DNA of 62,571 nucleotides, taken from NCBI GenBank assembly GCA_020720115.1, contig DYPD01000003.1:1-62571 (forward strand), written 5' to 3'. This document shows, piece by piece, positions 1 to 62,571 of this stretch. Below the pieces are notes generated by a model. It was not told where the DNA came from and searched no databases. It was given only the letters and a program-made list of their open reading frames with translations. The position numbers and the translations under genes were made by a program. How positions within the stretch are numbered: the first letter of the stretch is position 1; every line of letters starts with the position of its first letter. This DNA is from Thiomargarita sp. Its GTDB lineage: Bacteria > Pseudomonadota > Gammaproteobacteria > Beggiatoales > Beggiatoaceae.

Positions 1-118
1 TGATTATAAAAATAGGACTTATTTTACAGTAAATTACTCAGCTTGACAGGGCTGGTTAGCAGATAAATAAGCAACCGCGGTGAGGATGAGTTGCAGCCGC
101 TTGCCGCAACTCGCTGCT

Positions 119-985
119 TTACTCGACGTTTTGAATTTGTTCGCGCATTTGCTCAATTAAGACTTTGAGGTTTACAGAGACCATTGAGGTGCGGGTGTGG
201 ATTGATTTTGAACCCAGGGTGTTGGCTTCGCGGTTGAGTTCTTGCATGAGAAAATCCAGCCGCCGTCCGATGGGTTTGTCGTCTTTTAAGGTTTGTCGTA
301 CTTCAAGCAAGTGGGTTTCTAGCCGATCCAGTTCTTCTGCGACGTCCATTTTCTGCGCCATAAACACCATCTCTTGTTCTAGGCGTTCTAAGTTGAGATT
401 TTGTTCTAATTCTAGCAAGCGGCTTTGTAGGCGTTCGCGTTGGGTTTGCAAAATCATGGGGAGTTCTTCGCGCACGCTGCTGACTTCATCGGTAATGGCT
501 TGGCAGCGTTGTTCGAGCAATTGGCGCAGTTGTTCTCCTTCGCGCTGGCGGTGTGCCAGCAGTTGTTCGAGGGATTCATCTAGGGCGTGCAATATTGGCT
601 GTGACATGGCATCGGCATCTGGCAGGCTCATTTCTAATACGCCAGGCCAGCGTAAGATGTCCATGACGCTTAATTCTTCTTGTGCGTGTTGACGTAACTG
701 GTTGACTTGTTTGGCAATAGCTAGGAGTTGCTGAACCAGGTCGGTGTTAAGTTCAAAATGGCTGTTGTGGGTGTTTGCTTGTAGGCGCAGGCTGCAATCA
801 ATTTTGCCGCGTTGTACGGCTTGGGCGATGCGTTCGCGTACGGGGGCTTCGAGTTGGCGCATTTCTTCGGGTAAGCGGGTGCTGATTTCTAGGTAGCGGT
901 GGTTGACGGAGCGTAATTCCCAGCACAGGTCCCCCCATTCCGTTTGGGCGGTGCTGCGTGCAAATGCGGTCATGCTGCGAATCAT
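119..985 (-). CDS. yicC: YicC family RNase/RNase adaptor
   Basis: The product (288 aa) begins MIRSMTAFAR, close to the family's usual MIRSMTGFGR start, and ends with the conserved C-terminal block around GRRLDFLMQELNREANTLGSKS. Both ends and the full family length are present. The start at 985 is preceded by AAGGAAAG at good spacing. YicC proteins are cytoplasmic endoribonucleases or RNase adaptors linked to stationary-phase RNA decay; the role here is taken from the family. The middle is rich in Glu, Gln and Leu and probably helical. In many genomes yicC lies next to gmk, but here gmk is about 16 kb away. Identification is confident; the exact RNA substrate is unknown. Confidence 0.93.
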   Translation of the reverse strand: MIRSMTAFARSTAQTEWGDLCWELRSVNHRYLEISTRLPEEMRQLEAPVRERIAQAVQRGKIDCSLRLQANTHNSHFELNTDLVQQLLAIAKQVNQLRQHAQEELSVMDILRWPGVLEMSLPDADAMSQPILHALDESLEQLLAHRQREGEQLRQLLEQRCQAITDEVSSVREELPMILQTQRERLQSRLLELEQNLNLERLEQEMVFMAQKMDVAEELDRLETHLLEVRQTLKDDKPIGRRLDFLMQELNREANTLGSKSIHTRTSMVSVNLKVLIEQMREQIQNVE

Positions 986-1112
986 GGAACTTTCCTTGTG
1001 GGGGTGTGCGGCGATCTGAACTAGGCTTTTAATGGAGTGAGCTTAGAGTAAAAACAATGATTTATTGAGGGTATATGGGGAAATATTTGGTTTTAATGCG
1101 GCGGGATGGGGG

Positions 1113-1928
1113 TTATTTTACCCGTGCTAAAATCAGTTCTAACACCAGTTTGCTGCCGAAATAAGCCAACATCAGCATGAGGAAACCGCCGAGTAATAGG
1201 TACAGCACGCGGCGTCCGCGCCAGCCGTATTGGTGGCGTCCCCATAGAAGTGTGGCGAAAATGAGCCAGGCTAACAGGGACAGCAGGGTTTTGTGGGCGA
1301 GGTGCTGGGCAAAAATGTCTTGTAAAAACAAGGCGCCGCTGAGCAAGCTTAGGGTTAGAAGTAGAAAGCCTATGCCCAGCATTTGAAATAATAGGGTTTC
1401 CATGACTTGTAACGGTGGCAGGTGACGCATGACTTTGAGGGGTTTTTTGTGGCGTAAGTAATAGTCTTGTACTGCCATGAAGAGGGCTTGCAAGGCGGCG
1501 AGACTGAGCAGGCTGTAGGCAAACATGGATATTAGGATGTGAAAGGTGACGCCTGCGGGCAGATTTTCGGGTAATAAGCGGGTGCTGCCAGTGAGGAACA
1601 TTTCCAGCAGTATGTTGAAGGCTGCCAGCGGAAATAGCACCAGCGCGAGGTTGGCTAAACCGCGTAACCAGGTGATGAATAAGACAAAAATTGCCAGTAA
1701 CCAGGCAATCATGGACATCGCGTTTAGCAGCCCTAAGCTGATGAAGCCCTGCGCACCGTGAATGCGGTAATACAGCAGCAGGGCGTGCAGCAGCACGGCA
1801 CTCAAGCCGAGCGCGAGAAACAGCCGGTGGTTGTCGTTTGGCTGGGTGCGGTTGCCGCGAAGGAAAGACAGCCGAGAGGTCGCGGCAAGATAAAAACCAA
1901 TCGTCAGCAAACTCACGGCAGTCATCAT
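1113..1928 (-). CDS. CcsA/YpjD-like cytochrome c assembly membrane protein
   Basis: A polytopic inner-membrane protein of about 271 aa with roughly eight hydrophobic segments spread over its length. Segment order and the polar loop with HKKPLKVMRHLPPLQVME match the YpjD branch of the CcsA/CcmC (cytochrome c assembly) family. A longer reading from a TTG at 1943 is possible, but the ATG at 1928 has GGAAAA just upstream and is preferred; a second ATG follows directly. Family members handle or sense haem at the membrane. YpjD is often beside ffh, which is not seen here. No tryptophan-rich WWD haem motif is visible, so a haem-transfer role is uncertain. Confidence 0.75.
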   Translation of the reverse strand: MMTAVSLLTIGFYLAATSRLSFLRGNRTQPNDNHRLFLALGLSAVLLHALLLYYRIHGAQGFISLGLLNAMSMIAWLLAIFVLFITWLRGLANLALVLFPLAAFNILLEMFLTGSTRLLPENLPAGVTFHILISMFAYSLLSLAALQALFMAVQDYYLRHKKPLKVMRHLPPLQVMETLLFQMLGIGFLLLTLSLLSGALFLQDIFAQHLAHKTLLSLLAWLIFATLLWGRHQYGWRGRRVLYLLLGGFLMLMLAYFGSKLVLELILARVK

Positions 1929-1955
1929 AGGTTTTCCAGTCAATTGTGCAGCAGT

Positions 1956-2843
1956 TTAGCCTAACAAACGGGTTTGGGCTTCGGCGTATTTCGCCGCAGT
2001 TTTTTCGATCACTTCGGCGGGTAAATGGGGCGCGGGCGGCTGTTTGTTCCAGTCTAGGGTTTCTAAATAGTCACGCACGAATTGTTTATCGAAACTCGGC
2101 GGATTGCTGCCGGGTTGGTAATCAGTTGCGGGCCAAAAACGTGAAGAATCCGGTGTGAGCACTTCGTCAATCAATACCAGTTGCCCTTGTTCATCGAGTC
2201 CAAATTCAAATTTGGTGTCGGCAATCAGGATGCCTCGTTGTGCGGCGTAGTCACGCGCTTGGCAGTAAATGGCTAGGCTGGCGTCGCGCACCTGTTCGGC
2301 TAAGGACTGTCCTAGTAATTTCACGGTGTAGGCAAAATCCACGTTTTCATCATGTTCGCCCACTTCGGCTTTGGTGGAGGGCGTGTAAATTGGTTGTTCT
2401 AGCTTGTCTGCCAAGCGCAAGCCGGCGGGTAAGTGGATGCCGCACAGCGCACCGGTTTTTTGGTAATCCTTCCAACCAGAGCCGACCAGATAGCCGCGCA
2501 CAATGGCTTCAACGGGGAGCGGCTTGAGCCTGCGTACTACGATGGCGCGATCCGCTACCTGTGCACGGAGTTGCGCGTCTGGCAGCACTGCTTCGAGGCT
2601 GATGTCCGTCAAGTGGTTTTGGATCAGATTGCGGCTAAAAGCAAACCAGAATTTCGACACGCGGGTCAACACGGCGCCCTTGCCGGGGATGGGATCAGGC
2701 AAAATCACGTCAAACGCCGACAAGCGATCTGTGGTAACGATCAGCATGTGCTGTTCATCTAGCGCGTAAATGTCTCGCACCTTGCCGCGTTGGGTGAGTT
2801 CTAGGCTCGGTAAATGGGAATGATACAAAGTGTCTTGAAGCAT
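1956..2843 (-). CDS. purC: Phosphoribosylaminoimidazole-succinocarboxamide synthase
   Basis: PurC (SAICAR synthase) joins CAIR and aspartate with ATP hydrolysis in de novo purine synthesis. The 295-aa product is the longer form of the family. It starts with [15 protein letters not shown], carries the [19 protein letters not shown] block (about residues 39-57) and the [29 protein letters not shown] segments near residue 210. The ATG at 2843 has AGGAG upstream. The next gene downstream on this strand follows closely, suggesting co-transcription with the ccsA-like gene. purE lies about 20 kb away, so the purine genes are scattered. Confidence 0.96.
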
Positions 2844-2912
2844 AGGGACTCCTGCTAAAAAAGCCGTTAATAATAAAATTAAGGATGACTAAATTCAAGG
2901 AATTTCATGTTT

Positions 2913-5900
2913 TTATTGCGCTTTTTCCGTGCGGCTGAGGGTTTTCTCTTGGTAATCTGCCAGCATAGTCTGCAAGCCGGAAATATCAAAATCTTCGGTT
3001 AATTGCTGCGCTTGGCGACAAAAAACGGCTAATTCAGGATTTTGTTGCAATTGATTTAATTGCTGCAAAATTTCCGTGATACTGCCCAGGTGCGCCAACT
3101 TTAGGAGGTGTTGCAAGTTCTCAGGTGGTGGCGGAACCAGTTCTTCAGCGACTGCACTGTTGGATGCGTTAGCCGTTGCCTCAACCCATTTGATCCCCGC
3201 GTGCTGCGCTAATATCTCTAGCAATTCTCCCAACATCACTGGTTTGCCGAGAAAAGCATTGCAACCCGCGGCTAACACTTGTTGCTGATAAGTACCGAGC
3301 ACATTGGCAGAGACGGCAATCAGTGGCACTTTGGCAAACACCGCTTGCGCCCGCAAGCGTTGCGCGGTCTGAATGCCGTTAAGTCCGGGCATACATATAT
3401 CCAGAAAAATAATATCGGGCGTGGCTTGTGCGGCATAGTCCAAAAGCTGCTCACCATCTTCTGCTTCCGTGACCCTAAAGCCGAGCAACATCAGCAGGTC
3501 GCGCAACATGCTGCGATTGGCTTCGCTGTCATCGGCAATCAGCACCAAACGCTGCTTGCCCTGATAGCCGCTGACCTGTCGTGGTTGGCTTTCGTTGAGG
3601 GGTAACGCTGCTTCGTTTGCCAACACCTTAAGCGGGATTTCAAACCAAAAACGGCTGCCCCGCCCTACTTGGCTTTCGACCTGTAATTCGCCGCCCATGA
3701 GTTTGACCAGCTTACGGCAAATCGGCAAGCCCAGCCCTGTGCCTTCTTGATGTGACTGTTCTCCGACTTGGCGGAAAGGTTCAAAAATAAACTCCAGGTC
3801 TGTAGGCGCTATGCCGCGTCCGGTATCAGTGACAGCGATTTGCATGAAAATCTGTTGCGTCTGCGTTTGGCGATAACGCACATCCAGGTGAACGCTGCCT
3901 TGGCGGGTGAATTTCACTGCATTACTGAGCAAGTTGAGTAGGACTTGGCGCAAACGTTTTTCATCTAATAACGCGGCGTCAGGATAAAAATCGAGCGGCG
4001 CTTCGCACTGGCGCTGATAAATGAGTTGTAGATTTTTCTGTTCGGCGCGGAAAGAAAAGAGTTGTACCGTTTCAGCAAAGAAATTTTGTAAGTGCATGGG
4101 ATGTGGCTGCAAATCCAAACGCTCTGCCTCGATTTTGGATAAGTCCAATATATCGTTGATAAGCAACAATAGGTATTCACCGCTACGATAGATAATTTGC
4201 AGTTTGCTACAAACTTCCGGTGGCACTTGAGGATATTGTTGAAGCAATTGCGCATAGCCAAGAATGCTGTTTAAGGGCGTGCGTAATTCGTGGCTCATGT
4301 TGGCTAAAAAAGCACTTTTGGCTTGGTTAGCGCTTTCGGCTTTTTGTTTTGCCTCACACAGTTCGGCTTCCATCTGCTTGCGTTGGGTGATGTCAAACAC
4401 CAGCCCGTTGAGCGCCTGCGCCTGTCCTTGTGCATTGCGAGAAACCCAAGCTTGCGTTCGCAAATAGTGGAGCGTGCCGTCGCCATGTTGAATGCGGTAT
4501 TCCAGATCGCAAATGCTGTAGTTTTCCAAGCATTGTGCCAGTGCCGTCTCGACATGCGGCAGATCATCGGGATGCAGGCATTGCAGCCAGATTTGGAAAT
4601 TACCGTCAAAAAAACCTGGCTTTAGCCCCAAAATTTGCAAACCGCGCTCATCAAAGGTAATGCGTTTGTGTTGTGGCTCGTAATAAAAAGTGCCAGCTTG
4701 CGCACCATCCAGCGCCAGTTGTAAATGCCGCTGATTTTCTCGTGCCAGTTCTTCCATGAACTTGCGTTCCGAAATATTTGTGTAAACTCCAAGTAAACCA
4801 ATGACTTGTCCTTTTGCATTGCGCAGCGGCGCTTTGCTGGTCAGCACTGTTGTCTGCCTGCCTTCAACGGTCAATTGGGTTTCTTCAATGTTCAATCGCG
4901 CTTGACCAGAACTCATGACTTCGGCATCAATGCGCCGATAAAATTCGGCTTCTTCCGCTGTCCAGGGCAGTTCGTAATCGTTTTTGCCAGCAATATCAGC
5001 CGGTGCTTCCACCCCCGCAACGCGGGCAAAATTCCGATTGCAGCCCAAATAAACCGAATGCCGATCTTTCCAGAAAATGTATTGTGGTGAATGTTCTATG
5101 ACCAATTCCAGCAGTTCGCGTTGCTCATGCAGTCGGGCTTCAACCCGGCGGCGCTGGGTCACGTCCAGCATGACACCGTTCCATAGGGTGCTGCCGTCGC
5201 CTTGGCGTTGCGGTGTGGCGCGGATGGCAATCCACAGCGGTTGTGCTTCGGTTTCTTTCCCATTCAAACCCGCTCGGTAACAGCGAAATTCATGATTGAG
5301 CACGGATAAATTCTGTTGCGAGTAATTTTCCGCGCTGCACAGTTTGGCTTGCTCTTCTGGATGTACTAAGGCATACCAGCGTTCGGTTTGTGCGCACAGG
5401 CGTTCTGCGCTTAAGCCAAATAATGCCTGACAGCCCGTGCTGAGGTAGATGAAATGTCGTGGATGGTTGGGGACTTGTTGCATTTGGTAAAGCACCCCGC
5501 CAGGTAGGTTGTCGCCTAACTGACGCAAACGCAATTCATTGTATTTAAGCTTTTCTTCAGTTTTTTTGCGCTCGGTGATGTCGGTTGCCACCCCTTCAAT
5601 GATGGATTCACCATTTTCTTCTAAGCATCCAAAAGGGCGATCAAATAGCCAGCGCCACTGCCCGTTGTTGTCACGGATGCGATATTCCAATGCGATGGTT
5701 TCACCCGTTTCAAATAAGTTGAGGGCGGCATCTACCATGGGTTGATCTTCGGGATGAATGGCGTTGTACCATAGAAAAGGGTCTTCTAGCAGTTGATGGA
5801 CGGAGAAACCGAGCACCTTTTCCACCTGTGGCGACCAATACAGCCCGCCGCGTTTGGTCGAGAATAGGTAGACAATGTCGCCCATGCCTTCAACTAGGCG

Positions 5901-7166
5901 ACGGTAGCGCAATTCGCTACGTTGCAGGGCGATTTGGTTGAGGTAACGCTCAGTGTCGTCGCTAAAAGACACTATGACCTGGCTGGGTTGCTGATCTTGG
6001 CTTGTAGACAGCGGGCGTGAATTGATGCGAATCCAGCGTAGCGTGCCGTCGGGACGGTGTACGCCCATAGTGACATCTTGGCAGACTTCGCCGCTGCTTA
6101 ACGAGCGCGTTGCCGGGTGTTCGGCGCTGGAAAATACTGAGCCGTCTTCGTGGATGGTGCGCCAATGCGGGCTTTTGAGATCACGCCCTAAAAGCTGTTC
6201 GCGGCTCAGCCCTAAAATAGTCTGAGCGGCTGGGTTGCAAGCGATGATAACGCCTTGGCGATCATGCACTAGCACGCCTTCATTTAAGCTGCTGACAATG
6301 GTTTGCTGTAGGCTTTCTTGTTGTGCTTGCGTCTGTTCAAGCCGTTGCCGATAAGTGGCGAGTCCCAAGCTGTGCGCACAGGCGCGTAACGCCTCTAGCT
6401 CCATCGCAGTCCAGTGCCGCGCTTGTTGGCAATCCTCTATGCCAATGAAGCCCCACCAGTGCTCACCGCAAAAAATCGGCATCACCGCCAGCGAGCGCAC
6501 GCCATGCGCTGCCAATACGGGTTGTTCTTGGGCTGGCAATTGGTTTACCAGGCTAATGATGCCGTGCCCCTGTGCTAAATGTTCCGCCCAGCGGGAAAAG
6601 CCGCTACGCTGATAATTTATGTTCTGCAATGCGGGATTAGCGAGTTGGCGGCTAATGCCGGCGGCATCCCATTCATAGCGCCGACTGCCCAATAACACGC
6701 CGGATTCATCCTGATGATTGACGCACAGATACACTCGACTGGTTTGCAGTGTTTGCCCGATTTGTGCCAGTACATTGGTCATTTGCTGCTGCCAGTCATG
6801 AGCGCGTAATTGGCAAGCTACATAATTCAGCATAGCAACATTGTTATAAGCCTGCTCACGCGGCGAGAGCCTCGCAGCAACGCTGGCTGCATAGAGCAAG
6901 CCCAGCAAATTGACGCCTAAAAAGGCGACTGGCGTTAAAAAATAGAGCAACGGATACTGCGGTGTTTTGGCAAACCAAAAAATCAACAGCGCCACCAGGC
7001 TTAAACTCAGTGCTGCCAGCACGCGCCAGTGGTTGGCTGATTTGAACATTGGGGTGTAGGGAACGGCTGTCAGCGTCAATAATAGCCAGATATCTTCTAC
7101 ATCGTCAGGCGGACGCTGTAGCATGAAACTCAGCATTAAGAGACTGCTTAGACCCCACCATAACAT
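2913..7166 (-). CDS. Multi-PAS/GAF hybrid sensor histidine kinase
   Basis: A 1417-aa membrane-anchored hybrid kinase. Order: three to four N-terminal membrane segments (to about residue 95); a GAF-like domain (about 105-275); five PAS modules (about 290-925), several ending in the typical D-T/I-T-E/Q-R-K linker; a dimerisation domain with SHELRTPLN, its phospho-accepting His near residue 959; an ATPase domain with NLLSNAVKF, DTGRGI and GTGLGL; and a receiver with the phospho-Asp in FLDICMPG near residue 1257. The last 90 residues are helical and lack an obvious Hpt histidine. GAGGAGAA precedes the ATG. No cognate regulator is adjacent, so the output is unknown. The ligand cannot be told from sequence. 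Confidence 0.93.
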   Translation of the reverse strand: MLWWGLSSLLMLSFMLQRPPDDVEDIWLLLTLTAVPYTPMFKSANHWRVLAALSLSLVALLIFWFAKTPQYPLLYFLTPVAFLGVNLLGLLYAASVAARLSPREQAYNNVAMLNYVACQLRAHDWQQQMTNVLAQIGQTLQTSRVYLCVNHQDESGVLLGSRRYEWDAAGISRQLANPALQNINYQRSGFSRWAEHLAQGHGIISLVNQLPAQEQPVLAAHGVRSLAVMPIFCGEHWWGFIGIEDCQQARHWTAMELEALRACAHSLGLATYRQRLEQTQAQQESLQQTIVSSLNEGVLVHDRQGVIIACNPAAQTILGLSREQLLGRDLKSPHWRTIHEDGSVFSSAEHPATRSLSSGEVCQDVTMGVHRPDGTLRWIRINSRPLSTSQDQQPSQVIVSFSDDTERYLNQIALQRSELRYRRLVEGMGDIVYLFSTKRGGLYWSPQVEKVLGFSVHQLLEDPFLWYNAIHPEDQPMVDAALNLFETGETIALEYRIRDNNGQWRWLFDRPFGCLEENGESIIEGVATDITERKKTEEKLKYNELRLRQLGDNLPGGVLYQMQQVPNHPRHFIYLSTGCQALFGLSAERLCAQTERWYALVHPEEQAKLCSAENYSQQNLSVLNHEFRCYRAGLNGKETEAQPLWIAIRATPQRQGDGSTLWNGVMLDVTQRRRVEARLHEQRELLELVIEHSPQYIFWKDRHSVYLGCNRNFARVAGVEAPADIAGKNDYELPWTAEEAEFYRRIDAEVMSSGQARLNIEETQLTVEGRQTTVLTSKAPLRNAKGQVIGLLGVYTNISERKFMEELARENQRHLQLALDGAQAGTFYYEPQHKRITFDERGLQILGLKPGFFDGNFQIWLQCLHPDDLPHVETALAQCLENYSICDLEYRIQHGDGTLHYLRTQAWVSRNAQGQAQALNGLVFDITQRKQMEAELCEAKQKAESANQAKSAFLANMSHELRTPLNSILGYAQLLQQYPQVPPEVCSKLQIIYRSGEYLLLLINDILDLSKIEAERLDLQPHPMHLQNFFAETVQLFSFRAEQKNLQLIYQRQCEAPLDFYPDAALLDEKRLRQVLLNLLSNAVKFTRQGSVHLDVRYRQTQTQQIFMQIAVTDTGRGIAPTDLEFIFEPFRQVGEQSHQEGTGLGLPICRKLVKLMGGELQVESQVGRGSRFWFEIPLKVLANEAALPLNESQPRQVSGYQGKQRLVLIADDSEANRSMLRDLLMLLGFRVTEAEDGEQLLDYAAQATPDIIFLDICMPGLNGIQTAQRLRAQAVFAKVPLIAVSANVLGTYQQQVLAAGCNAFLGKPVMLGELLEILAQHAGIKWVEATANASNSAVAEELVPPPPENLQHLLKLAHLGSITEILQQLNQLQQNPELAVFCRQAQQLTEDFDISGLQTMLADYQEKTLSRTEKAQ

Positions 7167-7521
7167 GACTATTTCTCCTCATTAGGGAACACAAATCAAT
7201 TGTACGACAGACCCGTCAGGTTTCTAAAACCTGCCAGGTTTTACTGCGATGCGCCTGCACAACTGAAATATGACTCCTAATAGTAGGCGCCGTTTTTATC
7301 TTGTCAAACATATAGATTAAGAAGGTTTTTTCTATCTGTTTCCAACTGTTTAGGCTTGATTGGCGCAACTTTTACCTTATTGTCCTAGCAGTCTTCGTGG
7401 GTATAATCCTGCTTCGGTCTTCCTAACCCAGCAATCCATATCGCTTAGGCTCGGTTTAATTGGGTTACACAGTTATACAGTGTAGCCGCTAATATTCACT
7501 TTTTCAGAATGTTCTAAAACC
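7167..7521. other. Divergent intergenic region
   Basis: This 355-base gap separates the divergent hybrid kinase and the membrane-fusion protein gene. It holds a short inverted repeat, CAGGTTT (7217-7223) and AAACCTG (7227-7233), followed by another CCAGGTTTT, and a sigma-70-like promoter reported separately. No coding frame of note is seen. Confidence 0.5.
7380..7407 (+). promoter_or_regulatory. Candidate sigma-70 promoter
   Basis: TTGTCC at 7380-7385 and a perfect TATAAT at 7402-7407, separated by 16 bases, lie about 115 bases upstream of the membrane-fusion protein gene. The -10 box is ideal and the -35 box is partial. Inferred from sequence alone. Confidence 0.4.
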
Positions 7522-8754
7522 ATGAAAAAAATTCTTGCTGCTTTATTGGTCGTTGCTTTAGGTGTTGCTGCGGTCTTTTTCTTGATTAAAACCCGCGTTC
7601 CGGCTAAACCCGCTGTGGCGCAGGAAAAAACCTGGACCGTCACCACGCAAAATACCCAGTTACAAAACCTGCCGCCGCTGCTGCGCCTGTATGCGAAAAT
7701 TGAAGCGCCGCGTACAGCCAATTTATCCGCCTCAATCAATGCGGATGTGTTGGAAATCCCCGTGCGCGAAGGCGACACAGTTGCTAAAGGCGCGGTGCTG
7801 GGGCGTTTGGAGCAAACAGAAATCAACTTAACCTTACAACAACGCGCAGCGGACATAGCAGAAATTGAAGCAGCGATTGAGGGCGAAAAGCAGCGTTATG
7901 CCAACAACCTCAGCGCCCGCCCCAGCGAACAAAAGCTGTTGAAACTTGCCCGTAACGCGGCTGAACGCGCACAACGTTTGCAAAAACAACAGGTTGCTTC
8001 AGACTCCGTAGTGGATGAGGCGCTACAAGCCGTTGAGCGCCAAACCCTTACGCTGTCTGCACGCGAACTCCAAATTGCCAACTATCCTTCCACGTTAGAA
8101 CAATTGCAGGCGCGCCTAAAACGCGCAAAAGCACAGCGTGATCTGGCACAACTGGATGTGCAGCACAGCCTCATCACCGCGCCCTTTAACGGCATTGTTG
8201 CCAAAGTCCAAATCGCAGTCGGCGAACGCGCCCGCGTCGGTACGCCGCTGTTTTCCCTGTATGACACCCAGGCACTGGAAGCGCGTGCACAAATCCCAGA
8301 ACGCTATCTCGGTATTGTCTCTGGTGCTTTGCAACAGCCGGCGGGATTGCAAGCCAGCGCAACGGCAAAAGGGCAAAACATCGCCTTACGCCTAGATCGC
8401 TTTGCGGGTGCGGTGCAAGCCAACAGCGGTGGTACGGATGCTTTGTTTCAGATTACTGAGGGCGCAGAAGTTTTACGCTTAGGGTTGTTTTTAGCAGTAC
8501 GTTTGCAATTACCCATTGAAACACAAGTGGTTGCAGTGCCTTACGAAGCCATTTATGGTAGCGACAGCCTGTATTTACTGGTTGAGGGGCGAATGCAAAA
8601 AATACGGATTGAGCGTTTAGGTGAATACGAAAATGCCGCTGGCAACTTGTTAGCATTGGTGCGAGGCAGCGAGTTGCAGGCAGGTAAGCAGATGGTGATC
8701 ACGCACTTGCCTAATGCGATGCCGGGGCTAAAAGTGCAGGCAGTTACCCCTTAA
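7522..8754 (+). CDS. Efflux periplasmic adaptor (HlyD/MFP family)
   Basis: A 410-aa membrane-fusion protein of the RND type. It has one N-terminal hydrophobic segment (about residues 4-22), a lipoyl-like half motif around residues 60-95 (VLEIPVREGDTVAKGAVLG), a long coiled-coil hairpin (about 95-205), the second lipoyl half at ITAPFNGIVAKVQIAVGERA, then a beta-barrel and membrane-proximal domain. Such proteins bridge an inner-membrane pump to an outer-membrane channel. Neither an RND pump nor a TolC-like channel is next to it: the gene is followed by a terminator and then oppositely oriented genes. It may serve a pump encoded elsewhere. The substrate cannot be predicted. Confidence 0.88.
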   Translation: MKKILAALLVVALGVAAVFFLIKTRVPAKPAVAQEKTWTVTTQNTQLQNLPPLLRLYAKIEAPRTANLSASINADVLEIPVREGDTVAKGAVLGRLEQTEINLTLQQRAADIAEIEAAIEGEKQRYANNLSARPSEQKLLKLARNAAERAQRLQKQQVASDSVVDEALQAVERQTLTLSARELQIANYPSTLEQLQARLKRAKAQRDLAQLDVQHSLITAPFNGIVAKVQIAVGERARVGTPLFSLYDTQALEARAQIPERYLGIVSGALQQPAGLQASATAKGQNIALRLDRFAGAVQANSGGTDALFQITEGAEVLRLGLFLAVRLQLPIETQVVAVPYEAIYGSDSLYLLVEGRMQKIRIERLGEYENAAGNLLALVRGSELQAGKQMVITHLPNAMPGLKVQAVTP

Positions 8755-8763
8755 AACACAAAG

Positions 8764-8800
8764 AAAAAACCCACGAAATGGCAGCCTTCGTGGGTTTTTT
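8764..8800. terminator. Bidirectional rho-independent terminator
   Basis: AACCCACGAA pairs with TTCGTGGGTT around a short loop, flanked by an A-run on the left and a T-run on the right. It can end transcription of the adaptor gene from the left and of the split secreted-protein gene from the right. Confidence 0.85.
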
Positions 8801-8836
8801 GCATTAAGCAAGCTTAGCCTTGCTTATCAATGGGTT

Positions 8837-9367
8837 TTATTGACCATACAGAATATTCGCAGGCTCAGCATTGGCAGACGCTGCCCGACGGGTCACACCA
8901 GAGCTAGCGCCGGTATGGCTCAGGGTCTTAACTGGATAAACACTAACGCTACCTGCTGCATCTACGGAAAGTTCAAATACTGTCCACAGGTTGCCTTTGC
9001 TGCCTGCAACAAAGGTTTCAGCACCGCTACTGTCTTGTGGTCTGAATTGGCGCACTGGATTGTTACCAATGTACAGATCAACGCTTGCGCTATCTAGCAA
9101 TGTACCTAACCCTTCAAACTGGAACACAGTGTAACGATAGAGTCCGGGACGCAATTGCGAGCTACCAGCAGACGGTTTAATGGTGACGGTTTCAGGTCCA
9201 TAAGAAGTGACATCATCAATGTCTAACACAGCAACGCCATCAGCCGTTTGTTGATTATTCCAGTAAATATGAAAGCGATCTGCTTCGTTAAGAAAACTTG
9301 CTACCGCACCCGGTTCAGGTCCGGTTAAATGGGCGTCTAAATCCACCGGATTTTCTCCCCAGTTCAA
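8837..9367 (-). pseudogene. 3' part of secreted protein gene split by element
   Basis: This frame encodes the C-terminal 176 codons of a protein whose N-terminal part lies at 9512-10108. It opens with NWGENPVDLDAHLTGPEPG, which resembles the RIVLTWG-x-x-P-x-DLDSHL pattern of YfaP/DUF2135-like secreted domains. The only possible start is a TTG directly against the inserted element, with no ribosome site. Removing the element together with one TA joins this frame to the upstream part without a shift, giving VRVVLLNWGENP. So this is best read as the severed back half of one gene. A fragment translated alone would lack a signal peptide. Confidence 0.82.
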
Positions 9368-9531
9368 TAGACTTGTTGCGACATAAATCCAGTAAAAATG
9401 CGGAGTTCGAGAATATAACTGACTCCAAATTTTTCAGATTTCAGCTAAGCCATTGATTTTTCATAGTCATCAAGCCAAAGCACTTTTTATAAGACATTGA
9501 TTTTTCTTGTTTTATAGGCGCAACAAGTCTA
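9368..9531. mobile_element. 164-bp MITE-like element, copy 1
   Basis: A short non-coding element bounded by perfect 12-base inverted ends, TAGACTTGTTGC and GCAACAAGTCTA. It is flanked by TA on both sides, and excising 162 bases (leaving one TA) restores a coding frame, so TA is the likely target duplication. Copy 2 (28018-28181) appears identical as the reverse complement; copy 3 (44893-45056) differs at about a dozen positions. No transposase is inside, so it must be moved in trans. TA duplication is typical of IS630/Tc1-like enzymes; assignment to that family is inference. Confidence 0.85.
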
Positions 9532-10108
9532 ATACCACGCGAACGTCGTTTGCGGCTAATGCTTGCGTACCCGCAGTGGGGTTAAGATTGAAAGCGACTG
9601 TATTGTTATCGCCGCAAACCAATTCGACTGGACGAGAAATGCCTGCATAATTATCGCTGGCAACGCGCACTTCGCGTGAGCCAGTAGGTAATTTGGTAAA
9701 TTTTACTGAACCATCTCTACTGGTCACAGCATTTTGCTCACCGATGCTCACTGCAGCATTGCTAATCAGCGTACCATCTACCGCGTTACTGACCACCACC
9801 TGCAAGTTTGCACAGTTTGCGTCAGGATTATTGGCGCTGGTAATGCCCGCAGCGTTGGGCACTAGATGCAAGGTCAGAGGATCAAAATCAAAAGGCGCAT
9901 CGTAATAAACAGTGACTATTTGTCCGCGTCCACCAAAGGGGGCGGGCACTTCAACATCTACCCGGATGTTGTTAATTTGTACTGTATCTGCATCCACAGC
10001 AAAAGCCTGTACATTACTGAAATCTATGACGGTGCCTGCTGCCATTGCCTGACTCCCCAGCAACAGACCGATGGACACAGAGGTCAGCAGAGTTTTTAGC
10101 GTTTTCAT
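9512..10108 (-). pseudogene. 5' part of split secreted protein, signal peptide
   Basis: The front part of the interrupted secreted protein (198 codons). It has a clear signal peptide, MKTLKTLLTSVSIGLLLGSQ with AMA-A cleavage, then a beta-rich region and a carboxypeptidase-regulatory-like repeat (about residues 115-165, VVVSNAVDGTLISNAAVSIG). The last five residues and the TAA stop come from the inserted element: the native frame runs to RVVL and then enters the inverted end. GGGAGA precedes the ATG at 10108. A truncated exported protein could still be made, but the C-terminal DUF2135-like domain would be missing. Intact relatives, if found, should be about 375 residues long. Confidence 0.82.
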
Positions 10109-10272
10109 TTGTCAATTCTCCCAATGCGAATAAACCACGAAGACAAGGTGTAGATTCTATTTACATAAGAAACTCACCAAATTGGGAAGAGGATAGAGCG
10201 CAAAACACTACTTATCCTTGCTTATGAAGTCTAGTTCAAAAAACCATTAAAGAAAGTGATACCAACAAAAAT

Positions 10273-11175
10273 TTATAGTTTTTGCAAAAGCGCCTTGGCT
10301 TCGCTCAAAACAAAGTGGCGAAAAGCGTCTGCAACCGCGGACAGGCGTTTTCCTCGACGGTGTACGACATACCAGTAGCGCCAAATGGGAAAAGATTTTA
10401 CATGTAAAATCACTAATTTACCCATCACCAGCTCCATATCTAGACTGTGGCGCGAAACAATACCTAAGCCCAATCCGGCTTGTACGCCCTGTTTAATGGC
10501 TTCGTCAGTGTTCATTTCCATGCCAGTGGAAAGGCGCAGGGCTTGTTCGCGGAAACAGCGTTCCATCGCAATGCGCGTTCCTGAGCCGCGCTCGCGCACG
10601 AGAAAAGTTTGATGTTCTAACTCGGCTAAAGGAATTTGCTCGCGTTGCGCCAGTGGGTGCTTGGGCGCAGCAATCATCACCAGCGGATTTTTCATAAAGG
10701 CTTCGGCAACTAAATCCAATTCCGCTGGCGGTTTGCCCATAATGACTATATCTACATCATTGTTTTCCAAGTGATTGAGCAGTCCTTGCCGATTGGTTAC
10801 ATCCAGCCGCACTTGGGTATGAGTCCAACGTTGATTAAATAAAGCTAAGAGGCGCGGGGCAAAATAGTTGGCTGTGGTGGCAACAGAAATGGTCAAGCGT
10901 CCGCCACCGCCTTTCAAATCTTCCATATGTTGCTTGGCTTCTGTCAGTTGGCACAAGATGGCTTGGGCGTAGCGCAAAAATTCTTCGCCCGCTTGGGTAA
11001 GAAACACCCGCTTGCCAAGTTGTTCAAACAGCGGCAAGCCAATGCTTTCTTCCAATTGTTTGATTTGTGCAGACACCGCTGGCTGGGTTAAATGCAGTTC
11101 TTCAGCCGCACGGGTGTAGCTCAAATGCCGTGAGACTGCTTGAAATACCGTGAGTTGACGCAAAGTGATGTGCAT
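10273..11175 (-). CDS. LysR-type regulator, CbbR-like
   Basis: A 300-aa LysR regulator. The N-terminal helix-turn-helix reads LRQLTVFQAVSRHLSYTRAA followed by LTQPAVSAQIKQLE and LPLFEQLGKRVFLT, close to CbbR proteins that control Calvin-cycle genes. The C-terminal two-lobe inducer-binding domain is complete. I chose the ATG at 11175 because the longer frame from a GTG at 11220 adds 15 residues not seen in the family. No cbb gene is nearby and the divergent neighbour is trpA, so the target may be distant or may include trpA. LysR identity is certain; the CbbR label is probable. Confidence 0.85.
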   Translation of the reverse strand: MHITLRQLTVFQAVSRHLSYTRAAEELHLTQPAVSAQIKQLEESIGLPLFEQLGKRVFLTQAGEEFLRYAQAILCQLTEAKQHMEDLKGGGGRLTISVATTANYFAPRLLALFNQRWTHTQVRLDVTNRQGLLNHLENNDVDIVIMGKPPAELDLVAEAFMKNPLVMIAAPKHPLAQREQIPLAELEHQTFLVRERGSGTRIAMERCFREQALRLSTGMEMNTDEAIKQGVQAGLGLGIVSRHSLDMELVMGKLVILHVKSFPIWRYWYVVHRRGKRLSAVADAFRHFVLSEAKALLQKL

Positions 11176-11413
11176 GTTTACCGACCAGGGCGTATAAATA
11201 GGGGGTGAAACTGAGCGCACTTAACAGCGGCAGTTGTTGGATAATCTTGCCTGAATGCAGGGGATTTCGGCTACAATATTAAACATTTTCCAGCACAACT
11301 TTACAGACTCTACTCGCCATAAACTGTATTTTTCACAGCCCGCATGGACGTTTGCTTAAGCCTCAAGGCGCAGTTTTTGGCAGACAAGGCAGAAAAACAC
11401 AAGGAATTTCATC

Positions 11414-12220
11414 ATGAGCCGTATCAGCGCGTGTTTCGCTCAACTTAAACAACAAAAACGTAAAGCCTTGATTCCTTTCATTACCGCTGGCGATCCGCAA
11501 GCGGAATTAACCCTGAGCTTAATGCAAGCCTTGGTGCAAGCGGGTGCGGATGTGATTGAACTGGGTGTACCCTTTTCTGATCCTATGGCAGACGGTCCCG
11601 TGATCCAACGTGCCAGTGAACGCGCTTTAGCCAATGCCGTGAGTTTAAGCTCGGTGTTAGACATGGTAGCGGCATTTCGCCAGCAGAACCAAACCACGCC
11701 AGTGGTGTTGATGGGCTATTTAAATCCTATGGAAATCATGGGTTATGCAGTGTTTGCTAAAGCCGCACAAGCGGCGGGTGTGGATGCGGTATTGACTGTA
11801 GATTTGCCGCCCGAAGAAGGCATTGAGTTTAATCAATTGCTGAAAGCGCATGATTTAGATAGTATTTTTTTGATTGCACCGACTTCTACCGAAGCCCGCA
11901 TCCAGCGCATTTGTGCGCAAGCCAGCGGTTTTATTTACTATGTTTCGCTAAAAGGCGTCACAGGCAGTCAAGCCTTAGACGTGGTGGCGGTGACAGATAA
12001 GCTGAAAATCGTGCGCCGCTACACGGATTTGCCGATTGGCGTAGGCTTTGGGATTCGGGATGCGCAAAGTGCGGCAGCGGTGGCAAGCGTGTCTGATGCG
12101 GTGGTGGTTGGCAGTGCGCTGGTGCGCTTATCCGAAACGGTTGCGCCAGAGCATTTGGCGGCAGAATTAGGTAAGTTGCTGGGCGGTATGCGCCAAGCAA
12201 TGGATGCGGCTGTCTGCTAA
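11414..12220 (+). CDS. trpA: Tryptophan synthase alpha chain
   Basis: TrpA cleaves indole-3-glycerol phosphate and passes indole to TrpB. The 268-aa product has family length and keeps the catalytic Glu in VIELGVPFSDPMADGP and the catalytic Asp in VDAVLTVDLPPEE, plus the phosphate-binding end GVGFGIRDAQSA and VVVGSALV. AAGGAA precedes the ATG. trpB is normally just upstream but is absent: the gene follows a divergent LysR gene. accD follows by 39 bases, the common proteobacterial trpA-accD order. Confidence 0.97.
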   Translation: MSRISACFAQLKQQKRKALIPFITAGDPQAELTLSLMQALVQAGADVIELGVPFSDPMADGPVIQRASERALANAVSLSSVLDMVAAFRQQNQTTPVVLMGYLNPMEIMGYAVFAKAAQAAGVDAVLTVDLPPEEGIEFNQLLKAHDLDSIFLIAPTSTEARIQRICAQASGFIYYVSLKGVTGSQALDVVAVTDKLKIVRRYTDLPIGVGFGIRDAQSAAAVASVSDAVVVGSALVRLSETVAPEHLAAELGKLLGGMRQAMDAAVC

Positions 12221-12259
12221 ACCTATTTTTACAACAAAAAACTAAATGGCTATAACACG

Positions 12260-13168
12260 ATGAGTTGGTTTGAAAAATTATTACCTTCGCGGATTCGCAC
12301 TGACGCAAAAACGCGCCGCACTGTGCCCGAAGGTATTTGGAGTAAATGCCCGGTGTGTCAGGCGGTTTTGTACCGTGCCGAGTTAGCCCGCAATCTGCAT
12401 GTTTGTCCTAAGTGCAATCACCATATGCGCATTTCTGGACGAGAGCGGCTAGAACATTTTCTGGATAAGGACAATCGTATTGAACTTGACGCAACCCTTG
12501 CGCCCGTTGATCGTCTGAAATTCAAAGATAGCAAAAAATACCGTGATCGTTTGTTACAAGCCCAAAAAACCACGGGCGAACCGGATGCGCTGATCGTAAT
12601 GCAAGGGCAAGTCTTGACCATCCCCTTAGTTGCCGCTGCCTTTGAATTTGGCTTTATGGGTGGCTCTATGGGCACTGTAGTGGGGGAAAAATTTACCCGT
12701 GCGGCAAATAGAGCCATGCAGAAAAAAATTCCCCTGGTGTGCTTTGCTGCCAGCGGCGGCGCACGGATGCAGGAAGCCTTGTTTTCGCTCATGCAAATGG
12801 CAAAAACCAGTGCCGTGTTGACGCGGATGCAGGAAAAATCTTTACCTTTTATCTCAGTGCTCACTGACCCGACGATGGGCGGTGTGTCTGCCAGTTTTGC
12901 CATGTTAGGCGATGTTCAGATTGGTGAACCAAACGCTTTAATTGGTTTTGCCGGACCGCGCGTTATTGAGCAAACTGTGCGAGAGACCTTACCCGAAGGC
13001 TTTCAGCGTAGCGAGTTTTTGCTAGAACATGGCGCAATTGACATGATTGTAGATCGCCGAGACATGCGTACTTGCATTGCCAACTTGTTATCCATGCTTA
13101 TGCGCTTGCCCCCGCCACAACAGCAAGATGAAGCAGAGGCTGAGGCTGTTGAGAGCGGCTCAGATTGA
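12260..13168 (+). CDS. accD: Acetyl-CoA carboxylase carboxyltransferase beta subunit
   Basis: AccD is the beta half of the carboxyltransferase that makes malonyl-CoA for fatty-acid synthesis. The 302-aa product carries the four-cysteine zinc ribbon (CPVC near residue 31 and CPKC near residue 52) and the crotonase-fold signatures [20 protein letters not shown] and [12 protein letters not shown]. The gene ends in an acidic tail ([12 protein letters not shown]). It lies 39 bases after trpA. folC, often next in this order, is not present. Confidence 0.97.
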
Positions 13169-13367
13169 TGCGCATATAAGAAAAAAATCAGCAGCCCTGA
13201 ACATTATGTGATAGGTTTATAACCGAACTGCTTGCAATTATCCCTTTAAGGGCTTTATGTTTGTCTAACATCAAGTTATCTCGGTTTCTTCAGGTAATAA
13301 AATCCTTGTGCATAGTAAAGAAGATGATTCCAGAACCCAGGCATAGACACGAACCATAGGCAACCTC

Positions 13368-13736
13368 GTGGATATTCATGAATTTGTTGGCAAAATGGCT
13401 GAACAGCACGCAAATCTGTTAAAAGTCATTGAGTTGCAAAACAATTCTATTCAGGCGTTGAATAACCGCCTGAATGCCGTGTCTGCTTCACAGCTTTTAA
13501 GCTTTGCTGTGTTGTTAGAATCAGGTGCGCAGATTGACCGCAGTAAAATTTCCTATCATCTGTGTAAGATGTTAGAAAATCCGCATATCAGCAGCAATCA
13601 ATACCTAGTAAACCAATTGCGTGAATTGTTAAAGATTTGTGAAGATCGTCAACCGCCCGCGACTAAACGCAAAGCGGCGCCCGATTGGTTTAAGGGCGTA
13701 GTGGAAGGCGGCTTGATGAAAAAAGAAGATGCTTAA
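13368..13736 (+). CDS. Hypothetical small helical protein
   Basis: A 122-aa frame starting at GTG (an internal ATG at 13395 is an alternative). No signal peptide or membrane segment is seen. The first half is predicted helical (HANLLKVIELQNNSIQALNNRL), possibly a coiled coil; the C-terminal end is lysine-rich (PPATKRKAAPDWFKGVVEGG). No family is recognised. It stands alone between accD and an oppositely oriented membrane-protein gene. Coding likelihood is fair because the frame fills the space and ends just before a terminator pair; the function is unknown. Confidence 0.6.
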   Translation: MDIHEFVGKMAEQHANLLKVIELQNNSIQALNNRLNAVSASQLLSFAVLLESGAQIDRSKISYHLCKMLENPHISSNQYLVNQLRELLKICEDRQPPATKRKAAPDWFKGVVEGGLMKKEDA

Positions 13737-13760
13737 GCCGTTTGGCAAAACTCAAAAAAA

Positions 13761-13809
13761 ATGCTGCAAGTGAAACTTGCAGCAGGAAAAAACCAGGAGC
13801 AACCTGGTT
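13761..13809. terminator. Two adjacent hairpins, convergent terminator
   Basis: TGCTGCAAGT (13762-13771) pairs with ACTTGCAGCA (13775-13784), and AACCAGG (13791-13797) pairs with CCTGGTT (13803-13809). On the minus strand the first hairpin is followed by eight T, a good terminator for the 13835-14116 gene. It lies between two convergent genes. Confidence 0.75.
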
Positions 13810-13834
13810 ACAGCGTATAAAAGCCAACATTCTG

Positions 13835-14116
13835 TTACAGCAGCTGCATAAGGCTGGGTGATTTAGAAAGGGTCGGTTTGGTGGGTTTGCGTTCTATGCC
13901 GAATGCCTGGCTAAGCGATTTGCGCAGAAACCATAAAGCAACCGTCACCAGCGTCAATTTCAGTAGCAAAATCCCAAAAAATTCATAGTATTCTGCGGCA
14001 CTGGCAGGTTGTAAACCAAAATTCCACACAGCCAAACCCGCCAGCAATAAGACCCCTGTCCAAACCACTGCAAAAGCCAGGTTGCTGATAAGTGTTAGTA
14101 ATTGAATGCGTTGCAT
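13835..14116 (-). CDS. Small two-segment membrane protein
   Basis: A 93-aa protein with two hydrophobic segments (about residues 9-31 and 42-63) and a basic C-terminal tail (RKPTKPTLSKSPS). A start six codons further out overlaps the AAGGAG ribosome site, so the ATG at 14116, seven bases after AAGGAG, is the true start. No known family is recognised. It is divergent from the Ser/Thr kinase gene and followed by a terminator, so it is probably a single-gene unit. Confidence 0.7.
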   Translation of the reverse strand: MQRIQLLTLISNLAFAVVWTGVLLLAGLAVWNFGLQPASAAEYYEFFGILLLKLTLVTVALWFLRKSLSQAFGIERKPTKPTLSKSPSLMQLL

Positions 14117-14349
14117 GATAGAACTCCTTGTCATTTGCTTAAATATAGTGCGCAGTTAATGCTTAAGTGTTGCTAACGCAGAGCATATGCCAAAAATAAA
14201 AAATAAATTAAAATCAATGCTTTGTGTTTGTATTTGCGCGTGTTGCAGTTTTTTCGATTACACGAGTTAGCGAATTGCAAAGCAATCCAGAAAAAATTGA
14301 AAAAAATTGCAGAATGTGTCAATTTTTTTAGCCTGCAAAATGGCAAAAA

Positions 14350-16704
14350 ATGTCCTCAAATACCCCCTCAAACAATCCACCAATTACTCAACCTTTCTTT
14401 GCTTTTCAAGCGATTACTGAGCGCTTGCCGGAGTCTGTGCAAGGCTACATGCTGCCTGTTGTTGCGGGGAGTGACACGCCTGTTACAGTTCGCTACACAG
14501 GCGATCTTGCCCATCTGCAACACGCCTTGCCAACGTTGCAACTGATTGCTGGGCGTTACCAGCTTGCTGCCGTTACTTTGGGCGCACCGAGTGGCGAGGC
14601 GCAGGTGTATCAGGCATTGGATCAGCATCGGCAACAGGCTGTTGCACTCAAGTTGTATCACTATGATGCCACGCCAAAAGCCTCGGTTATCCAGCATTTA
14701 CAAGGGCTTGCGCATCCTAATGTGGTGACTTTGTATGATTATGGGCATTGGCAGGGGCGTTTTTTTGAAGTGATGGAGTTGTGCGCAGGCGGGGCTATGA
14801 GCGAGCAGATGCCTTTTACTCAAGCGCAATTGCAGGGGTATTTAGCAGGTATTAATCAGGGTTTGCAGTATTGCCATATGCAGGGCATAGTGCATCGAGA
14901 TATTAAACCCAATAATCTATTTTTCCGCGAAATAACGCACGAAAACGTGTTGATTGGCGATTTTGGCATCAGTTCTTATTTAGATCGCAGCGTGCGCGTA
15001 ACTCACAGTGCCGCACATTTAACCTTGGATTATGCCGCGCCAGAATTGCTTGATGGGCACGAGGTGAGCGAAAAAACCGATTATTACGCGCTGGGCATTA
15101 GCCTGATTCATTTGTTGTTAGGGCATTCGCCCTGGGTGGGTAAATCGCAAAACGACATTCTGGTTGCGCATTTACGCGGACGAGTGCCGCTACCGGACGC
15201 CTGTAGTGCCGATTTTTTGCGTTTACTGCGCGGCTTGACTTTGGTATCTGCCGAGCAGCGTTGGGGTTATGCGCAGGTACAAGCCTGGTTGCAGGGTGAC
15301 TCTGTGCCTTTGGCGCAACCTGAAACGCAAGTTTTTGCCGCCCAGCGTCCTTATCCTGGCTATCCGCCAGCACATACGCCCGCGCAATTGGCACAGGCAT
15401 TGGCGGAATTTGATGCGCTTAAACAGCTTTGTCGTGGCGACATTCGCCGTTGGGTGTTTGATTATTTTGACGCCACCACAGCGCAATATCTGGAGGCACT
15501 AGCAGCAGATTGCACCGCAGAAAAGCGTTCCGAGACGGATTTGCTCAAACGTCTGTTTTATGTCCTTGATGCAGAAGCCCCTTTGCAAGTTGGGCGGCAA
15601 CAAGCGCAAAATCTTCAGCAACTGGGCGATTTGTTGGTTGCCAGCGAACAGCAGGCAGTGTTGCAAAAAGACCTAGAAGCCTTGTTGTGGAACGGTACTC
15701 TGGCGACTTGGATTGAAGTCAAGCGGGTTGCCGGGTCGCGTACCGGAGAATTATTGGAGAAAATCAAGGCGTTGAGCGAACGCCTGCGCTTCAGTAAGTT
15801 TCGTGGCATCGCTTTGTTTGCCTTGCTTTACCGGCTTGATCCGCAACGACCTTTGCACCTCACACCTAAGCTTTCGGTGCAATCGCCTGGCGAGTTAAAA
15901 ACTCGGCTGGCACAGCATCCGAAAACCGCTCTGCCCGCCTTGCGTCAATTGTTTTACAGCAGACGCTTGGAAGAATGGATACAGGCAGCAAAATTTCCGC
16001 GTTGGCAAGCAATGCTGAAATTTTTAGCCGACACTCGCCAGCTTTATTTAGAACAGCAGGATATAGGCGCTTGGGCGGTGCGCTGGTATTTTCACCCTGA
16101 TTTGCCGTTTCCGTTTTGCGGACAAGCCGTCAAAAATCCCGCACAATTAGCGCGATTAATTGATAAAAATCAAGAAAATACCGCTGAAGGACGCAAATTA
16201 TTAAAACAAGGTTGGATTCGCGCTTGGCTAGTGGCAAGCGGTAAAATCGCCCAGCCAATAGAACTGGATCACGCCCTACTCAGCCCAGACAGCAATTGGC
16301 ACACTAAACTAGAAGCCGTGCTGCATTTGCTTGATCCCAGCCTGCCCTTGCCGCAACCTGCTGCGACGCCGCGAGTGCTGAATTTGGGACGCATCAGTCC
16401 AAAACAGCCGAAAAGCGTTCAATTACACATTCGCAACCAAGGGCGCGGCTATCTCAGCGGCGAAATCAGCTTGGCGCGGGATCGTCAAGGCATCACCTTA
16501 AGCCAATATGTCATTGAAGGCGAAGCACAAATTCAGGTAACCGTAGATGCTATGGGGCTACAGCCCGGTGGGCGCTACGCCAACAGCTTGCAGCTTCACA
16601 GCAATGGTGGCGAATTAAATGTGCCGCTGCATTTCAGCCTCAAAGCAGCTCCGGCTGCGCCCAATTTCTGGAATAAAATCAAACAATTGTTAGGATTAAG
16701 CTAA
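14350..16704 (+). CDS. Ser/Thr protein kinase with C-terminal Ig-like domain
   Basis: A 784-aa Hanks-type kinase. Catalytic features: an ALKLY lysine after the nucleotide loop, HRDIKPNN (His about residue 183), GDFGIS (Asp about 205) and APELL in the activation segment. A long helical middle follows (about 330-660), and the last 90 residues (RVLNLGRISPKQPKSVQLHI onward) look like an ASH/Ig-like beta-sandwich. No transmembrane segment is obvious, so it is probably cytoplasmic. The stop codon shares its last base with the start of gmk, so translation of gmk is likely coupled. Substrates are unknown. No partner phosphatase is next to it. Confidence 0.9.
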   Translation: MSSNTPSNNPPITQPFFAFQAITERLPESVQGYMLPVVAGSDTPVTVRYTGDLAHLQHALPTLQLIAGRYQLAAVTLGAPSGEAQVYQALDQHRQQAVALKLYHYDATPKASVIQHLQGLAHPNVVTLYDYGHWQGRFFEVMELCAGGAMSEQMPFTQAQLQGYLAGINQGLQYCHMQGIVHRDIKPNNLFFREITHENVLIGDFGISSYLDRSVRVTHSAAHLTLDYAAPELLDGHEVSEKTDYYALGISLIHLLLGHSPWVGKSQNDILVAHLRGRVPLPDACSADFLRLLRGLTLVSAEQRWGYAQVQAWLQGDSVPLAQPETQVFAAQRPYPGYPPAHTPAQLAQALAEFDALKQLCRGDIRRWVFDYFDATTAQYLEALAADCTAEKRSETDLLKRLFYVLDAEAPLQVGRQQAQNLQQLGDLLVASEQQAVLQKDLEALLWNGTLATWIEVKRVAGSRTGELLEKIKALSERLRFSKFRGIALFALLYRLDPQRPLHLTPKLSVQSPGELKTRLAQHPKTALPALRQLFYSRRLEEWIQAAKFPRWQAMLKFLADTRQLYLEQQDIGAWAVRWYFHPDLPFPFCGQAVKNPAQLARLIDKNQENTAEGRKLLKQGWIRAWLVASGKIAQPIELDHALLSPDSNWHTKLEAVLHLLDPSLPLPQPAATPRVLNLGRISPKQPKSVQLHIRNQGRGYLSGEISLARDRQGITLSQYVIEGEAQIQVTVDAMGLQPGGRYANSLQLHSNGGELNVPLHFSLKAAPAAPNFWNKIKQLLGLS

Positions 16705-17327
16705 TGCACACAGGTACACTGTACATCATCGCTGCCCCGTCTGGCGCGGGCAAAACTTCGCTGGTTAAAGCCTTATTGGAAAGCCTTGAAAATATTAAGG
16801 CTTCAGTCTCCTACACAACGCGCCCGCCGCGCCCTGGCGAAATCAATGGCACGCATTACAACTTTGTCGAACCCGCCGAATTTCACTCCATGTCGCACGC
16901 TGGGGTGTTTTTAGAACAGGCGCAGGTTTTCGATAATTTTTATGGTACGTCACGCCTATGGGTGGAAAAAGAATTGCATCGAGGACAAGATGTGATTCTG
17001 GAAATTGATTGGCAAGGAGCGCAGCAAATACGCTTGCAGAGGGCAGATACCCTAAGCATCTTTATCTTGCCGCCGTCCATCGCCGCTTTGCAGCAACGCT
17101 TGCAAGGGCGCGGACAGGACCAGCCTGCCGTCATTGCACGACGAATGCAGGATGCGCAAAGTGAAATGCAGCATTATATGGAATTTGACTACCTAGTGAT
17201 TAATGCAGATTTCAACGCCGCATTAGAGGATTTACAGGCAATTATCCGCGCCCGCCGCTTGTGTTTACCAATACAAGCGCAAAAATATGCAGAACAGTTA
17301 GAGCAAATGCTAGTTTTAGGCAGTTAA
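16704..17327 (+). CDS. gmk: Guanylate kinase
   Basis: Gmk phosphorylates GMP to GDP. The 207-aa product has the P-loop APSGAGKTSL (about residues 9-18), the GMP-binding SYTTRPPRPGEINGTHYNF stretch and VILEIDWQGAQQIR. The ATG lies in the TAATG overlap with the kinase gene, so there is no separate promoter in view and expression is probably tied to the kinase. In many proteobacteria rpoZ follows gmk; here a 355-base gap follows instead. Confidence 0.96.
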   Translation: MHTGTLYIIAAPSGAGKTSLVKALLESLENIKASVSYTTRPPRPGEINGTHYNFVEPAEFHSMSHAGVFLEQAQVFDNFYGTSRLWVEKELHRGQDVILEIDWQGAQQIRLQRADTLSIFILPPSIAALQQRLQGRGQDQPAVIARRMQDAQSEMQHYMEFDYLVINADFNAALEDLQAIIRARRLCLPIQAQKYAEQLEQMLVLGS

Positions 17328-17682
17328 ATGCAGCTTTATGCCGCCAATCTGACTGGTTTTACCATCTATCTTGGCAATAACCAGAGATAAGCTGACTCTA
17401 AGATAAGCTAACCGCTAAATACCAAGCTTGTTAAGCTTGGTATGTGCTTCGGTTTTGTGTCAAAATAGGGCGATTATGGGGTCGCTTTAGGTGGATTTGA
17501 TGGCTTTATCTATGCACTGACAAAACAAATAAGTTGTTGTTTTGTTAAAAAATAGTAAAATTGCGGCTCATAATTTGAACCCATTCTGAGCAACCCGCCA
17601 GGCAATTGCCTAACTGGTTGCAAGTTCTGGATAACACTCAAGTTTAATCTTTTTGACTTACTTCTTTTAAGGAGAAATTATC
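17328..17682. other. Intergenic region with perfect hairpin
   Basis: This 355-base gap carries an 11-base perfect hairpin, ATACCAAGCTT (17419-17429) and AAGCTTGGTAT (17433-17443), with a three-base loop and no T-run after it. It may be a weak terminator for gmk or an mRNA-stability element. The rest is probably leader and promoter for the secreted-protein gene; no further coding frame is seen. Confidence 0.5.
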
Positions 17683-18957
17683 GTGGATAAAGGTAAAGCA
17701 CAGGTTTCTAGCTTCGGCGGGAAATTTTTGAAAAAAAGAAATATCGTGTTAGCCAGTGCTCTGGCTAGCGTTTTAGGCTTAGGCGCTGTTTATGCGGCTG
17801 CAACCGGTGTTGAAATTGCCACGCAGAAAAGCACCATCAGCAATAAAGGAGAGGCAGGTGCTGGCACTGTGTTGAAGCTGTGGTTTAAAGATGCAAGCGG
17901 CAACATGACCACAACTGCTAATGCTTACACTGTCAAAATAGACAGCACAAACGATGCGGTCATTGCTGATTTTAGTTTTGCAATGGCAGCGGGTGAGCAT
18001 TCTACCACCCTGACCGTTGGCGGCGTTGCGCCAGCCGTGAGCGTTGCGGGTATTGGCAGCACCAAATTGATGGCAACTGCTACAGCAACAATAGCAGGCA
18101 CGATGAAATCTAGCGAAATTCCATTAACTGTCGTAGAAAAGTATCTTTCTGCTAGTTTTACCCCCAGTCTAAGTAACGACACTAGCATCGGCAAATTTGT
18201 CAAAATTACTCTGAAAGATAATGCGAATGCAGCAGTTTCTGCAGCTGCGACCGTTACTCACGTTGCTGGTGGCATTGGCAGCAAGCCTGTAGAAGTCGTT
18301 CCCGCAGCTATGATTGGCAATACCAATGGCAACCTGATGTTCAGCTTTAGAGAACCAACCGGTACTGTGAGCACTGTAGGTAATGAATACTATGTCGTGA
18401 GTAGCGCTGGTATAGGCGATGCCTTGATTGCGGGTGACGGTGATGTGAAAGCCGACATCGTAATTCCTGCAATGCCCGCACTGAAAGGCAAAGCCAATAT
18501 TACTGGCGGTGTTTCTAAGCAAGACAGCGTATTTGCTCCCCTGTTCCTCCCAGCTACTTCTGCAGTAACTTCTTTTAGCGAAACAGACCCTCTAAACATT
18601 AACATAGCGATCAAACCTGATACCGCTCATGTTGGTAAAGAAGTTAAGAAAATCATCGTAGCTGCTTATGTAGATATTTATGATGTAGTCGCAGGTTTAG
18701 ACTCTAACACGATCTTAGCTTGGACTTTAAGCTCAGACGGTGTGGCATTTACACCTTGGGATTGGAAAAGTGGCGCAGCACCAGGGTCTTACCAGACTAA
18801 GACACTGAATGGTGATACAGAAGCATTCCACATCCTTAGCGGTCCTTTAACTGGTTATGAAGGTATGTTCTTCTTCTTTGCTGGTTATCAATTGCCAGAC
18901 AATACTACTATCTTTAATGATACTATCGGTCAATTGCTGGTGACCCCTGCTCCATAA
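17683..18957 (+). CDS. Secreted beta-rich protein, unknown function
   Basis: A 424-aa exported protein starting with GTG behind AAGGAGAAATTATC. The N-terminus is basic (KFLKKRN), followed by a hydrophobic stretch and an AVYA-A cleavage site near residue 40, a long signal peptide. The mature part is rich in Thr, Ser, Val, Ala and Gly, lacks cysteine, and repeats a pattern like invasin or Ig-like domains (DSTNDAVIADFSF, TLKDNANAAVSAAATV). A strong terminator follows. It looks like a well-expressed surface or extracellular structural protein, which is inference. No family is recognised. Confidence 0.7.
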   Translation: MDKGKAQVSSFGGKFLKKRNIVLASALASVLGLGAVYAAATGVEIATQKSTISNKGEAGAGTVLKLWFKDASGNMTTTANAYTVKIDSTNDAVIADFSFAMAAGEHSTTLTVGGVAPAVSVAGIGSTKLMATATATIAGTMKSSEIPLTVVEKYLSASFTPSLSNDTSIGKFVKITLKDNANAAVSAAATVTHVAGGIGSKPVEVVPAAMIGNTNGNLMFSFREPTGTVSTVGNEYYVVSSAGIGDALIAGDGDVKADIVIPAMPALKGKANITGGVSKQDSVFAPLFLPATSAVTSFSETDPLNINIAIKPDTAHVGKEVKKIIVAAYVDIYDVVAGLDSNTILAWTLSSDGVAFTPWDWKSGAAPGSYQTKTLNGDTEAFHILSGPLTGYEGMFFFFAGYQLPDNTTIFNDTIGQLLVTPAP

Positions 18958-18982
18958 GTCATACGTTTTAAGCTGTAATCTC

Positions 18983-19013
18983 TAAAAACGGCGCTAAAAG
19001 CGCCGTTTTTTTT
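18983..19013 (+). terminator. Rho-independent terminator
   Basis: AAAACGGCGC and GCGCCGTTTT form a strong stem around a short loop, followed by a T-run, just after the secreted-protein gene. Confidence 0.9.
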
Positions 19014-19086
19014 GCGTGGCATGAGTTTTTCTGCAAATAGGCAGGGTAATCGCATTAAAATTGCGGGTGAAGGCTTGTCCTGTTTT

Positions 19087-19320
19087 TCATGTTCCTAAAA
19101 GCACTTTGAGTAAGTAGTTTTCGTCCCAACCCGCTTTGAGACGCTTGATTTTAATACCAGTTTTAGAAGACACTGACAGTATCATGCGAGGAAATACCAT
19201 TTTTCCTTGGCTTTGCCAAATTCGGCAACGGCAACCTGCTCATCTGAACCTGCAATAACAGCGCAAAGTGTCAAGATGTTTTTAATGCGATTGTCCTGCA
19301 CCGTTCATCAAAAAATATTG
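19087..19320 (-). pseudogene. Remnant of ISAs1-family transposase
   Basis: Within the 456-base gap before argD, the minus strand encodes broken pieces of an ISAs1 (H-repeat) transposase. One frame gives NRIKNILTLCAVIAG, then EFGKAKEKW; a shifted frame gives NGISSHDTVSV; a third piece gives KRLKAGWDENYLLKVL before a stop at 19087. These match, in order, the N-terminal, middle and C-terminal landmarks of that family, with most of the catalytic core deleted and at least one frameshift. It cannot make a working enzyme. The rest of the gap holds only a terminator-like hairpin near 19364-19388. Confidence 0.72.
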
Positions 19321-19363
19321 CCATTTAAATCAGCAGATTATAAGATGTGAGCTTTTTTTATAG

Positions 19364-19388
19364 CAGCCGCAAATAGGGCTGCTTTTTT
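19364..19388 (+). terminator. Terminator-like hairpin before argD
   Basis: GCAGCC and GGCTGC are separated by a short loop and followed by TTTTTT, only 25 bases upstream of the argD start. It could end read-through transcription or act as an attenuator in the argD leader. Confidence 0.5.
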
Positions 19389-19413
19389 GTTTCTGCGTTG
19401 AGGATTTACCTCT

Positions 19414-20586
19414 ATGATGAATAGCTTAATGCCAAATTATAAGCGTCTACCTGTGACTTTTACCCACGGTGAGGGCGCTTACCTATGGGATACCGAGCAA
19501 CGGCGCTATCTGGATGCGCTGGCGGGTATTGCGGTCTGTGGTCTGGGTCACGCACATCCGGCGCTGACGGCTGCCTTGTGCGAGCAGGTGGGGCGCTTGC
19601 TGCATACTTCCAACATTTACGGCATTGCCAATCAACAGGCGTTGGCAGATAAATTAGTTGCTCTGTCGGGTATGGAAACCGTGTTTTTTGCTAACTCAGG
19701 GGCAGAAGCAAACGAGGCGGCAATTAAACTGGCGCGACTCTATGCGCATCAGCAAGATATTAAAAACCCTAAAATTATTGTCACAGAAGGCAGCTTTCAT
19801 GGGCGCACTTTGGCGACCTTAAGCGCCACTGGCAACCGCAAAATTCAAGCGGGTTTTGAGCCGCTGGTACAGGGCTTTGTGCGCGTGCCTTACAACGATA
19901 TTGAAACCATTCAGCGTATTGCCAATAACGTAAAAGACGTGGTTGCCGTGCTGGTTGAGCCGATTCAAGGCGAGGGTGGCATCAATATTCCCGATAGCGA
20001 TTATCTGCATCGCTTGCGCGGTTTGTGCGATGAATATAAGTGGTTGTTAATGCTAGATGAAATTCAGACCGGCATCGGACGTACTGGACGTTGGTTTGCT
20101 TTCCAACACCACAATATTCAGCCCGATGTTATGACCTTGGCAAAGGGATTGGGCAATGGTGTGCCCATTGGCGCTTGTTTGGCACGCGGTGCGGTAGCAG
20201 AGATTTTCCAGCCTGGCATGCATGGCTCAACCTTTGGCGGCAATCCGCTGGCGTGTAGCGCGGCGTTGGCAGTGCTAAACACGGTAGAGACTGACGATCT
20301 AATTGCACAAGCCCAGCGCCTGGGTAAAAAAATGCGTGAGGATTTTCAGGCGCAATTAGCGGGCATTAAAGGCGTGGTGGACATTCGCGGCAAGGGTTTA
20401 ATGCTCGGCATTGAATTAGATCGCCCTTGTGCGGAACTGGTTAGCCAGGCTTTAGCTCAAGGTTTGTTGATTAATGTCACCGCCGAGCGCGTGATTCGTT
20501 TATTGCCGCCATTAATTATCACAGATAAACAAGCAGAAGACATTGTGCAGAGTGTGAGTAAATTAGTGTGCAATTTTCTGGCTTAA
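19414..20586 (+). CDS. argD: Acetylornithine aminotransferase
   Basis: ArgD transfers an amino group to N-acetylglutamate semialdehyde in arginine synthesis, using PLP. The 390-aa product carries the class-III aminotransferase marks: FFANSGAEANEAAIK (about residues 91-105), GSFHGRTLATLSATG, LLMLDEIQTGIGRTG and the PLP lysine in TLAKGLGNGVPIGA (about residue 244). The start may be the first ATG or the one five codons later (MPNYKRLP). argF follows on the same strand after about 410 bases, so two arginine genes are clustered. Confidence 0.95.
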   Translation: MMNSLMPNYKRLPVTFTHGEGAYLWDTEQRRYLDALAGIAVCGLGHAHPALTAALCEQVGRLLHTSNIYGIANQQALADKLVALSGMETVFFANSGAEANEAAIKLARLYAHQQDIKNPKIIVTEGSFHGRTLATLSATGNRKIQAGFEPLVQGFVRVPYNDIETIQRIANNVKDVVAVLVEPIQGEGGINIPDSDYLHRLRGLCDEYKWLLMLDEIQTGIGRTGRWFAFQHHNIQPDVMTLAKGLGNGVPIGACLARGAVAEIFQPGMHGSTFGGNPLACSAALAVLNTVETDDLIAQAQRLGKKMREDFQAQLAGIKGVVDIRGKGLMLGIELDRPCAELVSQALAQGLLINVTAERVIRLLPPLIITDKQAEDIVQSVSKLVCNFLA

Positions 20587-20996
20587 AAGAACCAAACCAC
20601 TGATGCTTTATGTTCAGCGGTTTATCAGTTTTATTGGTAAAGCGGTAGTGACAAATCGGTAGTCAGTATAGTGCAAGATCGCTATTCTCTTAAAAGAACT
20701 ATTGGTCTTGCGTGATGCTGATATTTTTGCTATACAAATATGAGTGACACTAGCAAATAAGCAGAGCGATGTTTTAAGTGGTAAAACTCAGCAGATAACA
20801 CTCACAATCGCCCGTTATTCGCTGCGTTTTGTTATTTCTGTGTTTCTGTTGATACCAGTGTTGCACTATGAGAAACCTCCGAAAATCAGCTATTCTTGTC
20901 GCCAGTGACTTGAGCATTACATAACTGGCTTAAAGGTAGTTTTATTGAAGTGTGCTTTCGGATACAACTATTTTTGGTAAACCAAAGGTAAGCAGT
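20587..20996. other. argD-argF intergenic region
   Basis: This 410-base gap begins with an imperfect hairpin, AAACCACTGA (20594-20603) and TCAGCGGTTT (20614-20623), with one mismatch, that may end argD transcription. I see no gene in the remainder; it probably holds the argF promoter, but no clear -35/-10 pair or ARG box was identified. Confidence 0.4.
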
Positions 20997-21908
20997 ATGG
21001 CGACTCGTCATTTTTTAAGCCTGCTCGATTTAACGCCAGCAGAACTAGCCCAAGTGTTGCAGCGTGGCATTGAACTCAAAGCCTGGCAAAAGCAGGGTAA
21101 AGCGCATGAATTCTTAAAGAACAAAGTGCTGGGGATGATTTTTGAGAAATCTTCTACTCGCACACGCATTTCTTTTGAAAGTGCGATGGCACACTGTGGT
21201 GGCAGTTCTATTTTTCTCTCGCCGCGTGATTCTCAACTGGGGCGTGGTGAGCCTGTGCCGGATATGGCAAAAGTCATGAGCCGTATGGTGGATTGTGTGA
21301 TGATTCGCACTTTTCATCAAAGCACCATAGAAGTTTTTGCTGAGCATTCCAATGTGCCGGTCATTAATGCTCTGACAGATAAATTTCATCCTTGTCAATT
21401 GATTGCAGATATGCAAACTTTTTATGAACATCGCGGGAGCATTCAAGGCAAAACAGTGGCTTGGGTGGGCGATGGTTTTAATATGTGTAACTCTTATATC
21501 AATGCCGCCCGTCAATATGATTTTCAATTAAAAATCGCTGCGCCTAAAGCGCATTATCCCGATGCCCAAGTCTTAAAAGCTGCAGGTTCTCATGTAGAGA
21601 TCAACGATGATCCTGCCTGGGCAGCACAGGGCGCTGATTTGGTTGTGACTGATGTGTGGGCAAGCATGGGACATGAAGAAGAACAGGCAAAGCGCAACGA
21701 GTTGTTTGCACCCTACCAGGTGAATGCTGAATTAATGGCGCTGGCAAAACCTGATGCTTTATTTATGCACTGCCTGCCTGCACATCGTGGAGAAGAAGTC
21801 ACTGCTGAAGTGATTGATGGTACGCAAAGCGTAGTGTGGGATGAAGCAGAAAATCGTCTACATGCGCAAAAGGCATTGTTAGAATTCTTGTTGTTACCTC
21901 AATCTTAA
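20997..21908 (+). CDS. argF: Ornithine carbamoyltransferase
   Basis: ArgF makes citrulline from ornithine and carbamoyl phosphate. From the ATG at 20997 the product is 303 aa, the family norm; a GTG-started frame adds 15 residues without support. It carries the carbamoyl-phosphate loop [10 protein letters not shown] (about residues 50-59), the HPCQ motif with its surrounding [12 protein letters not shown], and the ornithine-binding [12 protein letters not shown] (about residues 255-266). surE follows after 10 bases, so these are likely co-transcribed. Confidence 0.96.
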
Positions 21909-21918
21909 AAGCATCATT

Positions 21919-22680
21919 ATGAAAATCCTAGTCAGTAACGACGACGGCTACCAAGCGCCTGGCATTATTTGTTTAGCCACCATGCTTGCTGGGCTGGAAT
22001 TTGTTGAGCAGGTGACCGTAGTAGCGCCAGATCGTGATCGTAGTGGCGCCAGCCATTCCCTGACTCTGGAAATGCCCTTACGCGCCAAGCAGCGCGATAA
22101 TGGTTTTATCAGCATCAGCGGTACGCCCACCGATGCGGTGCATCTTGCGATCACCGGGTTAATGACGGAAGCGCCCGATATGGTGGTTTCCGGTATTAAT
22201 GCCGGCGCCAATTTGGGGGATGACGTGCTCTATTCGGGTACGGTGGCGGCGGCAATGGAAGGGCGCTTTTTAGGGCTGCCCGCAATTGCTGTGTCCTTGG
22301 CATCGCTGACCAGCGGCGTTGCGCCTTCGCACTATCCGGCTGCTGCCGAAGTGGTGAAAAATCTCCTGTTGCGTTTGCGCGGACATCCGCTCCCCAAGGA
22401 CACCATCCTCAACGTCAATGTGCCCGATGTGCCTTATGCGCAATTACGCGGCGTTGTTGCCACGCGCTTGGGACACAGGCATAAAGCCGAACCTGTCATT
22501 GAACAGCGCGATCCGCGTGGCGAAAAAATCTATTGGGTAGGTCCGCCAGGTGCGGCTGAAGATGCAGGTTTAGGCACAGATTTTTACGCTATTAGTCGCC
22601 AGCAGGTATCTGTCACGCCCCTGCACATAGATTTAACCCGTCACAGCTTGTTAGAAGAATTAACCAGTTGGTTGAATTAA
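21919..22680 (+). CDS. surE: 5'/3'-nucleotidase SurE
   Basis: SurE removes phosphate from nucleoside monophosphates and short polyphosphate, and is linked to stationary-phase survival. The 253-aa product shows the metal-binding start [13 protein letters not shown], the [13 protein letters not shown] stretch and [21 protein letters not shown]. The gene follows argF closely. The common downstream genes pcm, nlpD and rpoS are absent; purE is next. Confidence 0.96.
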
Positions 22681-22725
22681 GCAACTGCACTGCTGCTGAC
22701 TATATTTTCTAAAGGATGTCCTTTA

Positions 22726-23238
22726 ATGTCCAACTCTACTTTTGTTGCGGTTTTAATGGGTTCAGATTCCGATCTCCCTTTAATGCAAACTGCTTTAGCA
22801 GTGCTTAAGAAACTTGGCATTGATTACGAAGTCAAAATCACTTCTGCACACCGTACTCCCGCTGCCACTCATGCCTATGTCAAAGACGCTGACCAACGCG
22901 GCTGCGCGGTTTTCATTGCAGCAGCTGGTTTAGCCGCGCATTTAGCCGGCACAGTTGCGGGTTTAACCCTAAAACCCGTCATCGGCGTGCCCATTGACGC
23001 AGGTCCCTTGCAGGGGATGGACGCACTCCTGTCCACCGTGCAAATGCCGGGCGGTATTCCCGTCGCCTGCGTAGCCATTGGTAAAACCGGCGCCAAAAAC
23101 GCTGCTTATCTCGCCGCACAAATTCTCGCCTTAAACAACGTCGAACTCGCTGCTCGCTTGCAGCAAGAACGCAGCGACAACAGCGCCGAAGTGCTAGCAA
23201 AAGACGCACAATTACAGGCAACCCTGCAAACGGCATGA
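22726..23238 (+). CDS. purE: N5-carboxyaminoimidazole ribonucleotide mutase
   Basis: PurE class I converts N5-CAIR to CAIR in purine synthesis. The 170-aa product has the nucleotide loop [12 protein letters not shown] (residues 9-20), the [14 protein letters not shown] motif with its catalytic histidine, and [17 protein letters not shown]. Its usual partner purK is not adjacent. The last bases overlap the tsaC start by four bases (ATGA), so the two are translationally coupled. Confidence 0.96.
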
Positions 23239-23792
23239 GCCACTGGCATCTACGCCGTGCCGCCCGCTGGCTAAAAGCCGGCGGCGTCATTGCTTACCCT
23301 ACCGAAGCTGTGTACGGCATCGGTTGCGATCCGCACAACCTCAGCGCCGTGACACGCTTGCTTCACATCAAACAACGCGACTGGCGCAAAGGGTTGATTC
23401 TAGTCGCCGCTGACTTCGCCCAGCTTGAACCTTTCCTCTTGCCCCTTTGCACCGACCTCCAAGCGCGCGTATTTTCCGCCTGGCCTGGTCCCGTCACCTG
23501 GTTATTGCCCGCCCGCCCACAGCTTTCCCCCTTGCTGCGTGGCACACATAACACCCTTGCCGTGCGTGTCAGTGCGCATCCCTTGGTAAAAGACCTGTGT
23601 CAGACATGGCAAGGTGCGCTGGTATCTACCAGTGCCAATTTGAGCCGCCAAACCCCGGCTAAAACCCGGCGCCAAGTGCAACAACGCTTAGGACAAACGC
23701 TTGATTGGATTGTGCCAGGCGCAGTGGGAGGGCACAGCAAACCCAGCGAAATCCGCGAAGCCCTGAGCAATCGCACCGTGCGAGCTGGCTGA
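23235..23792 (+). CDS. tsaC: Threonylcarbamoyl-AMP synthase
   Basis: TsaC (YrdC/Sua5) makes threonylcarbamoyl-AMP for the t6A37 modification of ANN-decoding tRNAs. The 185-aa length matches the short TsaC type. Landmarks: GGVIAYPTEAVYGIGCDP, KQRDWRKGLILV, WPGPVTWLLPA, the VRVSAHPLVKDLC segment and STSANLS. It overlaps purE by four bases. After the stop an 80-base gap separates it from a convergent gene. Confidence 0.94.
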   Translation: MSHWHLRRAARWLKAGGVIAYPTEAVYGIGCDPHNLSAVTRLLHIKQRDWRKGLILVAADFAQLEPFLLPLCTDLQARVFSAWPGPVTWLLPARPQLSPLLRGTHNTLAVRVSAHPLVKDLCQTWQGALVSTSANLSRQTPAKTRRQVQQRLGQTLDWIVPGAVGGHSKPSEIREALSNRTVRAG

Positions 23793-23873
23793 TTCTGGTC
23801 ATGTGCCAGTTTCTACCCGTTTTTATGCGTCTTTCACGGCAATATAAATCAGCCTAAAAATGCTGTGAGTTAA

Positions 23874-26000
23874 TCAGAAGTCTTTTAGGGGACGGGGGGA
23901 GGCGAGGGCGTAACCTTGTGCGTAATCAATGCGCAGCGCCCGTAAACTGTCCATGATGCGCTGATCTTCGGTTTCTACGGATGCGGCGATGGTGCGGATA
24001 TTGAGCACATGGCTGATGTTGTTGATGGCGTCTACGATGGCTTTGTCGAGGGGATTTTTGTGCATTCCGTTGATCAGCGTGCCTTGGATTTTGAGGAAAT
24101 CTATGTCGAGGTCGCGTAGCACCATAAAGGAGGCTGAGCCGGTGCCGAAGTTGTCTAGGGCAAAGCGGCAGCCTTGGGTTTTGAGGGTGGCGAGTAAATG
24201 TTGTGTGCCGAGCACGTTGGTGGTGGCGCCGAGTTCGGTAAACTCGAAACAGAGCTTTTCGCCGGGAATTTGGTAGAGATCGAGTTGTTCTTGCACAAAT
24301 TCGCTAAAACTGGCATCGCCTAGGGTGCTGTCAGCGAGGTTGACAGAGACCAGATGGAGCGCCTGTAGGTGCTCAGGATGCTTGTGTAGCCAGCGGCAGA
24401 GGTGTTTGATAACCCAACAATCCAAGGTGGGCAGGAGGTTAAAACGATCCGCGGCGGCGAAAAAGGCGCCAGGCAGTATGAGTTTGTTGGGGTTGTCACG
24501 ATCCTTCATACGCAACAGTATTTCGTAGTGTTCGCCTGCGCCTTGTGGGGCGCACACGGGCATTATTGCTTGTTGAAACAGGAGGAAATGATTGTGTTCC
24601 AGGCTGTCTTGTAGACGTTCCAGCCATTGTTCGCTGTCAATGCGGTCGTATTCAGCTCCGCGGTAAAGCTGTACTTGGTTGCGCCCATTGTTCTTTGCTT
24701 GTGAACAGGCGGTGTCTGCCATGCTGAGCAATTTGCTCATGTTGGTGTGTTGGTTGTTGATCGGCACTATGCCGATACTGGCGCCTATGGTGAAAACATG
24801 GGTGTTCCAAGAAAAGCGTATGGCTTGAATGGCTTGGCAGATTTTTTCGGCGATACTAATGGCATCCTCTAGGGCGCAGTGTTCCAATAAAAAGCCGAAT
24901 TCGTCGCCACCTAAGCGGGCAGCGGTGTCGCGTTGACGGACTTTTTGGCGCACGACTTTGCTGACTTGGCGCAGGAGTTCGTCGCCAGCAGCGTGGGTAC
25001 AGGTATCGTTGACCACTTTAAAGCGGTCTAAATCCATGTATAGGAGCGCGTGTTCGGCGCTTTCATGCTTGGTGCTGTCGGTCAAAATCTGGAGGCGGTT
25101 TTCAAATTCGCGCCGGTTGATTAAACCAGTCATAGGGTCGTGGTGGGCTTGGTATTCTATTTCCCGCGCCATTTGGCGGCTGCGGGTGACATCGTAAAAC
25201 ACCAGCACCATGCCAATGGTGCGTCCGCTTCTATCGCGGATAGGGGCAGCTGAGTCTTCAATGGCAAATTTTTGCTTGCCGTCTTTGTGGATGAGCAGCA
25301 TTTGTTTGGTGGCATCGGAAATTTTTTGCGCCTGATTGAGTTCTGTTGGATGCGGAATGTAGGCGGTTTTGAGAGAGTTTTCATCTACCACATTAAAGAT
25401 TTCGGCGAGCTGGCGTCCGTTAGCTTGCTGGTTGCTCCAACCGGTTAAGAGGCTGGCAACCGGATTGAGGTACTCGACTCTTTGCCACGCATCGGTAGTG
25501 ATAACGCCGTCGCCAATAGATTCTAGCGTGATTTGGGCTTTTTCTTTTTCATCAAACAGGGCTTCTTCGGCTTTTTTCGCTTTGAGCATGTAATCAATGC
25601 GATTGCGTAGCACGTCCCAGTTGATCGGCTTCATCACATAATCGGTAGCACCTGCTTGATAAGCGCGGTCTACCCAGTCACGGTCGCCAAAGCCCGTGAC
25701 CATGACCAAAGGCACGGAGCGCCCTTCTGGCGAGTTTTTGATGCGGGCGCACGCAGAAATGCCGTCTAGCACGGGCATGTCAGCATCCATGAGAATTAAA
25801 TCCGGCGGATTGGCAAAAAAGCGCTCAACCGCAAGTTGCCCGTTCTCTGCGGTTTCCACCTGATAGTCGTAGCCTGCTCCTTGTAAGGTGTTGATCATAA
25901 TGGCTAACAGCACCGGAGAGTCTTCCGCAACCAAAATGCGACCAGCACAGTGGGGCATTGTGGCGGAGGATTCAGGTGCTTGATTTGCGGTCATACTCAT
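23874..26000 (-). CDS. Receiver-PAS-GGDEF-EAL c-di-GMP regulator
   Basis: A 708-aa response regulator. Order: receiver (phospho-Asp in LILMDADMPVLDG near residue 70), PAS (about 155-280), GGDEF (motif RLGGDEF near residue 364, intact) and EAL (about 455-705). The EAL part has EILLRM in place of EAL, LDNFGTG instead of DDFGTG and KIQG instead of KID; the Asn of the VNL strand, the FTE glutamate, the late Glu of ASVET and the Gln of YAQGYAL are kept. So it is probably an active cyclase with weak or lost phosphodiesterase activity. It overlaps the upstream Hpt protein gene by 29 bases, suggesting they act together. An alternative start is the ATG two codons in. Confidence 0.92.
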   Translation of the reverse strand: MSMTANQAPESSATMPHCAGRILVAEDSPVLLAIMINTLQGAGYDYQVETAENGQLAVERFFANPPDLILMDADMPVLDGISACARIKNSPEGRSVPLVMVTGFGDRDWVDRAYQAGATDYVMKPINWDVLRNRIDYMLKAKKAEEALFDEKEKAQITLESIGDGVITTDAWQRVEYLNPVASLLTGWSNQQANGRQLAEIFNVVDENSLKTAYIPHPTELNQAQKISDATKQMLLIHKDGKQKFAIEDSAAPIRDRSGRTIGMVLVFYDVTRSRQMAREIEYQAHHDPMTGLINRREFENRLQILTDSTKHESAEHALLYMDLDRFKVVNDTCTHAAGDELLRQVSKVVRQKVRQRDTAARLGGDEFGFLLEHCALEDAISIAEKICQAIQAIRFSWNTHVFTIGASIGIVPINNQHTNMSKLLSMADTACSQAKNNGRNQVQLYRGAEYDRIDSEQWLERLQDSLEHNHFLLFQQAIMPVCAPQGAGEHYEILLRMKDRDNPNKLILPGAFFAAADRFNLLPTLDCWVIKHLCRWLHKHPEHLQALHLVSVNLADSTLGDASFSEFVQEQLDLYQIPGEKLCFEFTELGATTNVLGTQHLLATLKTQGCRFALDNFGTGSASFMVLRDLDIDFLKIQGTLINGMHKNPLDKAIVDAINNISHVLNIRTIAASVETEDQRIMDSLRALRIDYAQGYALASPRPLKDF

Positions 26001-27939
26001 GTAAGTTTAACTCGTGATTTAAGCTAACAACGACATTCTGTAACTCTATTTGAATGCGCTCGATCAGGTGTGAAGTTGCCTCTATGTTACCCGAACGCGC
26101 TAACATTTCCACTGCCTTGCACAAGCCTGCCAGTTCCAAGGCGCCAATCTGCGCGGCTTCGCCTTTAAATTGGTGGGCTTTGCTACGCAGGGCTTCCTGA
26201 TCTTGGTGAGCGCGGGCAGTGCGTAAATCGTTCAATTGATGTGGCGCATAATCTAAAAATTGATAAATAATTTTAGCAAAATTATCCCCCAACACTTGCC
26301 GTAAGGCATTCAAGGTTTTGTAATCAATCGCATTATTTTGTATGACAGCAGCCAAAGGAGCTGATAGCGGTGTAGCCGCTGGCAGTGCCCTCGCTGGAGC
26401 AACTGTGCCCTGGGAAACGCGCCGTTCCCAACTGTCTAGCACCTCTTTTAGCACGGGTAAATTGATGGGTTTGCTTAAATGCTCATCCATGCCGACCACG
26501 CGACTGCGCTCACGGTGTTCCGCCAGCGCGTGTGCGGTCAAGGCAATGATGGGAATGTGTCCGCCTTGCACCTGCTCACGTTTGCGGATTTCTGCGGCTG
26601 CATCATAGCCGTCTAATTCTGGCATTTCGCAATCCATCAAAATCAATTGATAATCGCCGTTTTGCCAAGCCTCCAGCACTTTCAAGCCATTGTCTACCAA
26701 ATCATTTGGATAGCCCAAACGATACAGCATTTTTTGGATAACAGTTTGATTAATAGGGCTATCTTCTGCTACCAGAATGCGAAAATTTTTCCACTCTTCT
26801 GAAGACGACGCAGGCGCTGTTTCCATTAACATTAACGCAGAAACTGCTGGTGACGCACCTGGGCTGGTTGCCGATAAGTCACGTTTTAAGCGGGCAGAAA
26901 ACCATAGCGAAGACTGCTGTTGCTCAGGTGCTAGACAGACTTCTCCGCCGAGTAGCGGGCTGAGTTTGGTTGCCGCCTGTGAACGCCAATATATGCGTCG
27001 CACAGTCTCTCTGGATGGCGGCGGCGCTGTCTGGCTTTCCTCATACACGGCAGGGCGTATGGAAAATTTTAAATAAACTTCGGGATGGGCATGTTCCAAC
27101 ACCAGCACATACAGTGAAAAAAACCTTGTTTGTTGATAAAAATCATGGGCTTGATGATATAAATTCCAGAGCATCTGGGACAAGATACGCTCGTCGCCTT
27201 GCACCGCCAACGCTGTTTCCGGGCTAATATGTACATCAAGCCGCCCGCAACCCTGCTGCTCGGTATGCGCCGAAGCAAAGCGATCTAATAACTGGCGCAA
27301 ATTAAAGCGGCTGTTTTTAGACGGAAAAATCGGCTCAGGCTGTATAGACTGCAAATAAAACTGCGTAACTGCGGTCACATTCGCGGCTAAACCCGCTAAG
27401 ATTGTCGGATGTCGGCTGGCAACCAGCGCATCTGCTTGCAATAACCGCACATCGTTGCATAAGGTGTTCAAAGATAGCGCCAGCTTGCTCAAGCGTATAT
27501 CCTGCTCCAACAACAGCGCCATATAACCGATAGTCACCTTTGCAAATTTTAGCAGCTCCTGTTGATTCAAGAGCTTCTGGTCATGCAGTAAAAGCAACCC
27601 ACCCAGTGCTTGAGCTGCTAAACTGCGCAGTGGAATAAAAATCAGGTTTTGTACTTGCCAGGTAAGCGTTTTCTCAAACAGCAACGGCGGAATAGCCGGC
27701 GAACTTAAGCTCTGACAGTGCGCACTCGCAGTCCAAACAGACCAGAAAAGTTCCGTTAATTCGATATCTGGCGTTTCAATCGCTTCCCCGTCATACCACG
27801 CCAAACGCACCAGCAAGCAGGTGCCGGTGGGTTTGCTATTAAGCTGCGTCAGCGCGGCATAACGAAACTGGGTTAATTGCGCTAATTCCAGCAGGCAGGT
27901 CTGCAAAGCTTGTTGAATATCGGGATTAATTGTATTCAT
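25972..27939 (-). CDS. Degenerate kinase with receiver and Hpt domain
   Basis: A 655-aa protein. Order: GAF-like N-terminus (about 1-150), a region with a residual N-box (MLWNLYHQAHDF near residue 260) but no H-box and no clear DxGxG motif, then a receiver (LILMDCEMPELDG, Asp near 436) and an Hpt domain (AHQFKGEAAQIG, His near 588). The N-terminal kinase-like part therefore looks catalytically dead, while the Hpt can still pass phosphate. The gene overlaps the GGDEF/EAL gene by 29 bases, making that receiver the likely acceptor. No transmembrane segment is seen. The upstream kinase that loads the receiver is not next to it. Confidence 0.85.
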   Translation of the reverse strand: MNTINPDIQQALQTCLLELAQLTQFRYAALTQLNSKPTGTCLLVRLAWYDGEAIETPDIELTELFWSVWTASAHCQSLSSPAIPPLLFEKTLTWQVQNLIFIPLRSLAAQALGGLLLLHDQKLLNQQELLKFAKVTIGYMALLLEQDIRLSKLALSLNTLCNDVRLLQADALVASRHPTILAGLAANVTAVTQFYLQSIQPEPIFPSKNSRFNLRQLLDRFASAHTEQQGCGRLDVHISPETALAVQGDERILSQMLWNLYHQAHDFYQQTRFFSLYVLVLEHAHPEVYLKFSIRPAVYEESQTAPPPSRETVRRIYWRSQAATKLSPLLGGEVCLAPEQQQSSLWFSARLKRDLSATSPGASPAVSALMLMETAPASSSEEWKNFRILVAEDSPINQTVIQKMLYRLGYPNDLVDNGLKVLEAWQNGDYQLILMDCEMPELDGYDAAAEIRKREQVQGGHIPIIALTAHALAEHRERSRVVGMDEHLSKPINLPVLKEVLDSWERRVSQGTVAPARALPAATPLSAPLAAVIQNNAIDYKTLNALRQVLGDNFAKIIYQFLDYAPHQLNDLRTARAHQDQEALRSKAHQFKGEAAQIGALELAGLCKAVEMLARSGNIEATSHLIERIQIELQNVVVSLNHELNLHEYDRKSST

Positions 27940-28017
27940 GAGTCGCCATCGTTAAAAAATTTATCTTGCACAGGCACATTGGAGCAGACAAAAGCAGTTT
28001 ATGGAAAGCATAATGAA

Positions 28018-28181
28018 TAGACTTGTTGCGCCTATAAAACAAGAAAAATCAATGTCTTATAAAAAGTGCTTTGGCTTGATGACTATGAAAAATCAATGGC
28101 TTAGCTGAAATCTGAAAAATTTGGAGTCAGTTATATTCTCGAACTCCGCATTTTTACTGGATTTATGTCGCAACAAGTCTA
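28018..28181. mobile_element. 164-bp MITE-like element, copy 2
   Basis: Reverse-complement copy of the element at 9368-9531, with the same 12-base inverted ends and the same length; the two appear identical by eye. It sits in an intergenic gap, flanked by TA. Identity implies recent movement or gene conversion. Confidence 0.85.
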
Positions 28182-28351
28182 ATATATTTATGCAAAAAGC
28201 GATTGCTTTTTGCGTTAAAGTTAAAATGCCATGCAATTTCTATATTATTTGTGAGCATACAATACCCCCGAAGCTTGACTTAAATGCTATTGCGACAGCT
28301 TTGCAACACTTTTGCAGCAAGGCTTTTTTAAGAAAAAACAACTAATTAAAT

Positions 28352-28382
28352 AAAACTCTTAAGCAACACTTGAGTTTTTTTT
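28352..28382 (+). terminator. Terminator-like hairpin without an obvious upstream gene
   Basis: AAAACTC (28352-28358) pairs with GAGTTTT (28372-28378) and a T-run follows to 28382. No plus-strand gene precedes it, so it may end a small RNA from 28182 onward or be a leader attenuator for the pentapeptide gene. Confidence 0.5.
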
Positions 28383-28472
28383 ACATTTCTCCTACCCTTT
28401 AGTTTGGAGTAGTCGCATTCCCTGATGATTTCTTTGTCCAGCCTCCGTAAAGGCATATACATTCAATATTTT

Positions 28473-28997
28473 ATGAAAAAGATCGCCCTGTTGACGCTAT
28501 TCTTATTTTTAGGTTTTGTGTTACCTGTTTCTCTCCCCGATCCTGCAACGGCGGCGGATACGAACGACGTAAAAAAATTACTTAAAAACAAACGTTGCCC
28601 ACGTTGTAACCTTTCTTCAGCCGTGTTGCGTGGTCAAAATTTATCTCGTGCCCAGTTAGACGGCGCGAATTTATCCTATGCTAAATTGCGTGGGGCGAAT
28701 TTGCGTGGCGCTAACTTAAGCCGAGCTAACCTCTCCAATGCAGGTTTATCCAGCGCCAATTTGCGTAGTGCGAATTTGCGCAACGCCAATTTGCAACGTG
28801 CTGACTTAAGTGGCGCGAATATGCGCGGAGCAAATCTAGGTGGCGCGGATTTACGCGGCGCTAATTTGCGTGGCGCTAATTTGCGTGGCGCTAAAACACA
28901 GGGCGCAAAAGGCGTAACGGGTGTAAATACGAGCGAGGGAGGCGACGCCAGCGACGGCGAAAGCCGTAAGAGATCACCTCGGCGCACCAGACGCTAA
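28473..28997 (+). CDS. Secreted pentapeptide-repeat protein
   Basis: From the ATG at 28473 the product is 174 aa: a signal peptide (MKKIALLTLFLFLGFVLPVS), the linker DPATAADTNDVKKLLKNKRC, a CPRC pair, then about 22 A(N/D)LXX-type repeats (ANLRG, ANLSR, ADLSG) and a basic tail (SRKRSPRRTRR). The repeats fold as a right-handed beta helix. The CxxC pair just before the helix is common in the exported branch of this family. A frame 16 codons longer upstream lacks support. Its function, binding partner and whether it stays periplasmic are unknown. Confidence 0.85.
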   Translation: MKKIALLTLFLFLGFVLPVSLPDPATAADTNDVKKLLKNKRCPRCNLSSAVLRGQNLSRAQLDGANLSYAKLRGANLRGANLSRANLSNAGLSSANLRSANLRNANLQRADLSGANMRGANLGGADLRGANLRGANLRGAKTQGAKGVTGVNTSEGGDASDGESRKRSPRRTRR

Positions 28998-29080
28998 TAC
29001 CAGGCAGGTTTACGCATGTCTATGCTTGCTTGTTGAGCAACCTTGTTAAGCCAAAAGATGAGCGCCTCGGCGTCTTGGCT

Positions 29081-30094
29081 TCACCCAATACGCTGTAAAA
29101 TCTCTTTTACCAAGACCGGTCCCCGATAAATCAAACCGGTATAAAGCTGCACCAAATCCGCCCCCACCTCTAATTTTTCTTGCGCATCCGCTGCCGAGAA
29201 AATACCACCCGCCGCGATAATGGTTAATTTCCCTTGTGTCAGTTGGGCTAAATCCCGCACCACCTGAGTTGATTTCTGCCGCAAAGGTACACCGCTCAAA
29301 CCGCCGTTTTCCGTGCTGTAAGCCAAATGCTCAACGCCCTGCCGACTGGCGGTGGTGTTAGTGGCAATCACGCCGTCCACTTTATACCGCAAAAATTGCT
29401 CACTCATCATTGCCAATTCCTCAGCAGACAGATCGGGTGCAATCTTAACCAACAAGGGCACATAGGAATGGTGTTCAGTATGCAGCTTATCCTGCGCTTC
29501 CTTCAGACTAGACAACATCTGCGCTAAGTAATCACCATGCTGTAATTGCCGTAAGCCAGGCGTGTTGGGCGAAGAAATGTTCACAGTCACATAATCCGCC
29601 GCCGGATAAACCTTGCGCAACGCCAGTAAATAATCCCGCGTTGCCTGATCCAGCGGTGTATCAAAATTTTTCCCGATATTAATTCCCAGCACCCCGCTAA
29701 AGCGGCGCTGCGCGACGCGCTCCAACAGGAAATCCACACCCTTGTTATTAAACCCCATGCGATTAATCAACGCCTGTGCTGCGGGTAAACGAAACATACG
29801 CGGTAGCGGGTTGCCAGGCTGCGGGCGCGGCGTCACAGTGCCCACCTCAATAAAACCCAAGCCCAAAGCGCCAAAGCCATCAATACATTCAGCATTTTTA
29901 TCCAACCCCGCCGCCAACCCGACCGCATTAGGAAACTGCAACCCCATGAGCTGCCGAGGCTGGGTTTTCGGCAATGCGCCGTTTACCCAACTCACCAGCG
30001 GATGCAAAGCACGCAAACCGAGCAAAGTTGCTTGGTGCGCAGTTTCGGGCGACAGGCGAAATAACAGTGGACGCAATAACGGATACAAATCCAT
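29081..30094 (-). CDS. pyrD: Dihydroorotate dehydrogenase (quinone), class 2
   Basis: PyrD oxidises dihydroorotate to orotate with FMN and passes electrons to quinone at the inner membrane. The 337-aa product has the N-terminal amphipathic quinone-binding helix (LYPLLRPLLFRLSPETAHQA), FPNAVGLAAGLDKN, the catalytic serine region VNISSPNTPGLRQLQ, and FMN-binding ATNTTASRQ and GGLSGVPL. Length and all landmarks match class 2. The oxyR gene is next upstream on the same strand after a 64-base gap, so a shared transcript is possible but not certain. Confidence 0.95.
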   Translation of the reverse strand: MDLYPLLRPLLFRLSPETAHQATLLGLRALHPLVSWVNGALPKTQPRQLMGLQFPNAVGLAAGLDKNAECIDGFGALGLGFIEVGTVTPRPQPGNPLPRMFRLPAAQALINRMGFNNKGVDFLLERVAQRRFSGVLGINIGKNFDTPLDQATRDYLLALRKVYPAADYVTVNISSPNTPGLRQLQHGDYLAQMLSSLKEAQDKLHTEHHSYVPLLVKIAPDLSAEELAMMSEQFLRYKVDGVIATNTTASRQGVEHLAYSTENGGLSGVPLRQKSTQVVRDLAQLTQGKLTIIAAGGIFSAADAQEKLEVGADLVQLYTGLIYRGPVLVKEILQRIG

Positions 30095-30158
30095 GACTCA
30101 CCTCGGATCAAGCGCAAAGAAAAAGAGAAAACTCGCTAATGGCAGCAAAAAATTTATA

Positions 30159-31076
30159 CTATTTAAGCGTTTGCACCGTATTTGGCAGATGGCGGCGCAC
30201 CACAGCAGCAAAAGCTTCTAACGCCAGACGACGCGGAAAGCTACGACGAAACACCAAAGATACCTCGCGGTAAGCCTCTGAAATCGCCAACTGCCGCGCA
30301 ATCACGCCCGTATCCGTCATCCAAGCCCCACGCACCGCCAACGCAGGCACCAGCGTGCAACCTAACCCAGCGCCCACTAACTGCAACAGGGTTTCCAAAC
30401 TTTCAGTACGCAAATCTGGCAAATGAGCGGGCGGCGGACGCAATTCTTGGGCACACACAGCCCGCACTTGCGGCGTTAGACAATGCGCATCAGACAACAA
30501 CAGCAAATCCACGTTACTCAGGTCTTCGCGGGTAATTTCATCTTTGGTATACAACGGATGTTTGCGCGGATGCACAAACCAAAAAGGCTCACGAAATAAA
30601 GGCAAAGTTTCTAAATCAGAATCACTCATAGGCGTTGCCAATAACAGCGTATCCAGTTCGTTATCATACAGACAACGCAATAGACTTTCCGTAACCGCCT
30701 CACGCAACACCAACTTAATTTGCGGATACTGGTGATACAGAGGCATAAGCACCAAAGGAATCAGATAAGGACTGAGCGTAGGAATCATACCAATACGCAA
30801 TTCGCCGCTCAACGGATCCTGGTGGGCTTGCGCCAACACCTGAATACTGTTTGTCTCCGCCAACATTGCCTGAGCGTGCGGTAAAATCTGCTCACCAATG
30901 CGCGTCAACATGACCGAGCGGTGCGTACGCTCAAATAAAACCACCCCCAATTCCTCCTCAAGCTTTTTAATTTGCCCGCTCAAAGTCGGCTGACTGACAT
31001 AACAAAGCTGCGCCGCCTTGCCAAAATGACGGGTTTTCGCCAGCGTCACAAAATAATTTAAGTCTCTTAAATTCAT
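30159..31076 (-). CDS. oxyR: Hydrogen peroxide-sensing regulator OxyR
   Basis: From the ATG at 31076 the product is 305 aa, the same length as E. coli OxyR. It has the LysR helix-turn-helix (MNLRDLNYFVTLAKTRHFG, CYVSQPTLSGQIKKLEEELG) and, in the sensor domain, LLLLSDAHCLTPQ with a second Cys nine residues on, the spacing of the redox cysteines C199 and C208. A GTG four codons upstream is an alternative. It is divergent from the rubrerythrin gene cluster, with an OxyR-like palindrome between them, which supports local control of that cluster. Confidence 0.9.
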   Translation of the reverse strand: MNLRDLNYFVTLAKTRHFGKAAQLCYVSQPTLSGQIKKLEEELGVVLFERTHRSVMLTRIGEQILPHAQAMLAETNSIQVLAQAHQDPLSGELRIGMIPTLSPYLIPLVLMPLYHQYPQIKLVLREAVTESLLRCLYDNELDTLLLATPMSDSDLETLPLFREPFWFVHPRKHPLYTKDEITREDLSNVDLLLLSDAHCLTPQVRAVCAQELRPPPAHLPDLRTESLETLLQLVGAGLGCTLVPALAVRGAWMTDTGVIARQLAISEAYREVSLVFRRSFPRRLALEAFAAVVRRHLPNTVQTLK

Positions 31077-31117
31077 CGCCTTACCCACCGTTTTAGATCA
31101 ACTGCAAATATCCAATC

Positions 31118-31132
31118 ATAGGCATAACCTAT
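31118..31132. promoter_or_regulatory. OxyR-like half-site between oxyR and rubrerythrin
   Basis: ATAGGCATAACCTAT matches the OxyR element pattern ATAGxTxxxAxCTAT except one base. A second properly spaced copy is not clear. It lies in the 272-base divergent region. Inference from pattern only. Confidence 0.5.
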
Positions 31133-31348
31133 CATTTTAATCCAAAAATCCCATTGGAATACTATGATTATTTTACCTACACTAGCGTCCAGCACTGAAC
31201 CCAGTGCGTTTTGGTAAAAAGTGGTCAACAGCCTATTTTTAAGCGCGGAAAATCCATTTAAGCAATTGATAACAAATGTTTTTTAATTGCCTAAACCGAA
31301 TTTCCAAAACCGAGTTAGTGTGTAATCTATTAACCCAAGGAGTCCATC

Positions 31349-31768
31349 ATGGAACTGAAAGGCAGCAAAACTGAGCAAAGCCTAAAAGACGCATTCGCAG
31401 GCGAATCCCAAGCCAACCGCCGTTACCTCTACTTCGCAGCCAAAGCAGATGTGGAAGGCCACAACGACGTATCCGCCGTATTCCGCTCCACCGCTGAAGG
31501 CGAAACCGGTCACGCACACGGTCACCTGGAATACCTGGAAGCTTGCGGCGACCCCGCTACCGGCTTACCCATTGGCGCCACTGGTGACAATCTGAAAGCC
31601 GCCATTGCGGGTGAAACCCACGAATACACAGACATGTATCCTGGCATGGCAAAAACCGCCCGCGAAGAAGGTTTTGAAGAAATCGCAGATTGGTTTGAAA
31701 CCCTGGCAAAAGCAGAACGCTCTCATGCCAACCGCTTCCAAAAAGCCCTAGATAATCTGGGCGCCTAA
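31349..31768 (+). CDS. Rubrerythrin (ferritin-like domain only)
   Basis: A 139-aa rubrerythrin lacking the C-terminal rubredoxin domain: no CxxC pair is present. The diiron ligands lie in [35 protein letters not shown] and AERSHANRF. Rubrerythrins reduce hydrogen peroxide with electrons from a rubredoxin or similar donor. The ribosome site is AAGGAG. Position opposite oxyR and before an Fe-S protein gene suggests an inducible peroxide-scavenging unit; the downstream Fe-S protein may be part of the electron path. Confidence 0.93.
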
Positions 31769-31777
31769 GGCAGCACA

Positions 31778-31805
31778 CTCTGACAGGTTCATTCACCTGT
31801 CAGAG
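31778..31805. repeat. Perfect 11-bp hairpin between rubrerythrin and bacterioferritin
   Basis: CTCTGACAGGT (31778-31788) pairs with ACCTGTCAGAG (31795-31805) around a six-base loop. No T-run follows, so it may stabilise the rubrerythrin transcript or cut down read-through rather than act as a full terminator. Confidence 0.6.
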
Positions 31806-31853
31806 TTCAACATTCAACCCATGCACGAACAATTAAGCAAAAGGAATAAAGCC

Positions 31854-32357
31854 ATGTACGAACAAAGCGTAAAGTTATTAAATCAAGCTGTTGGAGATGA
31901 ATTGTTCGCCATTCATCAATATATGTACTTTCATTTTCAATGCGACGACTAAGGCTATGACTTACTCGCCAGTTTATTTAAGAGAACCGCCATTGAAGAA
32001 ATGCTACATATTGAAAAAATTGCCGAACGCATTTTATTCCTAAAAGGCGATGTAGAACTCAAAGCCTCCAGAGAAGTCGAAAAACTGCATGATGTCAAAG
32101 CCATGCCGCAAGCTGCACAAACCTTAGAAGAACAAAGCATACGAGATTACAACAACTGGGCAATTCAATGCTCAGCTCATGCAGATTCAATGAGCAAAAA
32201 ATTGTTTGAAGAATTGGTCATGGACGAAGAACGGCATTACGCGCAATACGACAATGAACTGGAAAATGTAGCTAAATACGGTAATGAATATCTAGCATTG
32301 CAATCTATTGAACGTAGCAAAACCTTATCTGCCACAGTTGCAGTAAAGAAACCCTAG
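31854..32357 (+). pseudogene. Bacterioferritin-like gene with internal stop
   Basis: The frame begins MYEQSVKLLNQAVGDELFAIHQYMY and runs through QCDD, then a TAA at 31950-31952, then GYDLLASLFKRTAIEEMLHI. It continues without a shift to 32357, giving about 167 codons. The stop sits where related bacterioferritin-like diiron proteins carry glutamine (DDQGYDLLA), so a CAA-to-TAA change fits. Downstream, LHIEKIAERILFLKGDVELK and VMDEERHYAQYD keep the diiron ligands. Unless read through or repaired, only a 32-residue stub would be made. The gene lies inside the rubrerythrin cluster. Confidence 0.85.
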
Positions 32358-32410
32358 TTTTACTTTAACACACCCAGAATACCTCTGGTCTCTCAAGCAG
32401 GAGAAACCTT

Positions 32411-33742
32411 ATGTCCACAGTGCGCGAAGGCAATCTTGAAGCACCCACCCGTCATCCATTAGATTGGAAAAACCCTGAGTTTTACAATGAAGCCGCCTTA
32501 TTCACCGAAATGGAACGAGTGTTTGACATTTGTCACGGCTGCCGCCGCTGTGTCAGCCTATGCAATTCATTTCCTACGCTATTTGATTTAGTAGATAGCT
32601 CAGATACTTTAGAAATGGATGGCGTGGCGAAAAAAGATTATTGGCAAGTCGTAGATCATTGTTATTTATGTGATCTTTGTTACATGACAAAATGCCCCTA
32701 TGTACCACCACACGAATGGAATCTGGATTTCCCACACCTCATGCTGCGTGCAAAAGCGGTGAAATACAAAAAAGGCGAAGTTAAAACCCGTGATCGCATT
32801 CTCACCAGCACAGACGCAGTGGGTAATATTGCAGGGATTCCAGTGGTTTCTAGCATAGTCAATTTTGCTAATAACTGCATACCCACGCGCAAAGTGCTTG
32901 AACTGACTTTAGGGATACATCCCAATGCAAAATTGCCTAAATTTCATAGCAATACCTTGCGCAATCGTTTAAGCAAACATGATAGCCAAGCACACCCCCA
33001 ACCTGCTGGTGATACTACAGGTAAACTGGCTTTGTTTGCGACCTGTTATATGAATCGCAACGAACCTGATATTGGTGAAGATTTCATTGCTGTGTGTGAA
33101 CACAATGGTATTCCAGTGGTTTTAGCAGAAAAAGAACGCTGCTGCGGAATGCCTAAATTAGAATTGGGGCATTTAGATGCAGTAGAAGAAGCCAAAAACT
33201 TTAACCTTCCCGTGTTAGCCAAGCTGGTAGATGAAGGCTATGATTTAACCGCCTTAATTCCTTCTTGTGTGTTGATGTTTAAACAAGAATTGCCACTGAT
33301 GTTTCCTGATGATCCTGATGTACAAAAGGTCAAAGAAGCGTTTTATGATCCTTTTGAATATCTGATGTTGCGACATAAAGAAGGCAAGTTAAATACCCAG
33401 TTCAAAAACTCTTTAGGAAAGGTGTCTTATCATGTTGCTTGTCATCAAAGAGTGCAAAACATCGGCTTAAAGACTAAAGATATTTTAAACCTAGTGCCAG
33501 ATACTCAAGTGGATGTCATTGAACGCTGTTCTGGGCACGATGGTACTTATGCGGTGAAAAAAGAATTTCATGACATTTCCATGAAAATCGTTAAACCCGT
33601 TGTTGCCCGTATTCAGAAAAACGCTGCTGATCATTATGGCAGTGATTGTGCAATGGCGGGACACCATATTGAAAATGGCTTAAAAGATGGACACACCCCT
33701 GAGCACCCTATTTCTTTAATACGCAAAGCTTACGGTATCTAA
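32411..33742 (+). CDS. Fe-S oxidoreductase of rubrerythrin cluster (GlpC/HdrD-like)
   Basis: A 443-aa cytoplasmic protein with two cluster-binding segments, CHGCRRCVSLCNSFP (about residues 42-54) and CYLCDLCYMTKCPY (about residues 84-97), followed by two CCG-type domains (ERCCGMPKLELGH; VACHQRVQNIG with ERCSGHDGTY, the second lacking a full CCG). This is the layout of GlpC/HdrD-like electron carriers. Placement between rubrerythrin/bacterioferritin and DUF3501 is a recurrent arrangement. Electron delivery to the diiron proteins is likely by context but not shown. AGGAG precedes the ATG. Confidence 0.88.
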   Translation: MSTVREGNLEAPTRHPLDWKNPEFYNEAALFTEMERVFDICHGCRRCVSLCNSFPTLFDLVDSSDTLEMDGVAKKDYWQVVDHCYLCDLCYMTKCPYVPPHEWNLDFPHLMLRAKAVKYKKGEVKTRDRILTSTDAVGNIAGIPVVSSIVNFANNCIPTRKVLELTLGIHPNAKLPKFHSNTLRNRLSKHDSQAHPQPAGDTTGKLALFATCYMNRNEPDIGEDFIAVCEHNGIPVVLAEKERCCGMPKLELGHLDAVEEAKNFNLPVLAKLVDEGYDLTALIPSCVLMFKQELPLMFPDDPDVQKVKEAFYDPFEYLMLRHKEGKLNTQFKNSLGKVSYHVACHQRVQNIGLKTKDILNLVPDTQVDVIERCSGHDGTYAVKKEFHDISMKIVKPVVARIQKNAADHYGSDCAMAGHHIENGLKDGHTPEHPISLIRKAYGI

Positions 33743-33789
33743 ATTCATTGCCTGTTGTAATACTTGGTGAGTCTTTTAGGAGAAATAGC

Positions 33790-34374
33790 ATGAACAAATT
33801 AACTCGTAAAGAGTTGTACAGCTTGGAACGCTACGCAGAAGTACGCAATGAATTCCGTGCTAAAGTCATGGCGCATAAGAAGCATCGCCACCTTGCTTTA
33901 GGTGAACATGCGACTCTGTATTTTGAAGATCGTCTGACCATGCAGTACCAGATTCAAGAAATGCTGCGGGCAGAGAAGATTTTTGAGGCGGCTACTATTG
34001 AAGAGGAATTAGCCGCTTATAATCCATTGATTCCTGATGGAAAAAATTGGAAAGCCACGTTCATGATTGAATATGCTGATGTGGAAGAACGCCGGGTAGC
34101 ACTGGCGCAGTTGAAAGGTATTGACGATAAAGTCTGGGTACAAATAGCCGGCTATGAAAAAGTCTATGGCATTGCCAATGAAGATTTGGAGCGCACTAAT
34201 GCGGAAAAAACTTCTGCGGTACATTTCATGCGCTTTGAATTAGACGCTGCCATGATTCAAGCCTTAAAATCCACTGCGGCTTTAAGTATGGGCATTGATC
34301 ATCCAGCTTACACTCAAATACAAAGTCCGGTAGCAGATGCTCTAAAAACGGCTTTGTTAGCAGATTTAGATTAG
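33790..34374 (+). CDS. DUF3501 protein
   Basis: From the ATG at 33790 (AGGAGAAAT upstream) the product is 194 aa; a longer frame starting at 33748 contains the ribosome site and is not used. The sequence MNKLTRKELYSLERYAEVRN, the ERDTMQY-like EDRLTMQYQIQEMLRAEKI and EDLERTNAEKTSAVHF segments match DUF3501, a family commonly beside rubrerythrin and Fe-S genes. Its biochemical role is unknown. A terminator follows, marking the end of this operon. Confidence 0.85.
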   Translation: MNKLTRKELYSLERYAEVRNEFRAKVMAHKKHRHLALGEHATLYFEDRLTMQYQIQEMLRAEKIFEAATIEEELAAYNPLIPDGKNWKATFMIEYADVEERRVALAQLKGIDDKVWVQIAGYEKVYGIANEDLERTNAEKTSAVHFMRFELDAAMIQALKSTAALSMGIDHPAYTQIQSPVADALKTALLADLD

Positions 34375-34418
34375 TCTATTTCTTTAATGCAACTGGGTTG
34401 CACAATCCGTCATTTCTA

Positions 34419-34476
34419 AGTGCATCACGCACTTCAATAGCGCCTATCGCATCAGTGGTAGGCGCATTTTCTTTTT
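34419..34476 (+). terminator. Terminator after DUF3501
   Basis: AAGTGC/GCACTT forms a small stem at 34419-34434, and GCGCCTA (34440-34446) pairs with TAGGCGC (34459-34465), followed by a T-rich run. It marks the end of the rubrerythrin cluster. Confidence 0.75.
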
Positions 34477-34587
34477 TTCTCCCCTCCCAAAAAACCTGGC
34501 TGAGCCTTTTAATTAATACTGCTTGCTAGGACAGATTTCGTTTATACTCAGCACTCTTTTCACTTGTAACGAAGCGGAGCTATTGCC

Positions 34588-35346
34588 ATGACTCAATTGT
34601 TTTTTGTGCTACTCATTGTGCTGATTATGTTTGCTTACATGACTTTTAAAGTGCTACGCGAGTATGAGCGTGGCGTGGTGTTTTTCTTGGGACGTTACCA
34701 GAAAGTTGCGGGACCTGGCTTGATTATTCTGCTGCCAGTGGTACAACAAATGGTGAGGGTTGGCTTGCGTACTGTGGTGATGGATGTGCCCAGCCAGGAT
34801 GTGATGTCGCGTGATAATGTCTCGGTGCGCGTCAATGCGGTGGTGTATTTTCGTGTGGTTGAGCCGGAAAGATGCGTGATTCAAGTAGAAAACTACATTG
34901 AAGCCACCAGTCAATTGGCGCAAACCACGTTGCGTTCGGTGTTGGGACATCATGAGCTGGATGAAATGCTGTCCGAGCGCGACAAGCTCAATCAAGACAT
35001 TCAGGCGATTTTGGATAAACAAACCGACGCTTGGGGTATCAAAGTCTCTAACGTCGAAATTAAGCATGTGGATTTGGATGAAAGCATGATTCGCGCTATT
35101 GCTAAACAAGCCGAAGCCGAACGCGAACGTCGTGCTAAAGTCATTCATGCCGAGGGCGAATTGCAGGCTTCGCAGAAATTGATGGAAGCCGCGCAAGTGT
35201 TGGCGCAACAGCCGCAAGCCATGCAGTTACGCTATATGCAGACCCTCAGCGACATTGCTAGTGAGAAAAGCCATACCATTATTTTCCCCTTGCCAATGGA
35301 TTTATTAAACTCGGTGCACACTTGGCTAAAACAGAAAACTGGTTAA
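34588..35346 (+). CDS. Slipin (SPFH/band 7 membrane protein)
   Basis: A 252-aa slipin with a short N-terminal membrane segment (about residues 3-22) and an SPFH domain: [62 protein letters not shown]. The C-terminal part is helical ([23 protein letters not shown]). Slipins organise membrane domains. Their common partner, an NfeD protease-like protein, is not beside it. dtd follows after 13 bases, so the two are probably in one transcript without a known functional link. Confidence 0.9.
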
Positions 35347-35359
35347 AAAATAGGTTGTT

Positions 35360-35797
35360 ATGATTGGATTATTGCAGCGAGTCAGCAGTGCCCGCGTTGA
35401 AGTTGACAGTGAGCTTATTGCGGAAATCAAGCAGGGCTTGCTGGTGTTGGTGGGCGTGGAAAAAAGCGATACCCAAGCGCAAGCAGAGCGTTTGTTGGAG
35501 CGTTTGTTGAACTATCGGGTTTTTGCCGATGCTCAGGACAAAATGAACCTTAGTTTGCGCGACATCCAGGGCGGCTTGCTGCTAGTGCCGCAATTTACGC
35601 TGCCGGCGGATACGCGCAAGGGGCTGCGTCCTAGTTTCACGCCCGCCGCCCCACCAGAACTGGGGCGGGCGCTGTTTGATTATCTGTTATACCAAGCGCA
35701 ACAGCAGCACCCGTTGGTTGCCAGCGGGCGCTTTGGTGCGAATATGCAGGTACAGTTGGTCAATGAAGGACCTGTGACCTTTTGGCTACAAAGCTAG
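35360..35797 (+). CDS. dtd: D-aminoacyl-tRNA deacylase
   Basis: Dtd removes D-amino acids (and glycine from mischarged tRNA-Ala) from tRNAs. The 145-aa product has [28 protein letters not shown], the [21 protein letters not shown] block and the C-terminal NEGPVTFWL. The usual SQFTL serine is replaced by proline (PQFTL), a small departure worth noting; the GP motif of the C-terminal loop is present. Confidence 0.93.
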
Positions 35798-35863
35798 AGT
35801 TATCGCCGCGCTAAGTCCCCATCTCTATACTCTGTAACTAAATTTGCCAATTTTTTAACACAG

Positions 35864-35893
35864 TTTACCCAGTGCTTTACAAACTGTTACAAT
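35864..35893 (+). promoter_or_regulatory. Candidate promoter for sulfatase gene
   Basis: TTTACC (35864-35869) and TACAAT (35888-35893), separated by 18 bases, precede the sulfatase gene by about 150 bases. A GC-rich inverted repeat, AAGCCCCGC and GCGGGCTT with a one-base bulge, lies downstream at 35961-35992 and could be a leader structure. Confidence 0.3.
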
Positions 35894-36039
35894 GGCGCTC
35901 AATTTACGCTGATTTTTTATTTTATTCAATGCAAATCAACGAGTTACAGATGATTTCTGTAAGCCCCGCTGTGTAATGTTTTGGTGCGGGCTTTGTGCCC
36001 GTATCCTACTTCTCTTTCTCTTTTTTAAGGAGTTGTTCC

Positions 36040-38397
36040 ATGCAATTAAGAAAAGCCATTTTATTGGCATTAGCTTCTTCCGGCATGATGCTATCTGCTC
36101 ACCAAGTCGCTGCCGCTACGCCAGCGCTGACCAGTGCTGATGCTACGGCGCAGGCAGCCACCACCAATTTTGTCACCATTATTATTGATGACATGGGATT
36201 TTCTGATTTAGGCGCATTTGGCGGCGAAGCGCCAACCCCGCATATGAACGCTCTGGCTGATGCTGGGGTGGTGTTGAATAACTTCTATGCCTCTTCCACC
36301 TCTTCTCCGTCGCGTGCCATGCTTTTTACTGGCAAGGATAACCACACTGCTGGCATGGGCAACATGGCAGGCACTATGCGCGAAGAACAAGCGGGCAAAC
36401 CCGGTTATGAAGGCGTGATGACGCTGAATGAAGTCACTTTCCCGCAATTGTTGAAAGAGAAAGCGGGTTATCACACCATGATGGTTGGCAAATGGCACAT
36501 GGGTGAAGAACTTGAATATTATCCAACCGCACGCGGTTTTACTGAAACCCGTTCATTGTTGTTACCTGGTGGCGACGTGCATTTCATTTCTGACGCACAG
36601 GGACAGATTCTAACCAGCCAATGGGTACGCCAGCTTAATGCGGATGGTACGCCAGCCGTAGACGCAAACGGTGCGCCTGTGTGGGTGCAGGCAGCGCATC
36701 TGTATGTGGAAAATGATCAGAAAATCACTACCTTCCCCCCTAATCAATACGCCGCAGATTACTTTACTGAGCAAGCCATTGATATGCTCAAGAAAAAACC
36801 TGCCAATACGCCTTTCTATTTGAACATGTCGTATCTGTCTACGCACACCCCATTACAAGCCCCGCCGGAAGTGACGGCAAAATATGTAGAAACCTATACA
36901 AAAGGCTGGGATGTATTGCGTACCGAACGTTTTGAACGTCTGAAAGCCAAAGGCATTTTGCCCGCCAACGCTACATTGCCCCCACGTCCTGCCGATGTGC
37001 CTGCTTGGAATACCTTGCCTGCTGAAACCCAATTATTGGAAGCAACCCGCATGGCGGTCTATGCTGCGATGATAGAAATTCTTGACGCCAATGTGGGCAA
37101 ATTGGTTGACCACTTAAAAGCCACTGGCGAATACGATAACACCGTATTCCTGGTTTACTCAGACAATGGTGCTGAAGTCGAAGCGCCGATTTTCAGTCTT
37201 ATTGGACCCCGCACCAAAGCGATTTTGCAAAAATTCCCCTACAGCTTGCAGAATTTCGTCACCAACCCGACAGACCCGAAATTTGATGCCGCTAAATTCC
37301 AAGAACTCTTGACTCATATGGGAGGACCAGAGTCCTATATTGATCCGGGTAAAGGCTGGGCTACCCTGATGAATACCCCCTTCCATGAATACAAGGCAAC
37401 CAGCTTTGAAGGCGGCGTTCACACTTCGGCTTTCATCACCTATCCTAAGCAAACCAAAATGGCGGGTGTCAAATACGATTGCTTGACTTCAGTCATGGAC
37501 TTTGCGCCCACTGCATTGGAAATGGCGGGCATTCTGGACAAGTATCCAACCACCTGGAACAACCCGCACGATACCCCAGATAAAGGCGAGCAACCCTTAC
37601 CCGCAATGGAAGGTGTGTCTATGGCGAACTTACTGAGCAAGGGGCATTACTACTGCAATCCTGATCGCTATTTAGGCTTTGAAATGGATGGTGTGAAAGG
37701 GCTGCGTAAAGGCAACTGGAAATTATCCCAGAAAGGCGCTGATGAAAACTGGTATATGTACAACTTAGCCAATGACCCATCAGAAACTAAAGACCTCTCA
37801 GCCGATCCTAAATATGCGGCGAAATTCAAAGAGTTGTTAGACCTTTATTTCAACGACTATGCAAAACGCAATGGCGTTGTTCCAGTCAGCAACAAACGTC
37901 TGTCATTGTTAGGCGCAATCAATGCGGCTGATGGTTCACCCAGCGAAGCAGTAATCACTGCTGGCGACGCCGTCAACCGCGATTTCGTTACCTATGCCGC
38001 ACAGGCGACTGGCAACACCAGTGCCACGCATGACATAGGTGCGCAAATTCGCCCCGCACCAAGCGATGTTGGCAAACCAGGACGTATCTATGTCTTTGGT
38101 AGCTATGATACGAGCACGTCTGAAGGCGGCGCAAATGTGATGAATTTCACCCTTACACCGCAGGGGCTGGAATTAGTAGACGCCTTTACGCCCGAAATGC
38201 CTGCTTACAAACGCGCAGGTGCAGAAGGTTTGCCAGCGTTGCTCTTCGTGCCTATTTTTGAAGGTGTGCTTAATGTGCCTGGTACTATTACTTTGAACTT
38301 CGCCTATGCAACAGATGAAGGTTCTCTAGTGATGAGTAAGAAACCCCTTACGGTACAAATCACAGCGCCAGCGGCTCCGCCGGTGGGCACTCCCTAA
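36040..38397 (+). CDS. Exported arylsulfatase, serine-type active site
   Basis: From the ATG at 36040 (AAGGAG upstream) the product is 785 aa with a signal peptide (MQLRKAILLALASSGMMLSA, AAA cleavage). The sulfatase domain shows FVTIIIDDMGFSDLG with metal-binding acidic residues, the active-site motif S88-S-P-S-R followed by AMLFTGKDNHT, MVGKWHMGE and VYSDNGAEVE. The formylglycine precursor is serine rather than cysteine, so an anaerobic sulfatase-maturing radical-SAM enzyme would be needed; none is in this window. The C-terminal 150 residues form an extra beta-rich region. Likely periplasmic or extracellular sulfate-ester hydrolase; substrate unknown. Confidence 0.88.
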   Translation: MQLRKAILLALASSGMMLSAHQVAAATPALTSADATAQAATTNFVTIIIDDMGFSDLGAFGGEAPTPHMNALADAGVVLNNFYASSTSSPSRAMLFTGKDNHTAGMGNMAGTMREEQAGKPGYEGVMTLNEVTFPQLLKEKAGYHTMMVGKWHMGEELEYYPTARGFTETRSLLLPGGDVHFISDAQGQILTSQWVRQLNADGTPAVDANGAPVWVQAAHLYVENDQKITTFPPNQYAADYFTEQAIDMLKKKPANTPFYLNMSYLSTHTPLQAPPEVTAKYVETYTKGWDVLRTERFERLKAKGILPANATLPPRPADVPAWNTLPAETQLLEATRMAVYAAMIEILDANVGKLVDHLKATGEYDNTVFLVYSDNGAEVEAPIFSLIGPRTKAILQKFPYSLQNFVTNPTDPKFDAAKFQELLTHMGGPESYIDPGKGWATLMNTPFHEYKATSFEGGVHTSAFITYPKQTKMAGVKYDCLTSVMDFAPTALEMAGILDKYPTTWNNPHDTPDKGEQPLPAMEGVSMANLLSKGHYYCNPDRYLGFEMDGVKGLRKGNWKLSQKGADENWYMYNLANDPSETKDLSADPKYAAKFKELLDLYFNDYAKRNGVVPVSNKRLSLLGAINAADGSPSEAVITAGDAVNRDFVTYAAQATGNTSATHDIGAQIRPAPSDVGKPGRIYVFGSYDTSTSEGGANVMNFTLTPQGLELVDAFTPEMPAYKRAGAEGLPALLFVPIFEGVLNVPGTITLNFAYATDEGSLVMSKKPLTVQITAPAAPPVGTP

Positions 38398-38406
38398 AAT
38401 GACAGT

Positions 38407-38436
38407 AGATTAAGATGCCATTTGGTATCTTAATCT
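38407..38436. repeat. Long hairpin after sulfatase gene
   Basis: AGATTAAGATGCCA (38407-38420) pairs with TGGTATCTTAATCT (38423-38436) over 14 positions with one G-T pair. It sits just before the convergent terminator. Confidence 0.6.
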
Positions 38437-38460
38437 ATCGAGTGCTAGTGCTTTCCACAA

Positions 38461-38494
38461 AAAAACCGCAAAGTCACTGACTTTGCGGTTTTTT
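38461..38494. terminator. Convergent bidirectional terminator
   Basis: AAAAACCGCAAAGTC (38461-38475) and GACTTTGCGGTTTTT (38479-38493) form a perfect 15-base stem with A- and T-runs, ending both the sulfatase gene and the oppositely oriented kinase gene. Confidence 0.92.
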
Positions 38495-38514
38495 CTTTCA
38501 ATTCTGCTGATAAC

Positions 38515-40068
38515 TTAAACCAGTTTACGCCCTAAACAGGCTTGTTGTTGATCTTTATCATCTACCGCATCGTCTGCTATTTGTACCAGTGATTCATCCA
38601 TAAACAAGGGTAAAGAAACAGTGAATTGACATCCTTGTCCAAAATCACTTTCTACTGCAATGTTACCGCCCATCAGTTGACAAAAACGCAGGCTAATCAC
38701 CAAACCTAAACCTGTGCCACCGTATTTGCGCGTGCTGGAATCATCTACTTGAACAAAGGCTTGAAAGAGTTTGGCTTGCTGTTCTTGACTGATACCAATA
38801 CCGGTGTCTTTTACCAAGCAAATCATCCAGGGTTTGTTATTGTAGAGGTCTTGGCGAATTGTCAAGCTAACAGTACCTGCTTCGGTAAACTTAGCCGCGT
38901 TGCTCAATAGATTAAACAAAATTTGCCGCACTCGAATCGGGTCTGCATACATATCACCAATGCGTTCATCATAAAACAATTCAAATTTATTTCTTTTCTG
39001 TTCCATTAATAGCTGCATGGTATCAATGACTTCTTGCAACAGCGTGCGCAAGCTAAACATTTCTGGAATAACCTGCATTTTACCTGCTTCGATTTTAGAA
39101 ATATCCAGCACATCGCTGATCAAGTCCAGTAAATGTTTACCCGCCGATTGAATTTTAGTTAAATCTCCCAGTTGTTCTCGATAACCTAAATCTTCAGCGT
39201 CTTCAATCAACATTTCGCTGTAGCCAATAATAGCATTTAATGGGGTGCGCAATTCATGTGACATATTGGCAAGAAAGCGGGATTTAGCTTTGCTGGCTTC
39301 TAAAGCAGAATCTCGTGCATACATTAAATCTTCAGTACGTTCTAAGACTCTTGCTTCCAAGTGTTCATTGGTCGCTTCTAAAGCGGCAACGGTTTGGGTG
39401 AGTGCCTCTTGCTGCGTGCGTATGCGAGCAATGACAAAGAAAATGATGACAAAGCAGAGGATGACGGCAATGACATCTAACCAAAAAATCTGTGTGCGGG
39501 TGGCTAAATAATTTTCGGTGGCTTGTTGTGCCGCTTTAAGGTTGACCGCTTCGGCGACTTGAATTAATTGTGCTAATTCTTCATCAATGCGCATGTTTGC
39601 TGCACGCGCTACAAAAATTTCTTGGCTTATTTGTTCGTATTGTTCAGAGCGAATGAGTTCAATCATGGCATCCATGACTTCTTGTCCTCGCTGCAAGACG
39701 GGTTTTTGTGTATCTAGGATTTGTTGTTCTTGCGGTGTGAGTCCAACGGCAGTTAAAGCTTCACGCGCTGCAAGAAACTCACTGCCATTGCGCGTATATT
39801 TTTCCCATTCGTCTTCAATCTCGAAAGAATCGCGCAAATTGGTCATAGTAAATACATTGACCATGCGATCTCGGATCACATGCCGCATTTTGTGTATTAA
39901 TTCGGATTTGACATTTTGTTGTTCAACCAAGCGTTTTAAGCTGGTGTTCTGGTTGCTGAGACTGGTCAAGCTCATGGTTGTTGCAGTGAGTAGAATAAAC
40001 ACCACTGCAATGAATCCTGTGAAAACCATAATCACTTGGCGGGCAACGGATTTGTCATGTTCTTTCAT
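38515..40068 (-). CDS. Membrane sensor histidine kinase
   Basis: A 517-aa kinase with two membrane segments (about residues 13-33 and 195-215) flanking a helical periplasmic sensor of about 160 residues, then a coiled linker, the dimerisation domain (SHELRTPLNAIIGY, His near 270) and the ATPase domain (LFNLLSNAAKF, VKDTGIGI, GTGLGLVIS). There is no receiver in the protein and no response-regulator gene beside it. Function of the sensor domain is not predicted. The convergent terminator ends it. Confidence 0.92.
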   Translation of the reverse strand: MKEHDKSVARQVIMVFTGFIAVVFILLTATTMSLTSLSNQNTSLKRLVEQQNVKSELIHKMRHVIRDRMVNVFTMTNLRDSFEIEDEWEKYTRNGSEFLAAREALTAVGLTPQEQQILDTQKPVLQRGQEVMDAMIELIRSEQYEQISQEIFVARAANMRIDEELAQLIQVAEAVNLKAAQQATENYLATRTQIFWLDVIAVILCFVIIFFVIARIRTQQEALTQTVAALEATNEHLEARVLERTEDLMYARDSALEASKAKSRFLANMSHELRTPLNAIIGYSEMLIEDAEDLGYREQLGDLTKIQSAGKHLLDLISDVLDISKIEAGKMQVIPEMFSLRTLLQEVIDTMQLLMEQKRNKFELFYDERIGDMYADPIRVRQILFNLLSNAAKFTEAGTVSLTIRQDLYNNKPWMICLVKDTGIGISQEQQAKLFQAFVQVDDSSTRKYGGTGLGLVISLRFCQLMGGNIAVESDFGQGCQFTVSLPLFMDESLVQIADDAVDDKDQQQACLGRKLV

Positions 40069-40156
40069 AGAAGTGTCAAATGGTGGTTAGAACTAGGACT
40101 GCTTTGAATAGTATGTTTTTTATTGTTGGGCGCTACTGATCTTAAAGGATAAACTC

Positions 40157-40191
40157 CAGGCAGGGGATAGAGTTTTTCACTACCCCGCCTG
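40157..40191 (-). terminator. Bulged GC-rich hairpin after periplasmic protein gene
   Basis: CAGGC and GGGG on one arm pair with CCCC and GCCTG on the other (40157-40166 and 40183-40191), with one bulged A. It follows the 40259-41146 gene on the minus strand. The T-run is weak, so termination is only possible. Confidence 0.4.
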
Positions 40192-40258
40192 AAGTGGTTG
40201 AAAAGAATGCAAAAGAAGTGACTACTTTAAACCAGAAGCCAGTTGACTATTCTGGCAA

Positions 40259-41146
40259 TTATTTTGCCGGCTGGAGTGCTTTTTCCAAACGATGCGCCAT
40301 TTCTTCCTGCATTTTTTTCTGCATTTCTGGACTCAGTAGCGGTGCAGCCATGCCTTCTTTACCTTCCTGAGCGCCTTTTTGTCCTTGCTGTATCATGCTT
40401 TGCATGGCTCGTTGCATCATTTGCTGTGGGGTCAAGGTTTCATACTCGGCGGGCACGGTAAAGCTTTCTGCTGTAGTGGGCACGTCAGCTTGAATACTAA
40501 TGACTTCTTGACGTAATTGACCAGTCGCCTCTTCGCTACGCATGAGCATCCCTACTTTCAAAACTTCACCAGCCATTTGTTCGGCGGCTTTGGCGCAAGG
40601 GTCTTGTTGAAAAAACGGCATATTTGCCATTGCTTGGCGACGATCTTCAGCAATTTTGTGCATGGATTGCATAAATTCGGTGATGTGCGCGACTTTCATG
40701 GCATCTGCTGAAATAAATTCATTTGAACAGACGTTGCCGTCAGCTTTCACTTGATACTGTTCGGTCGCGTAACCGGCAATTTGAGGACCTGCCCCCACTT
40801 TAGTCAGTTCGGCTTGCACTTGTTTAGGCGCGGGCTGCTGTGCATTGGGCATAGCGGGCATTTTCGGCATGGCTGAAATGTCTACTGCCTGTTTTTTCGT
40901 GCTATTGACCATCAGTATTTTGTGGTGGGTAAAATCCATCAACATATATTGTCCTGGCTGACCAGCATCCATCCGCGCATGGGTTGCATCCAGCAGAATT
41001 TTGCTGGTTTGCGGTTGCGCGGCATTCGCTTGCTTAGGCGCTAAAGCCGAACCTTTTTGTTCAATGACTGTTGCAGCCCAAGCCTGCGAGCAAAGCAACG
41101 CTGCACTCAGCGCAATGGCAACCGGGGTGGGGGATAATAAAGCCAT
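40259..41146 (-). CDS. Periplasmic protein, DUF4412-like, unknown function
   Basis: A 295-aa exported protein with signal peptide (VAIALSAALLCSQAWA-A) and GGAG before the ATG. The mature part begins with a DUF4412-like beta pattern (ILLDATHARMDAGQPGQYMLMDFTHHKILMVN), which I assign tentatively. Two cysteines (VCSNEF and DPCAKA) could form a disulfide. The last 60 residues are Met- and Gln-rich helices (QQMMQRAMQSMIQQGQKGAQ). The neighbours, a histidine kinase and a maf gene, give no hint of function. Confidence 0.7.
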   Translation of the reverse strand: MALLSPTPVAIALSAALLCSQAWAATVIEQKGSALAPKQANAAQPQTSKILLDATHARMDAGQPGQYMLMDFTHHKILMVNSTKKQAVDISAMPKMPAMPNAQQPAPKQVQAELTKVGAGPQIAGYATEQYQVKADGNVCSNEFISADAMKVAHITEFMQSMHKIAEDRRQAMANMPFFQQDPCAKAAEQMAGEVLKVGMLMRSEEATGQLRQEVISIQADVPTTAESFTVPAEYETLTPQQMMQRAMQSMIQQGQKGAQEGKEGMAAPLLSPEMQKKMQEEMAHRLEKALQPAK

Positions 41147-41485
41147 GATGTTTCTCCAAAAATTAAGGGGTTAGATAAAACAGCGCAGAATGCGTTCAGG
41201 CTGAATAAGGACTGTCGAAAATGCTGCGCTATAAAGGCAAGGTGCTTGTTTTGTAAGCGATTAATATTTGATCTTCAGGCTGTTGAGCGCATTGCTACGG
41301 TGCTGCTTAGAGTAGCACGCCTGCTGAGGTAACAAGCAATTTTTCTATACTGCGTCCCGCTTGAAACTGCTCTCAGGGATATTGATTAAGTTATTAAAAA
41401 TCATGTGCTTGAATAAAATTTGATGCAGCAAAAAATGCAGTTTCTGGCGGGTATAAGTATTAGGAGGCTGTGCAGAAGTGTGCGT
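41147..41485. other. Intergenic region
   Basis: This 339-base gap lies between the start of the DUF4412-like gene and the end of the maf gene. I see no coding frame, strong hairpin or clear promoter in it. Confidence 0.4.
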
Positions 41486-42088
41486 TTAGGCAAACGCGAT
41501 GCCTGCGGTATGCAATAGTTGCGCTGTTTCATAGAGCGGCAAGCCCATGACGCCCGAATAGCTGCCCTGCAAATGGGAGATAAAAGCCGCAGCCCGCCCT
41601 TGAATCGCGTAAGCACCGGCTTTGCCAAAGGGTTCGCCGCTGGCAATGTAGTGCTCAATCTGCTGTGAGGGAAGGTGGGCAAAACCCACTGTACTGATGT
41701 TTAAGGCTTGCAGGTGTTGCACTTGCCCTTGCGCGTCGCCACACAGCAGCGCCACCGCTGTCAATACTTGATGGGTTTGCCCTGATAGCTGACTCAGCAT
41801 ATGCCGTGCTTGCTGCGCATCCGCCGGTTTGCCGAAAATCTGCTCATGCAGCACCACGGCGGTATCTGCGCCCAACACCGGTTGGCTTGGCGGTATCCCC
41901 AGTTCTTGCACCAGGGCTTGATACACAGCTTCGGCTTTGGCAAGTGCCAGACGCTGCACATAGGCTGCTGGCGTTTCTTTCGCCAAGGGCGTTTCGTCAA
42001 TATCCGCTGAGCGCACTGCGGCGCACAAGTGCAGTTGTTCCACAAGCTGAAGGCGACGCGGCGAGGCAGAAGCGAGGTACAAATCCAT
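41486..42088 (-). CDS. Maf-family nucleotide pyrophosphatase
   Basis: Maf proteins hydrolyse non-canonical or ordinary NTPs (dTTP/UTP or 7-methyl-GTP types) and are linked to division arrest. The 200-aa product starts YLASASPRRLQLVEQL, close to LASGSPRR, has DETPLAKETPAAYVQRLALAKA, VLGADTAVVL and the EPFGKAGAYAIQGRAAAFI segment. The latter matches the dTTP/UTP type (YhdE-like). The stop lies close to the next gene in the minus-strand run; the gap to the truncated haemoglobin gene is two bases. Confidence 0.92.
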   Translation of the reverse strand: MDLYLASASPRRLQLVEQLHLCAAVRSADIDETPLAKETPAAYVQRLALAKAEAVYQALVQELGIPPSQPVLGADTAVVLHEQIFGKPADAQQARHMLSQLSGQTHQVLTAVALLCGDAQGQVQHLQALNISTVGFAHLPSQQIEHYIASGEPFGKAGAYAIQGRAAAFISHLQGSYSGVMGLPLYETAQLLHTAGIAFA

Positions 42089-42090
42089 GC

Positions 42091-42483
42091 TTATTCCGGC
42101 TGATTGCGCATGAAATCAGCGGTTTTGAACAGCGCATTGCGCAAAGTTTCGCGCAATTCTGCTTCTACGCCCACCTCTTCCATGGCTTGCGTCATGCAAT
42201 CCATCCAGGCATCGCGCTCGGCAACGCCGATAGGAAAGGGCATATGCCGCATCCGCAACTGGGGATGACCGTATTTTTCCACATAAAGCTGAGGTCCGCC
42301 CAGCCAGCCGCTTAAAAAATCAAACAGCTTTTCGCGGATGACTGCCAAATCGCCATCGTGCATGGCGCGAATGCCCTGCGCTTGCGGCAAGCGGTCCATC
42401 AGTTCGTAAAAACGCTGCACCAGCGCCTGTAGTGGCTGTGCGCCGCCCAGACGCTCATAATGAGAAAGCACTTTAAAAGTCAT
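42091..42483 (-). CDS. Truncated haemoglobin, group II
   Basis: From the ATG at 42483 the product is 130 aa. It has the tract SHYERLGGAQPLQALVQRFY, the proximal histidine region in GHPQLRMRHMPFPI, and ERDAWMDCMTQAME, matching group II (TrHbO/YjbI) globins. A longer frame from 42519 overlaps the previous gene's stop and adds 12 unsupported residues. These globins bind oxygen or NO and are often peroxidase-like. It sits between maf and agmatine deiminase in one run. Role here is unknown. Confidence 0.88.
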   Translation of the reverse strand: MTFKVLSHYERLGGAQPLQALVQRFYELMDRLPQAQGIRAMHDGDLAVIREKLFDFLSGWLGGPQLYVEKYGHPQLRMRHMPFPIGVAERDAWMDCMTQAMEEVGVEAELRETLRNALFKTADFMRNQPE

Positions 42484-42505
42484 AAGGTTAGCTCGGTTTG
42501 TAAAG

Positions 42506-43561
42506 TTAAGGCTGTTCACGCGGAATCTGCATGGTCACACAATGCAGGCTGCCAAATTGATGAATCAAAGGCAAACAATCAACGCCGATAATCGCGTGCC
42601 CGGGAAAAGCTGTTGCCAAAGTCTGCAATGCCAGCGCATCTGCCGCATCTCTATAAGTTGGCATCAGCACCGCACGGCGTTGCGTTGCACCTTGCACGGT
42701 ATTGAGGATGAGAAAATTGGCATAGGTGGCAGGTAAGCGTTGCCCCTCTGCATTGAATTTAGGCGCTGGCAAGGGTAAAGCGAACAAGCGATAAGGCTCA
42801 CCATTGGCTTGACGGAAACTTTTTAGTTCCGCTTCCATGGCTTGCAAAGGCGCAAAATGCTCATCTTTTTCATCATCACAAGCGACATAAGCAATGCTGT
42901 GCGTATCACAAAACCGCGCCAAGGTATCAATGTGGCTATCGGTATCGTCACCGCTTAAATTGCCCGCTTGTAACCAAAGAATGCGCTCGACACCTAAATG
43001 TTGCCGCAAGAAATGTTCAATCTGCGCTTGGTTCAAAGCACTGTTACGCTCTGGTGAAAGCAAACAGTTGCGCGTCGTCAGCAGCGTGCCTTGTCCGTCG
43101 CTTTCAATGCTGCCGCCTTCCAACACAAACGCCAACGTATGCAGCGGGCTGCTCGCAAAAGCGCCCGCTTGATGCAACTGGCGAGTAATGAAATTGTCCA
43201 AATTGGCGCTGTATTTATTGCCCCAGGCGTTGAACTGAAAATCCAATAACTGCCGCTGCCCATTGGCGTAAATGCAGAGAGGACCATGATCCCGCGCCCA
43301 AGTATCATTGCAAGGCGCAAGATAAAGCTGATATTGGCTGGCAGGAATATCAGCCTGCGCCAATTGTGTTGCCACCCGTTGGCGCACTTGTTCATCATGG
43401 CAAGCCACTAACAGCAACTCGTAAGCACAGATTGCACGCGCCAAATTGACATAAACCTGTTCTACTTCAGTGAGTTGCTCTGCCCAATCGGTATCAGCAT
43501 GGGGCCAAGTCAGCATCACCGCAGCCTGCGGCGACCATTCAGCGGGAAGTTGGAGGTGCAT
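42506..43561 (-). CDS. aguA: Agmatine deiminase
   Basis: AguA converts agmatine to N-carbamoylputrescine in putrescine synthesis. The 351-aa product has PAEWSPQAAVMLTWPHADTDW near the start, NDTWARDHGPLCIY, VLEGGSIESDGQGTLLTT, GDDTDSHIDTLARF and the catalytic Cys in GSLHCVTMQIPR near residue 339. The partner enzyme, N-carbamoylputrescine amidase (aguB), is not next to it. It follows the sulfotransferase gene by 23 bases on the same strand. Confidence 0.93.
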   Translation of the reverse strand: MHLQLPAEWSPQAAVMLTWPHADTDWAEQLTEVEQVYVNLARAICAYELLLVACHDEQVRQRVATQLAQADIPASQYQLYLAPCNDTWARDHGPLCIYANGQRQLLDFQFNAWGNKYSANLDNFITRQLHQAGAFASSPLHTLAFVLEGGSIESDGQGTLLTTRNCLLSPERNSALNQAQIEHFLRQHLGVERILWLQAGNLSGDDTDSHIDTLARFCDTHSIAYVACDDEKDEHFAPLQAMEAELKSFRQANGEPYRLFALPLPAPKFNAEGQRLPATYANFLILNTVQGATQRRAVLMPTYRDAADALALQTLATAFPGHAIIGVDCLPLIHQFGSLHCVTMQIPREQP

Positions 43562-43584
43562 AAGTGTTCTCTGTTAAAGGGGCG

Positions 43585-44892
43585 TTAGAGGTAGCCAAAT
43601 AATTTTAAGTATTCAGCAAAGGCGCGGTTGAGTGCGCTTTTTTGCGCGTCGCTTAGCTCGGTCTGCCAGCGCCCGACAGAACTGCTCACGCTGCTGCTGG
43701 TGCGGTGTTCGCGCAACTTATCGGTATCCTGAGCAGTGGCGCTGTGTAGGAGTTGTTGGATTTTTTCTGCGCTCTGGTCTAAACCTAAATAGTCAAACAG
43801 GCGGCTAAGGGTGGCTTGCGGTTGCAAAATCAGGTCTTCGTAGCGCAACAAATAGGCTTTATCCGCACGTTGCTGCCAGGCTTGTGCGAGTTGCTTAACA
43901 CGCTCTAAGGTGTTGTTAATAAAGGCTGCTTCGTCCTGTTCAGCTTCCAGACCAAATTCTTTTTGTCCATTGGCTTTTTCGGCAAACTTAAGAATTGAGC
44001 AGTACATATCTCGAAAATCCCTGACCAGCACAATTTCCTTGGTGCCAGGATAGAGTTCCCACAGTAAATCAAGCACATAGCCAGGTCCGAATTTTTCTGC
44101 AAAATAGCAGGGTTCGGCGCTCTGTTGCGCGGCTTCGCGCAGGTTTTTGCCCTGGTCTTGAGCAATATGCAGATAGGCTTGATCAATGCTGTTTTGGCAA
44201 AAAGCCGCGAGTTGTTCCTGGTAATCGCGCTTAAACCACTGTGCTAACGAGTTATTTTGATACATTTGCGCATTGAGCCAATCGCGGTTAGTGTTGTGTA
44301 GCGGATTCTCATGTTGCGGCAAAATATCATGTATTTTCAAAAGGCTATGCAGCCAATAAGAGGCAATCCGCGCTTCGTAAGGATACTCTGGATACACTGA
44401 GATACGCTGATGTTCTGCCAGTAAGCGCATGAGCCAAGTAGTGCCGGTGCGCCCGATAGAGTTGATGATCAGCGGTTGTAACTGGGCTGTTTGTGTCAGT
44501 TGCACCGGTTGGCGGCGAATGTGAATACGCGCCAAAGGCGGCAATACGCCATCTTGGGTTTGTGCCAAAATTAACACCTGAGCGGTCGGTGCGCTTAAAC
44601 CCAACACATTGATAATGCCAGCAAAACCGCTTTGCTGGGCGTGAGCACAACGGGGAAAACGCTGTGCCACATCAGGACGCGAGACGCTCAATGAAAAGCT
44701 ACCCAGCACGCGCCCGCTTATATCCATTGCCAACACGGAATGAATGGCTTGTTGTTTACCCACCACCCAGCCATGAATATTCAGACAGTAGCTCTCTGCA
44801 AATTGTCCGGGTGCTGAATCAATGGCATAGCCGAGTAAAGTGTGGCGATCTAAAGGCAGGTTTTGGACTTTGGTGATTTCAATCAGTTTCAT
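43585..44892 (-). CDS. Sulfotransferase family protein
   Basis: A 435-aa protein with an N-terminal region of about 140 residues without a known match, followed by a P-loop sulfotransferase fold: IINSIGRTGTTWLMRLLAE (about residues 141-159) fits the PAPS-binding loop and EIVLVRDFRDMYCSIL near residue 290 fits the second PAPS-binding strand. The ATG at 44892 directly abuts the inverted end of element copy 3, so its original leader and ribosome site have been separated from it. Sulfation of a surface glycan or lipid is suggested by the neighbours. Confidence 0.78.
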   Translation of the reverse strand: MKLIEITKVQNLPLDRHTLLGYAIDSAPGQFAESYCLNIHGWVVGKQQAIHSVLAMDISGRVLGSFSLSVSRPDVAQRFPRCAHAQQSGFAGIINVLGLSAPTAQVLILAQTQDGVLPPLARIHIRRQPVQLTQTAQLQPLIINSIGRTGTTWLMRLLAEHQRISVYPEYPYEARIASYWLHSLLKIHDILPQHENPLHNTNRDWLNAQMYQNNSLAQWFKRDYQEQLAAFCQNSIDQAYLHIAQDQGKNLREAAQQSAEPCYFAEKFGPGYVLDLLWELYPGTKEIVLVRDFRDMYCSILKFAEKANGQKEFGLEAEQDEAAFINNTLERVKQLAQAWQQRADKAYLLRYEDLILQPQATLSRLFDYLGLDQSAEKIQQLLHSATAQDTDKLREHRTSSSVSSSVGRWQTELSDAQKSALNRAFAEYLKLFGYL

Positions 44893-45056
44893 TAGACTTG
44901 TTGCGGCATAAACCCAGTAAAAATGCGGAGTTTGAGAATATAACTGACTCTAAATTTTTCGGATTTCAGCTAACCCATTGATTTTTCGTAGTCATCAAGC
45001 TAAAGTGCTTTTTGTAAGGCATTGATTTTTCTTATTTTATAGGCGCAACAAGTCTA
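44893..45056. mobile_element. 164-bp MITE-like element, copy 3
   Basis: Same 12-base inverted ends and same length as copies 1 and 2, in the orientation of copy 1, with about a dozen substitutions. It lies between the methyltransferase stop (45076) and the sulfotransferase ATG (44892), apparently inserted in a tight operon junction. TA flanks both sides. Confidence 0.85.
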
Positions 45057-45075
45057 TTTAAAGTTAGAGCAGTGC

Positions 45076-45861
45076 TTATAGCGGGGTTTTACTGGCACAT
45101 AGTGCAAGACAAGGACCATTGGGATGTTCTGGTTGTTCAAATTGTGTTTGAATAAATTGAAAACCCAAATCAGTTAAACTAGCCAATAAACTGTCCCGAC
45201 TTAACCAACGGCTAGTAGGCTGTGAGCCGCCACAAAAACCTGCCCAATTGAGCGCATCTTTATAGGATTGCTGACAAATTTCATAGGTTTTACCCTGGTA
45301 TTCAACTGTTTGCGGTGCTTGAAACTTATGTTTGAGATTGGCATTGGCATTGATGATTTTTGCATCATAGTAATGCGTCCACAGAAACAGTTTTTCACAA
45401 TGCTGTGCTAACAATTCAAGTAATTGAATGGGTTCTTCCATATGATAAAGCACACCACTGGCAACTACGAAATCAAATTGCTCGGTGCATTCTTTTAGAA
45501 AAGCCACAAAATCGCCCAGTTGATACTGTACTTTATCCAAAGCAAGAATTTCTTTAATACATAAGCATTTCAAAAAAGAACGGGTATTGGCTTCAATGGC
45601 GATTACTTGTTGAGCACCTAGGTTTTGCAGCATATAGGAATGCCCGCCTTCCAAGGGACCCAGTTCTAAGACCTTAAGACCTGTTACACCGCCTAAAGTT
45701 TGAATGCCCCAGTGCAAGCGAGGATCATCAAACAAACGCGCTTTTCCTGGTTCTGTGTGCCATTCTGTATTTGGCATAGCAGATGACCATTCATTAGCAA
45801 AGATATCCAGCACATTTTGCGCATTGGGGTGCTTGAGCACATATTGGGACAAGATTTCCAT
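45076..45861 (-). CDS. SAM-dependent methyltransferase
   Basis: From the ATG at 45861 (CAGGAG upstream; the longer frame from 45876 spans this site) the product is 261 aa. It has a class-I methyltransferase fold: VLELGPLEGGHSYMLQNLGA (motif I, near residue 64), VIAIEAN, QFDFVVASGVLYHMEEPI (motif IV/V). No clear subfamily assignment; it resembles the DUF1698/CmoB-like group only loosely. It lies 28 bases after the giant glycosyltransferase gene in the same direction and is probably a tailoring enzyme for that pathway. Confidence 0.82.
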   Translation of the reverse strand: MEILSQYVLKHPNAQNVLDIFANEWSSAMPNTEWHTEPGKARLFDDPRLHWGIQTLGGVTGLKVLELGPLEGGHSYMLQNLGAQQVIAIEANTRSFLKCLCIKEILALDKVQYQLGDFVAFLKECTEQFDFVVASGVLYHMEEPIQLLELLAQHCEKLFLWTHYYDAKIINANANLKHKFQAPQTVEYQGKTYEICQQSYKDALNWAGFCGGSQPTSRWLSRDSLLASLTDLGFQFIQTQFEQPEHPNGPCLALCASKTPL

Positions 45862-45888
45862 ACAATCTCCTGGCAATGATTAAGTGTT

Positions 45889-48800
45889 TTATCGTTTCTC
45901 AAAAACCTGAAAAATTTCCCATATTTCAGGTGGTTGTGCAGAAAATATGAGCCGTGCTGAAAGCCCTAGCAAAGCTAAACTTTCCTGCATGAAGGCGCTG
46001 AAGCTCGGCGCATCCCAGACTTGAATGTGTTCGCGTCGTTGGCGTGCATGGCGCAAAGGTTTTGCCATCTCCACCGGCAGCAAATGAGGGTGTGCGTAGC
46101 ACAAGAAATCTTCATAGGCGCTGTCGTTAGCCTGTGTGGTTCCTGCTGCGTAAGCCTGTTGAAGTGCGGCAAAGGCACTCAACGGGCGATAACGGTTGTA
46201 GTTATAACGCTTGTCAGGCACGGAAATGAGCAAGTGTCCGCCGGTTTTAAGGGCGGCAAACAACCGTTGTAGCGCCAAAATAGGGTTGACCAGTCGGGTG
46301 AGTTCATCATGACAAATAATGAAATCCAGTTCGCTATACGGCAAGTCTTGCTGATCCAGATTGCACATCTGTTGAATAGGTGTTAGGCAGCCAGCGGGCA
46401 ATTCGGGAAAGACCTGTGCAGAATATTCAGCACTGCAGGCGTCTACATATTCCAGCGCACACTGCGCTGGCACGGCGGCGGGCTGGGTAAAGGGGCGAAT
46501 CTGTATACCGCGTCCCTGCAATTTTTGGTAAGCCAAGGCGTAAGGCGTTGTCGGCGCTGTCGTTTCTGCTGTTGCAACGACTGGTTCGGGCGTTTTTGCC
46601 TCGGCTTGGCTAAGGTCGCTAACCTCGTTAATGTGGGCAGTTGCTTCCGGTTGTGTCGCTACCGGAAGAGGCTGCACCCGCAAAGCGGGCGGGGCTAAGC
46701 TAATGGCATGACCGCGCCGGATAATCGCTTGTCCGGCAAGCGCCTGTGCGTAATTGGCAACACGCGGGGGCCAGGCATAGGCAAAATTTTCGGTATCTAG
46801 GCTGAGGTTGGGGCTATAAGCGGGATCGTTTTGCAGCTCTGCCTGCCAGCGCATTTTCATATAGGTGATTTCACCTTGAAAACGCTTGATTTTTTCCGGC
46901 GTGTCTTCTTGTCCTCGACTGAGGGATTCGTGGTGATACAGGTCGGCATAAGGCGTCCACAGAATGCGCAAGCCCAGTTCGCCAATGCGCAAGCAAAAAT
47001 CCACATCATTGAAGGCAACCTTGAGGTGTTCGGTGTTCATGCCGTCTACTGCTACATAGGTGGCTTTACGCAACAGCAAGCAAGCGGCTGTGACCGCGGA
47101 AAGATTCTGCGTTACCAGGATGCGCCCCATGTAGCCATGATCGCCCAGCGGGAAATATTTGTGCGAATGCCCCGCCACGCCGCCCAATCCGACAATAATG
47201 CCGCCGTGCTGCAAGGTTTGGTTGGGATACCAAAGGCGTGCGCCCACCGCGCCTATTTCCGGGCGCAAGGCGTGCCCGACCATTTCTGTGAGCCAATCAG
47301 GACTAATGACTTCAATATCGTTGTTCAATAAACACAGCAGTTCGCCGTTGGCGTGCGCTACTGCCATGTTGTTAATCGCGGCAAAATTAAAGGGTTGTGG
47401 ATATTTCAACAGCCGCGCCCAGCCTTTTTCCTGCAACTCATCAAAATACAGCAACGCCGCCGGATCGTCGCTGTTGTTATCCACAATGAGGATTTCGTAG
47501 TTGGCATAACGGGTTTTGCTGCGGATGCTGTTGATGCACAGGCGCATCAAAGCCAAACCGTTGTAAGTCGGGATAATGATGCTGACCAGCGGCGCTGGTT
47601 CGGGGATTTCATAAGTCACCCGATTAGCACCCAACAATTCAGGCGCATCGCTCACGCGGGCGCGGATTTGACAGCGTGCAAAGTGCTCAGCAATGGCTTT
47701 TTGTGCCGCTAACAGTGCATAAGGCTTTTGCGTTTCCCGTCCGGCAGTGCTGGTTTCTGTCACGCGCCAGTGATACAAAATGCGCGGAATGTGGCAGATG
47801 TGCTCTGGTTGCAGGCGCTCGGTCACGCGCAAGGCTAAATCATAATCCTGTGCGCCTTCAAAGCCTTCGCGCAGTCCGTTAAGTTCGCGCAACAGCGTCG
47901 CACGGTACACAGAAAAATGATTCAAGTAATTGTAGGATAAAAATAAATCAGGGTTCCAGGCGGGTTTGAAATGAGGTGCGTGGCGCTCGCCTTCAGTGGT
48001 AATTTTGTCTTCATCGGAATAAAAAAGGTGCGCATCCGGCGCGTCTAGCAATGCCCGATACACCCAAAAGAGCGCGGTTTCCGCCAACTCATCATCATGA
48101 TCCAGAAAACCAATCCAGTCCCCTTCTGCCAATTCCAGCGCAGTGTTGGTTGCAGCGGAAATATGCCCATTTTGGGCACGAAAACAGACTTTAATACGCC
48201 CATCATTTTTCTCATAAGTCTCTAATAGCTTGCGTATTTTTGGCTCAGTCGAGGCGTCGTCGGCAATACAGAGTTGCCAGTTGGGATAAAGCTGTTTTTG
48301 CACCGAAGCAATCGCCGCCCGCAGATATTTTTCCGGCGTGTTGTAAGTCGGCATCAGGATAGAAATCAACGGCAGATTTTTTTGCCCCCTAAGCCAATGC
48401 ACCAGATCACGCCGTTGGGCACTGCTCAAAGTGTCATATTGCTGCCCCCAAGCACTGTAGTCAGTGGGCGCATAGCCAGCAGTTTGTAAAGCCTGGGTGA
48501 TGGTCACTGGCGCCGTGCTGCTGGTGTTGGCGCTCGCTTCCGATTGCCCGCGCAACTGCGCCAATTGTTGACGAATTTCTTGGATATGATCCTGCGCCGT
48601 CGGTGAGGGTTTGCGTAGCAACAGCGCCAAAACCAGGCGGGTAAAGAGGCTACCAGAGCGCCAAGTGAGCGAATTAAACACCGCGCTTATGTCAGTTTCC
48701 AGCGCGTGTAAATAATGCCATAACTGGTTTCTCTGCTGCTGAGTGCTGCCCAAAGCTTGAGATAACTCGTTGATTGACTGAGATAAATTTTGAATATGCC

Positions 48801-50034
48801 GCTCTTTATCTGCCAAAGCCTGCGGGTGGTTGTTTTGTTCTGCTTGTAGCGCATGTAACTCAGTGTCTTTCTCAGCCAGTTGTAGCAAAGCCGCCTGCAA
48901 ATAGGCTTGTTGACGCTGGCGCTTTTGCTCGGTTGCTTGGGCTTTTTCGCTAAGGATATTGAATGCTTGTTGTTGTTCTGCCTGTTGCTCTATTGCTTGC
49001 TGGGTTTGCGTCTGAAGCTGTTGTTGCAAGTGGTGCTGCTGTTCTATTGCTTGCTGAGTTTGTGTCTGAAGCTGTTGTTGCAAGTTGTGTTGTTGCTGTT
49101 GTGTAGCCTGATAAGCCGTTTGCGAAGCTTGTAACCGGGTGGCGCTGTATAGCCGCTCTTGATGGTTTTGCAAAGCTTCGGCAGCACTGCCCGAAAGTTT
49201 GGAAAAGGTGGCTAATTGTTCCCATTGGCGCTTTTCTAAAGCTTCGACAAGCGCCTGTTGTTGCTGATTAAGATATTGATTTGCTTCAAGTTCTTGATGT
49301 TTTTCGCGGTATAGTTTGGTTTCTAAGTGAGCACGAATTTCTCGCTCGGATGGCTGCCTAAGTCCTTGAACTTCATAGGCTTGCAAGTCTTCATAGAGAG
49401 TTTTCACGGTTTCCAGCGGATGCGCCATTAATTCCGGGTAAGAAACCAAAATACGCGGCGCTTCTGGGGCAGCATCCTGGAGCGCCTGAAGGATATATTT
49501 TTCCCACAGCGCCACGCCCAGCGACAGCGGAAAATTCACCGCCGCACTGGGTAAATTTGCGGCATGTAACTGGTGTAGCGCCATACCCGTAAGGCTGGCT
49601 AAACGCACTTCGCGGGTATGTAGCGAACGGGCGATTTCCAGCGGATGGCGGTACACATAGAGATACACTGGCACTTCTAAATAGCGTTGCCACAGAGGTA
49701 AAAACAAGCAAAAACGCGGGTCTTTTGCCATCCAAGGACGGTGTGCGTCTAGATTGCTAAGAATATGTTGCAGGCGCGGTAAAAAGGCTTCCAGCTTTTC
49801 TTCCCGCATGGCATTGGCAGAAAAACCTGCCAAATTGTGCCAAGAAAACCCCAAAGCATTGAGCATTTCTTCATGCAAATCAGCCAGGTCCTGGCGCTCC
49901 CAGTGTCCTTTCAGATTGGCATGGGTGGTGGGTAACGCCATGTCTTCCGGCGCAAAGTAAGCCCCCATCATATTGAGCAAACGCGCCACCGCCGAGGTGC
50001 CAGAGCGGTGCATACCGAGCACGAGTAATTGCAT
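45889..50034 (-). CDS. Sulfotransferase-GT2-GT2-methyltransferase fusion
   Basis: A 1381-aa fusion. Residues 1-255: sulfotransferase-like P-loop domain (LLVLGMHRSGTSAVARLLNM). Residues 260-450: Gln-rich coiled coil. Residues about 550-780: first GT2 domain (ISILMPTYNTPEKYLRAAI, FLDHDDELAE, FYSDEDKI). Residues about 805-1050: second GT2 domain (VSIIIPTYNGLALMRLCI, LLNNDIEVIS, FNDVDFCLRI). Residues about 1210-1381: degenerate methyltransferase-like domain (GGHLLISVPDKRYNYNRYRP). This combines transfer of sulfate, two sugars and possibly a methyl group. It suggests a surface-polysaccharide assembly enzyme; no membrane segment is obvious. Confidence 0.82.
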   Translation of the reverse strand: MQLLVLGMHRSGTSAVARLLNMMGAYFAPEDMALPTTHANLKGHWERQDLADLHEEMLNALGFSWHNLAGFSANAMREEKLEAFLPRLQHILSNLDAHRPWMAKDPRFCLFLPLWQRYLEVPVYLYVYRHPLEIARSLHTREVRLASLTGMALHQLHAANLPSAAVNFPLSLGVALWEKYILQALQDAAPEAPRILVSYPELMAHPLETVKTLYEDLQAYEVQGLRQPSEREIRAHLETKLYREKHQELEANQYLNQQQQALVEALEKRQWEQLATFSKLSGSAAEALQNHQERLYSATRLQASQTAYQATQQQQHNLQQQLQTQTQQAIEQQHHLQQQLQTQTQQAIEQQAEQQQAFNILSEKAQATEQKRQRQQAYLQAALLQLAEKDTELHALQAEQNNHPQALADKERHIQNLSQSINELSQALGSTQQQRNQLWHYLHALETDISAVFNSLTWRSGSLFTRLVLALLLRKPSPTAQDHIQEIRQQLAQLRGQSEASANTSSTAPVTITQALQTAGYAPTDYSAWGQQYDTLSSAQRRDLVHWLRGQKNLPLISILMPTYNTPEKYLRAAIASVQKQLYPNWQLCIADDASTEPKIRKLLETYEKNDGRIKVCFRAQNGHISAATNTALELAEGDWIGFLDHDDELAETALFWVYRALLDAPDAHLFYSDEDKITTEGERHAPHFKPAWNPDLFLSYNYLNHFSVYRATLLRELNGLREGFEGAQDYDLALRVTERLQPEHICHIPRILYHWRVTETSTAGRETQKPYALLAAQKAIAEHFARCQIRARVSDAPELLGANRVTYEIPEPAPLVSIIIPTYNGLALMRLCINSIRSKTRYANYEILIVDNNSDDPAALLYFDELQEKGWARLLKYPQPFNFAAINNMAVAHANGELLCLLNNDIEVISPDWLTEMVGHALRPEIGAVGARLWYPNQTLQHGGIIVGLGGVAGHSHKYFPLGDHGYMGRILVTQNLSAVTAACLLLRKATYVAVDGMNTEHLKVAFNDVDFCLRIGELGLRILWTPYADLYHHESLSRGQEDTPEKIKRFQGEITYMKMRWQAELQNDPAYSPNLSLDTENFAYAWPPRVANYAQALAGQAIIRRGHAISLAPPALRVQPLPVATQPEATAHINEVSDLSQAEAKTPEPVVATAETTAPTTPYALAYQKLQGRGIQIRPFTQPAAVPAQCALEYVDACSAEYSAQVFPELPAGCLTPIQQMCNLDQQDLPYSELDFIICHDELTRLVNPILALQRLFAALKTGGHLLISVPDKRYNYNRYRPLSAFAALQQAYAAGTTQANDSAYEDFLCYAHPHLLPVEMAKPLRHARQRREHIQVWDAPSFSAFMQESLALLGLSARLIFSAQPPEIWEIFQVFEKR
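48990..49097 (-). repeat. 54-bp tandem repeat, two copies, in coiled coil
   Basis: Two 54-base units encode QQQLQTQTQQAIEQQHHL-type blocks of 18 residues in the Gln-rich coiled coil of the giant fusion gene. The two are nearly identical at the DNA level and probably arose by slippage. Confidence 0.75.
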
Positions 50035-50046
50035 AAAGCCTCTTCC

Positions 50047-50448
50047 TTATGTGTTTGTGTCTTGCTGCGCACAACCGAAGCGGTCAGGATTGAAACCCGG
50101 TTCAAAGCCCAACTGTGTTTGGATTGCGTCAATCAATGATAAATTTTCTCGGCTGGGCGCGATAAAACGACAGCCTGCGCAATAGAGATCGTCCTGTTCT
50201 TGGTAGACTCTAGTCCAGCGCACTTCAGCATCCAGAATCAACTGACGCGACGCAAAGAGCTTGTGTTCGGGTAACAGGATACAGAACAATTGCTGAATGT
50301 GTAAAGGCAGCGGCGCATAGGTAATCAGCATCATGCCCTGCCAAGAAAGGTCACCGAGATAACCCAGCACAGCGTCGCTATCAGGCAGCATGACATGTGG
50401 ATAGCGGTGCAGGTAGTAACGTAGCGTTTGGCGCTGATCCTGATCCAT
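50047..50448 (-). CDS. PilZ-domain protein
   Basis: A 133-aa protein matching a PilZ fold by overall pattern (RRYYLHRYPHVMLPDSD, VLGYLGDLSWQGMMLITYAPL, CILLPE, DAEVRWTR, CGCRFI-like AGCRFIAPS). The c-di-GMP-binding RxxxR pair is not clearly intact: the first part reads QRQTLRYYLHRYP. PilZ proteins connect c-di-GMP to polymer secretion or motility. It lies between the giant fusion and a glycosyltransferase gene with short gaps of 12 and 33 bases. Confidence 0.7.
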   Translation of the reverse strand: MDQDQRQTLRYYLHRYPHVMLPDSDAVLGYLGDLSWQGMMLITYAPLPLHIQQLFCILLPEHKLFASRQLILDAEVRWTRVYQEQDDLYCAGCRFIAPSRENLSLIDAIQTQLGFEPGFNPDRFGCAQQDTNT

Positions 50449-50481
50449 AGCGGAAGTCCCGGGGTTTAAGAGCCAGCAAAG

Positions 50482-51639
50482 TCAGGCATTATACGCGCAA
50501 AGCAAAGCTTGGCGATATGCGCTACGCGAGCAGTGCGCTGCGTATTCCAATCCTGCTTGGCTCAATTGCGCCCATTGCGCCCTGCTGCTGCGCGCTGCTT
50601 GCTGCAACGCCTGCTGCAAGGCGGCGGGATTACCGTCACGGAAAGTCCAGCCGAGTCCATGCGTGCGAATGCGCTGCCCCAACAAACCGCTGTCCGCGCC
50701 TACGACCGGTTTACCTGCTGCCGCCGCCCGCGACAACACGCCGCTAGAGCCAAAATGCTGTAAATAAGGCAGCGCCACCAGATCGCAAGCGGCAAAACAC
50801 AGCGCCTCTTCCGCTTCTGTCAGATAACGATCCAGCACCAACGCCCGCCCTTGGGCTTGCAACAAGTGTACATTCGGCGCAGCCGCAGGGTCAGCAAGCC
50901 GCCCAGCACAGAGCAAAAACCAAGGCGCATCAGGCTGTTCCAGCAACACCTGCGTCAACAAGCGTAAGCCCTTGCGCGGCGTCATCAAACCATAACAGAG
51001 CACAATGCGTGCATCGGGCGGCAGTTGCAAATGCTCGCGTGCCAGAGGCTGCGGCTGAGAAAAATCCCCGTGCCAGGGATCGGGCAAATGATAAAAAGTA
51101 TTTTCCGCATAGCTTTGCACTTGCTGATGAAGATACTCATCCAGCAGCCACAAACGATTAATCCAACCCTGTTGCAACGCTTTGCGAAAGCCTGAAGCCT
51201 TCAAGCTAAAGGCTTGCTGCCAAGTCTGCTGACTGAGAAAACGCGGGCGAAAATAAATGCCGTTTAAGTGACCGCGCAAATTCGCCGGCGGACGCCAGCC
51301 CAGCGCCAAACGGCGCAAGCAGCGCGAAGCGATTTCGTCGCAATTAGTCAGAAACACATCATCTGCCTGCGTGCTGCGCAACAATTCTGAGAGCGTCAAG
51401 AGCGCATCCCGCTTCACCACAAAATGCCCCTGCTCATCCAGCGCCGACAGCAAATGCAAACGTGCTACATGCTCTGTCAACAACTCGCCCAAGGTCTCGT
51501 GCAGCAAAGCCTGTTGAGCACGGCGATAATCCACCGCCAGCGTCAAACGAAATCCGGCGCTCAAAAAATCTTCTGCAACATAACGCAACCAGGTCAAATG
51601 ATGTCCCTGAGTGCGTGGTTCAAAAATCAATAAGTGCAT
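50482..51639 (-). CDS. Glycosyltransferase, GT-B fold
   Basis: A 385-aa glycosyltransferase of the GT4/GT1-like type. The N-terminal half opens LLIFEPRTQGHHLTWLRYVA; the C-terminal half has VLCYGLMTPRKGLRLLTQVL and FAACDLVALPYLQHFGSSGVLSRAAAAGKPVVGA, the nucleotide-sugar part of GT4 enzymes. It is 12 bases after the preceding GT2 gene on the same strand. It probably adds a sugar during surface-glycan synthesis; donor and acceptor are unknown. Confidence 0.85.
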   Translation of the reverse strand: MHLLIFEPRTQGHHLTWLRYVAEDFLSAGFRLTLAVDYRRAQQALLHETLGELLTEHVARLHLLSALDEQGHFVVKRDALLTLSELLRSTQADDVFLTNCDEIASRCLRRLALGWRPPANLRGHLNGIYFRPRFLSQQTWQQAFSLKASGFRKALQQGWINRLWLLDEYLHQQVQSYAENTFYHLPDPWHGDFSQPQPLAREHLQLPPDARIVLCYGLMTPRKGLRLLTQVLLEQPDAPWFLLCAGRLADPAAAPNVHLLQAQGRALVLDRYLTEAEEALCFAACDLVALPYLQHFGSSGVLSRAAAAGKPVVGADSGLLGQRIRTHGLGWTFRDGNPAALQQALQQAARSSRAQWAQLSQAGLEYAAHCSRSAYRQALLCAYNA

Positions 51640-51651
51640 GTTTTTAAATGT

Positions 51652-52437
51652 TTATTTTTTATGGTTTGGAGATTTATGCGGGGTATAAGAGGATACCGGG
51701 CGCTGCTTATACCAGAGTTTAAGATAACGATAATAAGTGCCTTCCGCCGCCGAAACCGCCTGCACAAAGCCCTGAGCACCATCCAGCAGTCCCAAACGCC
51801 ACACATAAGCCCGCAAAAACGCCCACAACCCCTTACCCACCGCCAACCACAGCCCAGCACGCCGACCGCGCTCATGCAGCATCTCCGCACCCGCCGAAGA
51901 ATACTGATTAACCTTATCCAACACCTGCTCCAAATGCAGAAAAGGATAATGCAGCAAAGGCTCAGTCAGCGTACCCACAGACCCCTGCGCCACCAGCAAA
52001 CGCTCATGCACCAAATCCGCGCTAAAATGCGCAGCATCGCGGCGAAACAAGCGCGTCACATAATCAGGATACCAACCGCCATGCCGCAAAAAACGCCCGC
52101 AAAACCAGGACAAGCGTGGCATTTGCCAAGCTGTGTAAGCTGGATTTTGCATCGCTTGCTCAAGCGCCTCGCGCAACGCCAGCGAAACCTGCTCATCCGC
52201 ATCCAGCGACAGCACCCAGTCGCCACTTGCCAGCGCCAAAGCGCGGTTTTTCTGTACGCCAAACCCCTGCCAATCCGCGCTCTGTACCCTCACCTGATGC
52301 GCCTGGCAAATTGCCAGCGTAGCATCCGTGCTCCCCGCATCCAACACAATGATTTCATCCGCCCAAGCCACCGAAGCCAAGCACTCTGCAAGCGTTTCTG
52401 CCGCATTTAAGGTGATGATAATAACAGAGCATTTCAT
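51652..52437 (-). CDS. Glycosyltransferase family 2, WaaE/KdtX-like
   Basis: A 261-aa GT2 enzyme: CSVIIITLNAAETLAECLAS, EIIVLDAGSTDAT, GDWVLSLDADEQVS with the metal-binding DAD, and the C-terminal membrane-associated part (AYVWRLGLLDGAQGFVQAV). This layout matches WaaE-type glycosyltransferases of the lipopolysaccharide core. It is the first gene of the long minus-strand run that continues through PilZ and the giant fusion. Acceptor unknown. Confidence 0.87.
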   Translation of the reverse strand: MKCSVIIITLNAAETLAECLASVAWADEIIVLDAGSTDATLAICQAHQVRVQSADWQGFGVQKNRALALASGDWVLSLDADEQVSLALREALEQAMQNPAYTAWQMPRLSWFCGRFLRHGGWYPDYVTRLFRRDAAHFSADLVHERLLVAQGSVGTLTEPLLHYPFLHLEQVLDKVNQYSSAGAEMLHERGRRAGLWLAVGKGLWAFLRAYVWRLGLLDGAQGFVQAVSAAEGTYYRYLKLWYKQRPVSSYTPHKSPNHKK

Positions 52438-52515
52438 GGGGTTAGCGAACGCCTGATGGGTATGGATTATCCAACATAAAATCAGCTTGTATCATAGTTT
52501 TACATCGTGCTTGAT

Positions 52516-53619
52516 TTAAATAGCCATCTCGTTTGCTGCGGTATAACAAGGTAGCGTGAAAAAGAAACGGCAGCCTTGCCCGGGTTGGGATTCTACGCCG
52601 GCTTCGCCACCTAAACGTTCAACAATGTTTTGTACAATGCTTAAACCTAAGCCATGCCCGCTGGCGCGGTCTCGGTGTAAACGCGAAAAAGGAATGAAGA
52701 GCTTTTGTTGTTCTTCTGGCGTTAAACCTGTGCCATTGTCTTGCACCCAGAAACGTGTGTGAGTCGCCCCCTCTGGCGGAATATCTGCACCTAATTCAAT
52801 GCGCGGCGGTGTGCCACCATATTTCGCCGCATTGCTGATGTAATTAACCCAGATTTCTTCCACCCAAGGCAGGTAGCCGTACACGCGAGGCCAGCGATTA
52901 GAAATGCACAATTGCACTTGAGTTTCTTTAAGCATGAGACGTAAGCGTTCTTGTATGCTGGGCATGAGGTATTCCATATAAATAACATCTAGGTTTAAGA
53001 CCTGATGACGTGAAGTCCCGGCTAATAACAATAAGGCTTCAATAATACTGGAGGCTTTGAAAGCCGCATTGCGGGAGATTTCCATGCCTTCGCGCATATC
53101 GGGCGTGAAAGTTTCAGGTAGGGCACTGATTTCTAGCATGGTTAATCCACCGGCAATTTCGTGCATGGTGTTTTTCAAATCATGCGCAACTGTATGCGCA
53201 AAAGCATCGAGTTGTGCATTTTGCGCTTTTAACGCATTCTGTAAATTGGCAATGGTGAGGTGTGATTGTACTCGTGCCAGCACTTCTTCTTGTTGAAAAG
53301 GTTTGGTGATGTAATCTACCCCACCGACGGCGAAACCCTCTACTTTGTACTCGGTTTCGGTTAATGCTGACATGAAAATGACTGGAATGGCGCAGGTATG
53401 CTGGTGGGCTTTGAGTTTTTGACAGCATTCAATACCATTCATGCCGGGCATCATGATGTCTAATAGAATTAAGTTTGGGGGATTGCTGTGCGCAATTTCT
53501 AAAGCATCTTCGCCATTGGTTGCCACTAATAATTCATATTCATACTGCTCTAAAAATTGATAAAGAACACCGATATTTTCAGGTTGATCATCTACTAATA
53601 ATAACTTTTCCTGCTCCAT
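52516..53619 (-). CDS. Receiver-histidine kinase
   Basis: A 367-aa cytoplasmic protein in which a receiver (residues 4-125, phospho-Asp in LILLDIMMPGMNG near residue 55) precedes a kinase core: HTVAHDLKNTMHEIAGGL with its H-box His near residue 147, then an ATPase domain with NYISNAAKYGG, VQDNGTGLTPEE and GHGLGLSIVQN. No sensor domain is present, so its own receiver must set activity. Two small genes precede it on the same strand and may be in one transcript. Confidence 0.92.
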   Translation of the reverse strand: MEQEKLLLVDDQPENIGVLYQFLEQYEYELLVATNGEDALEIAHSNPPNLILLDIMMPGMNGIECCQKLKAHQHTCAIPVIFMSALTETEYKVEGFAVGGVDYITKPFQQEEVLARVQSHLTIANLQNALKAQNAQLDAFAHTVAHDLKNTMHEIAGGLTMLEISALPETFTPDMREGMEISRNAAFKASSIIEALLLLAGTSRHQVLNLDVIYMEYLMPSIQERLRLMLKETQVQLCISNRWPRVYGYLPWVEEIWVNYISNAAKYGGTPPRIELGADIPPEGATHTRFWVQDNGTGLTPEEQQKLFIPFSRLHRDRASGHGLGLSIVQNIVERLGGEAGVESQPGQGCRFFFTLPCYTAANEMAI

Positions 53620-53717
53620 TCTGCACCCTCGCCAGCGGCATATTCAAATATTTTGGTTATGTATTTTAAGCAACCGCCAATAGTTATCTATCTAGGCGGT
53701 CGCTGCATACCAAGGTT

Positions 53718-54284
53718 TTACCACATAGGCACGAATTTTTGCATATTGCCCATTAACGGCGACATTGCTGAATTCATTTGTCCCATGTCGCGGCTCATTA
53801 ACCCCATGCCGCGATCCATAGAACCTATGTGTCCACGCACAGCACCCATATTGGTATTCATTTCACTCATATCCTAGCTCATTAATTCAATGCGGTTTTT
53901 CATGGTGCGCATATCTTCTGACATGGTTTTCATATCGCCAGACATGGCTTGCATATAAGCATCCATGTGCGTCATGCTCAATTGCATGGTTTCCATACTG
54001 CCGCGCATCGCACGCATGTCTTTAGCCATTTCATCCATGTCAGTTTTGAAGGCTTGAATAACCACCCAAAAATTAGCACCGACGATAACCATTCCCAGTG
54101 CGGCAATTAGACTCATATAGAGCCATTAGAGCCATTTACGGTTTTTATGCGCTTCTACTCGTGACTGTGCTTGTAGAATGGCTTCGGTCTGGTCGTTGTC
54201 AAGATGCAGTTTTTCAAAGCCATTTTCAATAGCTTGAATCAGTAGTTGCATGGTTTCATTAGAAATAGAAGGGGTATCATTCAT
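53718..54284 (-). pseudogene. Met-rich membrane-anchored coiled-coil gene, two stops
   Basis: One reading frame of 188 codons is broken by TAA at 54126-54128 and TAG at 53874-53876. First part: MNDTPSISNETMQLLIQAIE to NRKWL; then, after the stop, WLYMSLIAALGMVIVGANFW (a membrane segment) and Met-rich heptads (MDEMAKDMRAMRGSMETMQL, MKTMSEDMRTMKN); then DMSEMNTNMGAVRGHIGSMD to the end. The pattern runs across both stops, so this looks like one gene. Its start overlaps the preceding gene's end (ATGAATGA). An intact form would be a membrane protein with a long helical tail; function unknown. Confidence 0.8.
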
Positions 54285-54621
54285 GGGCAGTCTTCCGGGT
54301 GATTTCACCAAATAGGTTGAGGAGTTTAATGTTGTGCATTGGGCAAAAAACTACGCCACCATTATCATGGCTTTCATTCTCACAGTCTAGTCGCGCATTT
54401 TCCAGCACTACAAAGAACAATACACCATCATGCGAAATACGAAAGATGTAGGTTTCTTCATAGAGTGAATAAAGTTTGAAAAATTCTGGAATCTGCATAA
54501 ATTCAACAAAAAATTCTCGTTCGATAAGGTCTTTATCAGTCACGGCAATTCCGATTGAATTAACGAAATTGACCGTTTCTTCAACATTTTCTTCTGTCGT
54601 AGGAATGAATCTGCACTTCAT
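54277..54621 (-). CDS. Small hypothetical protein
   Basis: A 114-aa frame from the ATG at 54621 (a longer frame from 54777 is unsupported). The sequence MKCRFIPTTEENVEETVNFV onward has no signal peptide or membrane segment; it has a mixed alpha/beta character and cysteines in the second half (LDCENES, VFCPMHN). No family is recognised. Its stop overlaps the start of the Met-rich gene by eight bases, so the two are translationally coupled, and the receiver-kinase gene follows: a possible three-gene unit. Confidence 0.65.
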   Translation of the reverse strand: MKCRFIPTTEENVEETVNFVNSIGIAVTDKDLIEREFFVEFMQIPEFFKLYSLYEETYIFRISHDGVLFFVVLENARLDCENESHDNGGVVFCPMHNIKLLNLFGEITRKTAHE

Positions 54622-55025
54622 TACTGGCAACCTATTTTGTTGGGGTACTGGGCAATGTCTGTTGGCGATTTTTGCGCTTAGCTTACGCAGGGGCGGGACA
54701 TGCAAGCAACAGGGATGTGCATCATAACACAGCGTTTTTACGCTATTTAACGTCCCCAACCAGCCAAAAAAACACACTAAGATAAAGCACCGTCAATTGT
54801 CTGGCAGTTGGCAGCATATCGCTATAAAATGACAGAATTTATCTTAGCAGGATACTTCTTTACCGGGACTTTACGCAAAATGCAACGAAAAATCTTGGTT
54901 GTGCCTGGTCAGCGGGACTTGTGCGGTCGGCTGCAAGGAAGGTTTGCTAAATCCATTCAAAAAGCCGCCTAACATTTTGTTCTGGCGGCTTTTTTGTCAC
55001 GACGCATCACCCCAAAGATTAATCC
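54622..55025. other. Divergent intergenic region
   Basis: This 404-base gap separates divergent units. It holds a -10-like TATAAA at 54823-54828 without a good -35 box and a strong terminator-like hairpin at 54961-54995 that has no plus-strand gene before it. A small RNA at about 54830-54995 would explain both; see findings. Confidence 0.5.
54961..54995 (+). terminator. Orphan rho-independent terminator before recD
   Basis: AAAGCCGCC (54961-54969) pairs with GGCGGCTTT (54984-54992), followed by more T. It lies 31 bases upstream of the recD start with no plus-strand gene before it. Confidence 0.8.
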
Positions 55026-56903
55026 ATGAGCCTCTATAGCCTTGAAAGTCTGTTTGCTGATGCGGTGTTGGATGCGCTGGATGTGCGCTTTGCGCAGTTT
55101 TTAGCCAACCTACAGCGTGCGCAAGCGCCAGACAAACCCGTAACGCCGGTGCTGTTGTTGAGCGCCGCTTTGGTGAGTTGCTGGACGCGACGCGGGCACA
55201 TTTGCCTGGATTTGGTGGCGCTGGCAGAACAGCCGTTGCCGCTGGAGATACCGCCGCAGAATGGGCGCTGTCCGGCGTTGGCAGACTGGCAAGCGGCGCT
55301 GCATGACAGCCCCTTGGTGCAGCCGCCAGGCGCTTATGCGCCGCTGATTTTGGCGGATAATCAACGTCTGTATCTGCACCGTTACTGGGCTTATGAGCAG
55401 GCGTTGAGCCAGCACATTGTGGCGCGTTTGGCGCAAGGGGTGGAAGATTTAGACGAAACTGCCTTGCAAGACAGTGTGCAACGCCTGTTTCCCGCTACCG
55501 CAACGCAACCGGATTGGCAAAAAATCGCGGTACTGATCGCCGCACAACAGAAATTTTGTGTGATTTCCGGCGGTCCGGGTACGGGCAAAACCACGACTGT
55601 GGTGAAATTGTTAGCGGTGTTGTTGGAACAAGCACCCAAGCCGCTACGCATTGCCTTGCTGGCGCCGACAGGCAAAGCCGCCATGCGCTTGCAAGAAGCG
55701 CTTACTCGGCAGAAGCAAAGCCTGCCTTGTAGTGCCGCCATCAAGCAAAGTATTCCTGAAGAAACCGCCACTATTCACCGCTTTTTGGGCTATCAGCCGA
55801 ATGCGCTGCATTTTCGTTTTAATGCCAGCAACCTAGCGCCGGTTGACTTGGTGGTGGTGGATGAGGCTTCAATGGTGGATTTGGCGCTGATGAGCAAATT
55901 GCTGCAAGCCCTGCCTGCACGCGCTCGGTTGATTTTGTTGGGTGATAAGGATCAGTTGTCTTCCGTGGAAGCGGGGGCGGTGTTGGGTGACCTGTGTGCG
56001 CACAGCGCAACGGGGGGTGACAACCGTTTTTCGCCCGCGTGTTGGCAACGCTTGGAGCGCTTGCTAGGGCAAACGCTGGGGCTGCCAGCAGGTGACGCCG
56101 CTGCACCGCCTATGCAAAACGCCGTTGTGGTGCTGCAACACAGCTACCGCTTTGGCAACGACAGCCCCATCGGGCAGTTGGCGCGGGCAATTAACGCGGG
56201 CAAGGCGGCGCACGCTTTGCGTTTGCTGCATACGCCAACGGTTGGGCAGCAGCGCATTCTGTGGTTTAATCACGCTGATCCTTATGACGCTGCCGTGATT
56301 GAACTGATCATCCAGGGCTTTACTGCTTATTTGCACGCCGCTGACGCGCAACAAGCCTTGGAACACTTTGATCAATTCCGTGTATTGTGCGCGCATCGCC
56401 AGGGTGAACTTGGCGTGGTTAAACTGAACCAATTGATTGAAAAGCTGTTAATTCATGCCGGCAAACTCCCAGCAGGCGGGCGTCGGGCGCGTTGGTATGT
56501 CGGACAACCGCTGATGATCACGCAAAATGACTATAATCTGCGTTTGTTTAACGGTGACATTGGCATTGTTTTGCCCGATCCACAGCAGTCGCAGCGTCGG
56601 CTGGCGTTTTTCCGTACCGCCGAGCAGCAGATTCGCAGCTTTTTGCCCACGCGATTGCCGCAGCACGAAACCGCTTACGCCATGACTATTCACAAAAGTC
56701 AGGGGTCAGAATTTGAGCAGGTGTTGCTGGTGTTGCCAGACAGCTTCTCGCCCGTTCTCAGCCGCGAATTGCTTTACACTGGACTCACTCGCGCCAAACA
56801 AAGCGTCGCTGTGCTGGCTGGTGCAGCCGTGCTGAGTGAGAGTATTCAACGCCGTGCTTTACGCAGTTCGGGTTTGCGTCAAAGCATTTGGCAAACACTT
56901 TGA
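55026..56903 (+). CDS. recD: Exodeoxyribonuclease V alpha subunit
   Basis: RecD is the fast 5'-3' helicase of RecBCD. The 625-aa product has the N-terminal RecB-contact region, Walker A VISGGPGTGKTTT (about residues 178-190), Walker B VVVDEASMVD (near 276) and the C-terminal helicase motif AMTIHKSQGSEFEQVLLVLP (near 555). Length matches the RecD (not RecD2) type. recB and recC are not adjacent in this window, though they commonly are. prmB follows after 19 bases. Confidence 0.94.
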   Translation: MSLYSLESLFADAVLDALDVRFAQFLANLQRAQAPDKPVTPVLLLSAALVSCWTRRGHICLDLVALAEQPLPLEIPPQNGRCPALADWQAALHDSPLVQPPGAYAPLILADNQRLYLHRYWAYEQALSQHIVARLAQGVEDLDETALQDSVQRLFPATATQPDWQKIAVLIAAQQKFCVISGGPGTGKTTTVVKLLAVLLEQAPKPLRIALLAPTGKAAMRLQEALTRQKQSLPCSAAIKQSIPEETATIHRFLGYQPNALHFRFNASNLAPVDLVVVDEASMVDLALMSKLLQALPARARLILLGDKDQLSSVEAGAVLGDLCAHSATGGDNRFSPACWQRLERLLGQTLGLPAGDAAAPPMQNAVVVLQHSYRFGNDSPIGQLARAINAGKAAHALRLLHTPTVGQQRILWFNHADPYDAAVIELIIQGFTAYLHAADAQQALEHFDQFRVLCAHRQGELGVVKLNQLIEKLLIHAGKLPAGGRRARWYVGQPLMITQNDYNLRLFNGDIGIVLPDPQQSQRRLAFFRTAEQQIRSFLPTRLPQHETAYAMTIHKSQGSEFEQVLLVLPDSFSPVLSRELLYTGLTRAKQSVAVLAGAAVLSESIQRRALRSSGLRQSIWQTL

Positions 56904-56922
56904 TTTAATTAAGGAAAAACTC

Positions 56923-57876
56923 ATGTCTCAAGATACCCTTGAGTGGGAAACCTACGCCACAGAACTCCACACCCTAAACGATTTCGTGCGTTTAGGCGCC
57001 AGTTTGTTTAATGCCAATGACTTGTATTTTGGGCATGGTACGGACAATGCGATTGATGAGGCTATGCAGTTGGTGTTGCACGCGCTGCATTTAGACCGCG
57101 AACCCCCGGAAAACTTCTGGTCAGCCCGCTTGAGCACGCCGGAAAAGCAAGCAGTTATTAAACTCTTCCGTCAACGGGTCGAGCAACGCATCCCGGCGGC
57201 TTATTTGTGTGGCGAAGCTTGGTTTGCCGGTTTGCGTTTTCGCGTCAACGAGCATGTGCTCATCCCGCGTTCACCCTTGGCGGAGTTGATCAATGCGTAT
57301 TTCCAACCTTGGGTAGAAATGGAACAAGTGGTTTCTGTGTTGGATTTATGCACAGGGTGCGGCTGCATTGCCATTGCTACTGCCTTGACTCTGCCGCATG
57401 TGTTGGTAGATGCCAGCGACATTTCGCCTTCTGCTTTGAGTGTGGCGCAGCACAATGTGGATGAGTATGAACTAGGGGACCAGGTGCGTTTGCTTCACAG
57501 CGATCTGTTTGAGAACTTACAAGGGCTGCGCTACGATTTGATTTTATGCAATCCGCCCTATGTGGATGCAGAAGAATTGGCGCAAATGCCCGCGGAATAT
57601 CATCACGAACCCGTGCTGGGTTTAGCCGCAGGCAGCGATGGTTTAACTGTGGTCAAGCGCATTTTGCGCGACGCCGCCCAGCATTTGAATCCAGAAGGGG
57701 TGCTGATTGTCGAAGTGGGCGCCAGCCAGCCGGCGCTGCAAGAAACTTATCCCAACGTGCATTTTGTTTGGTTAGATTTTGAACATGGTGGCAATGGCGT
57801 ATTCTTGATTACCGCCGAACAATTACAAGCACAGGCGGCTGAGTTTAACGCCGCCGCTGCGGATATTTTGCGTTGA
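56923..57876 (+). CDS. prmB: Ribosomal protein uL3 glutamine methyltransferase
   Basis: From the ATG at 56923 (AAGG upstream; the longer frame from 56836 overlaps recD) the product is 317 aa. It has SAM motif I VLDLCTGCGCIAIA (near residue 140) and the catalytic LILCNPPYVDAEELAQMP (NPPY near residue 209), then EPVLGLAAGSDGL. The long N-terminal region and the E-L sequence after NPPYVD match PrmB rather than PrmC. It methylates a glutamine of uL3 (L3). Confidence 0.92.
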   Translation: MSQDTLEWETYATELHTLNDFVRLGASLFNANDLYFGHGTDNAIDEAMQLVLHALHLDREPPENFWSARLSTPEKQAVIKLFRQRVEQRIPAAYLCGEAWFAGLRFRVNEHVLIPRSPLAELINAYFQPWVEMEQVVSVLDLCTGCGCIAIATALTLPHVLVDASDISPSALSVAQHNVDEYELGDQVRLLHSDLFENLQGLRYDLILCNPPYVDAEELAQMPAEYHHEPVLGLAAGSDGLTVVKRILRDAAQHLNPEGVLIVEVGASQPALQETYPNVHFVWLDFEHGGNGVFLITAEQLQAQAAEFNAAAADILR

Positions 57877-57907
57877 TTTTCTTCTGCCAACAAACAAGGA
57901 TAAGCAG

Positions 57908-58327
57908 ATGAACCTGAGCCTTGAGCACATTCGTTTAGTGCAAAACTCTTGGGACGGTGTCGAGCCTATGATTGATCGCATGGCTGAACTTTTTTATGCG
58001 CATTTGTTTGAGTTAAACCCGCATGTCAAAACCCTATTCAAAGCAGATATGCAGCAGCAAGGACGCCGCATCATGGACATGATTGGCTCTGTGGTGCGTC
58101 ACCTGAATGCGGTAGATAAGATGCTGCCCAGTTTGCAGGAATCGGGCGCACGGCATGAAAACTATGGCGTGTTGCCAGAAGATTACGACACAGTAGCCGC
58201 TGCGTTTTTGTATGCACTACAGCAATGCTTAGGCGATACGCTCACCGCAGAAGTTAAAAACGCTTGGGTAGATGTGTTTAGTTGGATGACGCAAATCATG
58301 TTAGAAGTCACTGATCAAAGCCAATAG
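57908..58327 (+). CDS. Single-domain bacterial globin
   Basis: A 139-aa globin: EHIRLVQNSWDGVEPMIDRM, FYAHLFELNPHVKTLFK, the distal region DMQQQGRRIMDMIG with Gln at the usual E7 position, and the proximal His in SGARHENYGVLPEDY. This is the Vitreoscilla-haemoglobin-like (VHb/flavohaemoglobin) type without a reductase domain. It follows prmB by 31 bases. Oxygen or NO handling is likely; a partner reductase is not seen. Confidence 0.9.
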   Translation: MNLSLEHIRLVQNSWDGVEPMIDRMAELFYAHLFELNPHVKTLFKADMQQQGRRIMDMIGSVVRHLNAVDKMLPSLQESGARHENYGVLPEDYDTVAAAFLYALQQCLGDTLTAEVKNAWVDVFSWMTQIMLEVTDQSQ

Positions 58328-58415
58328 CGCAAAAGATATTGTTCAACAGATTTTTGTACTATCATCAAACCTTCGGTATTCGAGTATTGCTTTAACCTTG
58401 CGAGATCAAAAAACC

Positions 58416-59441
58416 ATGTCAAAGCGCACCTTCTACAGTCTTTTCTCTTGCTTATGCGGGCTTTTAGCCTTCAGCCAAACTCTGTTGGCGGCAACGCCAG
58501 CAGAGGCTACGCAGCCTACCCAAATCATGTATCAAGCGCCCGATGCCAACGCGCCTTTGAGTCGTCGAGAAGCTGGGCTGGTAGATGATTCAGTGCTCGG
58601 CGGTGCGACTTCACGAGGCTTATCTCGCGGGCTAAGCCGAGGGCTGTCACGCGGTTTAAGTCGTGGGCTATCACGCGGCTTGTCTCGCGGTTTAAGTCGA
58701 GGGCTGTCACGCGGCTTGTCACGCGGACTCAGCCGAGGGCTGTCTCGCGGTTTAAGTCGCGGGCTCAGTCGAGGGGTTTCTCGTGGCGTCAGTCGTGGTG
58801 TTAGTCGTGGTACGCCAGGCGGTGCCGAAGAGGCACATGCACAACCCACCGAAGCACTAGAAGCCGCTGAACACAAAGCAGAAGCGCCTGCTGAAGATTT
58901 GATTGCCCTGCCCAGCGTGATAGCGCCTTTAGCCCCTTTGCACACGGGTTTAACCACGCAAGCGCAGCCCACACTGTATTTCTACATTTCCACTGATTGG
59001 CCGGAAATGCTGGAATTTACCCTCAATAAACGCCGTGCGCCCAAGCCGGAATTACATCTGGAAATGCGTCCCCCTGAAGGTGGTAAATTTGCCCAAGGTT
59101 TTCACAGCATTTCCCTTTCAGAACAGGGCGTTACTTTAGAAGCAGGGGAAACTTACGAATGGTTTGTGTTCATTACCCCAGACCCCATTGAGCGCACGGG
59201 CGATTTGTTCGCCAGTGCTACCATTCAGCGCGTCCTAGCAGATAGCCAGTTGCAAGCGGATTTGCAACGCGCCCCCGTCAACGAACAGTACAAAGTCTAT
59301 GCTACACACGGCATTTGGTACGATGCGGTAGATACCCTGCATCAAAAGACAACGGGTGCAAGCTTGCGCCGTTTGCGTGCCGAACTGTGCGAACAAGCAA
59401 AAATGCCTAAATTGGCACTCTTTGACCGTAGCCAACTCTAG
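58416..59441 (+). CDS. DUF928 protein with SRGL tetrapeptide repeats
   Basis: From the ATG at 58416 the product is 341 aa with a signal peptide (TFYSLFSCLCGLLAFSQTLLA). Residues 66-133 are seventeen tetrapeptides SRGx (thirteen SRGL, three SRGV, one SRGT). The C-terminal part (about 185-335) matches DUF928: PTLYFYISTDWPEMLEFTL, LSEQGVTLEAGETYEWFVFI, RVLADSQLQADLQ, HGIWYDAVDTLHQ. The repeat carries a strong positive charge. The next gene, a VWA-like membrane protein, starts three bases after the stop. Function unknown; exported and probably structural or interacting. Confidence 0.85.
   Translation: MSKRTFYSLFSCLCGLLAFSQTLLAATPAEATQPTQIMYQAPDANAPLSRREAGLVDDSVLGGATSRGLSRGLSRGLSRGLSRGLSRGLSRGLSRGLSRGLSRGLSRGLSRGLSRGLSRGVSRGVSRGVSRGTPGGAEEAHAQPTEALEAAEHKAEAPAEDLIALPSVIAPLAPLHTGLTTQAQPTLYFYISTDWPEMLEFTLNKRRAPKPELHLEMRPPEGGKFAQGFHSISLSEQGVTLEAGETYEWFVFITPDPIERTGDLFASATIQRVLADSQLQADLQRAPVNEQYKVYATHGIWYDAVDTLHQKTTGASLRRLRAELCEQAKMPKLALFDRSQL
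58611..58814 (+). repeat. 17 tandem 12-bp units encoding SRGx
   Basis: Seventeen 12-base units, each SRG plus L, V or T, with no spacers. Codons vary between units (TCA/TCT/AGC/AGT for Ser), and larger blocks recur every 48 bases or so, so the array grew by duplicating sets of units. Confidence 0.93.
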
Positions 59442-59443
59442 CC

Positions 59444-61681
59444 ATGGCGCATTTCGCTACGCCTCCTGCCAAACGCCGCCGCTGGTGGCGTTTGGCAGCG
59501 TTTTTAGTATTGGTCGTGCTGGCATTGCTGTGGGGGTTGACAATGCTAGGACCGCGTTTTCTCATGTCCAACAAAACATTTGCCCCACCGCTCTCGTCAG
59601 CGGACTTAAGTACATCCACCGCACTGCCTGCTAAAGCCTATCCACAGACAGACGGCGATAGGTTCCAGCAAGAACGTCGGGAAAAAGATCAAGAAATGCT
59701 GGTAGATGCGCCCATCGCCAGTAAAACTGAAACAGCCGCCAAACCCGCCGCGCCGCCACCGCCACCCCCTGGCACACACCAGCGCCAAGTCGGCGCAGGA
59801 CTTGCCACCACGCCGCCGCTTAACCAAGAAGCGGCTGAAGAACAAGTACAAGAACAGGTGCAGGTCAATCGCCTGCAAGCCTTATCGCAAATCGCCAATT
59901 TACCCACGCCAGCGTCGCTGACGCAAATGACGCAGACCACCGAAGGCGTTGGCAAAGCAAAGAAAGCCGATCTAGCGCTAACCAGCAACGCGCCTGAGCG
60001 GGCGCTGAGTGGACGGCACTTGTCGCCCGAACAGCCTTTAGGTGGAACAGTTCCGCTCGTTCCAGCAAATAACGTTGAACGCGACACACTCGAAACGATG
60101 CAAGACGCGCTGGTTGCCGACGATAAATCCCGCTGGTCGCTGTCTGAAAATTTTCTGCATACCCGTTACGACACGCAAAATCTGCATTTCCAAGCCGCCG
60201 AAGGTTACTGGGCAAACACCTATGTACCTGGCGATCCGCTGCTGCGCCGCCTGCAAGTGCGCTTAAAACGCCAACACCCCAGCTTGCCAGATCGCAACGT
60301 ACAAAGCATTTGGCAGCCCTTTGATGCGCCGCAACAAGCAGCCTTGGCGCTCTATGTTCAGGCAGACAAACGCACCGTGCAAGGCAGCACACGCCTATTG
60401 CTACAAGTCGGCTTAAAAGGCACAGCGCGACACAGCGGGCGGCGTCCCGCCATGCGCGTCGGCATCGTGCTGGATTTGCGTGGAACACTCAGCAGCGAAC
60501 AGGGCACACTCATGCGGGCTTTGCTACAAGCCTTATTGCAAGCACGGCAAAGCGACGATCAATTCCTACTGGCAGTAGCGGGTCGTCCTGGTGGATTGCT
60601 GTTACCGCCAGAGCAATTTCGCCAAGGCCCCTTAAGTTTGGCGCTACCCCATCTATTCGGTGATGCACCCGCGCCTTCAGCCGAACAGCTAGAGCTGCCA
60701 CAGGCTATCGAAGCCGCAGCAGAGCACCTAAAACGCAACGACAGCCCCGACTCCCCATTAGGCACCAGCCTACTGCTACTCGTCACCGCCCAAAGTCTAG
60801 GCACAGCGGCTGAAACCCTCAACGAACAGGCACACCAATACGCCACCGCCGGCATCCCGCTCAGTGTAGTAGGCATAGGCAACCAACTCGCAGCCGCCGA
60901 ATTAGAAGAACTCACAGTGCTAGGACAAGGGCATTTACGCCTGTTAGAGCGCAATGACGCCGCCGCCGCTCTCATAGACCGTGAACTCCATGCCGTCAGC
61001 CGCGTCGTAGCACGCGCTTTACGCCTGAATATTCGCCTCAGCCCCAGCGTCAAACTGATAGACATCCCTGGCTCACACCGCTTAGACACCCATCGCAGCA
61101 CCCAAATGCGCCAAGCAGAACGCAGCATAGACCAACGTCTAGCGCGTAGCCTTGGCATCGAACGCGACCGAGGCACAGACGAAGCCGGCATTCAAATCCT
61201 ACTACCCGCCTTTTACGCCAACGACAGCCACGTCATCTTATTAGATTTAGTCGCCGAAAAGCCCGGACAACTGGCAGAAATAAGCCTACGTTACAAAGAC
61301 CTTGTCTATTCACGCAACGGCATCGCCCGCGCCTCACTCAATCTCGGCAACGAAGCCACAACCCCCGGACCACTCGAATTAAATGTGTGGAAAAACTTAC
61401 TCGCACTCCAACTCGCACAAGGCTTCAAACAAGCCGGAGAACAACTGGCAGCCGCCCAAGTACAACACGCAGTAGAATCCTTACAAAACTATTTGCAAGT
61501 ATTAGAAGAAATGCAAACCCAAGTCACACAATGGCGGCAAGACCAAGAATTGCAGCAAGATCAACAACTGGTGCAACATTACATTCAACTTCTAGCACAC
61601 CCAGAAACCATTTCTTTAACGCATTTAGCAGATTCTTTACAGTACGCAGCTTTTATCAAAACTCTGCAACCTCCTGATTAA
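59444..61681 (+). CDS. Membrane protein with degenerate VWA domain
   Basis: A 745-aa protein with one N-terminal membrane segment (about residues 12-34), a Pro-rich stretch (PAAPPPPPPGTHQ), a disordered linker and then a VWA-like Rossmann domain at about 338-520 (RVGIVLDLRGTLSSEQGTLM, TSLLLLVTAQSLG, IPLSVVGIGNQLAAAELEELT). The metal site DxSxS is changed to D-L-R-G-T, so binding is doubtful. A C-terminal beta region and a Gln-rich coiled coil follow. The gene starts three bases after the DUF928 gene stop, so the pair is likely one transcript and one complex. Confidence 0.8.
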   Translation: MAHFATPPAKRRRWWRLAAFLVLVVLALLWGLTMLGPRFLMSNKTFAPPLSSADLSTSTALPAKAYPQTDGDRFQQERREKDQEMLVDAPIASKTETAAKPAAPPPPPPGTHQRQVGAGLATTPPLNQEAAEEQVQEQVQVNRLQALSQIANLPTPASLTQMTQTTEGVGKAKKADLALTSNAPERALSGRHLSPEQPLGGTVPLVPANNVERDTLETMQDALVADDKSRWSLSENFLHTRYDTQNLHFQAAEGYWANTYVPGDPLLRRLQVRLKRQHPSLPDRNVQSIWQPFDAPQQAALALYVQADKRTVQGSTRLLLQVGLKGTARHSGRRPAMRVGIVLDLRGTLSSEQGTLMRALLQALLQARQSDDQFLLAVAGRPGGLLLPPEQFRQGPLSLALPHLFGDAPAPSAEQLELPQAIEAAAEHLKRNDSPDSPLGTSLLLLVTAQSLGTAAETLNEQAHQYATAGIPLSVVGIGNQLAAAELEELTVLGQGHLRLLERNDAAAALIDRELHAVSRVVARALRLNIRLSPSVKLIDIPGSHRLDTHRSTQMRQAERSIDQRLARSLGIERDRGTDEAGIQILLPAFYANDSHVILLDLVAEKPGQLAEISLRYKDLVYSRNGIARASLNLGNEATTPGPLELNVWKNLLALQLAQGFKQAGEQLAAAQVQHAVESLQNYLQVLEEMQTQVTQWRQDQELQQDQQLVQHYIQLLAHPETISLTHLADSLQYAAFIKTLQPPD

Positions 61682-61939
61682 CACATCCATCCACCTCCCC
61701 CTGCTTCCTCCTGAGGGCGCCCTGCGCCCGCCTATCTAGCTCATCCCGCTGAGCGACAGCACACGGGCAAACTTCATTCGCCACCTAGCTATCCCCCGCT
61801 TTACCCAGTCCGCATAGATGTTGCTTGACGCTGTTAAGTCAATCCATCAACCTGCCCCAAAATATGACGCAACCGCTTATTTATTAAGCTATTTTTTGTC
61901 ATATTTTGTAAAATTTGGGGCTTTGTCAAAGGACTGCTT
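61682..61939. other. Intergenic region
   Basis: 258 bases between the VWA-like gene and the frameshifted gene. It contains an AT-rich stretch (about 61860-61920) that may be a promoter for the latter; no gene is seen. Confidence 0.35.
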
Positions 61940-62538
61940 ATGCACACCACCTCCCTGTTTAATCAAGAAATTTACTTAGTTTCTCGTCAGTTGCGCGTAA
62001 TTTTGCCGGATGCCATAGCGCAACACCTAGACTTAGGCATCCTTTACCAAAGCAAAAATGGCGAAACTGGCTGCCTGTTCTCCACTGACTGCATTGCCGG
62101 GCGCTGCACCAAGCCCCGTTCATATCCATCAACATTGATGCAGTACAGCGTAGCACCTGCCTAGAAATCGCGGACATTCAAGAGCTTAAAGAAATTTACC
62201 TATGCGTTTTACCCAGCCACACCTGCACACAAGAAAAAACACCGCTCGAACTTGAATTGCATGATGACGAAGAAAAGGCTTGGCGTTTAACTTTTGATTT
62301 TACTTGGGATCAACGCCTATGCTTAGTAGCAAAGCTAGAAAACACCGGTTTTATGGGCGCTAAAATCAACCGTCTCAATCAGCTACTCAATGCCGCTGAA
62401 GCCCGCAAAATTTTGCCTGGCGCACAACGCATACTGGATAGTCTACAGGCGCAAAGCACGCCGACGCATCCAACGCCCGAACAAGCAGCTCCCAAACCTC
62501 CCCCCCCAAAACAGCACCGCCACACCGCCACCACCTAA
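61940..62538 (+). pseudogene. Frameshifted gene, unknown family
   Basis: The frame starts at 61940 behind AAAGGA (MHTTSLFNQEIYLVSRQLRV) and stays open through CLFSTDCIAG near 62102, then reads a poor tail to a stop near 62164. Shifting frame near 62100-62130 gives ALHQAPFISINIDAVQRSTC, EIYLCVLPSHTC and a continuous reading to 62538 (DDEEKAWRLTFDFTWDQRLC, then a Pro-rich end). The two halves share style and spacing, so one base was lost or gained. The intact protein would have about 200 residues. It resembles a PilZ-like or similar small protein only vaguely. Confidence 0.65.
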
Positions 62539-62571
62539 ATCGCCTGCAAAACCTGCCCACAATCTGAGTTA

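Follow-up and report, generated by a model that had tools for sequence, protein, structure and literature searches.

On the family of unknown function DUF928 (PF06051), passages of one study report a DUF928 gene clustered with CHASE2 in one cyanobacterium and an acid-stress response of sll1891 (PMC5587647), and a passage of another likens CHAT domains to separases (PMC10028731). Within the open-access literature searched, we found no report of DUF928 RG arrays, nor anything joining CHASE2 with a CHAT domain and hemagglutinin, or with filamentous hemagglutinin in cyanobacteria. The closest counterparts of the protein considered here are the DUF928 proteins encoded near CHASE2, CHAT or two-partner-secretion (TPS) genes, with which it shares a domain scoring above the Pfam cut-off, a signal-like N-terminus and an RG motif between signal and domain, but from which it differs in having the motif seventeen times, without a following Cys and without module genes within 6 kb. 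With low-complexity tandem-repeat surface proteins in general it has in common in-frame arrays whose number of units varies among relatives, whereas its repeat seems to be derived from a conserved family motif, probably more than once, and is held at the protein level. The product of the next gene resembles the YfbK-like and BatA/BatB-like membrane VWA proteins in its VWA fold and membrane anchor, but departs from them in that DxSxS is replaced and in that no Pfam match exceeds the cut-off.

The window, i.e. the whole stretch of DNA analysed, is the entire 62,571-nucleotide contig C118 of a Thiomargarita genome of 3.86 Mb (completeness 99.49%, contamination 4.36%). A globin gene lies upstream of the DUF928/VWA-like pair, the features of which are collected in the table, and about 0.9 kb of contig remains past the VWA-like gene. 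The tight spacing of the two genes claimed in the sequence-only reading is borne out, since just two bases (59442-59443) separate the stop ending at 59441 from the ATG at 59444. The hairpin, which lies among the opening codons of the VWA-like gene, looks terminator- or attenuator-like; none was seen in the sister genome, and terminator-like sites are not above chance in the region (6 observed, 6.5 expected). Folding the RNA of a portion of the array (58600-58740) gave z -0.85, which does not support an RNA structure.

Table. Features of the DUF928/VWA-like gene pair, in window coordinates
Feature	Position	Strand	Basis
DUF928 gene, 341 aa, predicted to be exported	58416..59441	+	ORF; PF06051 E 4.6e-27
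Signal-peptide-like N-terminus, residues 1-25	58416..58490	+	Kyte-Doolittle mean 2.13 across 12-residue hydrophobic stretch
RREAGLV motif, residues 50-56, N-terminal to array	58563..58583	+	alignment of 30 rows
17 SRGx units, residues 66-133	58611..58814	+	counted from ATG 58416
Acidic linker, residues 134-165	58815..58910	+	translation
DUF928 domain, residues 168-328	58917..59399	+	PF06051
VWA-like membrane protein gene, 745 aa	59444..61681	+	ORF, AlphaFold2 model, fold match
N-terminal membrane helix of VWA-like protein, residues 11-35	59474..59548	+	helix in model; hydrophobicity 3.32
VWA fold, residues 336-522	60449..61009	+	model fold match; homolog alignment
C-terminal Gln-rich helices of VWA-like protein, residues 643-741	61370..61666	+	pLDDT 69-86 beyond residue 651 or so
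Hairpin of 15 pairs followed by a T-rich tail, within first codons of VWA-like gene	59466..59498	+	

The 341-residue protein belongs to DUF928 by its PF06051 match (95.4 bits against a cut-off of 26), and the seventeen SRGx units read at its residues 66-133 from the sequence alone were recovered as 13 SRGL, 3 SRGV and 1 SRGT, contributing 17 Arg. In the RREAGLV motif ahead of the array, G54 is invariant and R50 almost invariant among the 30 aligned rows. A single G-(S/T)-R-G before the domain, often with a Cys behind it, is the form by which we recognise the motif in relatives (a definition taken from the relatives compared here and not a curated one), and instead of it the window protein has seventeen motif copies and no Cys between array and domain. 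AlphaFold2 modelling from two input sequences gave low confidence (pLDDT 39), and a profile from 30 DUF928 rows found only weak matches among PDB sequences, the best at E 0.013 and all at the repeat. The single weak PADLOC match, to a type I specificity subunit (E 0.0012), also lies inside the repeat. The repeat most likely drives the NCBIfam FliH matches (best E 9.4e-8), which fall far under their cut-offs and were dismissed, as were the repeat-only matches at four inspected loci (L024, L027, L029 and L030), which are unrelated proteins or reading frames. No relatives were found in viral contigs.

Of the family's 42 genomes, 29 contain PF06051. A sample of 369 genomes taken across the class yielded it in 13, in 12 of them above the cut-off, and 3 of these 12 are from this family. 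Of the 84 family places read, three were set aside, L078 because G035 has a near-identical copy of it and L079 and L172 because they have no N-terminus. Array and single-copy labels were set by hand from the sequences and a period finder for the remaining 81 genes; 44 of them carry three or more tandem units and 37 have no array. By our own mapping of loci to genomes the 44 array genes are spread over 22 genomes, so that 22 of the 29 DUF928-bearing genomes of the family have the repeat, the absence of which from every close relative would have spoken against the sequence-only reading. The family arrays hold 3-33 tandem units between signal peptide and domain, of kinds as different as VRG, RGM, SRGL, SRGV, SRGI, VARG, TRGGFD, NRGRFAFKA and units of 12 and 19 residues, and across this range of unit length, from 3 to 19, RG is retained in nearly all units; L090 and L019 have G-R-A in place of R-G. 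Outside the family none of ten gammaproteobacterial genes (nine genomes) has an array, R-G occurring there zero or one time before the domain, and none of the eight cyanobacterial plasmid genes read, out of 11 matches, has one either; R-G precedes the domain in seven of these eight (twice in one) and R-S in one. The single motif typically reads GGGTRG, GGGSRG or GAGTRGDC, and the array aligns to the position of the single-copy motif, a placement that the aligner can itself favour. Short intermediates exist as well, namely SRGSRGSRG in L091, L151, L154 and L159, four to six RGV or SRGV units with A-C behind them in L153, L160, L165 and L166, and six to ten RGM-type units in L176, L181 and L186. 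Unit number differs between close relatives, with 5 against 6 units in L153 and L160 (domain identity 90%), 5 against 4 in L165 and L166 (92%) and 21 against 32 in L073 and L075 (81%). From these comparisons the arrays look like amplified copies of a motif that other DUF928 members carry once. The multiplication of a conserved family motif did not figure in the sequence-only reading.

The number of array origins was addressed with a quick IQ-TREE tree of 88 DUF928 domains, from which six of 94 rows were omitted (L078, L079 and L172; L178, L179 and L189, single-copy rows that are odd or weak). A clade of 28 rows, all of them array bearers, includes the window protein (SH-aLRT 100), and in this first tree, where short-array rows retained part of their arrays, the array versus single state changes four times and a clade of all array bearers is rejected (AU p 0.0018). 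When the tree was restarted from a column within the domain, the 28-row clade had a support of 99, the changes numbered five and the single clade was rejected less strongly (AU p 0.0315). Well-supported branches alone force just two changes in both trees, which could be one gain and one loss. Change counts cannot separate gain from loss, and the trees contain long branches. On these trees it is likely that the arrays arose more than once.

There is good reason to believe that the units are kept alike by selection on the protein and are therefore probably functional. The seventeen window units comprise 14 distinct 12-mers, and their all-pairs nucleotide identity of 0.614 is that of random codon choice (0.625, sd 0.021), while their residue identity is 0.90, compared with a mean of 0.38 and a maximum of 0.50 in 100 simulations in which a uniform starting array was mutated neutrally to equal nucleotide divergence. 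A neutral product of DNA slippage without function is made highly improbable by the facts that all 17 tetrapeptide arrays exceed every one of their 100 neutral runs, and that 14 of the 17 keep constant residues at an all-pairs nucleotide identity of 0.61-0.75; because units were located by the motif itself, the ends of a run are biased towards constancy, an effect that hardly reaches across 9-33 unbroken units. Six of the 17 (window, L061, L067, L068, L074 and L080) are no more than 2 sd from random codon choice and eight are moderately more alike (z 2.2 to 5.0). In favour of slippage are L072, L076 and L077, whose near-uniform DNA suggests recent expansion, and the many other arrays with higher-order repeats, of 36 bases in the window, L062, L063, L064, L066, L068-L071 and L074 (lag-3 identity 0.75-0.96) and of 24 or 48 bases in L065, L067 and L080. 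Amplification of the RG motif together with selection on it is, in our estimation, very probable. Neighbouring units are in places less similar than random codon choice, as in L065 (z -5.3) and L067 (z -5.9); selection for codon diversity is not claimed, since units in higher-order repeats are not independent.

As judged from gene neighbourhoods, the DUF928 family is tied to an envelope-type gene set. With models of CHASE2, TPR-CHAT and TPS proteins, built from family members with those Pfam matches and run on the loci, a CHASE2, CHAT or TPS gene was found within 6 kb of 17 of the 44 array genes, 18 of the 37 single-copy genes and 9 of the 10 genes of other families; the 27 array genes without a module gene within 6 kb lack one partly because contigs end. 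Four genomes of together about 17.8 Mb hold 104 module matches (54 CHAT, 20 CHASE2 and 30 TPS), and we therefore estimate that about 8% of positions would lie within 6 kb of one, as compared with 11 of the 22 DUF928 genes of those genomes. A CHASE2, CHAT or filamentous-hemagglutinin gene is likewise near DUF928 in five of the eight cyanobacterial plasmid regions read, with no such gene annotated in the other three. The window locus itself has no gene of these three kinds (CHASE2, CHAT, TPS) within 6 kb of its DUF928 gene.

The membrane-anchored VWA-like protein proposed from the sequence is weakly recognised by profile, since its VWA_3 match (E 6.5e-4, 20.2 bits) lies under the cut-off of 27, as does the match of the protein of the sister genome, and a profile of the VWA-like family found nothing among PDB sequences at E up to 0.1. 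The predicted structure nonetheless has a VWA fold: in an AlphaFold2 model with a mean pLDDT of 51.8, mostly 57-81 in the VWA part and low at about 381-410, residues 336-522 match 4jdu with Z 16.2 (rmsd 3.0, 152 aligned) and BatB (3ibs) with Z 15.1. The Gln-rich C-terminal coil of the sequence-only reading appears as Gln-rich helices in both sequence and model. The MIDAS motif DxSxS is absent, DLRGT standing at residues 344-348 in a by-eye comparison with a YfbK-like protein bearing DVSGS; canonical metal binding is unlikely, since the six aligned homologs share only the Asp of DxSxS and conserve neither Ser place. VWA-like matches occur in 26 of the 57 genomes searched, and they are both strong and long only in G000, G001, G016 and G040; the remaining matches fall chiefly on residues 313-536, and the one of them that was read is a YfbK-like protein.

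The pairing of the two genes is restricted to the genus as far as sampled. In the second genome of the genus the pair recurs (genes 5 and 6 of L061) with the same 2-base gap and the same MAHFA start as in the window, at protein identities of 71% and 58%, and is preceded by a small gene on the opposite strand, which differs from the globin gene of the window. A VWA-like neighbour is present at these two of the 81 readable family DUF928 genes and at none of the other 79, so that the pair, where sought in further genomes, was present in both genomes of the genus examined and was not found beyond them. The VWA-like genes of G016, G040 and L060 have no DUF928 neighbour, and the contig of L059 starts inside the VWA-like gene, the upstream side thus falling outside it. 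An approximately 1050-residue protein instead adjoins the VWA-like protein in G016, in G040 and in the named MAG contigs L059 and L060, with an ECF sigma factor gene also beside the VWA-like gene in L060 and L082 (G040), and this protein is found in all four genomes with the VWA-like protein, on a separate contig in G000 and G001. As this neighbour is found elsewhere and the pair only in the genus, the VWA-like protein seems to predate its link to DUF928, and on present gene order the link looks like a genus-level recruitment.

The reading that we favour, at a probability of roughly 40%, is that the DUF928 protein may be a selected multivalent RG-array adaptor of the envelope. The RG motif would be a short element that binds an envelope partner, which might be a CHAT protein, a surface polymer or an exoprotein exported by two-partner secretion; the copy number of the array would set valency and reach, and the protein would act as a periplasmic or surface adaptor with the DUF928 domain gripping the other side. 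In this genus a DUF928 copy would have been recruited to the membrane-anchored VWA-like protein, the two genes probably sharing one mRNA. The units without R-G in L090 and L019 and the lack of module genes near the window locus count against such an adaptor. A wider version, in which RG would serve as a short signal for binding or processing within a little-studied CHASE2/CHAT/TPS envelope module and this family would have turned it several times independently into arrays of adjustable valency, may also be considered and appears to us rather doubtful. The two-part surface or envelope complex of the sequence-only reading retains some plausibility within the genus, where both proteins have hydrophobic signal- or anchor-like N-termini and the closely spaced pair is kept in two genomes, but as a general DUF928-VWA complex it is quite improbable, given that so few of the 81 genes have the pair and that VWA-like homologs elsewhere adjoin another protein.

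The array could alternatively be a charged, flexible stalk, a spacer adhering to anionic envelope polymers such as LPS or exopolysaccharide without a sequence-specific partner, and this would agree with one Arg per three to four residues in SRGx and VRG arrays, with the acidic linker behind the window array and with array lengths that vary among close relatives. We consider it doubtful, since a plain spacer would need no near-identical units and since TRGGFD arrays have a net charge of zero and still retain R-G, which argues against charge as the sole conserved property. R-G might furthermore be a cleavage site for exported, caspase-like CHAT proteins, the genes of which are at times neighbours, with arrays as multi-site or decoy substrates. 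Some clan-CD proteases prefer Arg. Among the 23 CHAT ORFs that lie no further than 6 kb from a DUF928 gene, 20 have H-x3-H-[GA], 20 an LSACxT-like motif and 18 both, a strongly hydrophobic N-terminal stretch being likewise found in 18 of the 23. A role as protease substrate is however unlikely, in that a CHAT neighbour lies within 6 kb of just 10 of the 44 array genes, and in that L090, 10 bp from a CHAT gene in which the LSACxT-like motif was not found, has repeat units without R-G. For an uncharacterised protein family these results supply an element open to experiment, namely a motif present singly in cyanobacteria and gammaproteobacteria that one lineage has multiplied under selection, and the natural arrays of 3 to 33 units form a dose series for binding or cleavage of the motif.

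Repeats of another kind are known from these bacteria, as intergenic TAACTGA repeats are described in marine Beggiatoaceae in passages of PMC4679880, a paper in which 'SRG' does not occur. A weak hint that the family is Beggiatoaceae-like comes from TAACTGA repeats at one of 201 loci, L086, which belongs to another genome of the family.

The early codons of the VWA-like gene in the window hold a T-rich-tailed hairpin (RNA folding z -3.5), which could reduce VWA expression relative to that of DUF928; a counterpart was not found in the sister genome (fold z -0.34).

The VWA-like protein furthermore has an uncharacterised companion of ~1050 aa, encoded at six loci, the one member scanned (L060) giving 0 Pfam matches. 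In L060, a MAG contig, and in L082, from genome G040, an ECF sigma factor gene is found alongside the companion and the VWA-like protein is extended at its N-terminus, and this extension may be an anti-sigma region.

In three genomes a gene for a ~930-990-aa protein is flanked by a TPS-domain gene on one side and an array-type DUF928 gene on the other. The middle protein carries N-terminal tandem repeats of its own in all three, and a Pfam scan of the single member examined, that of L064, likewise returned 0 matches. Both genomes of the genus have a PrmB-like (ribosomal protein L3 methyltransferase) gene near a DUF928 gene, the paralog concerned differing between the window and L098. Additional tandem-repeat ORFs occur in one neighbourhood, L086.

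Coordinates of the features (L-numbers, loci of other genomes or contigs with relatives)
Feature	Sequence	Positions	Remark
15-pair hairpin	window	59466-59498	T-rich tail
~1050-aa protein	L081	10931-14110	
~1050-aa protein	L082	247-3321	
~1050-aa protein	L060	9758-13048	
~1050-aa protein	L059	2049-5081	
~1050-aa protein	L104	5189-8455	
~1050-aa protein	L105	5196-8321	
~930-990-aa repeat protein	L064	8760-11741	
~930-990-aa repeat protein	L074	5186-7975	
~930-990-aa repeat protein	L077	5239-8151	
PrmB-like gene	window	56836-57876	
PrmB-like gene	L098	5026-5964	
Tandem-repeat ORF	L086	2286-2654	
Tandem-repeat ORF	L086	9915-10232	
TAACTGA repeats	L086	2958-2978
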